52,030 nucleotides of DNA. Source: Bacillus gaemokensis. Lineage in GTDB: Bacteria > Bacillota > Bacilli > Bacillales > Bacillaceae_G. Under the pieces are notes generated by a model. That model searched no databases. It was not told the DNA's origin and was given only the letters and a program-made list of their open reading frames with translations. Shown here piece after piece: positions 1-52,030 of this stretch. Where the stretch lies: NCBI RefSeq assembly GCF_001590835.1, contig NZ_LTAQ01000017.1:33766-85795 (forward strand), written 5' to 3'. How positions within the stretch are numbered: the stretch's first letter is position 1; the number at the start of each line of letters is the position of its first letter. The position numbers were made by a program, and so were the translations under genes.

Positions 1-1
1 C

Positions 2-118
2 ATTCTTGCAGGAGTAGAAGCCATGCATATGATTAAAAAAGAACAGATTGATTTACAGGATCAGTCTGTTCAAAACCAGAAAGAATTCATCCATCAATTG
101 TTTGGGCTAACAGCATAA
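2..118 (+). CDS. IS6-family (IS240-like) transposase, 3' end only
   Basis: The window opens inside this gene. The last 38 codons are visible and read GVEAMHMIKK then KEFIHQLFGLTA before the stop. The same C-terminus recurs in the relics at 1.5 kb and 19.6 kb of this window and is typical of IS240-like IS6 transposases. The DDE catalytic core lies outside the window, so activity cannot be judged. The element's right end, TTTGCATCAGAACC at 268-281, is separated from the stop by a duplicated block. Confidence 0.85.
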   Translation: MLAGVEAMHMIKKEQIDLQDQSVQNQKEFIHQLFGLTA

Positions 119-265
119 AATACAATTCCGCTAGAAATATATGCGCTATATTCTCTTTTATTTTACTGTTCAAAACCAGAAAGAATTCATCCATCAATTG
201 TTTGGGCTAACAGCATAAAATACAATTCCGCTAGAAATATATGCGCTATATTCTCTTTTATTTTA
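66..265. repeat. Perfect 100-bp tandem duplication over the IS6 3' end
   Basis: Bases 66-165 and 166-265 are identical, base for base. Each unit holds the last 17 codons of the IS6 transposase, its stop codon and the following untranslated tail. The second copy of the gene tail is out of use because the first stop at 116-118 comes before it. The duplication pushes the transposase gene 100 bp further from its right terminal repeat. Confidence 0.95.
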
Positions 266-267
266 TC

Positions 268-281
268 TTTGCATCAGAACC
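268..281 (+). repeat. IS6-family right terminal inverted repeat
   Basis: TTTGCATCAGAACC matches, with one change, the TTTGCACCAGAACC terminus seen at 1664-1679 and 19748-19763 of this window. It marks the right edge of the IS6 copy that enters from the left. Confidence 0.8.
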
Positions 282-290
282 GCAAAAGAT

Positions 291-764
291 ATGGACAACA
301 CCAAGATTTGGGAAGGTGTAGGGCATTCTGTCGTACTAAATAAAGTACTAAGTAAAGATGTACACTTATATCCAGACTATGATCATGAATTGATCAAACT
401 AGTGTTAGATAGATATGTAAGATTGTTTAATGAAAGAGTAATACACATTAGAGGATTAAAGCGTTTTGTAAAAGACATCTTTGGGGATGGATACAAAGAA
501 ATTCTGTTGAATCCTAAGGGTGGCGATCCATCTAAGATTTGGATGTATTATCTGGTATTCTTGTTAGGAAGCCAAGAAGAAGAGCAAATAGACATAAATC
601 TAGTCAATAGGCTGATAAAAGAAAAGTTCGGTCTATTAAATAATGAGCTAAAGCTTGATAATAAACGGAATGAACAGATGCTTAAACAAATCATAGAGAC
701 AGAAGGGTACAGTGAATTACTAAATAAAGGTGCGGATAAAATCCGAAATACTTTGTTTGATTAA
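291..764 (+). CDS. Unrecognised 157-aa protein, probably 5'-truncated by IS6
   Basis: I do not recognise this protein. It is hydrophilic, with no signal peptide or membrane segment, and appears mostly helical, with a charged C-terminal third rich in Lys, Asn and Glu. The ATG lies only 9 bp after the IS6 right end, has no ribosome binding site, and the frame stays open back into the IS end (Ala-Lys-Asp before the Met). I infer that the IS removed the true 5' end. Residues around 40-90 (a RYVRLFNERV helix, then GLKRFVKDIFG, then NPKGGDPSK) loosely recall the C-terminal fold of DsrC/TusE sulfur-relay proteins. The cysteines that define that family are absent, so I treat this as a weak resemblance only. 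A terminator follows at 820-872. Confidence 0.5.
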   Translation: MDNTKIWEGVGHSVVLNKVLSKDVHLYPDYDHELIKLVLDRYVRLFNERVIHIRGLKRFVKDIFGDGYKEILLNPKGGDPSKIWMYYLVFLLGSQEEEQIDINLVNRLIKEKFGLLNNELKLDNKRNEQMLKQIIETEGYSELLNKGADKIRNTLFD

Positions 765-819
765 GCTTTGAAATGTGATTCTATCCTGTATTCATTTGAT
801 GGTAAGATTCAAAATTCAG

Positions 820-872
820 CTCACATCTCAAAAACTAAGAATACTTTTCATTTTGAGATGTGAGTGTTTTTT
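820..872 (+). terminator. Rho-independent terminator
   Basis: A perfect 14-bp stem (CTCACATCTCAAAA at 820-833 with its complement at 851-864) is followed by a run of seven T. It sits 56 bp after the stop of the 157-aa ORF and most likely ends that transcript. Confidence 0.8.
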
Positions 873-1047
873 TATTCATAGTTATATATAAACCTAGTAA
901 TTCAAAAAATCAAACATAGAGTGATGTGGATCTATAATAATCCAACAATTTTCCATTTCATCTCAATAAGATAACAATTCTTTTGATTTTGAGACAGAAT
1001 ATTTTCATGAAATCAACTACCGATAATTTATCTTATGTTAACTATAT

Positions 1048-1679
1048 GAACGGGGATTATCTTTGGTTCATACAACCATTATGCGTTGGGTTCATCAATA
1101 CGGTCCTGAATTAGATAAGCGAATTCGACGTCATCTTAAATCAACCAATGACTCGTGGAGAGTCGATGAAACTTATATTAAAGTAAAAGGTCAATGGATG
1201 TACTTATATCGTGCAGTTGATTCAGAGGGGAATACCATTGATTTTTATCTAAGTAAATCAAGAGATAAAAAAGCAGCCAAGCGCTTTTTCGTATGTTTCT
1301 AAACCTCGTGTAATAACAGTAGATAAGAACCCTGCCTATCCTGTAGCGATTCAAGAGTTGAAAGAAGAGAAACATATGCCTGAAGGCATACAACTAAGGC
1401 AAGTTAAATATCTCAATAATATAGTAGAACAAGACCACCGGTTTATTAAAAGGCGAGTTCGTTCTATGTTAGGATTAAAATCATTTAAAACAGCAATCTC
1501 TATATTGAGTGGTGTTGAAGCCATGCATATGATGAAAAAAGGACAAGTGGTTTTACCGGACAAGTCCGTCCAAAAACAGAAGGAATTTATTCATAAATTG
1601 TTTGGCTTAGCTTCATAAGATAGAAATGTAGAGGAAATTGCTATTCTATGTTTCTAACTAACATTTTTGCACCAGAACC
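1048..1679 (+). pseudogene. IS6-family (IS240-like) transposase relic with right end
   Basis: The reading frame starts abruptly within ERGLSLVHTTIMRWVHQYG, so the N-terminal helix-turn-helix region and the left end are missing. The first catalytic Asp is present in WRVDETYIKVKG. After KRFF near 1290 the frame shifts and a short stretch is lost. The second frame then carries the second Asp (ITVDKNPAY) and the Glu (NIVEQDH), and ends in HKLFGLAS at 1618. The terminal repeat TTTTTGCACCAGAACC is at 1664-1679. With both a frameshift and a missing 5' end this copy cannot make transposase. It abuts and truncates the IS231-like gene that follows. Confidence 0.9.
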
Positions 1680-2076
1680 AAAATACATCTGGAAGTTGAA
1701 ATGCGGTTGAATCTAAGATACGAATACGCTTAAAAATAGAAGTATATGGAGAAGAAAGAAGCATAGATGAAGATAATTTTCGGTCGAGAAGTTTGGCTAA
1801 TACTTGCTGTAAAAACTGCACAGCTGTAACGTTAAATCGTTGATTCAGTCCTTCAGGACTGATAAGTACTGCTGTTGATGCTTGTTGGGTTAAGGAAGTT
1901 TTCGCTACCCCTTGGCTTATCCATACGCATAAAGATAGTAGATCTTTTGCTTGATACTTACTAGCTCGCTGTACAAACCCAACATCTCTAGCAATGTTCT
2001 GTAAGATATTTGGAGATAAAAGACTCTGAATCTCCTGTGCAAATAATTGTAACTCGTCAGATATAGAAACAGACAT
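1680..2076 (-). pseudogene. IS231-like (IS4 family) transposase, N-terminal part
   Basis: About 130 codons read from an ATG at 2076: SISDELQLFAQEIQSLLSP, then DVGFVQRASKYQAKDL, then ISPEGLNQRF, then RIRILDSTAFQLPD. This is the N-terminal region of IS231 transposases, which are usually near 478 residues. RILDST contains the first catalytic Asp. The gene is cut at the IS6 terminal repeat at 1679, so the rest of the catalytic domain is lost. The leader, with AGAATCATAGGAAAGGATGG just before the start, is nearly identical to the one before the IS231 relic at 22152. Confidence 0.88.
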
Positions 2077-2209
2077 ACAAAAAACGCCATCCTTTCCTAT
2101 GATTCTACAGAAAGAATAACGTATTCTTTATTTTTTGGATATTTTAAATTGCATATAAATAGACTTTTTTAATTGTTTTTCACTATAAGTACATTACAAT
2201 GAAGTTATT

Positions 2210-2848
2210 CTACTTCTTTACTCTACCTATATACACTAATCCGTTAGAACGGTTACCATTCATTGTTACGTATTCTACTTTTTCATACTCTAATTTCTCG
2301 AAATGCTTTGTCCATTCCTTTACACGCTTTTCACTATAATGTCGCAAAACAGCCCCATCAGGTAATTCAAATACACCATATGTACGATACCTATCCTGAT
2401 ACTGCTCATAGCGTGCTTTATTTCTTTCATCCTCATTTAGTAAAAAATCATTAATATAAATAATACCCTCTGGTTTTAATACCCTTTTAATTTCATTTAA
2501 AATAGAATCCTGTTCTTGATTTAGATGTACACCGGTTAGAACTGCAAATAATAAAGCTGAATCAAAAAAATTATCCGGGAAGGGAAGTTTTCCGCTTTTA
2601 ACAATATTAAAATCAATAACCACATCATTTGATTTAGCTCGTTTAATCATCTCTTCCGAAAAATCCACACCATATAGATTCGTAAATTGTTGTTTTTTTA
2701 ATTCAAGTAATGTTCTTCCGTACCCGCAGCCATAGTCCAATAATGGTGCATCCTTATTTACATACTTTGAGAATAAGTCAAGTTGAAAAGGTGTCGTGAA
2801 TTCTTTTTCATTTGCTACTCCATTCCAGTATTCTTGCTGTTTATTCAT
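2210..2848 (-). CDS. Class I SAM-dependent methyltransferase
   Basis: A Rossmann-type methyltransferase of about 212 residues. Motif I, LLDYGCGYGRTL, binds S-adenosylmethionine. An acidic motif (LYGVDFSEEMI) follows, then FDSALLFAVL and the strand VLKPEGIIYINDF, all in family order. The substrate cannot be told from sequence; such small proteins act on metabolites, lipids or macromolecules. The Met at 2848 is preferred to the one at 2860, because AAAGGA lies about 12 bases before it but directly touches the upstream ATG. It is an intact gene between the IS231 relic and a decayed deacetylase-like fragment. Confidence 0.85.
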   Translation of the reverse strand: MNKQQEYWNGVANEKEFTTPFQLDLFSKYVNKDAPLLDYGCGYGRTLLELKKQQFTNLYGVDFSEEMIKRAKSNDVVIDFNIVKSGKLPFPDNFFDSALLFAVLTGVHLNQEQDSILNEIKRVLKPEGIIYINDFLLNEDERNKARYEQYQDRYRTYGVFELPDGAVLRHYSEKRVKEWTKHFEKLEYEKVEYVTMNGNRSNGLVYIGRVKK

Positions 2849-2974
2849 ATGTGGCAACATTCCTTTCCCATAAATTCCCTTAATTATATTCCTAATAAAA
2901 AGAAAAAACAGCCTTTACATTCATTTGTTTATTTGATACAGATCTGAAATAGCTATAAAAAGCGCTTCCTATCT

Positions 2975-3142
2975 CTATGATTCTACAGTGGTCTGACCCC
3001 ATTTGGTGAGACCATTAATAATTGTACGAAATGAATAGCGTTTTTCTTGTATTAAGACGATGTGGTTAACTACGATAGGTAAAGCTTCGATGCTATCTCT
3101 GCCTTTTCTTCCGCTCCAACTGTATCCACAGCTTGTTAAGAA
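2975..3142 (-). pseudogene. C-terminal fragment, polysaccharide-deacetylase-like
   Basis: An open frame of about 55 codons has no start and runs WSGRKGRDSIEALPIVV, then LIQEKRYSFRTI, then TKWGQTTVES and stop. The pattern of a hydrophobic helix with EALP followed by an 'xxxKxYxFxTI' strand is what ends NodB-type polysaccharide deacetylases. The assignment rests on that short pattern only. The catalytic domain is absent, so the piece is non-functional. Confidence 0.35.
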
Positions 3143-3205
3143 TTAGGGAATTTTAAGGTGACATGACATGCGTCAGGCTCCATAATTGTAAAGTGTTTTA
3201 GTATT

Positions 3206-4260
3206 CTACGCTTGAACCGAAAATAGCCTTTTATTTAACTTTGGAATATACATTACTAAAAATACAGAACGTCCTATACTAAATACGATAAAGGCGAACC
3301 ATAAGCCGTGATTTTGAAAGCTAGACACTGCGATAAATTGAGCAACGAGATAAGCAATCAATGCCAAAATCATCGAGTTTCGAATGGGTGCTGCTTCTGT
3401 TGTTCCTGTAAAAATACCATAAATAATAATTCCAAAGCTTGCCGAAAGAAGGAATAGCGTAATCCATATTCCATAGCTGTTTGCCAACTCAATAACACTT
3501 GGTACACTCGTAAATAGTGTAATTATATTATGACCAAACAAGGTGTAAATACCTGCGATAAAACAGGACGAAAAGATCGCCCACTGACACGATAGTGAAA
3601 GTGTCTTTTTGTACAATTGTTTATCTTTTTCCCCAATTGCTTTTCCTACAAAAATACTAGAAGCATTCGCAAATCCGTCAAAGCAGTAAGCCATGATGTA
3701 ATGAATTTGGATAAGAACAACATTTGCTGCCAAAACCTCTGTTCCAAAGGAAGCCCCTTTCGCTGTGAACATATTAAACATGGTTAACAAACAAAATGTT
3801 CTTATGAATAAATCGCGGTTAACGCTAATCATTTTTTTGAACGAAGCAAGATTAAAAATTTCTTTTAAAGGAAGCTGCTTACATGTAAAAGGAACAGCCT
3901 TCCATATAATGATGATACCTATCATAAAGGCCATTATTTCCGATATTAAGGTTGCCGCAGAAGAATAAAAATATTCCCTACTACAATTGCCACTACAAAT
4001 GGTCTTGTTAGGGCTAAAACCCCTTGCATATCACCGTTTGCTCCATACGCTTGAGCAGCAAAGCCCGATGTACTCACTCGCAAAAAACCAAATAACCAAT
4101 ACATCGTATTAAGAATGATGGTTCCTACAGCCACTCCCCCAATATAAGCAGGTTCAGGCAGCTGCCCGACAACTGCTGTATCTACAGCCCCTAATAAAGG
4201 GGTTGTTATAGTTGAAATGATCAAGGGAATGGCTAATGTAAGATAGGATCGATGATTCAT
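3206..4260 (-). pseudogene. MATE-family (DinF-like) multidrug/metabolite exporter, broken
   Basis: The first part starts with NHRSYLTLAIPLIIS and carries PLLGAVDTAVVGQLP, a hallmark of the first helices of MATE exporters. It stops at about 3946. The second part, in another frame from about 3960 to 3206, carries the later helices, ending near LNKRLFSVQA. The two parts total about 346 residues against about 440 for the family, so roughly 90-100 residues and the reading frame were lost at the junction near 3945-3960. The start lies 12 bp after nikE behind AAGGAGG, so it is the last gene of the nik operon. It may have exported a metal-related compound, but that is inferred from position only. Confidence 0.88.
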
Positions 4261-4272
4261 AGTTTTCCTCCT

Positions 4273-5112
4273 TCATCTCTCATGCCAGAGAATGGGAGTA
4301 ATGCCCTCTCCAGAAAGAGAACGGTAACGGGGATGCTCGGAAAGAATGGACGAGAGCAAAGTTTGCACAGCGGGGTGCCGCGAGGTAAAAAACTGATCTT
4401 CATTTTCGCATAGTTCAACTACTTCCCCTTTCTCCATCACAGCCAAAGCATCAGAGATAGAATAGGCAGCTTTTATATCATGTGTAATAAAAAGGTATGA
4501 GAGACCAAAAGCTGACTTCAACTCACTCAACAAGTTTAAAATGTTTGTTTGGTTGACCATATCCAAACCACTTACCGCCTCGTCTAATACAATTAGCTTC
4601 GGTTTTAAGGAAATCGCTCTCGCAATATTAATTCTTTGCAGCTGTCCTCCGCTAAACTGATAAGGGTACTTTCTCATGTCCTCACGATTCAGACCAACTC
4701 TTTCTAGTAACTCTCCAACAGTCCGCTTCTGTTCATCTCGGGACATTCTTTCATAGTTTTGTAACGGTTCGATAATAATTTGTTCCGCAGTCATTCGTGG
4801 ATTTACCGAAGAGTAGCAATCTTGAAACACTACTTGAAGATCGCAGCGAAGCCGTTTACGGGTGGTACGGTCTGTGTTATAAAAATCATGTCCCTGAAAC
4901 AGAACCTGTCCCTTTTGCGGTTTCTCCAATCCAAGGATTACTTTTCCAAGCGTACTTTTCCCAGCTCCGCTCGTTCCGAGAAGACCGAGACACATTCCTG
5001 GCTCTATGGAAATAGAAACGTTGGAAAGTACCTCTTTTCGTTGATCCGTTCTGCCAAACAAATTATAGGAACCATACATATGCGTTACGTCCTTAACCTG
5101 CAGTAAACTCAT
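4273..5112 (-). CDS. nikE: Nickel/peptide-type ABC transporter ATPase, NikE-like
   Basis: Cytoplasmic ATPase of an import system of the nickel/oligopeptide class. Walker A is GTSGAGKST (residues 46-54), the signature is FSGGQLQR, Walker B is LIVLDEAVSGLD, and the switch His is in FITHD. At 279 residues it is short for OppF-type proteins and right for NikE. AGGGAGTGA precedes the ATG. It is the second ATPase of the operon, 31 bp after nikD, and pairs with NikD on the two permeases. The metal specificity is inferred from the neighbouring NikA. Confidence 0.88.
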   Translation of the reverse strand: MSLLQVKDVTHMYGSYNLFGRTDQRKEVLSNVSISIEPGMCLGLLGTSGAGKSTLGKVILGLEKPQKGQVLFQGHDFYNTDRTTRKRLRCDLQVVFQDCYSSVNPRMTAEQIIIEPLQNYERMSRDEQKRTVGELLERVGLNREDMRKYPYQFSGGQLQRINIARAISLKPKLIVLDEAVSGLDMVNQTNILNLLSELKSAFGLSYLFITHDIKAAYSISDALAVMEKGEVVELCENEDQFFTSRHPAVQTLLSSILSEHPRYRSLSGEGITPILWHER

Positions 5113-5143
5113 GGGCTCACTCCCTATTTTTAAGATAATAATG

Positions 5144-5992
5144 CTACTTCAATAATGTTAGAAAATCCTGAGATCTTTCGTTAAATTGCAGCGTCGGTCG
5201 AGCATGAAGCAACTTTTTCGTATACTCATGCTGTGGATGATCAAATAGCTGATAAACGTCCGCTTTTTCTACAATTCTTCCGCGCTGCATCACAATGACA
5301 TCGTCAGCCAGTTCTGAAATAACTCCTAAATCATGAGAAATTAATAGGATAGACGTACCATATTCCGAACGAATAAAATCCAACTGCTGCAGCACCTGCA
5401 ATTGGTTTGTTACATCTAACGCTGTTGTTGGCTCATCAGCAATAATTACAGATGGCCGCAGGCACAAGGAAATAGCAATCATTACCCGCTGCAGCATTCC
5501 TCCGCTTAGCTGAAATGGGTATCTTCGCATGATGTCTGAAGGATTTGGCAAATTCACGTCTTGCAAAGAGGCAACAGCCAGTTCAAATGCTTCCTTCTTT
5601 GTTAAAGCGGTATGAGTGCGAATCGTTTCAATGAATTGGTTGCCAATTGTATATACAGGGGTAAAAGCGTTCATTGGGTTTTGCATAATAAGAGCAATCT
5701 CTTTTCCGCGAATACGCCGCATCTCCCTCGCACTTAGTCCATTTAACTCTCTGCCGTGCAATTGTATGCTACCTTCTATACTCGTTGTTTTATAGTCTAG
5801 CAGTTGCAGGAGTGACAAGGAAGTAACTGTCTTGCCGCTTCCGCTTTCTCCAACAAGTCCGAGCACACGCCCAGGCTTTAGTTCAAAATGGATGCCCTGT
5901 ATTAAGGGAATTGTTTCAGTGGAAGTTTTCACCTTTACATACAGGTCACTTACCACCAAAACATTATGCTGTTTTTCTATCAATTGTCTCAT
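5144..5992 (-). CDS. nikD: Nickel/peptide-type ABC transporter ATPase, NikD-like
   Basis: First ATPase of the system, 282 residues. Walker A is GESGSGKT, the signature is LSGGMLQR, and Walker B is VIIADEPTTALD followed by LLISHDLGV. It ends soon after the ATPase core without the long cysteine-rich tail of OppD, as expected for NikD. The start is uncertain: AAAAAGGA touches the ATG at 5992, while a TTG three codons later (5983) has a better 9-base spacing. It lies 6 bp after nikC, so translation is probably coupled. Confidence 0.88.
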   Translation of the reverse strand: MRQLIEKQHNVLVVSDLYVKVKTSTETIPLIQGIHFELKPGRVLGLVGESGSGKTVTSLSLLQLLDYKTTSIEGSIQLHGRELNGLSAREMRRIRGKEIALIMQNPMNAFTPVYTIGNQFIETIRTHTALTKKEAFELAVASLQDVNLPNPSDIMRRYPFQLSGGMLQRVMIAISLCLRPSVIIADEPTTALDVTNQLQVLQQLDFIRSEYGTSILLISHDLGVISELADDVIVMQRGRIVEKADVYQLFDHPQHEYTKKLLHARPTLQFNERSQDFLTLLK

Positions 5993-5998
5993 TCCTTT

Positions 5999-6832
5999 TT
6001 AAAAACTTCGTTTTACTCCAAAGCGATCTGATAAAGCTTCTCCTAGTACATTGAAAGTGATAACAACGAGCATAATCATTACACCTGGATATATCATTAA
6101 CTCCGGATTGCTTCGTATATATGATTTTCCTTCGTGAATCATAGCACCCCACTCCGGTGTGGGCGGCTGAATACCAAGTCCTAGAAACGACAGGGCAGAA
6201 ATATCCATAATAGCCCACCCCATTTCGAGTGTCCCCATCACGAAAATCGGAGGAAGGACATTTGGGATAATATGTCGCCTAATAATTTTCCAGTGCGAAG
6301 CCCCGTTTATTCTCGCGGCCGCAATAAAATTCTGCTCCTTTAAACTAAGCACTAAGCTTCGGAACATTCTAGCGTAATACACCCACTGCACAAGCACCAT
6401 TGCTAAAATCACCTGTTTCATCCCAGGACCGAATATCCCTACGAGTCCAAGAATCAGCACAAGATTTGGGAATGCCATTACTCCCTCGCAAAATCTCATC
6501 AATACAAGATCAATCCAGCCTCCCTTATAACCGGCAAATGTTCCGATAAGCAAACCAATCCCTAAGGAAGAAATAAAAATTAAAGACGCAATCCCTAAGG
6601 AAATCCGAGCACCATGTAAAAGACGGGACAGATTACATCGCCCCAAATAATCAGTACCTAATGGATATTCCATAGAAGGTGGCTTTAGTTTTAATGCTAA
6701 ATTCACTTGAATTGGATCATGCGGAGAAATCCACGGAGCCAAAATCGTAAGCATAAAAAGAACGATTAAAGTGAATGAGCAGACTACGATGGTGGTTTGA
6801 TGTTTGAAAACACCTCTTATACTCGTAATCAT
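5999..6832 (-). CDS. nikC: Nickel/peptide-type ABC transporter permease, NikC-like
   Basis: Inner-membrane permease of 277 residues. The N-terminus has HDPIQVNLALKLKPPS then PLGTDYLGR, the usual start of DppC/NikC proteins. Six membrane helices follow, with the ATPase-docking loop IAAARINGASHWKIIRRHI. The Met at 6832 is chosen because its ATG overlaps the nikB stop in an ATGA, which suggests translational coupling; the upstream in-frame Met would run far into nikB. The family's Asp-Ile after GTDYLGR is replaced by Cys-Asn here, a minor oddity. Confidence 0.9.
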   Translation of the reverse strand: MITSIRGVFKHQTTIVVCSFTLIVLFMLTILAPWISPHDPIQVNLALKLKPPSMEYPLGTDYLGRCNLSRLLHGARISLGIASLIFISSLGIGLLIGTFAGYKGGWIDLVLMRFCEGVMAFPNLVLILGLVGIFGPGMKQVILAMVLVQWVYYARMFRSLVLSLKEQNFIAAARINGASHWKIIRRHIIPNVLPPIFVMGTLEMGWAIMDISALSFLGLGIQPPTPEWGAMIHEGKSYIRSNPELMIYPGVMIMLVVITFNVLGEALSDRFGVKRSF

Positions 6833-7773
6833 TGGTCCATTCCCCCTTTCCAAGAAATGCGCGGATCCATATGCATTTGCAAAATATCTACAATTAAGTT
6901 GCATAAGATAAATAGACAGGCCGCAAGAAACACATAGCATTGGATGACTGGTATATCCCGGTTAAAAATCGCCTCAATAAAATAACGGCCAAACCCGTGC
7001 CATGAAAAAATGGACTCAACAATAATCGTTCCAGTCAATAGCTTTCCAAAATTCATCCCAATCCCCGTAATCATCGGCAAAATTGCAATTTTCAATACAT
7101 GCTTTACCATAATGATATGCTCATGAATGCCTCTTGTTCTCGCATACAAGACATAAGAATCCTGTAAATTCTCCAGCACACTAATGCGTAGCAAACGAGT
7201 ATAAATTGCAATGAGCGGCAAAGCCAATGTTACGGATGGAAGAATCAAGTGCATCCATGTTCCTGCTCCCTCCACAGGAAACAGATTAAACTTCACTGAA
7301 AACAAATAAATTAATAAATAACCGAGCCAAAACTGCGGAATTGAAGCACCGAAAAAAGCCAGAACTCGACTAAACTGGTCCACGACACCATTTTTCCTCA
7401 CTGCAGCTAAAAATCCGATAGGCACACTAACGAGTACAGCTACGAAAATACTGCTAAAGGCGAGCTGGATCGTTGCAGGCATCCGGTACACAACCTCCTG
7501 CCAAACTGGCTTGTTAGAAAGATAGGATATACCAAAATCAAGTTGGCATATCTTAATAAGAGATTGAATATATTGCACAAACAGTGGCTGATCTAGGCCA
7601 AACTCCTGTCTTTTCTGTTCTAACATCTCCGCTGTCGGCTGAATATGAGCAGCTGCCAAATATGCTTCAGCAGGGTCGACCGGCGACAGATGAATCAATA
7701 AAAAAGTAAGAAGTGTGGCAAAGAGAAAAATAGGAATGATGGCAAGAAATCGTTTGATAATATAGCTACCCAT
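6829..7773 (-). CDS. nikB: Nickel/peptide-type ABC transporter permease, NikB-like
   Basis: Membrane permease of 314 residues with the typical DppB/NikB opening (IIKRFLAIIPIFLFATLLTF, then LSPVDPAEAYL). Six helices are visible, along with the cytoplasmic coupling loop YARTRGIHEHIIMVKHVLK. It forms the channel with NikC. It starts 21 bp after nikA and ends in a 4-bp overlap with nikC. No truncation or frameshift is seen. Confidence 0.9.
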   Translation of the reverse strand: MGSYIIKRFLAIIPIFLFATLLTFLLIHLSPVDPAEAYLAAAHIQPTAEMLEQKRQEFGLDQPLFVQYIQSLIKICQLDFGISYLSNKPVWQEVVYRMPATIQLAFSSIFVAVLVSVPIGFLAAVRKNGVVDQFSRVLAFFGASIPQFWLGYLLIYLFSVKFNLFPVEGAGTWMHLILPSVTLALPLIAIYTRLLRISVLENLQDSYVLYARTRGIHEHIIMVKHVLKIAILPMITGIGMNFGKLLTGTIIVESIFSWHGFGRYFIEAIFNRDIPVIQCYVFLAACLFILCNLIVDILQMHMDPRISWKGGMDQ

Positions 7774-7794
7774 TATTTCTCCTCCTGCCGTTTC

Positions 7795-9420
7795 CTAGTT
7801 ATTAATGTTAATTCCAGTGAATGGATGATCATCACGATTTGCCGGGAATTCAAAGCTAGTTACATCCTTTTGATACATAGCTGTTTTCTTAATATAAGAA
7901 ATTGGCACGATTGCTGCTTGGTCCTGCAATGTCTGTAGGATAGAGCTGTATAATTCTTTTCGTTTTTTCTCATCCGTCGAGGCAAATACTTCTTTTATTT
8001 GTTGATCAAGCTGTTGCTTCACTGGCAAGTTTGACAAAGCATCTGAGAATCCAAATCCGTCCATTGAAACAATGTTAAGGAAGGTATGTGGATCATATGG
8101 AGCTCCATAGTTACTGTAGAAGTTCAAGTCAAAATTATTTTCGCCAAAACGTTTTACTTGAACAGGCAGCTCAACACCAGTAATATTCAGCTCAACACCT
8201 ATCATCGCCCACTCAGCTTGAAGAGCTTCTGCCATTGCCTTTTGGATTTGGTTTGATTTATCATACATCAACTCAAGCTCCAATGCTTTACCATCTTTCT
8301 TTCGAACACTTTTTCCGGATGGCAGCTTCCATCCTGCTTCTTCTAAATACTTCTTCGCTTTTTCTACGTCATACTTAATAGGCATTGTTTTAATATTGGT
8401 ATATAGGAGGTTTGGAGCCAAAATATTGTCTGCCTTCTCTTCCAGTCCAGAAGTTACTCCTTCTACCATCGCTTGCTTGTTAAAACTATATTGAAGCGCT
8501 AAACGTACCTTGATGTCAGAAAGCTGCTCTTTTGTCGTGTTCATAACCAATTGTCTTGTTGCAACAGGTTCAGAAATACTTGTTTTATATTTTCCTGACT
8601 CCTTTAATTGTTTAAAAGCATCTAAACTAATAGCGCCTTCTCCATAAATTAAATCGAGTTCACCTTTTTCGAAAGCAAGCACTCTCGTCTCTGCATCAGG
8701 AATTGTTTTAATTACGATTTTGTCAACTTTCGGACTTTCACCCCAGTAATTCGGGTTGCGAGTAAATACCGCATATTCATCCTTCTTATATTCCTCTAGC
8801 ATCCAGGGGCCCGTTCCAATAGGTTTCTTCACTCCTTTTGAAGTATCACCATCATCCGGGAAGCCTGCTTCACCTAAAAAGCGTACTGGACGGACTACCG
8901 CTAACTCCTGCAATGTTGGATAATAAGCCTGCTTTAATGTGATTTTAAAGGTAGAATCATTTACTGCCTCAGTCTTATCAATCATGTTGATTAATCCTAG
9001 CCAGCTATGCATTTTCACATTTTTCATAATCGCATCAAAATTCTTTTTCACGATATTCGAATTAAAAGCGTTTCCGTCAGAGAATTTTACATTTTGACGA
9101 AGTTTAAAAGTATACTCCTTGCCGTCCTCAGATATTGTCCATGATTCAGCCAGCGCTGGCTCCAGCTTACCGCCTTCTTTATAGCTAACCAATGGTTCGT
9201 AAATCATCGCTTGTGCAATCAATTGCGAAGGATTGTAAACATGCGGATTCACCTCTCCTATATCCCTCGGCCAAGACAAAGTGAGAGTTTTTTCTTTATT
9301 ACTCGTTTCTTTTTTAGCTGCCTGCTCATTATTTTGTGGTGTACAACCCACAAAGACAATAGACAAGAGTAGAATCATTGCTGATAGTAATATACCGATT
9401 TTCCTTTTCTCTCTAAACAT
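7795..9420 (-). CDS. nikA: Nickel/metallophore-binding lipoprotein NikA
   Basis: Extracellular solute-binding lipoprotein of about 541 residues that captures the metal or its chelate and hands it to NikBC. From the Met at 9420 there is a signal peptide ending in a lipobox with Cys26 (SIVFVGC). The domain then opens with TLTLSWPRDIGEVNPHVYNP, which is characteristic of NikA rather than OppA, followed by EPLVSYKEGG and IGTGPWMLEEYKKDEYAVF. An upstream in-frame Met at 9474 is rejected because AAGGGGGAAG sits 10-12 bases before 9420. NikA relatives in Gram-positives bind Ni or a metal-opine complex, and the sequence alone does not decide which. Confidence 0.9.
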   Translation of the reverse strand: MFREKRKIGILLSAMILLLSIVFVGCTPQNNEQAAKKETSNKEKTLTLSWPRDIGEVNPHVYNPSQLIAQAMIYEPLVSYKEGGKLEPALAESWTISEDGKEYTFKLRQNVKFSDGNAFNSNIVKKNFDAIMKNVKMHSWLGLINMIDKTEAVNDSTFKITLKQAYYPTLQELAVVRPVRFLGEAGFPDDGDTSKGVKKPIGTGPWMLEEYKKDEYAVFTRNPNYWGESPKVDKIVIKTIPDAETRVLAFEKGELDLIYGEGAISLDAFKQLKESGKYKTSISEPVATRQLVMNTTKEQLSDIKVRLALQYSFNKQAMVEGVTSGLEEKADNILAPNLLYTNIKTMPIKYDVEKAKKYLEEAGWKLPSGKSVRKKDGKALELELMYDKSNQIQKAMAEALQAEWAMIGVELNITGVELPVQVKRFGENNFDLNFYSNYGAPYDPHTFLNIVSMDGFGFSDALSNLPVKQQLDQQIKEVFASTDEKKRKELYSSILQTLQDQAAIVPISYIKKTAMYQKDVTSFEFPANRDDHPFTGININN

Positions 9421-9575
9421 TAGTAAATACTTCCCCCTTAATATTAATAAAACAAACAAAAAGGCTTGTTCCAAAACTCATGATTTACGACACTATTTTT
9501 AATTGTAATCAACTTTATTTTCACTAGCACCAAGAAAGATATTCAGACATATTACAGTCTGAATATCTTTCTTGG

Positions 9576-9690
9576 TTACATACTTTTCTTTTTTGAATTT
9601 GCAGTATCTTGATAATGCTCCCAATATTCAATGTTTTCAAGCCCTTTAATACTTCCTTTATAAAAAATAGGATCTTTACCAGCAAATACT
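9576..9690 (-). pseudogene. Fragment of the AGCS symporter 3' end (duplicate of 49369-49476)
   Basis: The last ~38 codons read KDPIFYKGSIKGLENIEYW and end in SKKKSM, differing from the symporter tail at 49369-49476 by only a few residues. The hairpin terminator that follows the gene at 49.3 kb is also copied here, at 9534-9575. Similarity with the 49.26 kb region extends back to about 9464. It breaks at 9690, where sequence homologous to 51337 begins. Confidence 0.85.
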
Positions 9691-10180
9691 TTGTTTACAT
9701 AAAAATACATTGTCAATTTTACGGTATCTCAGGAATCTTTAACTCTATTTTCCTCTATAGATAAAGAAAATCATTAATAGATTTCTTTAATATCAGATAA
9801 ATATATGAGAAGACTTTTTGCTGTTCATTTATTAAAATATGTGTTTGTTGGTGTAAATCAAGGTTGCGAACTCACCCCTTACATGTTTATAAAAATCCAT
9901 TCTGATAGTAATCAATAGTGATTAGGTGATTTCTTGTTAATTATCTTAAGAACATGGATTTATCCCCTTTCTCACTACTAATCTATATAAATAGCCTGTA
10001 AGTAAAAGAATATAAGCTAAGTAAAAAATTCAAAGACCTCACCTTAAAGCGCTTTCGAGAATAAACTAATAGAAACATATCTTTAATTTATAATCAAAAG
10101 TACAGAATCTTACCCAAAAGTACAATTTTTTATAAAATAATTTTTAAAACATTTAAAAATTCATTTTGGCGCAAAAACTT
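9690..10180. repeat. YolD-repeat family, copy 1
   Basis: About 490 bp highly similar to 51337-51830 and, in part, to 19078-19463 and 27664-27780. The conserved parts are the small YolD-like gene on the minus strand, its leader, a GAAAGCGCTTT palindrome, and a tail with the words AATCAAAAGTACAGAATCT and AAAGTACA. The copy ends in a GGCGCAAAAAC word resembling the IS6 left end. Confidence 0.9.
9774..9955 (-). pseudogene. YolD-like small gene, copy 1 (nonsense at codon 5)
   Basis: Alignment with the intact gene at 51430-51612 shows the same start and leader. The fifth codon is TAA (ATG TTC TTA AGA TAA), and there is a later indel. It cannot be translated from its normal start. About one base in ten differs from the intact copy. 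Confidence 0.8.
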
Positions 10181-10267
10181 CGAGATAATCATCGTGAATT
10201 TCTAAGAATATGGAGTTAAAATTACGACAGAAAATATATAAAAGGTACCGTTCTATACGTGGTAATA

Positions 10268-10436
10268 CACATATCGCTATCAAGAGAAAGTTAAGAAATC
10301 GAATTCCCTCGCATTCATCAATTTAAGAAGTCTATTATTCCTTAAAACGAAAAAAATGAGCTGAATTGTAAGAAACAACTGTACAGAGATAAAATTTTCG
10401 TTTTGGGATACTTCGAAATCTTAGCTTGATAGACAT
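10268..10436. mobile_element. IS231-ended miniature element A abutting a Tn3-family end
   Basis: The right edge, CTTAGCTTGATAGACATG, is the complement of an IS231-like terminus. On the left there are two candidate ends, ACATATCGCTATCAAG at 10268 and GCATTCATCAATTTAAGAAG at 10311. It has no coding capacity. The interior word GAAAAAAATGAGCTGAATT occurs inverted in element B at 16.97 kb. The last G of the element coincides with the first G of the 38-bp end at 10437. Confidence 0.5.
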
Positions 10437-10474
10437 GGGGTACCGACAGCATTTCGGAAAAAAACCATGCTAAG
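10437..10474 (+). repeat. Tn4430-like (Tn3 family) 38-bp terminal repeat
   Basis: Exactly 38 bp, opening GGGGTACCGACAGCATTTCG and closing in GCTAAG, the GGGG...TAAG layout of Tn3-family ends. As I remember it, this nearly matches the Tn4430 end of B. thuringiensis. No transposase, recombinase or oppositely facing partner is visible nearby, so it is a solo relic. Confidence 0.7.
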
Positions 10475-10599
10475 GCTAGGTCACGGGGGTGCGTACATTT
10501 AATGGGGGAAAATCATGCAATAAGTATTAATAGACATTATTCATATATATAGACAGGACCAACAAATTTTAGTCTCAATTTGTTGGTCCTGTTTTATTC

Positions 10600-11050
10600 T
10601 TAATCAACGTTAGAACCGTACATGAAATAGTAATACATAGCTTGTTTTAGCCACTCCTCTTCTTCCGCTGTAAATGGAGATGCAGGCATTAGATACTCTT
10701 CCTTTTCTATTTCATCGATATTTTTAACCATTTCTTCATCCATAAGCTCCATTGCAGAATAGAGATATTCATTAGCTCGCTGCATCCATCTACCCACCAA
10801 TTCTTGGACTTCTGGATCATCTATCGGTTTTCCAAACAATTTTTTTACTCCTTTTGTAAAACGAATATATTCTTTAACAGATGTTATTAAATCTTCTTTT
10901 AATTTTTCATTTATACGTTCATCATTACGTCACCTTGTTCAATCAGCTTGCACTCGTATTCAATTAACCTATACATATCTTGAAAAAAAATGCCTATATC
11001 TGTCCCTAAGACTTTTATTATATGACGAATATTCCTTTTTCCTAGCAAAC
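10600..11050 (-). pseudogene. Decayed regulator fragment (MerR / TipAS-like C-terminus)
   Basis: The clearest part is the 79-codon 3' end, FGKPIDDPEVQELVGRW onwards. Its 'DPEVQELVxRW' helix is typical of the TipAS effector domain of MerR-family regulators. The frame is open upstream through NEKLKEDLITSVKEYIRF to about 10933. There a frameshift moves the rest (LGTDIGIFFQDMYRLIEYE, then IEQGDV) into another frame. No DNA-binding domain is left. The assignment is moderate for the 3' part and weak for the 5' part. Confidence 0.5.
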
Positions 11051-11054
11051 AATT

Positions 11055-11394
11055 TTAATCCTCAGGGGCAAATTTATCAAATATAACGATATGTCCTTTT
11101 GGCTTGGAAACACGTATCATCTCTCTCATAACTTTTTTGGGATCGGGTATAACGCTTAAAATGAGACTTGCGACTACAATATCGAATTGAGGATTTTGTG
11201 CGTCCATATGAAAGAATTTAACCTGATTATCAGGGTACTTTTCTTTTGCCTTTTGCAGCATTTCCATTGAGTAATCAATGGCTGTTGTATCTAATTAATC
11301 AAATGGAAAGAAAGCCAAATCTCCTCCTGTCCCTACTCCAACAAATAAAACCCTTTGACCTACCACTATTAAGAAAACATCATGAACAGGTACT
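11055..11394 (-). pseudogene. SAM-dependent methyltransferase fragment with nonsense codon
   Basis: Reading from about 11394: GQRVLFVGVGTGGDLAFFP, an in-frame TAA, then TAIDYSMEMLQKAKEKYP, FHMDAQN, FDIVVASLILSVIPDP and KPKGHIVIFDKFAPED. These are motif I (VGVGTGGD), the acidic loop (AIDYS), motif III and the late strand of class I methyltransferases. The nonsense codon and missing ends make it inactive. It is followed closely by the decayed regulator at 10600-11050, so the two may once have formed one unit. Confidence 0.8.
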
Positions 11395-11811
11395 CAACAT
11401 TTATATAAAACGATTCCAGCTATTATTCATTTTCATCCCTCTCATTTCTTTATAATTTCATACTATCATGATTTGTTAAGGAAGAGACAGAATGAGGCAT
11501 TATCGGAAGTGGGATTCCCTAGGAAATCCGCATGGGTACTGGTTTACTCGCAATCTTCGAATTTATTTCGTATGCAGAATTTTATGCAATGCCCGAGCGG
11601 CGCGGGTTCTGGTCTCCCTATCCTTTGACAAGTCTCCCTACTTTTCTCATAAAATCATGCATACTTTTTGTTCTTTTAAAACTTCATGTAAAGTAATTGA
11701 AATCAAGGCTGGATAACCCCTTTTCACGAAATGTTCAAAAAACATAACATTTAGTTTATATATGATATTATACTTAAAACAACATTAGTTTTTCTCAACT
11801 TAACCCCTAAT
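11395..11811. other. Non-coding stretch, no recognised feature
   Basis: No convincing gene. A 74-codon plus-strand frame at 11492 has no ribosome binding site and an unnatural composition, so I do not call it. The stretch ends at a Tn3-type terminal repeat. Confidence 0.5.
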
Positions 11812-11849
11812 GGGGTCCCGCCAACATTACGCGGATTTACAACGTTAAG
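11812..11849 (+). repeat. Tn3-family-type 38-bp terminal repeat
   Basis: Thirty-eight bases opening GGGGTCCCGCCAACATTACG and closing in ACGTTAAG. The GGGG start, TAAG end and exact 38-bp length fit a Tn3-family end distinct from the Tn4430-like ones at 10437 and 17027. An array like a resolvase site begins 55 bp inward. No inverted partner was found in the window. Confidence 0.55.
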
Positions 11850-11904
11850 GGCTCTAAGAAGAAAAAATTCCTTATTTCAGTCACGCTAAGAATCTGTTTC
11901 TATA

Positions 11905-12014
11905 TGTCATAAAGTGTTTTGCAGGGATGACATATTACAAAATTCCCATTCAGGGCCTTGTGACATACTCTTTTCTAGACATATCGGGCCTGTCATAAAG
12001 CATACTTTTTGACA
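11905..12014 (+). promoter_or_regulatory. Resolvase res-site-like array
   Basis: Bases 11905-11932 form a 28-bp unit opening TGTCATAAAG and closing GGGATGACA, the size and symmetry of subsite I of serine-resolvase res sites. TGTGACATAC and CTAGACATA follow at 11959-11983. A second TGTCATAAAG at 11991 pairs with TTTTTGACA ending at 12014, a 24-bp unit. Three such subsites in about 110 bp next to a Tn3-type end fit a cointegrate-resolution site. No resolvase gene is adjacent. Confidence 0.5.
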
Positions 12015-12237
12015 GGAGCCACAAATAAAAAATACCTTATATTATTGTTGTTGTTTGAAAACGTTAGTCATATTACTCCATTTAAGGGCCAGATTATGGA
12101 ACAACTAATTGACAAGAAAAGCTATTAAATTTATTGCAATCTATGGCCTTTGTTGGATATATATTAAAGAATGCTTATTTAGGGTAAGAATTGTTCTTCC
12201 GTTTCCTTCTATTAACATAGATTACAGGTGGTGCATT

Positions 12238-13389
12238 GTGAAAGAAGTAATATTCGTCCAAAATAAAAAAAGAATCCTTATGAAATTTGTATTTTTAAAA
12301 AAGGATATAGTGCTTACCATTTCACTGATACTAGCAGTTGTAAGCTGTTTTATATATCCGCCAAGGCTCGAATATATTAACTTTGAAGTGCTGGTTAGCT
12401 TATTTAATCTAATGGTGGCCATAAAGGCCTTTGAAGAGCTAAAGTTATTAGACAAACTTGCCGTTGCTATATTGAATAAATGTAATAACAGCAGGTCAAT
12501 ATCAGTTATTCTGATTTTGTTATGCTTTATTTGTTCCATGTTTGTAACGAATGATGTCGCTTTGCTCACTTTTGTACCAATAACACTTGTCATTAGTAAA
12601 AAGACACAAATGAATATGATGGATACGATCATCCTGCAGACAATTGCGGCAAATATCGGAAGCAGCTTGATGCCTATGGGGAATCCGCAAAATTTGTACA
12701 TCTATTCTTACTATGGAATTAAGCTCATCCCATTTTTGGGTTCAATCCTGTTATTAGCTGTGCTTGGCATCAGTTTGTTGTTTATATTTACTCAAAAACT
12801 TCATAAAACAGAATTAAAAATAGAACTTCCTGTTATTACCATAAAGGATCGAAAAAAAGCTACAGTCTGGATCCTGATACTTGTCATTATTATTGCATCT
12901 ATTTTTGGAGTCATTAATTATTACATTGCGCTAATAATTACATTGATGACAGTATTTATTTTGAATAGAAAATTACTATTTAAGATTGATTATTTTCTTC
13001 TGATAACCTTTGTCTGTTTTTTTATTTTTATTGGAAATATTTCTAACTCAAATGCAATGGAGACATTTGCTCGCGCCAATTTAAGAGGAGATACATCAGT
13101 CTTTTTTAGTTCCATATTTTTGAGTCAATTGATTAGCAATGTGCCTGCTTCAATTCTCCTGTCAAACTTTACTTCTGATTGGAAACCCTTATTATTAGGA
13201 GTAAATATCGGAGGACTTGGAACAATTATCGCATCTTTAGCCAGTGTAATCTCCTATAAACTATTCATTCAGGCCAACCGTAAAGAGAGCAAAAAGTATT
13301 TAATCAAATTCAGTGTTTACAACTTTTCATTTTTAATCATACTTGCATGTATACAATACTTCATCTTTAAATTTCTAAAAATCTTTTAA
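12238..13389 (+). CDS. ArsB/NhaD/CitMHS-superfamily anion or ion permease
   Basis: Integral membrane protein of about 383 residues with some 10-11 hydrophobic helices. Two conserved half-repeat motifs place it in the ion-transporter superfamily of ArsB, NhaD and SLC13: FVTNDVALLTFVPITLVI after helix 3, and SSLMPMGNPQNLYIY in the re-entrant region. The later SNVPASILLSNFT is the second-half counterpart of TNDVALL. Substrate is unknown. A longer frame exists from 12109, but GTG at 12238 is chosen because AGGTGG lies five bases before it. A strong terminator follows. The nearby Tn3-type end and res-like array suggest it could be transposon cargo. Confidence 0.75.
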   Translation: MKEVIFVQNKKRILMKFVFLKKDIVLTISLILAVVSCFIYPPRLEYINFEVLVSLFNLMVAIKAFEELKLLDKLAVAILNKCNNSRSISVILILLCFICSMFVTNDVALLTFVPITLVISKKTQMNMMDTIILQTIAANIGSSLMPMGNPQNLYIYSYYGIKLIPFLGSILLLAVLGISLLFIFTQKLHKTELKIELPVITIKDRKKATVWILILVIIIASIFGVINYYIALIITLMTVFILNRKLLFKIDYFLLITFVCFFIFIGNISNSNAMETFARANLRGDTSVFFSSIFLSQLISNVPASILLSNFTSDWKPLLLGVNIGGLGTIIASLASVISYKLFIQANRKESKKYLIKFSVYNFSFLIILACIQYFIFKFLKIF

Positions 13390-13452
13390 AAAAATGATTA
13401 CCGATGGGAGTATAAAAACCTATAGTGTTCTTATTCCTTTTCTGAAGTAATG

Positions 13453-13500
13453 AAAAAAGCCCAATTTCTCAGCATTAAATTGAGAAATTGGGCTTTTTAA
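13453..13500 (+). terminator. Strong rho-independent terminator
   Basis: An 18-bp stem without mismatch (AAAAAGCCCAATTTCTCA at 13454-13471 with its complement at 13481-13498) encloses a 9-base loop and ends in TTTTT. The A and T runs on both sides make it bidirectional. It terminates the permease gene. Confidence 0.9.
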
Positions 13501-13691
13501 TATCGGTACGTTTAAGGGGTACGGCAGCCATTCCTTCTTTTTGGAGCCACTCACAAAAGTGGTCTTTTTTATGCGATTTTACTATACCGAACTAGATTTC
13601 AGTGTAGTTTTTGTTTATAATCCATTATTTTTTCTTTACCGAACATACTAAAATAAGAGTATGTTTAATGAATTATATAGGGGCCTCGCCA

Positions 13692-14103
13692 CATGCCCAT
13701 CAACTTAAGAATTACTACTGATAATGGGTGTCATGTAAAGGAAGGCCAGTACATAACAAAGAAAACTTTATCATATTTTACTATGAATAGTTTGTATATT
13801 ATGTAAAGTAAAGAGATGCATCAAATTTCCATATTCATGGACCCAGCGCATGATGGTTGTAGGATGAACCAAAACACCACGTTCCTTCAGTATTTCAGAT
13901 ACATCGCGATAACTTAAAGAAAAACGAAAGTAATAGCCAACGGCTATTAAAATAATAGCTTTCTCGAACTGTTTTCCTTTAAAATATCCCATCTGTGATT
14001 CTCCTCGTTTTCTTTTCCGAAAGTGTAGCGTAGTTTAGAAAACTTTGCAACAGAACCTTTTTTCATTTTGGGGAACAATGAATTTCTTAAGTTGATAGGC
14101 ATG
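13692..14103. mobile_element. IS231-ended cassette holding an IS6 fragment
   Basis: The left end CATGCCCATCAACTTAAGAA (13692-13711) equals the classical 20-bp IS231 terminus. The right end at 14084-14103 is its complement with one change. Between them, 412 bp end to end, there is no IS231 transposase but a 5' fragment of an IS6 transposase with the IS6 left end (complement of GGTTCTGTTGCAAAGTTT) at 14040-14057. It could be a mobile insertion cassette or two nested relics. No clear target duplication is seen. Confidence 0.65.
13771..13992 (-). pseudogene. IS6-family transposase, N-terminal fragment
   Basis: Starts [20 protein letters not shown] and runs through SLSYRDVSEILKERG to TTIMRWVHEYGN, the N-terminal helix-turn-helix part of the same IS26/IS257-like transposase found at 22418-23100. 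Homology ends after about 57 residues (near 13822); the remaining codons are unrelated. All catalytic residues are missing. Confidence 0.85.
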
Positions 14104-14232
14104 TATAGTGAACCCTTATTATGAATTTTAAGGATAACATCATCATTCAAATGACTGTCGGAAATATAATGAGTTACTTGTCGTACATTCCAATTGTCGG
14201 CTTGTTACAAACGTTAATATTATTTAATTTGT

Positions 14233-14772
14233 TTAAATATCTGGAATAATGGTAACAGCTATTGTTCGAACTGGTGCATCTATTTCATTGCTCGCGGTAT
14301 GGTAGTATTTAGTTATTAATTCATTTAATTCGCTTTGGAGTTGTATAAAGTGTTCCTCATCTATCTTTAATTCTACTAAAGAAAAAGTAGCACCATCTTC
14401 CCTACAGTTTTGCTCTTCTAATTTCTTAAGATAACTTTGATATTGATCCATAATTGATAATTGATAATATGAAACATAATCAAGTTTCTTCTCATTAGAA
14501 GCTTTTTTCCAATCTTCTACATTAAGTCTAGCCTCGATTTCATTTAAAGCGTAATATTTCTCGGAAACAGATTTCACCTTTTTTTCTTTAATAACGCGAA
14601 TAATGCCAGAATCCAACATGATTTGTATATGTCTATATAGAGTTGCTTGAGGTACATCTTTAATAATTTTCACCATTTCTAAAGGGGTTAATCCATTTTC
14701 TTTATTCCTCATTAGTACCTGAGAAATTTTTATTCTTACTGGATGCATTAAGACTTCAACTTTATTACCCAT
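14233..14772 (-). CDS. Winged-helix (ArsR-like HTH) transcriptional regulator
   Basis: A 179-residue cytoplasmic protein. The N-terminal ~85 residues form a winged helix: VEVLMHPVRIKISQVLM, then LTPLEMVKII, then VPQATLYRHIQIMLDSGII and the wing IRVIKEKKVKSVSEKYY. The C-terminal half (NYKLDYVSYYQLSIMDQY region) is helical and of unknown ligand. A good GGAG precedes the ATG. It is transcribed away from the yxlEFG-like operon and the 60-bp palindrome lies between them, so it is the obvious candidate to bind there and control that operon. That is inference from arrangement. Confidence 0.8.
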   Translation of the reverse strand: MGNKVEVLMHPVRIKISQVLMRNKENGLTPLEMVKIIKDVPQATLYRHIQIMLDSGIIRVIKEKKVKSVSEKYYALNEIEARLNVEDWKKASNEKKLDYVSYYQLSIMDQYQSYLKKLEEQNCREDGATFSLVELKIDEEHFIQLQSELNELITKYYHTASNEIDAPVRTIAVTIIPDI

Positions 14773-14864
14773 AATGTTCTCCTTGTTTGTGTTTATCGAT
14801 TGTTTTTCTATTTACCCATCAATTACATTCTTATTATAAATAATGAGAATGGGTATTGCAATGC

Positions 14865-14924
14865 ACTCCTTTTAAAGTTATCATTATCATTATCAATAAT
14901 GATAATGATAACTTTAAAAGGAGT
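14865..14924. promoter_or_regulatory. Perfect 60-bp palindrome covering the operon's Shine-Dalgarno
   Basis: Two 29-bp arms (14865-14893 and 14896-14924) match without error around a 2-base centre. Each arm holds tandem TTATCA (or TGATAA) words that resemble Fur-family half-sites. The outer part of the right arm contains AAAAGGAG, the ribosome binding site of the next gene, which pairs with CTCCTTTT in the left arm. It could act as a dimeric operator, as an RNA hairpin blocking translation, or both. Confidence 0.85.
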
Positions 14925-14931
14925 GTTAAAA

Positions 14932-15171
14932 ATGCAACTGCACTATGGGTTTGATGAATTAAAAAATATTGACTTAATGGCTTTTATCCCCATAATATTG
15001 CCGTTTATTGCAGTAGGTACCCTATTAGTTTTAATTGCATTAATTGATCTATACAGACATAGAAAAACTAGAAAAAGCGTTCTGATTTGGACATTTACTA
15101 TACTTTTTGTTAATACACTTGGTCCAATTCTGTACTTTGTTATAGGGCGAAAGGATAGTGAGAGAATATGA
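14932..15171 (+). CDS. yxlE: PLDc_N-type small membrane protein, YxlE-like
   Basis: 79 residues with two membrane helices (LMAFIPIILPFIAVGTLLVL and VLIWTFTILFVNTLGPILYF) joined by a basic loop YRHRKTRKS. It ends in VIGRKD, the signature of the phospholipase-D-nuclease N-terminal (PLDc_N) helix pair. In B. subtilis, YxlE of the sigY operon has this form and sits before YxlF and YxlG, as here. Its Shine-Dalgarno lies inside the palindrome. Its stop overlaps the next start in ATGA. Confidence 0.75.
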   Translation: MQLHYGFDELKNIDLMAFIPIILPFIAVGTLLVLIALIDLYRHRKTRKSVLIWTFTILFVNTLGPILYFVIGRKDSERI

Positions 15172-16073
15172 AATTGGAAATCAAAAATGTGACGAAAACA
15201 TTTAAAGAAAAAATCGCTGTTAATAACTTCTCGATGGAACTGCAATCGGGAGAATGTGTCGGCTTAATTGGACCGAATGGAGCTGGGAAATCAACATTAA
15301 TAAAAGTGGTTTCAGATATTATTGACCCACACGCGGGCGAAGTTTTGCTGAATGGGAAAAAAATTTCGAAAATGAAAAGGGAAATAGGCTACCTGCCACA
15401 GTACCCTAACTTTTTTCATTGGATGACAGCGAAAGAAACACTTACGTTCATGGGACAACTTTCTGGATTGCAAAAAGAAGAATTAACAAATTCAATACCT
15501 GAAATTTTGACAAAAGTTGGACTAAGTGGTGAAGAAAATTTAAAAGTTGGCACATTTTCCGGTGGAATGAAACAGCGACTCGGTATTGCACAAGCACTAT
15601 TGCATAAGCCTTCGCTTATTGTCATGGATGAGCCAGTATCCGCATTAGATCCAATCGGCCGAAGAGAAGTGTTAAATCTGATCAAAGAAATAAAAAAAGA
15701 TACAACGATTTTATTATCAACCCATATATTGGGTGATGCGGAAGAAATATGCGAACGATTTGTAATTATAAAAAATGGATCAAAAATAGAAGATACAACA
15801 ATCACCGAATTGTTAAACTGCAATAGCAAAGATAGGATAAGCTTAGAAATCACAGCGAAAGATCAAAATTGGATTGACATTGTAAAAAGATTACCTTATG
15901 TAAAGGAGATAGAAATCATTGGGCATAAAATCAAAATAAAAGTTAATAACATCGAAAAAAACAAAAATATGTTACTAAAAAATGCACTTGAGCATGAAGT
16001 GGACATCGTAAAATTTGAAGTTGATAATGATACTTTAGAAGAAATATTCTTAAAATTGGTGGTGGAAAAATGA
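15168..16073 (+). CDS. yxlF: ABC transporter ATPase, YxlF-like
   Basis: Cytoplasmic ATPase of 301 residues. Walker A is GPNGAGKST, the Q-loop is YLPQYPNF, the signature is FSGGMKQRLGIAQA, Walker B is LIVMDEPVSALDP and the switch His is in LSTHIL. A C-terminal domain of about 85 residues, of the kind found in bacitracin/Na-export type ABC-2 ATPases, follows. It overlaps both neighbours by 4 bp (ATGA), so the three genes are translated as a unit. In B. subtilis the equivalent proteins take part in negative control of SigY; here no sigma gene is adjacent. Confidence 0.85.
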   Translation: MKLEIKNVTKTFKEKIAVNNFSMELQSGECVGLIGPNGAGKSTLIKVVSDIIDPHAGEVLLNGKKISKMKREIGYLPQYPNFFHWMTAKETLTFMGQLSGLQKEELTNSIPEILTKVGLSGEENLKVGTFSGGMKQRLGIAQALLHKPSLIVMDEPVSALDPIGRREVLNLIKEIKKDTTILLSTHILGDAEEICERFVIIKNGSKIEDTTITELLNCNSKDRISLEITAKDQNWIDIVKRLPYVKEIEIIGHKIKIKVNNIEKNKNMLLKNALEHEVDIVKFEVDNDTLEEIFLKLVVEK

Positions 16074-16858
16074 ATAAATTTATTGTACTGATAAAAAAAG
16101 AATTTGTTCAAATGGTACGTGATTTTAAAGTTATTTGGCTACCGATCGTCTTTATCTTTTTAGGGATAACTCAACCTATAGTAACTCATTACTTGCCTTC
16201 AATTTTGGGAGCATTAGGCGGTAGTCAGGGTATTACAATTGATCCGAGCATGACAGCTCAAAAAGGTGGAGAAGTACTAGCTAGTACATTAGGATCTCAA
16301 TTTGATCAGCTCGGACTTATGATTCTTGCAATCTCAATGATGGGTATTATTCAAATAGATAAAGAAAATGGCATGCTGGCCTTTATTTTAACACGACCTG
16401 TTACTGTTATTTCGTATATATTTGGAAAAATTGTATCAAATTATTTGATAGCAGCTTTTAGTGTAGCAATTGGATACTTTGCTTCTTATCTATATGTAAA
16501 TTATCTTTTTACAAATGTTCCATTTTTACATGTGATTACTGCACTATTATTTTATCTTGTATGGGTATTTTTTATTGTATCTTTTACAACGATGATTAGT
16601 ACTATTTTTAACAGTCAGGGTATTATCGCATTAATTTCAATTGTTTTCCTTATAGGTTGCAAAATTATTGTAGGTTTAAATCCAGTTATAGATTTTGTAA
16701 ATTCAGCAAGTATGAGCAAACATGCAATGGAAGTCTTAATCACAGGATCAGTAAATTTAAAAGTAATAGATAACGTACTAGTAACGCTTGTTTGGATTGT
16801 ACTAATATTCTCTGCAACGTATTATTGGATTGCCAATAAAAAATTTAATCACGAATAA
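16070..16858 (+). CDS. yxlG: ABC-2 type permease, YxlG-like
   Basis: Membrane protein of 262 residues. A short cytoplasmic N-terminus (LIKKEFVQMVRDFKVIWLP) is followed by six hydrophobic segments. The large loop after helix 1 contains MTAQKGGEVLASTLGSQFDQ, and then GMLAFILTRPVTVISYIFGK, the usual ABC-2 pattern. It starts inside the end of the ATPase gene. It should form the export channel with the YxlF-like ATPase; the substrate is unknown. Confidence 0.82.
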   Translation: MNKFIVLIKKEFVQMVRDFKVIWLPIVFIFLGITQPIVTHYLPSILGALGGSQGITIDPSMTAQKGGEVLASTLGSQFDQLGLMILAISMMGIIQIDKENGMLAFILTRPVTVISYIFGKIVSNYLIAAFSVAIGYFASYLYVNYLFTNVPFLHVITALLFYLVWVFFIVSFTTMISTIFNSQGIIALISIVFLIGCKIIVGLNPVIDFVNSASMSKHAMEVLITGSVNLKVIDNVLVTLVWIVLIFSATYYWIANKKFNHE

Positions 16859-16894
16859 GCAAAATGAAAAGAGGTCTACCACATTGGGCTGTCC

Positions 16895-17026
16895 CATCGT
16901 TATCAAGCTAGGGTTTTGAAGTCCCCCCTATAAATAGAAATTTTCTTTCTCTATAGTTAGTTATTTTGAGAATTCAGCTCATTTTTGCGTTTTTGGGGTA
17001 TTTGCTTTTCTTAGCTAGATAGCGAT
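16895..17026. mobile_element. IS231-ended miniature element B abutting a Tn3-family end
   Basis: About 130 bp without coding capacity. The left end CATCGTTATCAAGCTAGG and the right end TTAGCTAGATAGCGATG are imperfect inverted repeats of the IS231-like type. The interior word GAATTCAGCTCATTTTTGCG is shared, in inverse order, with element A at 10.36 kb. As with element A, the right end touches a 38-bp Tn4430-like end. The left flank reads GGGCTGTCCC, which fits the GGG-N5-CCC target known for IS231A. Confidence 0.55.
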
Positions 17027-17065
17027 GGGGTACCGCCAGCATTTCGGAAAAAAAAACACGCTAAG
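17027..17065 (+). repeat. Tn4430-like (Tn3 family) terminal repeat, 39 bp
   Basis: It starts GGGGTACCGCCAGCATTTCG and ends in CACGCTAAG. It matches the copy at 10437-10474 except for three changes and one extra A in the A-run. Both copies face the same way, so they do not bound one transposon. No Tn3 transposase is in the window. Confidence 0.7.
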
Positions 17066-17093
17066 CAAATTTCGACATAAAAAGCTGAAATTA

Positions 17094-17137
17094 TGACAAA
17101 GATGCATCAGCACGTAAGTGCTGATGCATCTTTGTCA
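17094..17137. repeat. Perfect 20-bp inverted repeat (stem-loop)
   Basis: TGACAAAGATGCATCAGCAC at 17094-17113 pairs without error with 17118-17137 around a GTAA loop. There is no proper T-run, so it is not a classical terminator, although it lies between convergent units (the ABC operon and the acetyltransferase pseudogene). GTAA is a GNRA-like tetraloop. Confidence 0.7.
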
Positions 17138-17209
17138 ACAACCTGGGAACTCATTCTTTAAACTAGTAATTCCGCCTACATTTAAAGATATGCACTCCCT
17201 TATTTACAT

Positions 17210-17653
17210 TCACATCAAATTTAAAGAATAATTTAGGAAAGAAGTATCCTTTTGATAGCCATTCTTTTCATACAATTTTTGCGCATTCGTATTCTCAGGA
17301 GCGGTTTGAAGTTCTAATGATTTGGCATTAAATTGAATAGCATGCAATTTTGCTTTATCTAGAAGGGCTTGAGCTATTCCTTGTTTTCTTGCTTCCTCTT
17401 GCACATATAAATCATTTAAAATCCATGTTCTCTTCATAGAAACGGAAGAAAATGAGGGATATAACTAAGTAAAGCCTAGGTATTCTCCTTCATGAACTGC
17501 TACAAAAATAACAGATTCTTCATTTTTTAAGCGGTCTGAAATGAAGGATTCAGCATCCTCATAATCAGAAGGTTGCTTATAAAAGATACGATATAAATTA
17601 AATAAATGAGAAACACGTTTCAGATCCGTTATTGTTGCTTGGTATATATTCAT
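17210..17653 (-). pseudogene. GNAT N-acetyltransferase with one in-frame stop
   Basis: One frame runs from the Met at 17653 (IYQATITDLKRVSHLFNLYR) to 17210. It is interrupted once, by TAG in place of a Gln codon after EYLGFT; the frame then resumes LYPSFSSVSMKRTWIL. The acetyl-CoA loop is present as EEARKQGIAQALLDKA, and the C-terminal NAQKLYEKNGY is intact. At 147 codons it is full length for the family. A single C-to-T change explains the loss. Confidence 0.9.
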
Positions 17654-17695
17654 AATTCCGCCTCCTTAATTTATAACAATACCATTTCTTTATAC

Positions 17696-18110
17696 TTATT
17701 CGTAATTACGTTGTTTCCTCATGTTGCTTTCTCTGAAAATCTTTTTTAGTTTAAATGACTGTTTTTTCTCTTTTATCTTAACTGTGTCAGGTTGAATGGT
17801 GGTGGTTAACATGACACCCACCCTAATGCCTCCTATAATCGTCATTAAGGTGGGTGTTTCTCCTAACCATACCCTAGCGATAACAAAAGATAAAAAAGGA
17901 GTGAGGTAAAGAGAGCTTGTAGATTCTGAAGCTCCTCTATGTGTGATAAGAAACCCTAATAGTATATAAGATAAGACTGTAGGGAACATTCCTAAGTATA
18001 AAGCACTCCATGTTGCTTCTTGTGGAGCTTTTGTATGTCCTTTACAAGGGTACATTTTAAGAAATGAAGGGGCTTCCCATTCACATAATCAGTAAAAGCA
18101 GAAGTAAAGT
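17696..18110 (-). pseudogene. EamA/DMT-family transporter, C-terminal half
   Basis: The last four helices are visible from about 18055 (WSALYLGMFPTVLSYILLGF, then YLTPFLSFVIARVWLGETPT, then GGIRVGVMLTT). These are the second EamA repeat of drug/metabolite transporters. Just upstream, PLHFLKCTLVKDIQK continues the homology in another frame, so there is a frameshift near 18030. The first repeat is gone. It is inactive. Confidence 0.8.
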
Positions 18111-18272
18111 GGTACTAATTTTTTCGGCATTAGTACTCTTTGACTAATCACCATTTTAAATAAATCTTATACAATATTTTTTAATAATTATTTATTTTAA
18201 AATTATATTTATTCAATTAAAATTGTTATTTATATAATTCCTGTTATTTGAAGTGGAAGTTTATAGCTAAGT

Positions 18273-18623
18273 TTAAGAAAATACATTTAAGTTCCAAATA
18301 ATTATCGTCGTAGATAATATTAAACAGAGTGTTGCAGGAATAATCATTAAGATAGATTGATGTGCCCGAAAAATATGAGCATGCATGGCTCCGACCATGA
18401 GAACTACTAATAATATATTTGATCCCAGAGCTAAGTATTGATTCCAGATACCACCGATTATTCCTATTGCTCCAACAATTTCAATAAAACCGATTATACA
18501 CATGAGCCATAATGGATATTGATAGTGTTGCCAATGTTCAACCTGAAAAGGTATACGGAAAAGTTTTATGAATCCCCCTACTAAAATAAAAATTGCTAAA
18601 ACTACCTGGAGAACAATCATCAT
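18273..18623 (-). CDS. DoxX-family small membrane protein
   Basis: 116 residues with four membrane helices. The first, ending VGGFIKLFRIP, and the second, with CIIGFIEIVGAIGIIGGIW, carry the Gly-rich pattern of DoxX-like proteins. The third has SNILLVVLMVGAMHAHIFRA. These proteins sit in the membrane and have varied roles in redox or sulfur metabolism; none can be assigned here. AAAGGAG precedes the start. The gene stands alone and looks intact. Confidence 0.75.
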   Translation of the reverse strand: MMIVLQVVLAIFILVGGFIKLFRIPFQVEHWQHYQYPLWLMCIIGFIEIVGAIGIIGGIWNQYLALGSNILLVVLMVGAMHAHIFRAHQSILMIIPATLCLILSTTIIIWNLNVFS

Positions 18624-19077
18624 TCGAGTTCGCTCCTTTTAAGATCTTGTTTGTTTCCGTTTTCATTTACAAATAACTAGATATATATGTATTTTATAAA
18701 TAACAGAAAGAGTAACATACATATTTTAACGTTTTTATACGCTAAGAACTAAATAGTAGCTAAAAAAGTTGTTCATCAGGATGACCTTACTGTTTACATA
18801 TTACCTAACAAATTCACTTTGTTTTGCTGACTATACCGTGACTCATAAGTAACCCCCTCCTGTTAGTTTGTTCTTGTTTAACTATTTTCCCCCCTCCTTT
18901 TCCTTAATTTTATCATTTGGAGAAATTAATTTATTGTACAAATTTGGATGAATAGGATATTCATGTGAGGTTGATATACCCGTCATATTATTAGTAGTCA
19001 ACGATGCATAAAATTTTCGTTATGGCGGTAATTAAAAATCTTAGATTAATGGCAAAGGGATGGTACCCCATTAATCC

Positions 19078-19463
19078 TTTTTTCTCTATAACTAAAGAAA
19101 GTTATTAATACCAGATAAACAAATGTAGAAGACCTTTTGCTATTCATCTATTAAAGTAAGGGTTTGTTGATGTAAATCAAGGTTGCAAACCCGTCCCTTA
19201 CATGTTTGTAAAAATCCACTCTGATAGTAATCAATAGTGATTAAGTGATTTTTTGCTAATTTTCTTAAGAACATGGATATATCCCCTTTCTCACTACTAA
19301 TCTATATAAATAGCCTGTAAGTAAAAGAATATAGGCTAGGTAAAAAATTCAAAAACCATCCTTTAAAGCGCTTTCAAACATAAGCTAATAGAAACGTACC
19401 TTTAATTTATAATCAAAAGTACAGAATCTGACCAAAAAGTACAGGTTTTTATAAAATGATTTT
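19078..19463. repeat. YolD-repeat family, copy 2
   Basis: About 385 bp, around 90% like 51420-51805 by eye, with the same order of parts: small minus-strand gene, leader, GAAAGCGCTTT palindrome, AATCAAAAGTACAGAATCT word. It stops before the IS231-like palindrome at 19473. The 450 bp before it (18624-19077) hold no gene that I can support. Confidence 0.88.
19090..19274 (-). pseudogene. YolD-like small gene, copy 2 (internal stop)
   Basis: Reads MFLRKLAKNHLITIDYYQSG and continues as in the copy at 51430-51612, but has TAG in place of a Gln codon about 45 residues in and an altered 3' end. The truncated product would lack the last strand. Confidence 0.78.
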
Positions 19464-19472
19464 TTTAATATG

Positions 19473-19544
19473 GGGTCCTACCACACATCCATCAACTTAA
19501 GGATTCGGACTATTCTTAAGTTGATGGATGTGGGGCGGCACCCC
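19473..19544. mobile_element. Two IS231-like ends joined back to back
   Basis: CACATCCATCAACTTAAG on the left and CTTAAGTTGATGGATGTG on the right are separated by only 13 bases. The symmetry extends outward into TGGGGTCC and its partner CACCCCA, giving about 27 matches in 31 positions. It looks like an element that lost all internal sequence, or two ends joined by recombination. Confidence 0.7.
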
Positions 19545-19547
19545 AAT

Positions 19548-19763
19548 ATGCTTGGATTAAAATCATTGCAAACAGCTAAAAAAGTGATTGCTGGAATAGA
19601 AGTTATGCATATAATCAAAAAAGGACAAACTCCCCAAGGTGAGAAGTCTGTCCAAAAACAGATATATCTTATCCATGATCTCTTTGGTTTAACAACATAA
19701 AATTCAATTCCACTAGGAATCTTTCGTTCTTTTTTCATATCCCACTATTTTTGCACCAGAACC
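19548..19763 (+). pseudogene. IS6-family transposase C-terminus with right end
   Basis: Fifty codons reading MLGLKSLQTAKKVIAGIEVM, then HIIKKGQT, then LIHDLFGLTT and stop at 19700. The IS6 right end TTTTTGCACCAGAACC is at 19748-19763. Everything upstream of MLGLKS is replaced by the IS231-like palindrome. The catalytic residues are missing. Confidence 0.88.
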
Positions 19764-19775
19764 AACAATAGTGAA

Positions 19776-21095
19776 TTAGAATAATGACTTAATACTTGCT
19801 AGGACAGTAAGTACACCTATAACAATGACAAATACATTGCTCATTTTCCCTCTGTATTTAGCTAGTACTGGTACTTTACGGATCGCATACATTGGTAATA
19901 GACATAAGATAGCAGCAACTAACGGACCGCTAAGGGCATCAATGAGTCCAAGAATACTTGGATTTGCATAAGCAACATACCAGCATGTTAATACGACAAA
20001 AGCAAGGATCATTGTCTTAACTGTTTTTTCTTCTATAGCTTTTCCGCGTGTTTTACTGAACTTGATAATCATGTCACGCATTACCTCATATGCTCCTATA
20101 TAATGGCCAAGGAAGGACTTTGTTATGGCCATAAAAGCAATGATAGGAGCTGCAATAGTGATTAGAGGCGAATTAAGCTCATTAGCAAGATATGATAGAA
20201 TTGACAAGTTCTGTTCTTTTGCCATTATAAGATCATTTGGAGTCAAACTCAAGGCACTGCTCCAAACAAAGAACATAACAACAGCGAATGTCATGATATA
20301 ACAAACTTTTTGTATTTGAGCACATTTGGCATCAGTAGCCTCTATTCCATAGGTAGCTCTCTGTTTCACAACAAATGACGAAATAAGAGGAGAATGATTA
20401 AACGAGAATACTATGATTGGTAGTATCATCCATATCGTTCCAAAATATCCTGTTCCTGTTGAAGCAGTAGAAACACTTGAAAAACTAAGCATTGACGTAT
20501 TCCACTGTGGAATCAAAGATATTGCGATAAAAAGTAGAGAAGCTATGAAAGGATATACTAGCATGCTCATTATCTTTACAGTGATATCTTGACCAAAATT
20601 TAGTATAGCTATAAGACCGAGTACTAATACAAGCGATAAAATGGCCCTTGGAGGCTCCTTCATGTGCAATTGATTCACGATAAAACTACTTGCAGTATTT
20701 GTAAGTGCAACCGAATACATCAGCACGATAGTATAAATTGAGCCGAAATATACTATGTTAAAAATTATACTTGCCTTATTTCCGAAATACTCTCTTATTG
20801 TACCTGTAATCCCCTCATCAGCAGAATTGGAAGCGTATATCATTTTAGCAAGCGCCCTATGTGAGTAATACATAACAGGATATGCAAGTATGGTAATTAA
20901 CAGTAATGATAATAAACCACCTGAACCTGCATTAATAGGTAAAAAGAGTACTCCTGCTCCAATTGCTGTTCCAAAAAGGCTCAATGCCCAGGTAGTATCC
21001 TGTTTATGCCACTTTTTAGGTTCTGGATATTTCTCATTTTTTACTGCAGTATTTTCAGCTTGAAATTCTATTTTTTTTGCAGTATTCCCATTCAT
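19776..21095 (-). CDS. Serine/threonine-type amino-acid permease, SdaC/TdcC-like
   Basis: Integral membrane protein of 439 residues with about 11 helices, from the HAAAP family (serine, threonine and aromatic permeases). The first helix carries the family motif FGTAIGAGVLFLPINAGSGG. FSFNHSPLISSFVVKQR in the middle is typical of SdaC-like proteins. These proteins import serine or threonine with H+ or Na+. A strong AAAGGAGGAATT precedes the start. The gene begins 12 bp after one IS6 end and is followed at its other side by an IS6 5' relic, so it may have been captured between IS6 copies. Confidence 0.85.
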   Translation of the reverse strand: MNGNTAKKIEFQAENTAVKNEKYPEPKKWHKQDTTWALSLFGTAIGAGVLFLPINAGSGGLLSLLLITILAYPVMYYSHRALAKMIYASNSADEGITGTIREYFGNKASIIFNIVYFGSIYTIVLMYSVALTNTASSFIVNQLHMKEPPRAILSLVLVLGLIAILNFGQDITVKIMSMLVYPFIASLLFIAISLIPQWNTSMLSFSSVSTASTGTGYFGTIWMILPIIVFSFNHSPLISSFVVKQRATYGIEATDAKCAQIQKVCYIMTFAVVMFFVWSSALSLTPNDLIMAKEQNLSILSYLANELNSPLITIAAPIIAFMAITKSFLGHYIGAYEVMRDMIIKFSKTRGKAIEEKTVKTMILAFVVLTCWYVAYANPSILGLIDALSGPLVAAILCLLPMYAIRKVPVLAKYRGKMSNVFVIVIGVLTVLASIKSLF

Positions 21096-21106
21096 ATAAT
21101 AATTCC

Positions 21107-21343
21107 TCCTTTAATCGCGGTATGAGCCAAGGATAATCCTCGTTCCTCCATCATTTCTACTACATCACGAAAACTTAAGTTGTCAACGTACTTTTAACAA
21201 AATAAGATCTGGCTGATAACGGTTCCATTTTCATATTGAATAAACTTTCCTTCTGATCACACACCTTTTTTAGAGTAATCGTATCAGTATGTCCAATTTT
21301 AGAAGATTACTTGCAAGGTCTTTAGAATTTTTACACCAGAACC
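21107..21343 (-). pseudogene. IS6-family element 5' relic
   Basis: The left end (complement of GGTTCTGGTGTAAAAA) is at 21328-21343. A broken frame follows with WNRYQPDLILL and then SFRDVVEMMEERGLSLAHT, the N-terminal part of an IS240-like transposase with internal stops. It ends next to the permease start region. Confidence 0.8.
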
Positions 21344-21592
21344 AGGTTTGATATTTTCTCCGGAGGTAATAGATTATCTCTCGACGCCCTCATTATAACT
21401 TGTATATTTATAAGTTTAATATTTTTTTATTTTTAGAAAGATTGAATAAACAGAATTTTGAATAGATAATAAATTACACTTGGCATGTAGCAATTGTGTC
21501 TATTGCTTGAAGCTGTATTAGTTAGTAGAAAAGCAATAATAATACAGAGCTCCTTTGATTAACACATTGATTATATTGGGAACTCATTATAA

Positions 21593-21869
21593 AGGGTCAC
21601 TATATCATTCTGGGAAAATTGTACGCTAAGGACTACAAACCCTTATCATTACATTATCTTATAAAGATGAATACATGTTCAGAAAAATAAAAACCTAAGT
21701 TTAATTGAACATGATTATAGCTAGAAAACGTTGATATTATTGAGTTTTATCCTCTGTTCATAAACATAAGATTTTCTGAACAAATATCTCTTAGCGTACA
21801 GCAAAAGGGGTTAATTGTGACAAAAATGTGTCTAAACGTACAGGATTCCCGGAATGATATGGTGAGGCC
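21593..21869. mobile_element. Tn3-derived miniature inverted-repeat element with TSD
   Basis: The 38-bp ends at 21593-21630 and 21832-21869 agree at 28 of 38 positions in inverted orientation, both inner edges closing in TTGTACGCTAAG or CTGTACGTTTAG. The 277-bp element is flanked by identical 5-bp repeats TATAA (21588-21592 and 21870-21874), the duplication length of Tn3-family transposition. It has no gene. Inside there is a perfect 11-bp inverted repeat TGTTCAGAAAA (21676-21686 / 21772-21782) and another GTACGCTAAG word inverted at 21790-21799. This is the form of Tn3-derived miniature elements. Confidence 0.85.
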
Positions 21870-22151
21870 TATAAAGATAGTTATATTTTCCTTTGTTGAA
21901 ACAACTTATTTTAGACGTGAAAGCTGTTGTAATAGATGATTAATGTAGATGGAAAGGAATAAATTAAGGGAATATAAAATCATTTTTAGATATTTATTAT
22001 TCATTTTGCATTTATATACATTTTTCAGAAAAAAGGAACTTCTTTTCAGGGTGCCGATACATCGCTATTAAGCTAACAAAACTAAATTTCCTTAAAATGA
22101 AAAAATACGCTATTCTTTCTGTAGAATCATAGGAAAGGATGGCGTTTTTGT

Positions 22152-22360
22152 ATGTCTATTTCTGTATCTGATGAATTACAATTATTTGCTTCAGAAGTTC
22201 AAAGCTTCTTATCCCCAAATATCTTACGAGATCTTGCTAGAGATGTTGGTTTTGTGCAACGAACTAGTAAGTACCAAGCAAAAGATTTAGTCGCTTTATG
22301 TGTATGGATGAGCCAAAATGTTGCTACCACTTCTTTAACTCAGTTATCTAGCTGTTTAGA
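22152..22360 (+). pseudogene. IS231-like transposase, N-terminal part
   Basis: SISVSDELQLFASEVQSFLS from the ATG at 22152, then DVGFVQRTSKYQAKDLVALC, then LTQLSSCLE, where the IS6 end begins at 22361. It is closely related to the relic at 1680-2076. AGGAAAGGATGG precedes the start. Confidence 0.85.
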
Positions 22361-23165
22361 GGTTCTGTTGCAAAGTTTGAAAAAAGCATAAACAGATTGA
22401 TAAATGAGGAGAACTATTTAGGCAGTGATTAATAATTTTTGTAATTCACTGTATGCTGAAAAGACGGAGTCTGATCGAAGACTTCGTCTCTGTTTATATA
22501 TCGCTTGAATTGTTTCAACTCCTTTTATTGTTCGTGAAGCATGACGAAGATATTGAAACCCAGCCGACTTTGTAAACCGACGTTTCACGTGCCGATGGTC
22601 TTGTTCAATGAGATTATTAAGATGTTTGAGGGTACAGTGTTTTGTATGAGTGTAAACACCATTTTTCTGTAATTTTTTAAATGCGCAAAGTAATGCAGGG
22701 GCTTGATCTGTAGTGAGAACCGTTGGTTCTCCAAAATGCTTTACCAATCTTTTCATGAAAGCATACGCTGCCTGATGATCACGTGTTTTTCGAAGTTGAA
22801 AGTCTAATGTGTGACCATCGCTATCAATCGCACGATATAAATAACACCATTTTCCCTTGACTTTGATATAGGTTTCATCTAAATGCCATGATGGTTGGGA
22901 AGTTTTGTTTTTCTTTTTCCAGATCTGATAGATAAGATTTCCATATTCATGAACCCAACGCATGATCGTTGTAGGATGAACCGAAACCCCACGTTCCTGA
23001 TCTCAGATACATCTCGATAACTTAAGGAAAAACGACAATAGTAGCTAACAGCTATTAAAATAATATCTTTTTTAAATTGTTTTCCTTTAAAATATCCCAT
23101 TTGTCATGCTCCTCAATCTATTTTGCAAAAGTGTAGCTTACTTTTTAAAACTTCGCAACAGAACC
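22361..23165 (-). mobile_element. IS6-family (IS26/IS257-like) element, 805 bp
   Basis: The ends GGTTCTGTTGCAAAGTTT (22361-22378) and AAACTTCGCAACAGAACC (23148-23165) are inverted with one mismatch, and 805 bp is a normal IS6 length. The end sequence differs from the IS240-like GGTTCTGGTGCAAAAA copies elsewhere, so this is a second IS6 lineage. The 8 bases flanking each side are different, so there is no target duplication; it probably arrived with a deletion or by recombination. Confidence 0.88.
22418..23100 (-). pseudogene. IS6-family transposase, single frameshift
   Basis: The N-terminal part reads [20 protein letters not shown] to DVSEI. A few bases (about four) are then missing, compared with the fragment at 13771-13992, and the frame changes. 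In the new frame ERGVSVHPTTIMRWVHEYG continues to the end. All three catalytic residues are present: HLDETYIKVKG, TTDQAPAL and LIEQDH. The C-terminus is full length. Only the frameshift near 23000 separates it from a working gene. Confidence 0.88.
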
Positions 23166-23335
23166 TTTATCAATCTTTACAAAAAGACACCCAAGAATTA
23201 ACAAAGATATTGTTTCGTCTATTTAATCTCTTACAGAAAAACGGACGAAAATCTCATAGGTATGAGAAGAAAACGGTCTTTGATATCTTAGGCGTTGTAT
23301 ACAACATTTCTATGTCTCACAATCAAGTAGCGTAA
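23166..23335 (+). pseudogene. IS231-like transposase, C-terminal part
   Basis: Begins at the IS6 end and reads [20 protein letters not shown], then [20 protein letters not shown], then [13 protein letters not shown] and stop. This is the C-terminal tail of IS231 transposases and the remaining half of the gene that starts at 22152. Confidence 0.82.
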
Positions 23336-23496
23336 TCCAAAAAATTGAAACCCGATAGGGTTTATTTAGTATGCAAATCTTCAAGGGGTTTAAAATGAAT
23401 ATTCAGAAAAAAGGGAAATATTGCATGAAATTCAACTTATATAAGCTTAGCTTGATGGCTATGTGGCGAGACCCCTAATAGCATTTCCTGTGGTTA

Positions 23497-24912
23497 TTAT
23501 CTCGCTATTTTATCATGTGCTTTTGAAATTTTTTCCTCATTTAAATTACTGTGCTTTATCGAATAAACGAAATATATTACTGCTCCAATAGTTATCCAAA
23601 TACTGAAGTACACCCATGTTCTTAATGGTAAATTTAGCATTAAGAATACACAACATACAATTGAAATGATTGGTAATATGGGTACAAACGGTACCATAAA
23701 TCCACGTTTTAAATTTGGGTGTATTTTACGGAGGATAATAACTGATACACTAACTAGCGCAAACGTTACCAAACCACCAATATTAACTAAATTCGCTAAT
23801 TCTTTTAAATCAATAAATCCAGCTATCACAGAGCTTCCTATTCCCGCCAATCCAATTGTAAAGGTTGGTGCTCCAGTCTTTTTATTAATCTTCGCAAGTG
23901 ATTTTGGTAACAGTCCATCACGACTCATTGCAAAGAATACTCGTGTTGCAGCGTACATGGTCGAGAAAATAACAGCCATAAGGCCAATTACAGCCCCTGC
24001 AGCAATTACACCAGCGACTTTCCCTTGCCCTACGACTTCCATTACATAAGCCATTGCCTCAGGGACATTTAATTCTTTATAGGGAACCATTCCTGTCATA
24101 ACAAGGCATACTATAATGTAAATAAGTGTACATATGATTAACGATACAATAATACCGATGGGAAGATTACGTTGTGGATCTTTTACTTCTTCTGCCGAAG
24201 TTGCTAATATATCAAATCCCATAAAAGCGAAGAATACGGCTGCTCCACCAGCAAAAACTCCACTTAAACCGTATGGTGCAAACGGTACCCAGTTCTCTGG
24301 CTTTACATAGAATATACCAACCATAATAAATAATATAACCATTCCAATTTTAATGAGAACCATAATGTTATTGATACGTTTACTTTCCTTCGTACCACGC
24401 GATAACATCCATGTTAATATCAATGTAATGATTACCGCTGGTAGATTCATAATACCACCTTGTGATGGAATCGTTAACAGAGCTTTTGGTATCTCTAATC
24501 CAAATCCACTTATTAAATTGTGGAAATATCCTGTCCATCCACCAGCGACAGCCGCTGTTGCCACGATATATATTGAGAGTAACGTCCAACCTACTAGATG
24601 AGCCACAAACTCACCGATTGTTGCATAGGAGTATGTATATACACTACCTGACGTCGGGAGTGTAGAAGCAATTTCTGCGTAACATAATGCTATAAATCCA
24701 CAAACAATTGCTGCAAGTACAAATGAAAAAATAACTGCTGGACCAGCATCTCTCGCTGCTACTAATCCAGTTAACACAAGAACTCCTGTTCCAATTATCG
24801 AGCCTATTCCTAACATAATTAAATCAAATGCTCCTAATGTTTTCGTTAAGGTCTTACTTTGATTATGCTCTAACAATTGTGTAACAGATTTCTTTTTTAA
24901 TAACTTACTCAT
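23497..24912 (-). CDS. APC-superfamily amino-acid permease (cationic amino acid type)
   Basis: 471 residues with about 12 helices. The opening KTLGAFDLIMLGIGSIIGTG is the first helix of APC permeases. ALCYAEIASTLPTSGSVYTY (helix 3) and FFAFMGFDILATSAEEVKDP (helix 6 and loop) are the family's best-conserved blocks, and MSRDGLLPKSLAKI follows helix 8. The length and these motifs fit the CAT/YfnA subgroup. AAAGGGGAT precedes the ATG. A related permease lies at 43633-45033, so the window has two paralogues. Substrate is unknown. Confidence 0.88.
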   Translation of the reverse strand: MSKLLKKKSVTQLLEHNQSKTLTKTLGAFDLIMLGIGSIIGTGVLVLTGLVAARDAGPAVIFSFVLAAIVCGFIALCYAEIASTLPTSGSVYTYSYATIGEFVAHLVGWTLLSIYIVATAAVAGGWTGYFHNLISGFGLEIPKALLTIPSQGGIMNLPAVIITLILTWMLSRGTKESKRINNIMVLIKIGMVILFIMVGIFYVKPENWVPFAPYGLSGVFAGGAAVFFAFMGFDILATSAEEVKDPQRNLPIGIIVSLIICTLIYIIVCLVMTGMVPYKELNVPEAMAYVMEVVGQGKVAGVIAAGAVIGLMAVIFSTMYAATRVFFAMSRDGLLPKSLAKINKKTGAPTFTIGLAGIGSSVIAGFIDLKELANLVNIGGLVTFALVSVSVIILRKIHPNLKRGFMVPFVPILPIISIVCCVFLMLNLPLRTWVYFSIWITIGAVIYFVYSIKHSNLNEEKISKAHDKIAR

Positions 24913-25257
24913 ATTCTCTGTATCCCCTTTTAAAAATAAGGTATGTTCTTCTAATTCTTGTAGTATATATAAATTTACTTAGATATTAGCTAGCCCAAAA
25001 CTATCATCTTTACATTATATAGATTTAAAATATTCGATAAATTTATCGATACTTTTTTCAGAATCTTTATAGGAATAGATTCTATTTTTTTCTCTTTCAT
25101 CCAATGTTCAACAAAAATCAGCTACAATTTATTTATAAATAGATTGTAGCTATTTTGAGTGATTCCCAAAAGAAAGAATAACAGATTTTTTCATTCTAAA
25201 GAGATGCTTAGTTTTATTACCTTGATAGCCATATGGTGATATCTCATACATAATAAA
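24913..25257. other. Intergenic stretch with a 16-bp palindrome and a degenerate IS231-like end
   Basis: TCGATAAATTTATCGA at 25034-25049 is a perfect 16-bp palindrome about 125 bp before the permease start and could be an operator. At 25218-25240 ACCTTGATAGCCATATGGTG resembles a worn IS231-like terminus. Otherwise I see no gene. Confidence 0.45.
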
Positions 25258-26610
25258 TTATTTATTTAATCGAATTTCACCAGAACTAAGGGTATTTTTC
25301 TTCCGTAATACGCTAAAAATATAACCGCATACACCGCCTATAATAGCTGGAAGTACCCAACCTAAACCTACACTATACAAAGGAAGGAAATGAGCGAAAA
25401 AATTATGAATTATTTCGATTTTTATTCCAGCAGCATGTAAGCCATCAAATGAACTAATAATAAATGTTAATATCAAACTCCCTTTATATACTTCAGATCT
25501 ACCATTAAATACAGAGTGTAAAAATGTTAAGAATATTAAGAGAATAGAAATTGGATACATAGCTATTAATACAGGGATTGAAATCGTAATTAATTGTGTT
25601 AATCCTATATTTGCAACTATTGTACTGAAAACAGACAAAATAATAGCAAATTTTTTGTAAGAGATCTTTGGAAATAATTCATGGAAAAAAGAAGAACAAG
25701 CAGTGATAAGTCCTACACTTGTGGTCAAACATGCTACTGTAATCATTAAACCTAATAAAATTGCACCATAAGAACCAAAATAATAGTTCGAAACTTTTGC
25801 TAAAACTTCAGCGCCATTATCTAAACGACCTAGTTTTTCAACACTAGAAGCCCCCATATAGGAAAGGGCAGTATAGATAAGAGCTAAGAGTGTAGCAGCA
25901 ATAGCCGTTGCTTTTGCACAAACAATCATAAGCTGTTTTTTAGTGGTAGCCCCTTTTTCTCTAATTGCATTCACAATAATAATCCCGAAAACAAAAGCTA
26001 CAAGAGCATCCAGTGTTAAATAACCTTCTTGAAAACCTTTAAAAAATGCATGTGATGTATACCCTTCAAAAGGTGCTTGAATTCTTCCAATTGGATGAAC
26101 AAGAGCTACAACTACGAGCAATCCGATAAATGTCAATTTAATAGGCGTTAGAAATTTTCCAACTACATCAATAATTTTTGTAGGATTAAGTGATAACAAG
26201 CATGCAACTGTGAAAAATAAGATTGTAAATATGATTAATATAATAGGACCTGCATCATTTGATAAAAAAGGTTTAATTCCAATTTCAAACGATACATTAC
26301 CAGATCTAGGGATAGCGAAAAAAGGACCAATTGCTAGATAGAGAACAGTCGTAAATACAATACCAAACAACGGATGTACCCGACTAGCTAAAGATTGTAA
26401 ATCATTTTTACCTGAAAAAACAAATGCTGTTATTGCTAGCAATGGTAAACCAACTCCGGTAACTAAGAAACCTGCATTGGCTATCCATACATTCTTTCCA
26501 GCCATTTGACCAAGCATAGGTGGAAAAATTAAATTTCCTGCTCCAAAAAACAATGCAAATAGCATTAATCCTATAATTATGATAAAGGAAGAAGGAACTT
26601 TTTTTGACAT
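25258..26610 (-). CDS. brnQ: Branched-chain amino-acid carrier BrnQ
   Basis: 450 residues, about 12 helices, from the LIVCS family of Na+- or H+-coupled Leu/Ile/Val importers. The first block, FALFFGAGNLIFPPMLGQMAG, is diagnostic. VGLPLLAITAFVFSG and PRSGNVSFEIGIKPFL (the conserved 'PR-T/S' loop) follow. The C-terminus GVCGYIFSVLRKKNT is normal. A good AATCGGAGGATT lies before the ATG. The gene is intact and stands in a row of minus-strand amino-acid genes. Confidence 0.92.
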   Translation of the reverse strand: MSKKVPSSFIIIIGLMLFALFFGAGNLIFPPMLGQMAGKNVWIANAGFLVTGVGLPLLAITAFVFSGKNDLQSLASRVHPLFGIVFTTVLYLAIGPFFAIPRSGNVSFEIGIKPFLSNDAGPIILIIFTILFFTVACLLSLNPTKIIDVVGKFLTPIKLTFIGLLVVVALVHPIGRIQAPFEGYTSHAFFKGFQEGYLTLDALVAFVFGIIIVNAIREKGATTKKQLMIVCAKATAIAATLLALIYTALSYMGASSVEKLGRLDNGAEVLAKVSNYYFGSYGAILLGLMITVACLTTSVGLITACSSFFHELFPKISYKKFAIILSVFSTIVANIGLTQLITISIPVLIAMYPISILLIFLTFLHSVFNGRSEVYKGSLILTFIISSFDGLHAAGIKIEIIHNFFAHFLPLYSVGLGWVLPAIIGGVCGYIFSVLRKKNTLSSGEIRLNK

Positions 26611-26812
26611 AATAAATCCTCCGATTACAAGTTTTTATACGCTCTTTATTTGTTTATATAAATTACATACTAATTTAGGTTATTCCAGCTTAGAGTACAG
26701 TGGCGGAAGGCCATGTTACAGTCCCCCTCCCCTATCAGAGAATAGCAACAGGCTTTTAACTTTAAAAATAGCTTAAATTAATGGATGTGACGTTACCCCT
26801 AAACGTAGCTTC

Positions 26813-27631
26813 TTACTTATTAGTTAAACTGGATATTTCAACAGATTTTTGAGTACAACGTTTCATAGCTGAAATGATAGCTGTTCTTAAACCTTTTTCC
26901 TCTAGTGTTGCTACAGCTTCTATTGTCGTTCCACCTGGAGAACAAACCATATCTTTCAGTGTGCCTGGATGTATTCCTGTTTCAAGTACCATTTTTGCAG
27001 AACCTAATACAGCTTGAGCTGCGAATTTATATGCTTGAGCTCTTGGCATACCATCTAGTACAGCAGCATCTGCCATGGCTTCTATAAACATATATACATA
27101 TGCCGGAGAAGAACCACTTACAGATGTTACAACATCCATTAATTTTTCATTTACTATCTCCGTTTGGCCAAAACTATTAAATATGTTTAGTATGTCTTCT
27201 AGATCTTTTTCTGTAACCATTTCATTAAAACATAACGCAGACATTCCTTCTCCAACAAGAGCAGGTGTATTAGGCATTACTCTAACAACCTTTAACTTTC
27301 TGCCGAAGGCATTCTCAGTGCTCTTAATACTTTTTCCTGCAGCAATAGTTACGACTATTACATCGTTTTTTATCTGCTCTTTTATTTGGTTAATTACTGA
27401 TGAGTATAGGTCTGGTTTGATTGATAAAATTAAAATATTAGCACTGTTAGCTACTTCATTGTTGTTAGTAGTTGTAGTTATGTCATATTTTTCACTAGCA
27501 TTTTTTAAATTAATGACATTTAAATCTGAACAAATTATTTTATCTGAAGAAACTATATTTTTGTTAATCATTCCACCTATCATAGCAATACACATGTTTC
27601 CACATCCGATGAATCCTATTTGTTTGTTCAT
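26813..27631 (-). CDS. proC: Pyrroline-5-carboxylate reductase
   Basis: Last enzyme of proline synthesis: reduces 1-pyrroline-5-carboxylate to proline with NAD(P)H in the cytoplasm. The N-terminal nucleotide-binding fold starts IGFIGCGNMCIAMIGGM. NTPALVGEGMSALC and VTSVSGSSPAYVYMFIEAMA are conserved. The family signature is DMVCSPGGTTIEAV near residue 230. At 272 residues it is full length. AAAGGAG lies about 14 bases from the start, a little far. It complements proBA at 31.8-34.3 kb, so the window holds a full route from glutamate to proline. Confidence 0.93.
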   Translation of the reverse strand: MNKQIGFIGCGNMCIAMIGGMINKNIVSSDKIICSDLNVINLKNASEKYDITTTTNNNEVANSANILILSIKPDLYSSVINQIKEQIKNDVIVVTIAAGKSIKSTENAFGRKLKVVRVMPNTPALVGEGMSALCFNEMVTEKDLEDILNIFNSFGQTEIVNEKLMDVVTSVSGSSPAYVYMFIEAMADAAVLDGMPRAQAYKFAAQAVLGSAKMVLETGIHPGTLKDMVCSPGGTTIEAVATLEEKGLRTAIISAMKRCTQKSVEISSLTNK

Positions 27632-27663
27632 AATAACTCGCTCTTGCTCCTTTTATTATAAAT

Positions 27664-27830
27664 TTTATAGAAACGTATCTTTAATTTATAATTAATACTA
27701 CAAAATCTGATCAAAAAGTACATGATTTTACAAAAAAATATTAAGTATTAGAAAAGTCATTTTGGTGCAAAAACCTCAAGATAACTGCATTGAATCTCTC
27801 AACTTCGAATATACTGACACTATAGATAGA
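27664..27830. repeat. YolD-repeat tail and IS6 left-end relic
   Basis: Bases 27664-27755 match the distal part of the YolD repeat (AGAAACGTATCTTTAATTTA, then AAAAGTACATGATTTT). TTTTGGTGCAAAAACCTC at 27760 and the next 70 bp match the IS6 left end and leader at 51930-52010. The order repeat tail, then IS6 left end, is the same as at the right edge of the window. Confidence 0.7.
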
Positions 27831-28143
27831 AATATTAACTACATAGAAATTAACGGGACTATTACTCTTATCGACATATCAGATCATTTGATATACAAGA
27901 TATATATAGTTGCCTAGCAAGGCAGCCCTTAGTTATATAATTATAATTATGTTAACTCAATGTATAGAATATACTGGATTCTTTGTTTAACTAAAGGAGC
28001 AATCTAGTGGCATAAGTCAATCTTTTTTAATCATATGTTTAGGAAAAATACAAAGGTGTGTAACAGTATTGAGCAAGAAATAACAAAATTAAGTTACTTT
28101 CTATACAATTAAAGTTTCAACAATTAAAAAATTTTTAAAATAT

Positions 28144-28173
28144 AACAGGCTATCTCAGTCGGGATAGCCTGTT
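28144..28173 (-). terminator. Stem-loop terminator after the malic enzyme gene
   Basis: AACAGGCTATC (28144-28154) pairs with GATAGCCTGTT (28163-28173). On the minus strand it lies about 55 bp after the maeB-like stop and is the likely terminator, although only a short T-run follows. The rest of 27831-28143 holds nothing I can identify. Confidence 0.65.
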
Positions 28174-28226
28174 TCAAATACATGCAATCTTTGCACCATA
28201 ACATTTTCTTTTCTCAAGACAAATAC

Positions 28227-29471
28227 TTATTTAAATACAATTGTTTCTTCTGCTAATCTTAATAGATTGTTTTTAATTTCAGCTATACTGATATTTTTTC
28301 TTGAAACACCTGTTTCCATTGCAGCACGCGCAACAGCATATGCTACATGCGGCACCACCCTAGGATCAAACGGATCTGGAATGACATAGTTTACATGAAG
28401 TTCTTCTTCTGAAATTAACTGAGCTATTGCATAAACAGCTGCTAGCTTCATTTCTTCATTAATTTCTTTTGCTTGTACATCTAAAGCTCCACGAAAAACT
28501 CCAGGGAATGCTAATACATTATTTACCTGATTAGGAAAATCAGAACGACCTGTACCAACTACTAGTGCTCCAGCCAATTTTGCTTTATTAGGCATAATTT
28601 CAGGTGTAGGGTTAGCCATAGCAAAAATAATAGGATCATGATTCATAGAACAAATCATTTTCTCATCAACTACACCTGCAGCTGATACCCCAATAAATAC
28701 ATCAGCACCACTAAGAGCGTCTGCTAATGTCCCCTGCTTCTGTTCTATGTTGGTAATACGAGCTATTTCTTCTTTGAGTGTATTCATTCCAACAGGTCGC
28801 TCCTCATATATAATCCCTTTTGTGTCACACAAAATAACATTTTTAACATGCATATGAAGTAACAGCTTAACAATAGCTATCCCAGCAGCACCAGCACCAT
28901 TTACAACGATTTGCACATCTTCAATTTTTTTATTTGCTAACTTAAGAGCATTAATTAGGCCAGCAATAGTTACAATAGCTGTACCGTGTTGATCATCATG
29001 AAAAATAGGAATATCACAGGACCTTCGCAAGCGCTCTTCAATTTCAAAGCATTGAGGTGCTGCAATGTCTTCTAAATTTATACCCCCAAAATTTGGTTCT
29101 AATAATTTAACAGCCTCAACAATCTTATCTGGATTATTGGTGTCTAAGCAAATAGGAAAAGCATCAATGTCAGCAAATAATTTGAAGAGCAAAGCTTTCC
29201 CCTCCATTACTGGTATAGCAGCTTTAGGCCCAATATTCCCAAGTCCTAGTACTGCTGTTCCATCGGATATAACTCCAACGAGATTACCTTTCATTGTATA
29301 ATCATATACTTTACTTTCATCTTTATAAATATCTAGGCAAGGTTCCGCAACGCCTGGTGAGTAAGCGAGACTTAAATCTTTCGAATTTAGTACTTTAACT
29401 TTAGAATAAACACCGATTTTCCCCTGCTTTTCTTTATGCATTTTTAATGCTTCATCGCGTAAAGGTGACAT
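28227..29471 (-). CDS. NAD(P)-dependent malic enzyme, YtsJ/MaeB type
   Basis: Oxidative decarboxylation of malate to pyruvate and CO2 in the cytoplasm. The short bacterial form, 414 residues, without the phosphotransacetylase domain. Conserved blocks: LAYSPGVAEPCLDI, GLGNIGPKAAIPVMEGKALL, NLEDIAAPQCFEIEE, IPIFHDDQHGTAIV (metal and malate binding), and the NAD fold VVNGAGAAGIAIVKLL. TAGGAGAG precedes the start. It stands alone, intact. It would feed pyruvate and NADPH, the latter useful for the reductive steps of proline synthesis. Confidence 0.92.
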   Translation of the reverse strand: MSPLRDEALKMHKEKQGKIGVYSKVKVLNSKDLSLAYSPGVAEPCLDIYKDESKVYDYTMKGNLVGVISDGTAVLGLGNIGPKAAIPVMEGKALLFKLFADIDAFPICLDTNNPDKIVEAVKLLEPNFGGINLEDIAAPQCFEIEERLRRSCDIPIFHDDQHGTAIVTIAGLINALKLANKKIEDVQIVVNGAGAAGIAIVKLLLHMHVKNVILCDTKGIIYEERPVGMNTLKEEIARITNIEQKQGTLADALSGADVFIGVSAAGVVDEKMICSMNHDPIIFAMANPTPEIMPNKAKLAGALVVGTGRSDFPNQVNNVLAFPGVFRGALDVQAKEINEEMKLAAVYAIAQLISEEELHVNYVIPDPFDPRVVPHVAYAVARAAMETGVSRKNISIAEIKNNLLRLAEETIVFK

Positions 29472-29813
29472 ATAATTTCTCTCCTATAATTTGATTTTCC
29501 TATTATTAAGTTATGATTTTTTAAAATCAACTTTTTTATAAATTCTATCTCTATCTTAAACTCGATAGTTTATGACGATACGTGAGAATACGAATATAAT
29601 CATTATTTATTTTTAAGGTATTTCATGTTATTCTAAAAATTAAACTTCAGTTTATATTAATAACTACAAAAAAAGACATTAACTAACGTTTTGAAATTTA
29701 TAAATATTTCTTATTTAATTCTCATTAAAAGATTCAAATTATTCATTTTTATGGTGTTTAATTTCGTTAGGTTAATGGCGATGTTTTTTGCTCGTTCTAT
29801 ATATTAAAAATCA
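29472..29813. other. Intergenic, no gene seen
   Basis: Very AT-rich. The only recognisable trace is GTTAGGTTAATGGCGATG at 29766-29783, a worn IS231-like terminus. It must also hold the promoter of the malic enzyme gene at its left side, but no clear -35/-10 pair stands out. Confidence 0.5.
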
Positions 29814-30806
29814 TTATTTATTTTTATAACCTTTTAACATATTTTTTGAATAACGATTTGGATATAGAGCATTTAACATCTCGTATGGACTACCATTCCA
29901 ATATCTTCTTAATGGCGTCCATAATTTATGTTTTATTAACCACCTTTGTGTGTAAGTAGATAGTAATTGCTCCTCTGTTAGTTTTTCCTTTTTTTCAATA
30001 GTCCATTTCAGCGCCTCTAATGCTTTTTTTTCAGTCCAAAATCCGGTAGGTGTAAACTTAAATTCCCATTCTTTATTTTGATCAGGATATAAATCATTTA
30101 GCATAGAGTACGGGCTGTTCTCCCATAATATCTGACAAGGAGAGATTAATTTATGATTAGTTAGCCATTTTACACTGTAAACTTGTAATAATTGAGCGGG
30201 AGTTAATTTTTCTTTCTCTTCAATAGTCCATCTTAGTGCTGCTAATGCCTTATCTTTGGTCCAAAACTTGTTAGGAGTCATGCTAAATTCCCATTCTTTA
30301 AATTTATTAGGGTATAAAGAGTTTATCATTGCATAAGGGCTACCATTCCAGTACATAACTAATGGAGCACTGAGTTTATTTTCTTTTAACCATTTTTTCC
30401 CATAAACCTTTAGTAATTCTACCTCTCTTAGCTGTTCTTTTTCTTCAATAGTCCATTTTAATACTTCAAGAGCTTTTTCTTTAGTCCAAAAATTTAAAGG
30501 TGCCATACCAAATTCCCACTCTTTAAATCTATTGGGATATAAGTCTTCAATCATTTTATAGGGACTATTATCATAACTATGTTTGAGTGCACCAAGTAAT
30601 CGATATTTTACAATTAAAGGCGTATTCCATTTTTGTTTAATATCCTCTTCATTCCACTTTAAGATTGTTTCAATTAAATATTTTGTTACTCTTCTAGCTA
30701 GCTCTCTATTATCATCCTCTTTCCATGTATTAGCTGGGAACCTACTTCTTTTACCGTCTAATAATTCCTGATAGATTTCCTCTATTTTCACTGCACTCGT
30801 TTGCAC
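29814..30806 (-). CDS. Protein of tandem 75-residue repeats (resembles DUF4046 proteins)
   Basis: About 330 hydrophilic residues without signal or membrane segment. After a degenerate first unit (about 27-104), three near-identical units follow at a strict 75-residue spacing. They begin FWTKEKALE, FWTKDKALA and FWTEKKALE, continue KWTIEEKE or similar, then NGSPY/ENSPY, then LYPN and KEWEF. From memory this is the layout of B. cereus group proteins annotated DUF4046, of unknown function. The helical, Lys/Trp-rich units suggest a modular binding protein. GTG at 30806 is preferred over the in-frame ATG at 30824, because GGGAGG lies between them at the right spacing. Confidence 0.7.
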   Translation of the reverse strand: MQTSAVKIEEIYQELLDGKRSRFPANTWKEDDNRELARRVTKYLIETILKWNEEDIKQKWNTPLIVKYRLLGALKHSYDNSPYKMIEDLYPNRFKEWEFGMAPLNFWTKEKALEVLKWTIEEKEQLREVELLKVYGKKWLKENKLSAPLVMYWNGSPYAMINSLYPNKFKEWEFSMTPNKFWTKDKALAALRWTIEEKEKLTPAQLLQVYSVKWLTNHKLISPCQILWENSPYSMLNDLYPDQNKEWEFKFTPTGFWTEKKALEALKWTIEKKEKLTEEQLLSTYTQRWLIKHKLWTPLRRYWNGSPYEMLNALYPNRYSKNMLKGYKNK

Positions 30807-30904
30807 TTCAAAACTTCCTCCCATTTTAAATAGTAAAGGGCATATGGCGATACCCCTTTCCCCCCTAACGCAAAATAAAAACGCCCTTATTAACTGCTGT
30901 TATT

Positions 30905-31056
30905 TACTTTATGGAGTAGAAGCGATGCATATAATGAAGAAAGAACAAACTTTTAATAAAATTATTTCTTTAATTTATGATATAAGTAACAGAAAAAAAC
31001 AAAAAGTTACAAAAATTTTTAAATTAAAATTTTTGTAACTAAGGTTCTGGTGCAAA
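30905..31056 (+). pseudogene. IS6-family debris
   Basis: YGVEAMHIMKKEQT at 30912-30953 is the IS240-like C-terminal motif. An internal deletion leads directly to ISLIYDIS, the counterpart of LIHDLFG. At 31043-31056 GGTTCTGGTGCAAA is an IS6 left end facing right, so at least two IS6 copies contributed. The upstream ACATATGGCGATACCCC word at 30838 is an IS231-like terminus. Confidence 0.65.
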
Positions 31057-31214
31057 TATAATGTAAGTTTTGAAAAACTAATACGATTCCTAACGGAATG
31101 CTACTTAATACTATTAATTTAAACAGTTCGTGGATACAATTCACTTGATTTTGGAAAGACTTTTTCCCTTGGAATGTTTGTGATCAAACTTTATTTTAAA
31201 GCTACAACTGTGCC

Positions 31215-31301
31215 CAAGATTTAGTCGCTTTATGTGTTTGGATGAGTCAGAATGTCGCTACGGCTTCTTTAACTCAGTTGTCTATCTGTTTAGAAGCCTG
31301 A
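31215..31301 (+). pseudogene. IS231-like transposase, 28-codon fragment
   Basis: QDLVALCVWMSQNVATASLT then QLSICLEA and stop, nearly the same as codons 40-68 of the relic at 22152. It carries no start and no catalytic residue. Confidence 0.7.
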
Positions 31302-31365
31302 GACATCTTTCGATGAAAAAGCTAAAAATAAAATATATAACCCTTCTTATCTCAAAAAAAATTTG

Positions 31366-31395
31366 TTGACATTACAATAACTTATATTGTAAAAT
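31366..31395 (+). promoter_or_regulatory. SigA-type promoter of the proBA T-box transcript
   Basis: A perfect -35 TTGACA (31366-31371) and a -10 TAAAAT (31390-31395) are 18 bp apart. Transcription would begin near 31402, about 380 bp before proB, which leaves room for the leader described next. Confidence 0.75.
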
Positions 31396-31401
31396 TCATA
31401 A

Positions 31402-31640
31402 AACTCAAAATAAAAATCATTGACGGGAACTAGTACATAATTTTTCTTGCGCAAGAGATTGGAATTCATAGGCTGAAAGATTCCTCGTAAAGAAATTATG
31501 GAACCTATCCCTGAGTCTTAAACGAAAGTTTAGGCGTATGCCTGCGTTACAGGTGGAAAGCGGATATGAATTATATCAATGAAGGTGGTACCGCGGAACA
31601 ATGACTGTTTCGTCCTTTTTTAGGATGAAGCGGTCTTTTT
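31402..31640 (+). promoter_or_regulatory. T-box riboswitch controlling proBA (proline)
   Basis: The conserved T-box core GAAGGTGGTACCGCGG is at 31581-31596. It is followed by a terminator hairpin: GACTGTTTCGTCC at 31603-31615 pairs, with two G-T pairs, with GGATGAAGCGGTC at 31623-31635, then TTTTTT. In Stem I, GGAACCTATCCCTGAG near 31500-31515 holds Pro codons (CCT, CCC) that could be the specifier. Uncharged tRNA-Pro would bind specifier and T-box and let transcription reach proB. T-box control of proBA is known in Bacillus. Confidence 0.9.
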
Positions 31641-31782
31641 TATTTGACTATTTAGCACCAATTTAGCTTTTAATGCAGAGTTTTTGCTATAAATGGCGCT
31701 TGGTAAAGGTGGATTTTCTTTTCATGCAAAAAAAGAAGTACACAATTTTAAAAAATTTTCATTTAACTGAGGTGTTGTAGAA

Positions 31783-32886
31783 GTGAAAAAGCAGAGAATT
31801 GTAGTCAAAATTGGAAGCAGTTCTTTAGCTGCGAAACATGGTGGCATCTCTGACGAACAGGTTTCAGATCATGTTGAAGCCTTGGTACAGTTAAAACAGA
31901 AAGGACATGAAGTTGTGTTAATTACATCTGGGGCTGTTGCCGCGGGCTTCTCCATTCTCGGATATCCTAGTCGACCAGTGACGACAAAAGGCAAGCAGGC
32001 TGCTGCGGCTGTTGGACAAAGCCTTTTGATGCAAGCTTATACAGAGAAATTTCGAAAATATGGGATTGTTACCGCACAGCTTTTGCTAACGAGAAGTGAT
32101 TTTTCCAGAAAAGAACAATACAGTAACGCCTATGCAACTTTAACAGAGTTGTTGGAGCATTCTGCTTTGCCTATTATCAATGAAAACGATTCTGTTTCTG
32201 TGGAGGAGCTGACATTTGGTGATAACGACATGCTGTCAGCTTTAGTAAGTGGCCTTGTTTCAGCAGACATGCTCATGATTTTTACGGATGTGAATGGTTT
32301 GTACGATCAGAATCCTCATAAAAATCCTGATGCGAAAAAGTACTATTATCTCCCTAATGTTACAGAAGAAATTGCCTCCTATGCCGGAGAGGTCGGCTCA
32401 AATCTTGGAACAGGCGGCATGAAATCAAAAATTGAGGCAGCGAAGACAGCCCTCTCTCTCGGAGTTAGCGTATTCATTGGAACAGGACGCGGACAAGAGA
32501 AGTTTTTGGATGTGTTGAAAGGAAAAGGTGACGGAACATATATTGGCAATGCACCGCAAAAAGGAATTAAGATGAACAAACAATGGATTGCACTGCATTC
32601 TCCTGTAAACGGACAAATCGAAGTAGATGCTGGTGCCGCCACTGCCATTATCCAGCATAGAAAAAGTCTTCTACCTGCCGGTGTTACCGATGTATTTGGA
32701 AACTTTCAGGCCAATGAGGTTGTGGAAGTCATCACGGAAAAAAAACGTGTGATCGGCAAAGGTCTGTGTAAATATAGTGCAAAAGAATTGAGGGAATTAA
32801 AAGGTATGCAAAGCTGTGAGATCCAAGCGCGTGAAATAAGGCAGAGCTATGAGGTTATTCATAGGGACAATTGGGTTTCATTTTAA
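31783..32886 (+). CDS. proB: Glutamate 5-kinase
   Basis: First enzyme of proline synthesis: phosphorylates glutamate with ATP. The amino-acid kinase domain opens [52 protein letters not shown] and [13 protein letters not shown] are the conserved substrate and ATP loops. Residues about 275-355 form the C-terminal PUA domain. The 367-residue length fits. GTG start with GAGGTG before it. It is the first gene after the T-box leader, with proA 208 bp downstream. Confidence 0.94.
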
Positions 32887-33094
32887 GAAATATGGGGTAT
32901 TCCCTTTAATCATAAAATCCTAGGCCCTCCACTTTAAAATATAATTTTTGAATTTTCACGTTAAATCTGTAGTGTATATGTTTAAACACTTAGAAGCTTG
33001 ATTTGTAGGAGAGTCTTGGATGATGGCATTTACTTGTGGGAGTTAGACACGTCTCAAATTTGATATTTTTGGTCTTTAAAAGGGGGAAACGGAA

Positions 33095-34342
33095 ATGAAT
33101 GAGGTATTGGTAAAAGCACAAAAAGCAAAGGCTGCCGCGGGAGAACTTGTAGCTAAATCTACAGATCAAAAAAATAAAGCTTTGGCAGCTATCGCTGATC
33201 AATTGATAATGGAAACCTCCTACATTTTAGAGGAAAACAAACGAGATATGGAACAAGGAAAAGCGAAAGGAGTTTCTAATTCCCTTCTCGACCGCCTTAT
33301 GCTCAACGAACAACGTATAATTGACATGGCAGGTGGCATCCGACAACTGATAGATTTAAGTGACCCTGTCGGAGAATGCGTGGTAGCATGGGAACGACCA
33401 AACGGATTGTCTATTCAGGAGGTGCGTGTGCCACTTGGCGTTGTGGGGATAATTTACGAAGCGCGACCAAACGTAACGGTGGATGCTGCTACACTTTGCT
33501 TAAAAACGGGTAACGCGGTGATTCTACGTGGCAGCTCTTCTGCTACTTATTCTAACAAAGCTATTGTTGCAGTGATTCACCGAGCACTCGAACAAACAAG
33601 CCTGTCCCCAGACAGCATACAGCTCATTGAAGATACCTCACGAGAAAGTGCAAAGCAGCTGTTTACATTGAACGAGTACTTGGATGTTCTTATTCCAAGA
33701 GGAGGTAAACAATTAATTGACACAGTAGTAAGAGAAGCGTCTGTACCTGTATTAGAAACAGGTGCGGGAAATTGTCACATTTTTATCGATGAAACAGCGG
33801 ATAAACAAATGGCATTCGATATTATTATAAATGCCAAAACACAACGCCCGTCTGTATGCAATACTATTGAAACAATTGTGCTCCATAAGAATTGGGCACA
33901 GCGTTATGGTATCGAATTGTTTTCCCTCTTGAAGGAAAAAGGAGTGGAACTTCGTGGGGATAAGAAAGCATTAGTAATTGATTCTTCTCTTATTCTTGCT
34001 TCAGAAAAAGATTGGGAAACGGAGTTCTTATCTCTTACGCTGGCAGTCAAAATCGTTTCCTCCATTGAAGAAGCGATTCATCATATTAATGTATACAGCT
34101 CTAGGCATTCCGAAGCAATTATTACAAAAAACGAGGAAAATGTCAGTAAATTTTTTACTTACGTCGATGCTGCGGTGTTATATCATAATGCTTCAACTCG
34201 CTTTACTGATGGATTCGAATTTGGATTTGGCGCTGAAATCGGCATCAGCACGCAAAAGCTACATGCGCGAGGACCAATGGGTCTCAAGGCATTGACTTCC
34301 ACCAAATATGTGATTCATGGAAACGGACAGATTAGAGAATAA
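33095..34342 (+). CDS. proA: Gamma-glutamyl phosphate reductase
   Basis: Second enzyme of proline synthesis: NADPH-dependent reduction of glutamyl-5-phosphate to glutamate semialdehyde. The aldehyde-dehydrogenase fold is shown by [45 protein letters not shown] and the catalytic Cys in [10 protein letters not shown]. It ends with [20 protein letters not shown]. At 415 residues it is full length. AAAGGGGG lies before the ATG. The 208-bp gap after proB has no terminator that I can see, so read-through from the T-box transcript is likely. Confidence 0.94.
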
Positions 34343-34367
34343 GGAGCAGAGGGGAAAATATAAATTC

Positions 34368-34477
34368 CCTCTTGTTTAATTTTTGTTCCATTCTTAATTG
34401 TAGCGATTGTATCTACAATCATTTTAACTATTTTATTAAAAGTACTGGAAAAGTTTGATACTGATACGAATAAATAA
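34368..34477 (+). pseudogene. Membrane-protein fragment
   Basis: An open frame without a usable start reads LIFVPFLIVAIVSTIILTIL then KVLEKFDTDTNK and stop: one membrane helix and a charged tail. I do not recognise the family. It is probably the end of a deleted gene. The following 34478-34613 has no feature. Confidence 0.3.
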
Positions 34478-34613
34478 ATGTTTGTGATAAAAAAAGGTAT
34501 GCTCTTTGACGTAAGTAGTTCAGATAATGTGGAGAAAATTTAAATTAGCAATAAATTTTCCATTCCAAAAAACAATACAAGTAGTATTAGAATTAGCAGT
34601 ATATTTAGCACAT

Positions 34614-34643
34614 AAAAACGCTTGGAAATCTCCAAGCGTTTTT
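34614..34643. terminator. Rho-independent terminator, bidirectional
   Basis: AAAAACGCTTGGA at 34614-34626 pairs perfectly with 34631-34643 around a 4-base loop, with A and T runs at each side. It lies between proA and the decayed acetyltransferase and can serve both directions. Confidence 0.88.
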
Positions 34644-34692
34644 CATCGTATTATTTTTTGTTTTTAAACTCAAATCTCAGTTACTTAAATAT

Positions 34693-34860
34693 TCATTTCC
34701 ATTCCGCAGCTAAAAGTCCATAAATAACGTGGTCTACATAATGGTCATATAGTCACTTTGCTTGTCTTATTTTACCTTCCTCTACAAATCCAAATCGATC
34801 AGGAAGCGCTCTACTTTTTTGGTTTTCAACAGCGATACTAACCTCAATTTTACAAACTCT
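34693..34860 (-). pseudogene. GNAT acetyltransferase (RimJ/RimL-like) fragment
   Basis: EVSIAVENQKSRALPDRFGF then VEEGKIRQAK, an in-frame TGA (a Trp position in the family), then LYDHYVDHVIYGLLAAEWK and stop. NxxSRALxxRxGFxEEG is the acetyl-CoA-binding region of ribosomal-protein-type acetyltransferases. The frame stays open upstream to about 34945 with sequence I cannot align. The 5' half is missing. Confidence 0.75.
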
Positions 34861-35075
34861 ATATATTCATCTAATACAACAATATCGACTTTCCATTGAA
34901 CGTCCAACCAAGCACTTGCTTGAACACGCGTTTTATCATCCGATTATCATGCTTTATGTACAGATACTGAGTTTATTGACACTCCCACCCCTAAAGGGGG
35001 CGCTGGCGCACCGTAGTGGGCTTTCTCGTTCGTAACATCTGTAAAAGAAAATCTGTTATTATGGAATAATGCGTC

Positions 35076-36278
35076 TCACTTTTTAAAATTTGACGCTCCA
35101 TAATCTTCGATGGTTACATTCACATGATATTTAATCAGAACCTTACTAAAGGTTCGATCCCAATCTTTTTTGACTTTCTTCCATGTTTTCGGGTTTTTAA
35201 TTCTTAATCGATTTCCAAATCCTGCCACGTCGACTTGATATTTTTTTTGCATTTTTTCTGTTACATGATTTACTAAACGTGTTACTTCTTGCTCAACAGC
35301 TTTTTCTGTCCTTTTTAAAAATTCATTTTTAACAGCTTTTCCTGAGCGCGTCCAATTTTCAGATAGTCTTCCTACTGATTCAATGTTCACATCAAAAGAA
35401 ATAGTATTTCCGTTAACATGCGGTGTGATTTTGCTTTTTATTGACTTTATCTCGTAAATAATGGGTTGCCCTGTTTTTTTATCAAAAGCTTTTACCACAC
35501 CACCTTTCCTTTTTCCGTTTATCCATATTAACCCTTCTAATTCCTCTTCATTTAAAAAACCACGCAGCTTATTTGTTTTTCCTTTAATTGCGGCAGCTCC
35601 TGCAAATTTTATTTCTCCATTTGTTGAAATCACATTTTGTAAAAGAAAACTGGAACCTGATTGCATCTTGCCTTCTAATTTAGCGAGTGATACAGGAGGT
35701 AAAATCCTTGTTGTTCTATATTGATTATCTCCAATCCCAATCAAATGAAACGCTGGAATTTCTCCTATTTCCTTTGATTCCAGCGTCTCACTAGCTCGCC
35801 CCTTACTGATTAACACAAGACAGCTAAGTCTGCTCTCATTTTCACGGAGATACTGCTCAAGTAATTGTTCTAAACTATATGTGCGTACAAGATTCTCGCT
35901 AATAACAATCACTTTTAAATGTGAAGCGAACAAAGGACGATCTCTTCTTAATGAAAATTCACGGATCATTTGATGAATAGAATCTCCAGTTTCAGAAATA
36001 TTAACATAACGTTTTTGTTGTGCCCCGTCTCCTTTACTCCCCGTTTGTTGGCTTGCAATTTGATAAGTAGATGTTATAAGGTTTCTTTTAGGATATCCTC
36101 CTCCTCGGTCCTTAATCTCTTTCTCAATTGTTGACTCCTTCCCTTTATCCAATGCCACAGCTAAAACTAAACTAAACTCTTCAATTTCTTTACTACTCCA
36201 GCATCCTGTCAGAAACAGGAGCACAAGCATCGACAACAAGGGCAAAAGGAAGCGTCCATAATTAAGTTTTTTCTTCAT
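35076..36278 (-). CDS. Spore germination receptor C subunit, Ger(x)C lipoprotein
   Basis: 400 residues. The signal peptide ends in a lipobox: LLFLTGCWSSKEIEEFSLVL, the classic GerAC opening with the lipidated Cys followed by W-S/D-xx-E-I. GISKGRASE-like segment (LISKGRASETLESKEIGEIP) and INGKRKGGVVKAF follow. The protein would sit on the outer face of the spore inner membrane as part of a nutrient receptor. Its start overlaps the B gene by 17 bp, with AAAGGGGGG before it. It is the last gene of the operon. Confidence 0.9.
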   Translation of the reverse strand: MKKKLNYGRFLLPLLSMLVLLFLTGCWSSKEIEEFSLVLAVALDKGKESTIEKEIKDRGGGYPKRNLITSTYQIASQQTGSKGDGAQQKRYVNISETGDSIHQMIREFSLRRDRPLFASHLKVIVISENLVRTYSLEQLLEQYLRENESRLSCLVLISKGRASETLESKEIGEIPAFHLIGIGDNQYRTTRILPPVSLAKLEGKMQSGSSFLLQNVISTNGEIKFAGAAAIKGKTNKLRGFLNEEELEGLIWINGKRKGGVVKAFDKKTGQPIIYEIKSIKSKITPHVNGNTISFDVNIESVGRLSENWTRSGKAVKNEFLKRTEKAVEQEVTRLVNHVTEKMQKKYQVDVAGFGNRLRIKNPKTWKKVKKDWDRTFSKVLIKYHVNVTIEDYGASNFKK

Positions 36279-37365
36279 GCGGTCCCCCCTTTAATCGCGT
36301 GACAATAAGAAGTAGAAGTGGTAGTAAACCAAATAAAAAACATGCAGCATTGCCGATTATATCCCCGAATGTAAGTAGATCATTTATATTTTTTGAAGCC
36401 ATAGCAATAATGTAAATAATCGGCAATAAACCAAACATAAAGGGATGAATGCTCTTTTTGAAGAGTTGCGCCAATCCCAAAGCAGCAGCATAGTAACAGA
36501 TTGTATAGGTAGCAAATATTTGCATAATCCATATTACGAGCAATAACGACTCAAAACGTTCAAATATCAAACCGGGAATTTCAAAACTGCGCATGAGATC
36601 AATGGTCGGCCATGTTCTCGTTACAACTCCATCGACAGATAATGCACCAATTACCATTACGACAGTTATTACGTAAAAGATTAACGGAATAGAAATACCA
36701 GTTAGAATGACTTTTATTGCTTTGTTTGGTTGTTCCATATACACCAAAAGAATTAACATAATTTCAGGACCTGTATATGCGAGAGTCGTTGTCTTTAATC
36801 CATTTAACACTGGCGTGAATCCTAAGCCTAATACGGGGCGGAGATTATCTATCTCAAATATTCCAACACTCATCAAGGAAATAAGTAAAAAAATAAAAAT
36901 CGTAATAGGGAATATGATTTCAAACATCCTGGCAATTGAGTTGATGCCACCCATAATTAAATAGAGACCTATCCACATAAAAGGCATAATAACGGCCCAT
37001 ATAGGAGTTCCCTCCAGTAAAAATAAGCTAGTTACTTCTGCCATTGAGCGGATTTGAAACCCAGAAGTTGCAAGAAAATAACATACAACAAGTAAGCTAA
37101 TTAAGCTTCCTATCCATTTCCCTACAAGTTCTTGGCTGTATTGATAAAATGTTTTTTGGGGAAACTGCTGACTTAATTTGACGATGATGACCCCTATAAC
37201 CATCGCTATTATCCCGCCTAAAATCACACTTATCCATACATCTGGTGTTTTCGCTTTTTCCACAGATGCTCTGGGCAGGGTGAGGATTCCTGTTCCAAGA
37301 ATAAAATTAACGACGACAACAACTGCTTGCGATGTCGTAATTCGGTCTTTTGTTCTGGTAATCAT
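36262..37365 (-). CDS. Spore germination receptor B subunit, GerB-type permease
   Basis: 367 residues, about ten helices, of the endospore germination permease family within the APC superfamily. The first helix reads TSQAVVVVVNFILGTGILTL, as usual for GerAB. GLYLIMGGINSIARMFEIIF and TLAYTGPEIMLILLVYMEQP are also typical. This subunit is thought to bind the nutrient germinant. GGAAGTGACT precedes the ATG. It lies 26 bp after the A gene. Confidence 0.9.
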   Translation of the reverse strand: MITRTKDRITTSQAVVVVVNFILGTGILTLPRASVEKAKTPDVWISVILGGIIAMVIGVIIVKLSQQFPQKTFYQYSQELVGKWIGSLISLLVVCYFLATSGFQIRSMAEVTSLFLLEGTPIWAVIMPFMWIGLYLIMGGINSIARMFEIIFPITIFIFLLISLMSVGIFEIDNLRPVLGLGFTPVLNGLKTTTLAYTGPEIMLILLVYMEQPNKAIKVILTGISIPLIFYVITVVMVIGALSVDGVVTRTWPTIDLMRSFEIPGLIFERFESLLLVIWIMQIFATYTICYYAAALGLAQLFKKSIHPFMFGLLPIIYIIAMASKNINDLLTFGDIIGNAACFLFGLLPLLLLIVTRLKGGPHEEKT

Positions 37366-37391
37366 TGAGAGTCACTTCCTTTCGGCATAAG

Positions 37392-38966
37392 CTACCCTTT
37401 GCGAGTAGGATCTTTTGGATGCATCATCTTTGGTCGCCGTCTCATCATTCTTAGCGGCATGCGAACCATAAAATCTTTCCAGTCACTTAATCGAAAAGGA
37501 ACAACTGGACTAGTATAAGGAACGCCAAAACTTTTCAGTTTCACCAAATGGCTACAAAGTAAGAGGAAGAAGAGAATGACTCCGTACAATCCAAACACGG
37601 CAGCACAGAACATGGCTACAAACCGAAGGATGCGTAATGTAATCCCTGCACTGTATTGTGGGATAGTAAAGGAAGAAATAGCTGTCACAGCTACAACGAT
37701 TACCATAATTGGACTGACAATCCCTGCTTCTACGGCAGCCTGGCCAATAATTAGTCCACCCACAATCCCCATTGCCGGTCCAATCGGTTTAGGTAAACGT
37801 AACCCAGCTTCCCGTAAAATTTCGATGGCTACTTCCATAATCAACGCTTCTATAAGAGCAGGAAAAGGAACTCCTTCCCGTGTTCCTATAATAGAGATAA
37901 CTAGCTTGGTGGGAATTAATCCTGGATGAAACGAAATAAAGGAAATATATAATGCAGGAGTAAATAATGAAACAAAAGCTGCAAAGAAACGCAATAGGCG
38001 GAGAAGCGTACTTGGAATCCAACGTTCATAATAATCTTCTGGTGATTGCAACAGCATACTAAATGTAACTGGAACAATTAACGCGAATGGAGTTCCATCC
38101 AGTAAAATCGCTACCCGCCCTTCCATCAAGGCACTAATAACACGATCGGGGCGTTCTGTATTCTGAGCTTGTGGAAAAGGACTGAGGTAATTATCTTCAA
38201 TAAGTTGTTCTATATAACCAGATTCGGGTACATTATCTATATTGATTTTCAGAATTCTTGTTTTTACCTCTTCCACTAATTCTGGACTAGCAAGGTCTTT
38301 GATGTAGGCTATAACTAGCTCTTTTTTTGCACGTTCTCCTACTTGAAGCTTTATTAATGATAAGTTCTCATTTTCACCATGACATCGCAAAAGTGCGGTA
38401 TTATCACTTAAAAATTCAGTAAAACCTACCCGTGGGCCTCTGACTAATGCTTCTGATACTGGTTCTTCAATATTCCGTTTGTTTGTTTTTGTTGTACCAA
38501 GAATGAACACATCTAATAATCCTTCAATCAAAAGAGCTGTCGAACCTGTCAATACTTTTGATATCAAATCTTTTATTTGATAGACTTCTGTTACTTCACT
38601 AATGGAAAGAGCTTTATTTTTAATAAATTCTTTCGAAACGGTCTCCTCCACATAAGAAGAATCCTTTTTATATTCGTCGAAGAAATCAACCATTAGTGAT
38701 TTCATAATATGTTTATCGATTAGCTCTTTATCTGATAGCCCGTCGGCAAAAATGATCGCAGCTCGAATGCTTGTGCGCCCAATATTAAACTCTCGAAAGT
38801 GAACATCAGAATTATGACCGATTTCTTGCCTTATGAGTTTTAAAGTCAAGGTAAAATCACCCGTAAAATGAACGTTTGCGCTTTGAGAAGGCTTATATTG
38901 TTGTTCAGCTTTGCTTTGAATGATATTTTTTTGTACCTGTTTGTCCTTTAATTTCCACCAACTCAT
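37392..38966 (-). CDS. Spore germination receptor A subunit, GerA family
   Basis: About 524 residues. A cytoplasmic N-terminal domain, including [20 protein letters not shown], is followed by the conserved [20 protein letters not shown]. The membrane domain starts [20 protein letters not shown] and carries [20 protein letters not shown], the best-known GerA signature. The start at 38966 (MSWWKLKDK) is chosen because AAAGAGTGG lies just before it; a longer frame reaches 39095 but runs through the small upstream ORF. Order A-B-C on one strand is standard. Which of the B. cereus receptors it is cannot be said. Confidence 0.9.
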
Positions 38967-38968
38967 TC

Positions 38969-39097
38969 TTACCACTCTTTCTCTGATATATGGACCCAAT
39001 GAAAAAATCTTGAGATAATATATGGAATTAAAAATAAGATAAAAGCTTGTACAAAAACTTTCCAATCTGGAAGATAGGAAACAATCATGTTCCACAT
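38969..39097 (-). CDS. 42-residue single-helix membrane protein at the head of the ger operon
   Basis: A small ORF missed by length filters. It reads [19 protein letters not shown] then [17 protein letters not shown] and ends SEKEW. AAGGTGAT lies 5 bases before the ATG, an excellent ribosome binding site, and the stop is 2 bases before the gerA-like ATG, so the two are probably translated together. Some Bacillus receptor operons have small membrane 'D' subunits that tune germination; those I know have about 50-75 residues and two helices. This one is shorter and has one strong helix, so it may be a variant. Confidence 0.7.
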
Positions 39098-39399
39098 TTT
39101 TATCACCTTATACATGTACTCTACTAGGAGTAAAATTCTGAGAAACCTGGTATTTGCTTAATAAAAAATCCCTATAAGACTAAGAAACAGAACGGCGAGA
39201 CATTATGCTTATTCAGTACCGAACGCTAGTTACCACTAAGACTTTCTGTACTAAAATACGATTTTTTATTACAATTTGTTAGATATTATCTCCTTTTGCC
39301 TTATTTATATGCTCACATTCAAATTAAAGAAATATAAGTATGCAATGATACCTCTTAAAGAAAAGGCTCTGTTAAAGTTCAATATTGATAATAAGCGTA

Positions 39400-39437
39400 A
39401 AAAATAGAACTTCCGATTTTGTGGAAGTTCTATTTTT
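39400..39437. terminator. Terminator at the left end of the IS1595 transposon
   Basis: AAAAATAGAACTTCC at 39400-39414 pairs perfectly with 39423-39437 and has A/T runs at both sides. It lies just inside the left terminal repeat and would stop transcripts leaving or entering the element. Confidence 0.88.
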
Positions 39438-39444
39438 AATTATT

Positions 39445-39482
39445 TTCTTCTTCAACTAACGCCCCCGTTAGTTGAAGAAGAA
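39445..39482. repeat. AACTAACG palindrome (17-bp perfect stem)
   Basis: TTCTTCTTCAACTAACG at 39445-39461 pairs without mismatch with 39466-39482 around CCCC. Related, weaker copies are at 39559-39585, 40428-40445, 40551-40580 and 49231-49250. Most are inside the IS1595 transposon, and the last is upstream of the AGCS symporter's terminator. Confidence 0.8.
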
Positions 39483-39593
39483 AAAGAGACGCTTATTAAA
39501 CTCGCGCCCTTTAATGGAATAAAAAAAATTGAAACACAGATGAAATAGGCTTATTTTTTCTTCTAATAACGTACACGTTAGTCAAATAAATAA

Positions 39594-40382
39594 TTATTGT
39601 ACTTTCGATATAAAGTTATGAACTGTCTTATTAAAAACATGGGGTTGACAAAGGTTACTTGGGTCAAAAGAATCATTAATAACCTGTATCTCTGAATTTT
39701 TTATTAAATTAGCTACTTGTTTCATCATCTGAACACCTAATTTAGTATGGTCTCCAACCAAACAAAGGGTCGGAGCTTCTATAATCGATAAATGTTTATT
39801 AAATTTAATTTTATTTATTGCTTTTCTTTGAATTTTAGCTTCATGTTTTCTCATGTTAAACATTACACTTTCCATCTCTGTGCTAGCCAAAGCCCATCTT
39901 TTATACGAGGCTTTTGTTAATTGGGCTAACCACTTTTTAGGGAAATTAATAACCCAAGTTTGGTTAGCACCAATCATAGCTAATAATTTTTGAAAGGAAT
40001 CAATGGACGTGTCACAAAAACTATCCACTATTACTAATGCCTTAACAGTTTCGGGATAAGTAATGGCTAACTTTTGAATTAAAACACCGCCATACGAAAC
40101 TCCAACAAATATTGCAGCTTCAATCTTTAAAAGGTTTAAAATTTCCTTTATATCATTTGTTTGCATTTCCAAAACACTTTCAAAGTGACAGTCTAGTTTT
40201 CCAGAATTTCCATTACCTCTTAAATCTATTAAAATTACTTCGAAAAAGTTTTTAAAATACTCTACTTGTGGTTTATACATCGAGGAAGAAGCACCTAATC
40301 CATGTATAAAAATAAGAGGTCTCCCTTTACCATAAGATTCATAAAATATTTTAATTCCGTCTTTAGTTCTTAAATAAGGCAT
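39594..40382 (-). CDS. Alpha/beta hydrolase, cargo of the IS1595 transposon
   Basis: 262 residues. The oxyanion strand is PLIFIHGLGASSSMYKP, the nucleophile elbow is GVSYGG with the catalytic Ser, then the acid in LVGDHTK and the His in QPHVFN, all in the order of the esterase/lactonase group. The substrate is unknown; such cargo could be an esterase or a detoxifying enzyme. The ATG at 40382 follows AAGGGGGAGAG. The gene is intact, whereas the transposase around it is broken, which suggests selection for the cargo or recent decay of the transposase. Confidence 0.85.
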   Translation of the reverse strand: MPYLRTKDGIKIFYESYGKGRPLIFIHGLGASSSMYKPQVEYFKNFFEVILIDLRGNGNSGKLDCHFESVLEMQTNDIKEILNLLKIEAAIFVGVSYGGVLIQKLAITYPETVKALVIVDSFCDTSIDSFQKLLAMIGANQTWVINFPKKWLAQLTKASYKRWALASTEMESVMFNMRKHEAKIQRKAINKIKFNKHLSIIEAPTLCLVGDHTKLGVQMMKQVANLIKNSEIQVINDSFDPSNLCQPHVFNKTVHNFISKVQ

Positions 40383-40586
40383 TTCTCTCCCCCTTAACAC
40401 AAAAATTTCACCATCATCTTCTTATCCTGCTTACGTTAGTTAAGTACATTCCCTCACAATCTTCTATATACTTTAACAAAATATCTAATCTCCTATTAAA
40501 GTTTTATTCCACAAAATGGCCCGATTGTTGTACACAAGTTAAACAATACTCTTCAACTAACCTGCCCGTTGAATAAGAAACAAAAT

Positions 40587-40811
40587 TTATATCGTGAACT
40601 TAGATAACCTAAGTGTATGATATGTTTCTGTATTTTGTATTAGATTTCCTTTAATAATCAAGTCTTTCATAGTGACTTCATTTCTCTGATGCTGAATACT
40701 TTCTAATACTTGAAACCAAGTAAGATAATTGTCCAAATATTTGGTTGCAACCCCATTAAATCGTTGTACCCACGCTTTAAGTCTGCGGTGGTAATTGTTT
40801 ACGTTTACCTT
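40587..40811 (-). pseudogene. IS1595-family transposase, C-terminal part
   Basis: Open frame starting [20 protein letters not shown], then [18 protein letters not shown], then a 35-residue tail. NNYHxRLKxWxxxFxGVATKYLxNYLxWF is the C-terminal signature of IS1595/ISXO2 transposases. It is the direct continuation of the N-terminal part that ends at 42673, on the same strand, with 1,861 bp between. Confidence 0.85.
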
Positions 40812-40913
40812 GCTAATAGTTAAGAATTTCTCCTAAATATAAAAGTAGTATACAATTCACATCAATACCAATTTTTAAATCGTTATTTATACATTCGATT
40901 ATAAAAATAAAAA

Positions 40914-40946
40914 GGACAATTAGCCCTCATAATGGACTAATTATCC
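40914..40946. terminator. Hairpin terminator after the ABC module
   Basis: GGACAATTAG at 40914-40923 pairs with CTAATTATCC at 40937-40946 (one G-T). It lies between the small ORF and the transposase 3' part. The remaining 40947-41214 has no gene that I can support. Confidence 0.6.
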
Positions 40947-41214
40947 TATAAATTATTATCTAATTTTAATCATAACTATTATGTGACATCTTTTGTTTTT
41001 CATGACTTTTTACATTTTAGGTCTGATAAAATGCTTATTGCGCGATTTGGTTCCATTGCTACACAAAGGCCTTTTTATAGTTTTTTGTATTCGATAAAGA
41101 AAACTAATAAATTTTCATCTATCAACTATACCGAAGTCATATTCGCTATAATCAAATAGTTAGAGAAAAATTTATACTCATTTCTGTTGTTAGGTTTCCT
41201 TAGCGTGACAAAAT

Positions 41215-41301
41215 TCACATTAGTTTATGCTGGAATTTGTTTAATAGTAAATGTTCTCCAAATAGTTCTTCAATGTATTGATTGAATTGTTGTATATGCA
41301 T
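41215..41301 (-). CDS. 28-residue ORF after the ABC module
   Basis: MHIQQFNQYIEELFGEHLLL then NKFQHKLM and stop. GGGGAGAGGAAAAG lies directly before the ATG, a strong site, 38 bp after the ATPase stop. It could be a small peptide of the bacteriocin-type module or the head of a truncated gene. I do not recognise it. Confidence 0.35.
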   Translation of the reverse strand: MHIQQFNQYIEELFGEHLLLNKFQHKLM

Positions 41302-41339
41302 CTTTTCCTCTCCCCTTAATATTCTCATTTCCGCAAAAA

Positions 41340-41977
41340 TTATATTTCAATGACTCTATTGCATACTTGTGCTACATATGAATCATGGGTGAAAATAACA
41401 ATTGTTTTTCCCTCTTTATTTAGATTTTTTAAAATTTGTATAATTTCATTTCTATTGTTATCGTCTAAAGAGCCTGTTGGTTCATCGGCCAATATTAACT
41501 CGCACGGCTTTAGGAGTATCCTTGCTATGGCGACTCTTTGTTGTTCACCACCTGAAAGCTCGTGTATTTTTTGCTGTAATGATACGCACAGCCCAACTTT
41601 TTCTAAGGCGACTGTTTTTAATTCTTTCTTTTCCTTCTTTGTTTTTTTGCATAAATCAAGGGAATTTCTAAATTTTTATTTACAGTATCATTGTCGATGA
41701 GTGCGTAATTTTGAAAAAGATACGACATTTTCGTTCTCAGAAGCTTATTTGCTTTACTAGAACTCATACTAGGACTCTCTTCACCAAACAATTTAACGAC
41801 TCCACTATCTGGATTTTCAAGCATTCCCATAATATTAAGAATCGTTGTTTTACCAGATCCACTTTTCCCTGTAATCGCAACCATTTCCCCTTCACAAATT
41901 TTCAAATTAAACTCATCTAAAACCGCATGATTGCCATAACTTTTACTAACATCTATCAGTTCACATATATACTGCAT
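41340..41977 (-). pseudogene. Bacteriocin-exporter type ABC ATPase, one-base frameshift
   Basis: First frame, from the ATG at 41977: YICELIDVSKSYGNHAVLDE, Walker A TGKSGSGKTTIL, and Q-loop LFQNYALIDND. It leaves frame in a run of seven A near 41645; eight A would keep it open. In the other frame the gene continues with [18 protein letters not shown] (signature), [13 protein letters not shown] (Walker B), FTHDS (switch) and the stop at 41340. At about 211 codons it is full length for the ATPases that pair with DUF1430 proteins. Everything else is intact, so this is either fresh decay or slippage-controlled expression. Confidence 0.88.
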
Positions 41978-42672
41978 TCGTTTCTATGAACCTCCTTTAA
42001 TGACCGTTGTTTTTTTCTTCGCTCCATAGTGATTAATGCGATAATAGACGCGATAAATTCAATTAAAATAAGCATTGCCACCGCCGTAAACAATTTCATA
42101 TCAAACTCTTTTTTTACGATGAAGCAAATTGATAGTTGTACGACCCACGTCAATACAAATCACCACATGTATCCTCTATACGTTCTAAAAAAACTTATGC
42201 CAAATAAGCGATGGACCACTATTTTCTGCTGATTTTTATTGAAATACACAATAATATTCTGTGTAACCAAAAATAATATGCCGACAATTAATCCACTAGT
42301 AACCATGAATAACATTTTTATAGTTTGCTGCATATTGTATATATCTTTTAAAATATATTGGTCAACTGTTACAAGATATCTTAAATTATCATCTAACCCT
42401 AATCTTTTAAGCTCTGGCTCTAGTGTCTTATACGTCAATCCTACATCTCGCTTCATCAACTTAATCTTTAAAGGGTCGTTCGCTCCTCCCCCTAATATAG
42501 TGTCTCTTTCTCCAACAAGACTATTATTCTCGGTCATAACCTCAATAATTTCATCTTTGATCTTATTATGATTAGACTTATATATATCTGGATTGAAACT
42601 AAAGATTTCCTGATTGTTCTTTATCCAAATCACTTCTAATTGTCGATTTCGTAAATGATTTGGAACCTTACT
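41956..42672 (-). pseudogene. DUF1430 bacteriocin-associated membrane protein, C-terminal part
   Basis: About 238 codons: an extracellular part (VPNHLRNRQLEVIWIKNNQE, then NNSLVGERDTILGGGANDPL), a helix MLFMVTSGLIVGILFLVTQN, then the cytoplasmic KNQQKIVVHRLFGISFFRTY, which is typical of these ABC-3-like permeases. An in-frame TGA follows YMW at 42160, where a second Trp is expected, and the frame then continues through two more helices to 41956. The family has about 650-680 residues, so two thirds are missing. The 5' edge is fused in frame to the IS1595 transposase. The end overlaps the ATPase start. Confidence 0.75.
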
Positions 42673-43503
42673 CTGGATGTGATAAAGACCCTTTGTGCGA
42701 ACCTTACCATCAGACTTGAACTGATAAATATTCATACCTTTTTCAGTAGCATATGTTTTAAAGGCACGCCAAGAGTCGGTGCATAAAACATTTTCACTTG
42801 AAAGTTTATGTCCGATAGCTTTGTCCAATTGCTCTTTTGTTAATCTACCCATTCCCAGTGTCTGCGAAAAAGTCAACTTATCACGGTCCCTTGCAACTAA
42901 AACACATACTTGTTCGTTGCTTATTCCACGTTTCTTTGCGGAACCACCACGTTTGGGGGGCTTTCTATCTTTAATCTTTCTTTGTCCTTTTTCTGAGTAC
43001 AGGAAATAGGTATCGTCCATTTCGACGATACCTTCGAAACTCGATATATCCATTTGTTTTAATGATGATAAAAGTTTGTGCCTCCAGTAGCATAATGTGA
43101 CATGAGATACATTTCCAACTAATTCAGCAGACTTACGAAGTGAGTATCCTTCTATCATACATTCTACAAATTTTATCCATTGGTTAAGACGACGTGTTCG
43201 ATACAGAGCGGTATTTGTAAGGTCAGTAAATGTCATTTTACACGCTTTACAGCGATAACGTTGTTTTTTAACTTCTTCACCATCAACAATAGTTGAATAT
43301 TTACCAAACCGAACAATATGCTCCGACTCTCAATCAGGACAATGATAGCCACTCTTGTTTTTACGCTCAGATATTTCTTGTAGTACAGTTCCTGTCGAGG
43401 ACGATGCAGTAAGAGCATCAATTAAATACTCTCGTAGTCGATGTTTCTCTGCTGGATTTAATTTTTAAATGACTTTAAGAATATCAGTTGCTCTCACGGT
43501 CAT
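42673..43503 (-). pseudogene. IS1595-family transposase, N-terminal part, two nonsense codons
   Basis: From the ATG at 43503: TVRATDILKVI, TAA, KLNPAEKHRLREYLIDAL, then the zinc ribbon HCPD followed by TGA (a Cys codon turned stop), then YRCKACK. The DDE domain follows with VEMDDTYFLYSEKG (first Asp) and VLCTDSWRAFKTYATEKG (second Asp). It ends at GLYHIQ, after which the sequence changes to the DUF1430 gene. A truncated product could start inside, at 43236, but would lack the zinc ribbon. Confidence 0.88.
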
Positions 43504-43587
43504 CACCAACTTTTATATAGTTAAACCTATTGTAGAACGTAAGTTCCTGTGAATCAATTATCAACAACAAACATTAACAGAGCCAAA

Positions 43588-43620
43588 GAAAAAAAGATGC
43601 TAGATAGCATCCTTTTTCTT
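43588..43620 (-). terminator. Terminator of the APC permease gene
   Basis: AAAAAGATGCT at 43591-43601 pairs with AGCATCCTTTTT, with T-runs in the minus-strand direction, 12 bp after the permease stop. The right target duplication of the IS1595 transposon (43585-43592) is within its A-run. Confidence 0.75.
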
Positions 43621-43632
43621 TAATTCAACTAA

Positions 43633-45033
43633 CTATTTGTTTATATTTCTAGCCAAATTACTTTTGTTTTTTCCATATAACATATATATAACAAGTCCAA
43701 TAAGCATCCAGATTATAAAACGAATCCAAGTAACTTCTGGAAGACTGATGATAAGATATAATGAAAAACAAATCCCAATCAACGGAATTACAGGAACAAA
43801 AGGCGTCTTAAATTTCCTTTCTAAATCTGGTCTTTTCTTTCTTAACACAATGATAGAAGAACAAATTAATATAAATGCTGATAATGTTCCGATATTAACC
43901 AATTCAGCTACCTCACTAATAGGGGTAAATCCTGATATTATTGCTGTAATTATACCTATAATTAATGTAGGACGATGTGGAGTCTTATATTTAGGATGTA
44001 CCTTTGTAAACCATTTTGGTAATAATCCATCTCGACTCATTGCAAACCAAACTCGTGAACCTGCAAGTGTGAATGAAAATAAAACAGAAAGTATACCTGT
44101 AATAGCTGCAGCAGAAATAAATAAAGTAATCCATTTTAATCCTGCATCACTGAAAATCTTAGCTACCGGTGCAGCATTATTCAATGTATGATAGGGTGCC
44201 ATCCCTGTAATCACTAAAGACATTCCAATATACAGACATAATGCAATTATTAAAGATATGACTACAGCTCTTGGTAAATCACGTTGTGGATTCTTGGCTT
44301 CTTCAGCTGCTGTAGTTAACGTATCATATCCAAATACTGCAAAGAATACAAGCGCAGCACCACTCATTACGCCATTAAAACCAAAAGGCATAAAAGGATG
44401 CCAATTTGCTGAATCAATGTAGAAGCTTCCAACAGCAATGACCACTAAGATAATACTTAGCTTAATAATTACCATCAATGTGTTGAATTTTGATCCCCAC
44501 TCCATACCAAATGTTAATAATCCAGCAATAGCTAGACTTATAATAACTGCAATTAAGTCTACTCGATGCCCTTCTCCTGTACCTGGAGCCCCTTGGGCCC
44601 AAATTGGAATATGTATTCCGATTTGTTGAAGTAATTCTTGCATATATCCAGACCAACCAATAGCAACTACTCCCACTACTAAAATATATTCTAGTAACAG
44701 ATCCCACCCAATTAACCATGCTACTCCTTCTCCTAATACAGCATAGCTATAAGTATATGCACTCCCAGAAACGGGGATAAGTCCAGCAAATTCAGCATAG
44801 CATAGTGCAGCAGCTGCACTAGCTAGTCCAGCAATAATAAAAGATAAAATAACTGCAGGACCAGCATGCTGAGATGCAGCTACTCCTGTTAGAACAAAAA
44901 TTCCAACCCCAATAATTCCTCCTAATCCAATTGCAGTTAATTGCCATAATCCTAACACTCGATTTAGTCCAGTACTTCTAAGTCCTTCCTTTTGCAAATG
45001 ATCAATGGACTTTTTTCTAATAAAAGCATTCAT
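43633..45033 (-). CDS. APC-superfamily amino-acid permease (cationic amino acid type)
   Basis: 466 residues, about 12 helices. LGLWQLTAIGLGGIIGVGIF is helix 1, ALCYAEFAGLIPVSGSAYTY helix 3, and FFAVFGYDTLTTAAEEAKNP helix 6 with its loop; MSRDGLLPKWFTKVHPKYKT follows. It is a paralogue of the permease at 23497 and of the same CAT/YfnA type. The Met at 45033 has AGGAGGAAAAAAA before it; an upstream Met at 45054 does not. It lies after glnKL on the same strand, separated by about 300 bp, so it may or may not belong to the glutamine module. Confidence 0.88.
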   Translation of the reverse strand: MNAFIRKKSIDHLQKEGLRSTGLNRVLGLWQLTAIGLGGIIGVGIFVLTGVAASQHAGPAVILSFIIAGLASAAAALCYAEFAGLIPVSGSAYTYSYAVLGEGVAWLIGWDLLLEYILVVGVVAIGWSGYMQELLQQIGIHIPIWAQGAPGTGEGHRVDLIAVIISLAIAGLLTFGMEWGSKFNTLMVIIKLSIILVVIAVGSFYIDSANWHPFMPFGFNGVMSGAALVFFAVFGYDTLTTAAEEAKNPQRDLPRAVVISLIIALCLYIGMSLVITGMAPYHTLNNAAPVAKIFSDAGLKWITLFISAAAITGILSVLFSFTLAGSRVWFAMSRDGLLPKWFTKVHPKYKTPHRPTLIIGIITAIISGFTPISEVAELVNIGTLSAFILICSSIIVLRKKRPDLERKFKTPFVPVIPLIGICFSLYLIISLPEVTWIRFIIWMLIGLVIYMLYGKNKSNLARNINK

Positions 45034-45337
45034 TTTTTTCCTCCTGAGATACATAAAGTGCGAAAATAGTTACAATTTGAATTATTCTAGCATAATTATT
45101 TATTTTTATTCAATGGTTTTATCAATGAATATTAATGTTAAAAAATAGAAAATGTATACTTTCTTACTTTAAGTTAGTACATCTTTATAGACACGCCACA
45201 GAATTTTCTGATTTTTAATTGCATATTAAGTAAAAGTGGACGAAAAGGTATACTCTCTTAGGCAGAGTATATAAGCTAAAATATATGGAAAACAATGATA
45301 AATGCATCATTTGAGATTAAGAATTAGCAAGAGTTCG
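45034..45337. other. Intergenic between glnL-like gene and permease
   Basis: About 300 bp, AT-rich, no gene. It must hold the permease promoter on the minus strand; no consensus pair stands out clearly. Confidence 0.4.
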
Positions 45338-46282
45338 TCATTGCAATTCCAAGTGTATTCGTTTTGCTTCAAAATAAAGAACCTGAATAAATTTTTTCGT
45401 ATCGATACGAGTAGGTAATGTTGGCTCATTATTCAATTCTGTCATCTTTCTCCTTACGGTAGTAAAATCAAAAAATCTAGAAGCATAATTTTCGAACTTC
45501 GGGTTTAAAAAATCAGTAAGTCCAAGGGATGCTAAATGGTTTAATGATTGGTAAATTGCCCTCCGGATTCGTTGTTTGGAGGCTTCAATCGATCTTTTTA
45601 ATTCGACCTCTTCGGTTGATTCTCCAAGTCTTTTTTGAGCTAAATTCACAAAAATTTCTTTTAGCGAGGGAAACCCTTGTTCAAACGTTTTATCTTGTTC
45701 ATATTTATATAAATAATCCAGCATGTCCATTAAATCTTTACTTCCGCTTTCACTGGCTATCCCTAATTCGGATAGAAGAAAATGAATGGAATTTCGAAAA
45801 TGATTGATAGTACTTAAATGTTTTTCATTACGGTATTTTTCCTGCGTACTTTGATCACTATCCAATTTAAGTACCATATTGAGTGATTCTTGAATGTTTT
45901 TTATCGATTTTTCCAATCGGATTCGTTCAATGACTTTCTGAACGACTGTTAATACTTCAATCCGGTTAATCGGCTTAATAATATAGTATTCAACGCCAAG
46001 CGAATACGCTTCAGCAATTAATTCTTTTGATTCTACTTGAGAAACCATGATGATTTTCCCTTTAAACGGTGGTTTTATTTGACGAATTGTTTTTATTCCA
46101 TCTTGAATCGGCATTAACAAATCGATAAATAAAATGTCTATATTTTTGAGGATTAGCATTTGTTGATCTAACAATGAACCATCCTCAGCTTCTCCTACAA
46201 CCTCTCCAAGATCCTCATCCTCGATAATGTGAGCCAACATTGAGCGAACCGCTTTCTCATCATCTACTATATAAAAATACAT
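45338..46282 (-). CDS. glnL: Response regulator GlnL (YcbB-like)
   Basis: 314 residues. The receiver domain has the acidic pair YIVDDEKAVRS, the phospho-acceptor Asp54 in LFIDLLMP, and the Lys in YIIKPINRIEV. Instead of a common output domain it has the C-terminal ~150 residues seen in YcbB/GlnL proteins (LYKYEQDKTFEQGFPSLKEI, then KQRIRRAIYQSLNHLASLGL), which bind DNA. In B. subtilis GlnK-GlnL turns on glutaminase and glutamine uptake when glutamine is present. It lies 4 bp after glnK, with GAAAGGGTGATT before the ATG. Confidence 0.9.
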   Translation of the reverse strand: MYFYIVDDEKAVRSMLAHIIEDEDLGEVVGEAEDGSLLDQQMLILKNIDILFIDLLMPIQDGIKTIRQIKPPFKGKIIMVSQVESKELIAEAYSLGVEYYIIKPINRIEVLTVVQKVIERIRLEKSIKNIQESLNMVLKLDSDQSTQEKYRNEKHLSTINHFRNSIHFLLSELGIASESGSKDLMDMLDYLYKYEQDKTFEQGFPSLKEIFVNLAQKRLGESTEEVELKRSIEASKQRIRRAIYQSLNHLASLGLTDFLNPKFENYASRFFDFTTVRRKMTELNNEPTLPTRIDTKKFIQVLYFEAKRIHLELQ

Positions 46283-46286
46283 AGAA

Positions 46287-47603
46287 TCACCCTTTCGAAA
46301 TTATATGATCAATCCCTAATCTGATTATAAAAATCGATCCTTTTCCTTCGGTTCTGTCCTCAAACGTAACATCACCTTCAAGTTGTTCGACCATTTCTTT
46401 TACATACGATAGTCCGATACCTGTCGATGGGTTACCTACATCATCATATTTAGAAGTAAACCCAGGTTCAAAAATTGACTCTTTATACTTTGAAGAAATA
46501 CCGGGACCGTTATCTCCTATTCGAAATTCAACGGAATGATGGTCTTTATTAATGTCAATTGTGATGGTTCCCATATCTTGGATAGCTTCTACAGCGTTTG
46601 CAACAATATTGTTTATAATTGATAAGATTGTGTAAATATGATAGTGAGGATGCACGCCATCAATCTTATACACAAATTGGATGTCTTTCTCTAGTAACCG
46701 GGCGTATTTCTCATTTGCTCGTATAATGATGTTTACCAGTTCATGTACAGACATATAATCTGTAAAACTTTCATCAGAAATTAACTTTGAAAGTCCAGCA
46801 AAAATACGTTGGTTATCTTTTTTAACGTCATGGACTTCACCAGCAATTTTCAATGCCTGCTGCCGTAAATCCTCAACCTGAAAGTTCATCTGTTTGTTCT
46901 CTAAAGAGTCTAAACTTTTGTATAAATCATAAGATTTTTTCGTTATATTTTCAGCATCTTGTAACGTTTTTTTTAAATGAACAGCATCTTCATATAAATT
47001 GGAGATAAGCATAAGCATGTGTTCATTTTGTTTTTTAATGTGTCTCTCCCTTGACTGCGCTTCATACAGTTTCATCATATTGAAAAAGCTTAGAACTATA
47101 AAACTGTGAGAAAACGCGATAACGATTATCTCATTTATTGCCTCTGGTGTGATGGTTGTCTTTAATACGAAATATTGAATCATTAATTCCACACAGTCTG
47201 ATAATATTTCAATGATGCAACCGATAAACCCAATCATCAATGGTTGATGATGAAAGCGTTCGACTTTCGCTAAGTAAAAGAGACAAGAATAAGTAAAATA
47301 AAAGAAAAAACTAGGATAGTGGATATGGAAAGAAGCTATCCAATCTATATTTTCCTTTGTGATGACGTCCATTAAGATACGAAATACTACAACCACTATC
47401 GCTGTTAAAAAACCCGGCAAAAATGCTGGCATTCGTCGAAATAATAACAAAAAAAAGAAAAATGTTGGTGCACCAAAGCTCATTCTAAATGTTTCATTTA
47501 AGGGAAAAGACTTTATTTCACCTACTAAGGGTACTGTAAATACCATCAAAACCAGAATATAGATGTCTTTTTTTACTAAATTACTAAGATTCAAAATAAT
47601 CAC
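46287..47603 (-). CDS. glnK: Sensor histidine kinase GlnK (YcbA-like)
   Basis: 438 residues. The first ~190 form six membrane helices without a large outer domain, so sensing is within or near the membrane. The dimerisation helix has the probable phospho-His in IAGEVHDVKKDNQR. The ATPase part shows NNIVANAVEAI (N box), RIGDNGPGIS (G1) and GNPSTGIGLSYVKEM (G2). It starts with GTG at 47603, with AAGTGAGAAG before it. It is the partner of GlnL, and its place beside glutaminase and an AGCS symporter supports a glutamine-sensing role. Confidence 0.88.
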   Translation of the reverse strand: MIILNLSNLVKKDIYILVLMVFTVPLVGEIKSFPLNETFRMSFGAPTFFFFLLLFRRMPAFLPGFLTAIVVVVFRILMDVITKENIDWIASFHIHYPSFFFYFTYSCLFYLAKVERFHHQPLMIGFIGCIIEILSDCVELMIQYFVLKTTITPEAINEIIVIAFSHSFIVLSFFNMMKLYEAQSRERHIKKQNEHMLMLISNLYEDAVHLKKTLQDAENITKKSYDLYKSLDSLENKQMNFQVEDLRQQALKIAGEVHDVKKDNQRIFAGLSKLISDESFTDYMSVHELVNIIIRANEKYARLLEKDIQFVYKIDGVHPHYHIYTILSIINNIVANAVEAIQDMGTITIDINKDHHSVEFRIGDNGPGISSKYKESIFEPGFTSKYDDVGNPSTGIGLSYVKEMVEQLEGDVTFEDRTEGKGSIFIIRLGIDHIISKG

Positions 47604-47767
47604 TTCTCACTTTCGCCTAACAGTCAGTATACAAATCTATTAACATTAATACAACACTTACTCTATTTTTTACAAAAAACGATAAATAAGATATAAACGA
47701 AAGCATTAAGCGTTGTGAGTATTCTTTACATTCTTTTACTTTAAAACAGGAAGATACTTTGTAACAC

Positions 47768-47805
47768 AAAAATGTTCAGACACATTATACGGTCTGAACA
47801 TTTTT
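47768..47805 (-). terminator. Terminator after the glutaminase gene
   Basis: AAAAATGTTCAGAC at 47768-47781 pairs perfectly with 47792-47805, ending in a T-run. It separates glutaminase from glnKL, which therefore need their own promoter in the ~160 bp that follow. Confidence 0.88.
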
Positions 47806-47841
47806 ATATTCGCTCTGACACCAAAACATCCATGATACTTT

Positions 47842-48828
47842 TTAGAATATACTTAAATCCCATTCTTGTGCAATATGTTCCAATAACATAACCCCTGGTA
47901 AACTATTCCCATATTCATCAATGGCTGGGCCATAAATACCAATACCACATCCATCTTGAAACGGTAGATCCCTCCTGGACCTTGAGGGGACAAGTGCCAT
48001 AATCCCTCCGGACACCCCACTTTTAGCTGGTAACCCGATGAAAGCAGCAAATTTGCCAGAAGCATTGTACATACCACAAGTAAGCATTAAGGCTTTTGTT
48101 AATCTAGCGACCTCTTTAGGGAGGACTTGTTCTTTACGAATAGGATGATATCCATCATGTGCAAGTATAAGCCCTATTAAGGCAATATCCTCTGTATTTA
48201 TTTCTATAGAACATTGTTTCAAGTAAACCTCTAATGCTTCCTCCACATCCGATTCTAAAAAACCATTCTCCTTTAAATAGTATGCTAAGGCTCTATTTCG
48301 ATGGGCTGTTTGCCATTCAGATTGAAACACTTTTTCATTAATGGTGGGACGCTTCTCGATCATTTTTTCAATTAATGCGTAAAGGGATTCTAATTTTTCT
48401 TGTGCCGATGTTCCTGGTAGAAGTGAAGCTACCGTAATCGCTCCAGCATTAATCATAGGATTAAAAGGCTTTCCTGGTTTATGCATCTCTAAACGAATGA
48501 TCGAATTGAAGGCATCTCCAGTTGGTTCAACATCAACCCGCTCTAATACATAAGATATACCTCGGTTTAAACAAGCCGCTATAAAGCCAATTACTTTTGA
48601 TATACTTTGCAGAGTGAAAGGTACCTCCCAATCCCCTGACTTTATCATTGTTCCATTTGGCTCTACTATACAAATACCTAATTGCGATAAATTTATCTTT
48701 TCCAAAGCGGGAATATAACTGGCGCTTTTTCCTTTAGCAGCATAGGATCGATAATGAGTTACCCATTGATCTAGATCTAAGCAAGCTTTTTTTTGACTCT
48801 CAACCTGAACTCTATACTCCTTTATCAT
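47842..48828 (-). CDS. glsA: Glutaminase
   Basis: Hydrolyses glutamine to glutamate and ammonia. Serine-type fold related to beta-lactamases: the catalytic S-x-x-K is in FTLQSISKVI (residues 71-80). NPMINAGAITVASLL and LTCGMYNASGKFAAFIGLPA are glutaminase signatures, with LPAKSGVSGGIMALVPS near the C-terminus. At 328 residues it is of YbgJ type rather than YlaM, judging by context. It would turn imported glutamine into glutamate, which also feeds proline synthesis by proBA and proC. Confidence 0.92.
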   Translation of the reverse strand: MIKEYRVQVESQKKACLDLDQWVTHYRSYAAKGKSASYIPALEKINLSQLGICIVEPNGTMIKSGDWEVPFTLQSISKVIGFIAACLNRGISYVLERVDVEPTGDAFNSIIRLEMHKPGKPFNPMINAGAITVASLLPGTSAQEKLESLYALIEKMIEKRPTINEKVFQSEWQTAHRNRALAYYLKENGFLESDVEEALEVYLKQCSIEINTEDIALIGLILAHDGYHPIRKEQVLPKEVARLTKALMLTCGMYNASGKFAAFIGLPAKSGVSGGIMALVPSRSRRDLPFQDGCGIGIYGPAIDEYGNSLPGVMLLEHIAQEWDLSIF

Positions 48829-48890
48829 TTAACTATGTTCCCCCGTCCTATTAATTTGGTACAGTATGAATTTTTCTTAATAGAGAATAG

Positions 48891-48918
48891 ACAATAAAGT
48901 GCGAAAAAACACTGTCAA
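48891..48918 (-). promoter_or_regulatory. Possible glutaminase promoter
   Basis: On the minus strand TTGACA (48913-48918) and TATTGT (48891-48896) are 16 bp apart and about 65 bp before the start. The -35 is perfect and the -10 weak, as expected for a promoter that needs an activator such as GlnL. The rest of 48919-49326 has no gene; an AACTAACG palindrome is at 49231-49250 and an IS6-like CACTAGAACC remnant at about 49316. Confidence 0.45.
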
Positions 48919-49326
48919 GGCTATTCCCTTTTTCTATAGATTGATAGGTAAGGTAATGTTCTAAAGATATAGTATATTCAAGATTTATGATTTCTATCCC
49001 ATAAACTTACTATTTATAAGCTATATGAATCTCTAGAATAATTGAATATGGTCAACTCAAAAACAGTCATCTTTTTCTTATTCTACCCATCTACGCGGCT
49101 AAACATATATTCACTTGATAGACCTATGATATTTGAGAAATCGTTTTAAAGAAATATACTATTCCTTTTGCTGTTGTTCAGGTCTCTCTTTTCAACATCT
49201 TAATATAGTTGCAATATATTAACTCCTTTTACTAACCTGCATCCGTTAGTTAAGAAAGAATCTGTTTCAAAACTCTTGATTTACGACAATTTTTTATTGT
49301 AATCAATTTTATTTGCACTAGAACCA

Positions 49327-49367
49327 AGAAAGATATTCAGACATATTACAGTCCGAATATCTTTTTT
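49327..49367 (-). terminator. Terminator of the AGCS symporter gene
   Basis: AAAGATATTC at 49329-49338 pairs with GAATATCTTT at 49355-49364 and is followed in the minus direction by T. A near-identical copy lies at 9534-9575. Confidence 0.75.
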
Positions 49368-49368
49368 G

Positions 49369-50799
49369 TTACATACTTTTCTTTTTTGAAGTTGCAGTAT
49401 CCTGATGATGCTCCCAACATTCAATATTTTCAAGCCCTTTGATGCTTCCTTTATAAAAAATAGGATCTTTACCAGCTTTTTTCTGTTTCATGTAATCCTG
49501 TAACGCAGCAAAGGCTATTTTTGATAGTAAGGTAATAGCAATTAAATTTATAATAACCATAAAGCCCATAAATAAATCCGCTAAATCCCATACAAGTTGG
49601 ATTTTTGCAACCGAACCGAATACAATCATAGCCAACACACTTATTCGGTATACCATCAACCATACTTTACTTGTGTGTAAGAATCGAATATTTGTTTCTC
49701 CATAATAATAGTTACCAATTAACGCACCAAATCCAAATAGGAAAACAAAGATAGCAAGACAGCCCGATGCCCAAGGACCGATGTGTTCACTTAATGCTGC
49801 TTGTGTAAGTGCAATACCATTTAGCTCTGATTGTTTGTATGCATCAGAAAGTAAAATAATAAATGCTGTGCTTGTACAAATAATCAGTGTATCCGTTAAT
49901 ACGCCAAATGCTTGAATAAGTCCTTGTTTCACCGGATGGCTTGTTGTTGCCGTTGCAGCAACGTTTGGCGCACTTCCCATACCAGCCTCATTTGAGAATA
50001 AACCACGTTTAACTCCATTCATGAGTGCTGCGCCGATGGAACCGCCTGCTATTTGTTTAAAGCCAAATGCGTTTTGAACAATAAGAGAAAGAACTTCCGG
50101 CATTTTTGTTATGTTGGTAACTACAACAAATAATGCAACTCCAATGTATAACACCGCTAGAAACATCACCTTGTATTCTGCCATCTTTGCAATACGCTGT
50201 ACACCACCAAAGATAATCGCAGCGAAAGCAATTGCCATGATAATCCCTACAGTTAAACGATCTGTACCGAATGAGTTCTCAAAAGCAATTGTAACGGTAT
50301 TTGATTGTACAGAATTGAATACAAGACCGAAAGTAAGCGTAATTAAAATAGAGAATAATACTCCCATCCAACGTTTGTTCAATCCTTTTTCCATATAATA
50401 GGATGGACCGCCGCGGAAACCAGCTTTATCTTTTACTTTATATATTTGCGCTAATGTGCTTTCAACAAAGCTGGATGCTGAACTAATAATAGAAATAATC
50501 CACATCCAGAATACCGCTCCAGGACCACCTAGTGCAATTGCAATTGCAATTCCTGTGATATTTCCTGTTCCAACGCGAGCAGCCATACCAATACAGAACG
50601 CTTGAAACGGGGAAATTTGGTCTTTAGAACTATTCTTCCCTTCCATTAACACACGGATCATTTCCTTTAGCATTCGAAACTGTACAAATTTCGATTTAAA
50701 TGTGAAATAAATTCCGCAAACAACAAGCATAATAATTAACAATTTAGACCATAAAAAATCATTCGTTGATCCAACTAGATCCACCAACAATTGTTCCAT
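49369..50799 (-). CDS. AGCS-family Na+/alanine or glutamine symporter (GlnT/AlsT-like)
   Basis: 476 residues, about 11 helices. It belongs to the AGCS family by QISPFQAFCIGMAARVGTGN, FRGGPSYYMEKGLNKRWMGV and NGVKRGLFSNEAGMGSAPNV, all near-invariant. These proteins import alanine, glycine or glutamine with Na+. In B. subtilis the paralogue glnT (ybgH) is co-transcribed with glutaminase and controlled by GlnKL; glutaminase lies directly downstream here, so glutamine is the likely substrate. GAGGTGATGAT precedes the start. It has its own terminator, so it is a separate unit. Part of its 3' end is duplicated at 9.6 kb. Confidence 0.9.
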   Translation of the reverse strand: MEQLLVDLVGSTNDFLWSKLLIIMLVVCGIYFTFKSKFVQFRMLKEMIRVLMEGKNSSKDQISPFQAFCIGMAARVGTGNITGIAIAIALGGPGAVFWMWIISIISSASSFVESTLAQIYKVKDKAGFRGGPSYYMEKGLNKRWMGVLFSILITLTFGLVFNSVQSNTVTIAFENSFGTDRLTVGIIMAIAFAAIIFGGVQRIAKMAEYKVMFLAVLYIGVALFVVVTNITKMPEVLSLIVQNAFGFKQIAGGSIGAALMNGVKRGLFSNEAGMGSAPNVAATATTSHPVKQGLIQAFGVLTDTLIICTSTAFIILLSDAYKQSELNGIALTQAALSEHIGPWASGCLAIFVFLFGFGALIGNYYYGETNIRFLHTSKVWLMVYRISVLAMIVFGSVAKIQLVWDLADLFMGFMVIINLIAITLLSKIAFAALQDYMKQKKAGKDPIFYKGSIKGLENIECWEHHQDTATSKKKSM

Positions 50800-51336
50800 A
50801 TCATCACCTCATATCAAAATTTCATATCCACTAATCTATATAAAATCACCTTTATTTTCTGACATAACTAACCTCGTTTCATATACACATGCAACAAAGA
50901 CAAAATTTCCTATGAAGATGATATTTCCTTGTTTATACGAATATCCATGACATGTAACCGTACAGCAGAGATCTTGAAGGACATGATGCATCTACATGTA
51001 GATGCTCTAGCTCGTCCCGCAACAAAATAGTTTTTATCCAGAAATATGGCTGTACCATTATGCTTGTTCCGTATGCAGGATTTTTAAATTGTACTTATAT
51101 AGATCCTTTTTGTCTCTTTTTATTATTTGCACAGTAATATAAACTGAATTATCAAAAAATACAAAACGATTATAAGCATTTTCATATTTTATTCTAGAAT
51201 ATAGTCTCTTTAGTTTATAATTAACGCTTCTTAGAAAAGCACTTGACTGCCCTGGTATTCCCTTCTAAATCAACACATGATACCAGTAGATCTACTGCCC
51301 CTCACTTGTCTTCAAATTTTTGCTACAGAACCTTCA
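50800..51336. other. Intergenic with an 18-bp palindrome and an IS6-like end
   Basis: GCATCTACATGTAGATGC at 50988-51005 is a perfect palindrome about 190 bp before the symporter start. At 51313-51328 TTTTTGCTACAGAACC is a one-base variant of the IS6 (IS26-like) right end TTTGCAACAGAACC. No gene is seen. The symporter's promoter should be near its right side, but I cannot point to it. Confidence 0.5.
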
Positions 51337-51830
51337 TTTAAATACTTTGTTTACAGAAGAATATATTGCCAATTTTACAGTATCTCAGGAAACTTTAATC
51401 CTATTTTCCTCTATAGATAAAGAAAATCATTAATAGATTTCCTTAATATCAGATAAGAATATAGAGAAGACCTTTTGCTGTTCATTTATTAAAATAATTG
51501 TTTGTTGGTGTAAATCAAGGTTGCAAACTCGCCCCTTACATGTTTGTAAAAATCCACTCTGATAGTAATCAATAGTGATTAAGCGATTTTTTGCTAATTT
51601 TCTTAAGAACATGGATATATCCCCTTTCTCACTACTAATCTATATAAATAGCCTGTAAGTAAAAGAATATAGGCTAAGTAAAAAATTCAAAAACCATCCT
51701 TTGAAGCGCTTTCAACCCCAAGCTAATAGAAACGTATCTTTAATTTATAATCAAAAGTACAGAATCTGACCAAAAAGTACAGGTTTTTATAAAATAATTT
51801 TTAAAATATTTAAAAAGTCATTCGGGCGCA
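51337..51830. repeat. YolD-repeat family, copy 4 (most complete)
   Basis: About 490 bp repeated at 9690-10180 and in parts at 19078-19463 and 27664-27755. It holds the intact small gene, its leader, the palindrome GAAGCGCTTTC, and conserved words AATCAAAAGTACAGAATCTG and AAAAAGTACAGGTTTTTAT. The conserved non-coding half is as similar between copies as the gene, so the whole unit is under constraint or was copied recently. Confidence 0.9.
51430..51612 (-). CDS. YolD-like small protein (60 aa)
   Basis: MFLRKLAKNRLITIDYYQSG, then FLQTCKGRVCNLDLHQQ, then VFSIFLSDIKEIY. The layout of a first strand ending in 'xYYxxG', a middle 'GxVxxLDxxxQ' and a final 'I..xDIxxI' is that of YolD-like proteins of Bacillus, some of which are encoded beside UV-damage polymerases. 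No polymerase gene is near. GAAAGGGGATATATCC lies before the ATG. Of the three copies in the window only this one is open. Confidence 0.6.
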   Translation of the reverse strand: MFLRKLAKNRLITIDYYQSGFLQTCKGRVCNLDLHQQTIILINEQQKVFSIFLSDIKEIY

Positions 51831-51929
51831 AAAACTTTAAAATAATAATACAAAAGGATTTAGTCAAACTTCTACCCAAGATATTATGGAAGTCTCATTT
51901 TTGTCCAAAGGAGCAATCTATAGAAGATG

Positions 51930-52030
51930 GGTTCTGGTGCAAAAACTCTAAAGTCCTCGCAAGTAATCTCCTAAACTTGGACATACTGATAATATTACTC
52001 TAAAAAGGTGTGTGATCGGTATGGAAAAGG
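51930..52030 (+). mobile_element. IS6-family (IS240-like) element, left end; runs off the window
   Basis: The left end GGTTCTGGTGCAAAAAC is at 51930-51946, followed by the usual leader of about 75 bp. ATG GAA AAG starts at 52021 behind AAAAAGGTGTG and should be the transposase start. The same leader, worn, follows the YolD repeat at 27760. Confidence 0.8.

Follow-up and report, generated by a model that had tools for sequence, protein, structure and literature searches.

What kind of mobile element occupies positions 39365 to 43584 of the window (the whole 52,030-nucleotide stretch of Bacillus gaemokensis DNA that was analysed), and how did its passenger genes come to lie there? A preliminary description had read this interval as a single IS1595-family transposon with paired inverted ends and an exact 8-bp target duplication. 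The boundaries bear this out:

39357 to 39364, no strand: left 8-bp target duplication AAAGAAAA, flush outside the left end
39365 to 39392, plus strand: left terminal inverted repeat, starting GGCTCTGTTAA; 28 nt, 82% complementary to 43557 to 43584
43557 to 43584, minus strand: right terminal inverted repeat, pairing with 39365 to 39392
43585 to 43592, no strand: right 8-bp target duplication AAAGAAAA, flush outside the right end

The ends are complementary at 23 of 28 positions, a level not attained by any of 200,000 pairs of positions drawn at random from the window (best, 19); identical outer 8-mers occurred in 8 of these pairs. Because AAAGAAAA is itself frequent in the window (16 copies on one strand and 19 on the other), the weight of the duplication rests on its coincidence with the ends. 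On the evidence of the ends, the duplication and relatives that have both features, the unit was inserted once, generating the 8-bp duplication. Searches with the flanks (in 41 genomes, in 15 genomes including 11 searched before, and in 398 Bacilli genomes) returned no relative above 78% identity over a long stretch, the best long matches among the 398 being 73 to 78% identical. An origin in the B. cereus group was not confirmed. No empty site was seen, since none of the genomes searched belonged to a close relative of the host. The transposase had no match in viral contigs, the element none in phages, and no near-identical copy was present among the plasmids searched.

Within the ends, the transposase gene is interrupted by a fragment of an ABC transporter:

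40587 to 40805, minus strand: C-terminal piece of the transposase with its stop; 72 residues, with 83% identity to the Pontibacillus copy
40806 to 42672, no strand: insert of 1,867 bp in the transposase gene; on the Pontibacillus protein, the pieces to either side of it join at residues 277/278
41340 to 41977 (41618 to 41977 plus 41340 to 41492), minus strand: lactococcin-972-type ABC ATPase (TIGR03608), frameshifted
42166 to 42666, minus strand: C-terminal fragment of a bacteriocin-associated permease (TIGR01654 positions 465 to 625 of 681)
42673 to 43503, minus strand: N-terminal piece of the transposase, with two in-frame stops

Both parts of the transposase are thus inside the element, as first described, one on either side of the ABC module. 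The match to NF033547 (144.1 bits, cut-off 75) identifies the IS1595 type, and identity to the Pontibacillus transposase is 85% over 285 aligned residues. Both in-frame stops precede the insert. The permease frame is continuous with that of the transposase and reaches a stop after TIGR01654 position 625. A bacteriocin-type ABC module had been described as cargo, and such a module is indeed present; its ATPase and permease fragments match both families of the lactococcin-972-type exporter. Unlike a complete exporter, however, the module is truncated and frameshifted, and it broke the transposase gene rather than joining the hydrolase in the passenger slot, so that the proposed combination of hydrolase and ABC module as one cargo is not supported. 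As read from the fit of the pieces, the arrival of the ABC fragment cost the transposase gene no codon, and stops arose. Without the insert, the element would measure about 2.35 kb, near the length of its longer relatives.

Transposase sequence to either side of the ABC fragment, within an intact outer duplication, is also what would be expected if the ends of two IS1595 copies had carried the hydrolase and the ABC module along jointly as a composite or chimeric transposon. This reading is very improbable. Rather than two IS copies flanking cargo, there is a single split transposase gene whose non-overlapping pieces meet at residues 277/278 without gap or repetition, which also argues against ends drawn from two unrelated copies; moreover, relatives have the identical layout without the ABC part. 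A separate proposal concerns the insert only and is compatible with the explanation preferred below: the ABC fragment could be what survives of a mobile element whose insertion left an 8-bp duplication, ACCTTGCT/ACCTTACT, in a transposase variant. The insertion is precise, and near-identical 8-mers (7 of 8) lie at 40807 to 40814 and 42665 to 42672. However, two plasmid relatives (L013 and L014) show an unbroken alignment over this point and so lack the 8-mer; inverted ends were not recognised, and the plasmid search matched only the ATPase part of the insert. A mobile-element origin is unlikely.

Relatives were collected from 43 transposase matches at E<=1e-40. After G372:C2 and two matches of G239 were left out, and two rows representing one place were merged, 39 places remained, to which the plasmid loci L013, L014 and L015 were added for a total of 42. 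An element was counted as complete if its inverted repeats matched at 13 or more of 22 positions and its 8-bp duplication had at most one mismatch. Under this rule, both ends and the duplication were found together at 24 places and not at the other 18; one identical pair among the 24 brings the number of distinct elements to 23. In 21 of these the duplication is exact, whereas chance matches under the rule would mostly have one mismatch. Passenger-carrying members had been thought few, yet in this sample, which is biased toward kin of the Pontibacillus query, 21 of the 23 are far longer than bare elements, and in 18 a passenger ORF runs on the same strand as the transposase. The relatives have the same kind of ends and the layout of the window element, minus the ABC part, with differing passengers; that of L047 is an Aminoglyc_resit-family nucleotidyltransferase. 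The Pontibacillus relative is flanked by two glutamine synthetase-annotated pieces, with TTTCGAAT on each side. One candidate element (L074; 4,117 bp, inverted repeats 13 of 22) was discarded as spurious and is outside the count, and in Priestia (L017) just a left-end-like stretch was seen, the transposase end not being found.

Passenger-carrying insertion sequences are termed tIS in a passage of PMC7986276, and part of PMC5704250 places tISCpe8 and tISSag10 (= MTnSag1) among the tIS of the IS1595 family. Like these, the window element has an IS1595-type DDE transposase, inverted ends, an 8-bp duplication and a passenger gene, here the hydrolase, between the transposase and one end. Unlike them, it has lost an intact transposase to two in-frame stops and the 1,867-bp insert. 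Judged by its sequence, the window element is a dead, decayed tIS of the IS1595 family, unlikely to be moved any longer by its own transposase.

The passenger slot is set out as follows:

39400 to 39437, no strand: terminator-like hairpin with 15-nt arms, between end and core; relatives have a similar hairpin here
39454 to 39473, minus strand: downstream core AACTAAC-GGGGGC-GTTAGTT, R''-L'' type half of an attC-like site
39564 to 39583, minus strand: second, degenerate core with three mismatches, immediately past the hydrolase stop
39594 to 40400, minus strand: alpha/beta hydrolase passenger, 268 aa
40555 to 40574, minus strand: upstream core, L'-R' type half, shortened, with three mismatches

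The hydrolase was rightly described as intact: its ORF, from 40400 to 39594, is open, and it occupies the slot that carries the passenger in relatives. The three nearest homologues found sit in chromosomes as ordinary genes, with neither cores nor IS ends beside them, which is why the window hydrolase did not turn up in an array; the N-terminal transposase piece was found in none of these three genomes, by a search in which an empty answer is uninformative. The order of the element is right end, transposase, core, passenger, second core, terminator hairpin and left end, in which a core is placed about 20 nt past the transposase stop; the upstream core itself lies about 16 nt past the C-terminus. 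In the window's subclade, the slot lies between cores of the form AACTAAC-6/7 nt-GTTAGTT, with the downstream core in seven of eight members and the upstream core in six of eight (three mismatches or fewer); among close relatives, L019 departs from the pattern at both cores and L048 at the upstream one. Among more distant elements, only 1 of 20 has any such core after the transposase. Against L013, L014 and L015, DNA similarity on the left ends at element position 107 to 118 (core, 90 to 109) and on the right at 1191 to 1204 (core, 1191 to 1210). The slot cores look like two halves of an attC-like site, and cores bracketing the cargo slot in this subclade appear to be a new observation.

A simpler account holds that the window carries a plain decayed tIS, in which passengers arrived by rare unspecific events and the cores are terminator or promoter hairpins travelling with the genes. 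Several findings fit it. The more distant tIS of the family have single passengers without cores, and the upstream core is missing in two of the eight close relatives. The window has half-sites alone, its upstream core lacking part of one arm, and a whole-site model run on the 52 kb scored them weakly (E=0.011 at 39454 and 0.46 at 40555). Whole sites elsewhere also contain terminator-like hairpins with T runs. An identity of the repeats with the bcr repeats of B. cereus was considered and not adopted. Even so, this account is fairly unlikely. Terminators would not predict copies of a gene plus its site with edges at cores, a conserved recombinase-side region that ends at a core before differing genes, or co-occurrence of sites with one recombinase, each of which is described below.

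Whole sites join short genes in Bacillota plasmids and genomes, NZ_CP085396.1, NZ_CP146247.1 and genome G103 being among those that carry them. The model was built from ten sites, one of them from genome G121, and per-genome site counts are lower bounds; other-strand duplicates of the palindromic sites were dropped from the array count and kept in the covariation test. One genome has at least 49 sites in 143 kb, all on one strand. ORFs in array intervals are skewed 65:9 by strand, and neighbouring stretches without sites are also skewed (24:2 and 28:9), so that the uniform strand in part reflects the contig itself and the bias is weakened as proof of an array. Some cassette copies (gene plus site) terminate at cores. 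Of the 28 repeat pairs listed, only about 5 show edges close to cores, and the members of each pair are not independent. In the alignment of sites, all seven outer pairs vary on both sides, and 80% of cells are paired, compared with 25 to 51% when slid. DNA folds of three sites gave z values of -2.0, -3.8 and -3.3; in one of them, the lowest-energy form has each core folded on itself and the cores unpaired, which is not the attC form.

A candidate recombinase of the Xer type is encoded near the arrays; the gene of Sporosarcina psychrophila lies on pSP10-266k at 18573 to 19412. It is present in 7 of 200 Bacilli genomes and in four of the six with several sites (co-occurrence p about 8e-6; 1.5e-4 without G121, the source of one model site). 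Two multi-site genomes (G184 and G191) have no recombinase match, five genomes have a single site without it, and three (G030, G099 and G139) have it with no site at E<=0.001. At 3 of 12 loci, the region upstream of the recombinase is conserved up to a core and is followed by different genes, an attI-like pattern; two further loci share the conserved region without a core.

The integron consensus R box is RYYYAAC/GTTRRRY, and the Bacillota sites match it at a mean of 5.1 and 5.4 of 7 positions (30 sites). Like the attC sites and CALIN arrays described in parts of PMC2727003 and PMC9024848, these sites are two-arm palindromes (R''-L''...L'-R') with non-complementary spacers and a variable top, and they string short genes in series. 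As in integrons, the recombinase lies on the strand opposite to the sites at several of the loci inspected. The enzyme itself differs: it is XerA/XerD-like and scores 93 bits against the 265-bit cut-off of the IntI family (TIGR02249), a cut-off exceeded in none of 200 Bacilli genomes and in none of eight genomes and plasmids carrying sites or tIS. Portions of PMC9024848 report for Firmicutes one complete integron, in Limnochorda, plus a few CALIN across the phylum, and call the reason for this rarity unclear.

It is thus rather probable that the window holds a dead IS1595 tIS whose passenger slot is a cassette dock, with passengers swapped at the cores by the candidate Xer-type recombinase. 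By their similarity and positions, the slot cores would be the 3ʹ and 5ʹ arms of an attC-like site, making the passenger a cassette; cassettes of the same kind, with whole sites, would build the head-to-tail arrays. The tyrosine recombinase encoded beside the arrays would recombine cores and so exchange passengers, while the IS1595 transposase would mobilise the whole unit. A transposon circle has been proposed for MTnSag1 and tISCpe8 in a section of PMC5704250. In such a circle, the transposase and the junction of the two ends would be enclosed in a single attC-like site, making the circle itself a cassette.

More broadly, and tentatively, with doubt weighing about as much as belief, Bacillota may have an integron-like system free of IntI, in which a 281-aa XerA/XerD-like recombinase and an attI-like site capture short genes with attC-like sites of 65 to 80 nt, building arrays that can run to dozens of cassettes. 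One lineage of IS1595 tIS, with site halves inside its ends, would serve as a roaming cassette dock, loaded with such genes as the window hydrolase and Enterococcus faecalis dfrD. No description of such a system was found in the open PMC literature, the scope of the search, and one may be in print elsewhere, in subscription papers or preprints. If the arrays and the recombinase work, the phylum would have a cassette system of its own, overlooked by a definition based on IntI, and IS1595 transposons would provide a second route of cassette movement.

The element at 39365..43584 is a single insertion of an IS1595-family passenger-carrying transposon (tIS). It has inward-facing ends at 39365-39392 and 43557-43584 that agree in 23 of 28 positions; directly outside each is AAAGAAAA, an 8-bp duplication, so described at the outset and confirmed here. 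Random pairing of window positions (200,000 pairs) never produced ends this good. The element reads on the minus strand in the order right end, transposase, cargo, left end. Compared with the 349-aa transposase of a Pontibacillus plasmid element (L013), the window transposase is a single gene split in two:

43503-42673, minus strand: N piece of the transposase, L013 residues 1-277, 85% identical
40805-40590, minus strand: C piece of the transposase, L013 residues 278-349, 83% identical

The pieces abut, no L013 residue being missing between 277 and 278, and the gene has been destroyed by two in-frame stops in its first piece and by an ABC fragment. Between the pieces are 1,867 bp holding what the preliminary description had counted as cargo, a "bacteriocin ABC module". 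That assignment is withdrawn: the permease is a C-terminal part only (TIGR01654 positions 465-625 of 681), continuing the reading frame of the transposase, and the ATPase (TIGR03608) is frameshifted. The module is thus debris lodged in the transposase gene. Near-identical 8-mers (7/8 letters) are present at both edges of the insert, but L013 and the Enterococcus faecalis relative (L014) align straight through the insert point. Past the ABC ATPase, on its downstream side, the insert includes some 530 bp (40806-41340) with no recognised gene and no match among the 40 plasmid records listed.

A plasmid search (45 records) found a related transposase with other genes in the cargo slot in three records:

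Pontibacillus (L013): DUF6176 and a small ORF
Enterococcus faecalis (L014): dfrD
Listeria innocua (L015): an NTF2-like gene and two others

Among these three, both ends are present only in the Pontibacillus element, which lies between two annotated pieces of glutamine synthetase with TTTCGAAT on each side; these flanks support its ends as true borders. In the Listeria element a left end survives together with a portion of the transposase; the sequence from E. faecalis starts within the transposase and has no recognisable left end. A transposase match at E<=1e-40 was obtained in 34 of 398 Bacilli genomes. At 24 of the 42 distinct places examined, the element is bounded by two ends and a duplication (one mismatch allowed); these give 23 non-identical elements of 1,170-2,240 bp, 21 of them with an exact duplication. 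Passenger-carrying members had been thought few; in the elements sampled, carriage is the normal state, as only two of the 23 are bare (1,170 and 1,239 bp) and the other 21 measure at least 1,496 bp. Eighteen of the 23 carry, next to the transposase and in its orientation, an ORF of at least 55 aa; two more (L035 and L038) have one on the opposite strand, and another (L019) has none on the transposase strand under an ATG/GTG/TTG rule. A Pfam family was assigned to 14 of the 17 passengers scanned: GNAT acetyltransferases, alpha/beta hydrolase, APH-family kinase, nucleotidyltransferases, RibD_C, phosphoesterase, YrvL, HXXEE, zf_CopZ, WapI-like, DUF6176 and DUF5680.

In the window, the passenger, an alpha/beta hydrolase, lies between two cores and is bracketed by three copies of one hairpin repeat, the core AACTAAC-6 or 7 nt-GTTAGTT. 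DNA similarity to L013, L014 and L015 ends at the cores on both sides. These elements belong to a subclade of eight (the window, L013, L014, L015, L020, L061, L048 and L019), defined by a transposase about 80% or more identical to L013 across most of what remains of it. With up to three mismatches of 14 allowed, an upstream core stands about 20 nt past the transposase stop in six of the eight, in the clearest cases as TTTCTTATnnAACTAAC-GGGGCAG-GTTAGTT, and a downstream core, with the spacer GGGTGC or a variant, precedes a terminator hairpin in seven. Only one of 20 more distant elements has any such core after the transposase.

In the E. faecalis plasmid LR961983.1 (L014), dfrD (trimethoprim resistance) lies between two core sites at 3140-3640 and adjoins an IS1595 transposase of the window's subclade (86% identical), element ends not being seen in that record; no open-access PMC paper mentioning both "IS1595" and "dfrD" was found. 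Directly after the upstream core in the window (40490-40549) is a conserved stretch TTGTTTAACTTGTG..CAACAATCGGGCC, also found directly after a core on a Sporosarcina plasmid (L016, 2911-2949 and 3560-3598) and adjoining a recombinase remnant in Peribacillus frigoritolerans (NZ_CP084540.1, 236641-236694). An isolated core-like repeat far from the element (49230-49251, minus strand, AACTAAC-8 nt-GTTAGTA; E=0.052 in the window) may be the scar of a lost cassette.

Whole attC-like sites also occur away from IS1595. A 6-kb Sporosarcina plasmid carries no IS1595 but has an ASCH gene and a small ORF arranged in tandem between sites of this kind, and whole plasmid sites take the form R'' AACTAAC - 6 nt - L'' ... 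L' - 7 nt - R' GTTAGTT. A covariance model built from ten sites detects others outside its training set (best E=5e-12 in that search); at E<=0.001, sites occur in 11 of 200 Bacilli genomes, six of which have more than one. One genome, G103, holds dozens of sites, a superintegron-like set on several contigs (L106-L119). A scan of 280 kb from this genome plus 20 kb from a second, G056, yields 86 matches at E<=0.05; G056 accounts for three, and six are palindromic sites counted again on their other strand. Of the sites found, 49 lie on a single strand of one G103 contig, within its first 143 kb; neighbouring stretches without sites are also strongly strand-biased, so this bias is weak evidence for an array. 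Exactly one ORF of at least 60 aa occupies 21 of 43 G103 inter-site intervals under 4 kb and 20 of 28 under 1.2 kb, and of the 38 intervals that have an ORF on the site strand, 21 have the last such ORF stopping no more than 32 nt from the next site. Two-sided changes are seen at each of the seven outer base pairs of the sites, with 80% of cells paired versus 25-51% in slid controls, in an alignment that was fitted to the structure and includes other-strand duplicates, both of which favour pairing. Single-strand DNA folds of three sites gave z of -2.0, -3.8 and -3.3, the third site preferring each core folded on itself.

Between array loci there are 28 repeat pairs of at least 140 bp, many of them not cassettes but such things as recombinase copies and repeats within genes. 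A box (at most one mismatch) lies within 14 nt of all four edges in three pairs and of three edges in two more, in a test that 13% of random positions pass and in which a pair's two copies do not count as independent. By eye, the Sporosarcina plasmid pSP10-266k offers the clearest pair: a GNAT unit (97.7% over 650 bp) that starts at R'' and ends just past R' in both places. A 402-bp unit (97%) runs from R'' into the next site, and a 372-bp G103 unit (98%) has both edges at boxes in one place and lies amid other sequence in the second. G103 also has copies of two genes from a P. frigoritolerans plasmid (89.0% and 90.5% identical), with edges not exactly on cores.

No integron integrase (IntI) over the TIGR02249 cut-off was found in the 200 Bacilli genomes or in eight genomes and plasmids with sites or tIS. 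Within a G103 site cluster, on the strand opposite to the sites, is a gene for a 281-aa tyrosine recombinase, of which pSP10-266k has a copy 93% identical. Against NF040815 (XerA type, cut-off 220) the G103 protein scores 225 bits and the pSP10-266k copy 219.5; against integron integrase the former scores 93 bits (cut-off 265). Its closest solved relatives are XerC-like, XerD and XerA proteins, with IntI4 lower in the list, and the R, K, HxxR, H and Y positions, which we take to be catalytic, are conserved in an alignment of 14 rows (query twice). At E<=1e-80 the recombinase occurs in seven of 200 genomes, including four of the six multi-site genomes (hypergeometric p 8e-6; 1.5e-4 without G121). 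Among 72,556 plasmid records, seven encode it at E<=1e-60; all six plasmid loci fetched have at least one site at E<=1e-5, and the best sites lie opposite to the gene in three of these loci and share its strand in three. Upstream of the start codon, three of 12 loci (G103, pSP10-266k and G121) have a region in common that stops at a core, with different genes beyond it, much as at an integron attI. The two G099 copies have the region with no core seen, and the remaining seven loci are too divergent to judge. A recombinase of this Xer-type family (66% identical) is also present in CP053689.1, along with nine site matches at E<=0.1, four of them at <=0.01, all on one strand; the record is labelled Arthrobacter citreus, an actinobacterium, and the label may be wrong.

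IS1595-family tIS are already described (PMC5704250, PMC7986276), and PMC8618304 lists Firmicutes among phyla with integrons. IntegronFinder 2.0, however, gave one complete Firmicutes integron and a few CALIN (PMC9024848), and some of those CALIN could be the present arrays; the taxon models of PMC8352920 include no Firmicutes. The open PMC literature yielded no description of an IS1595 tIS with an attC-like slot, or of such arrays with an Xer-type recombinase.

Whole attC-like sites and a co-occurring recombinase are present in relatives. This recombinase may act on the cores, and the passengers of the window's tIS lineage would then change through it. A transposon circle has been proposed for related tIS (PMC5704250). 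Were the ends joined in such a circle, the transposase and ends would sit in the middle of one attC-like site, and the circle would therefore be a cassette as well as a transposon.
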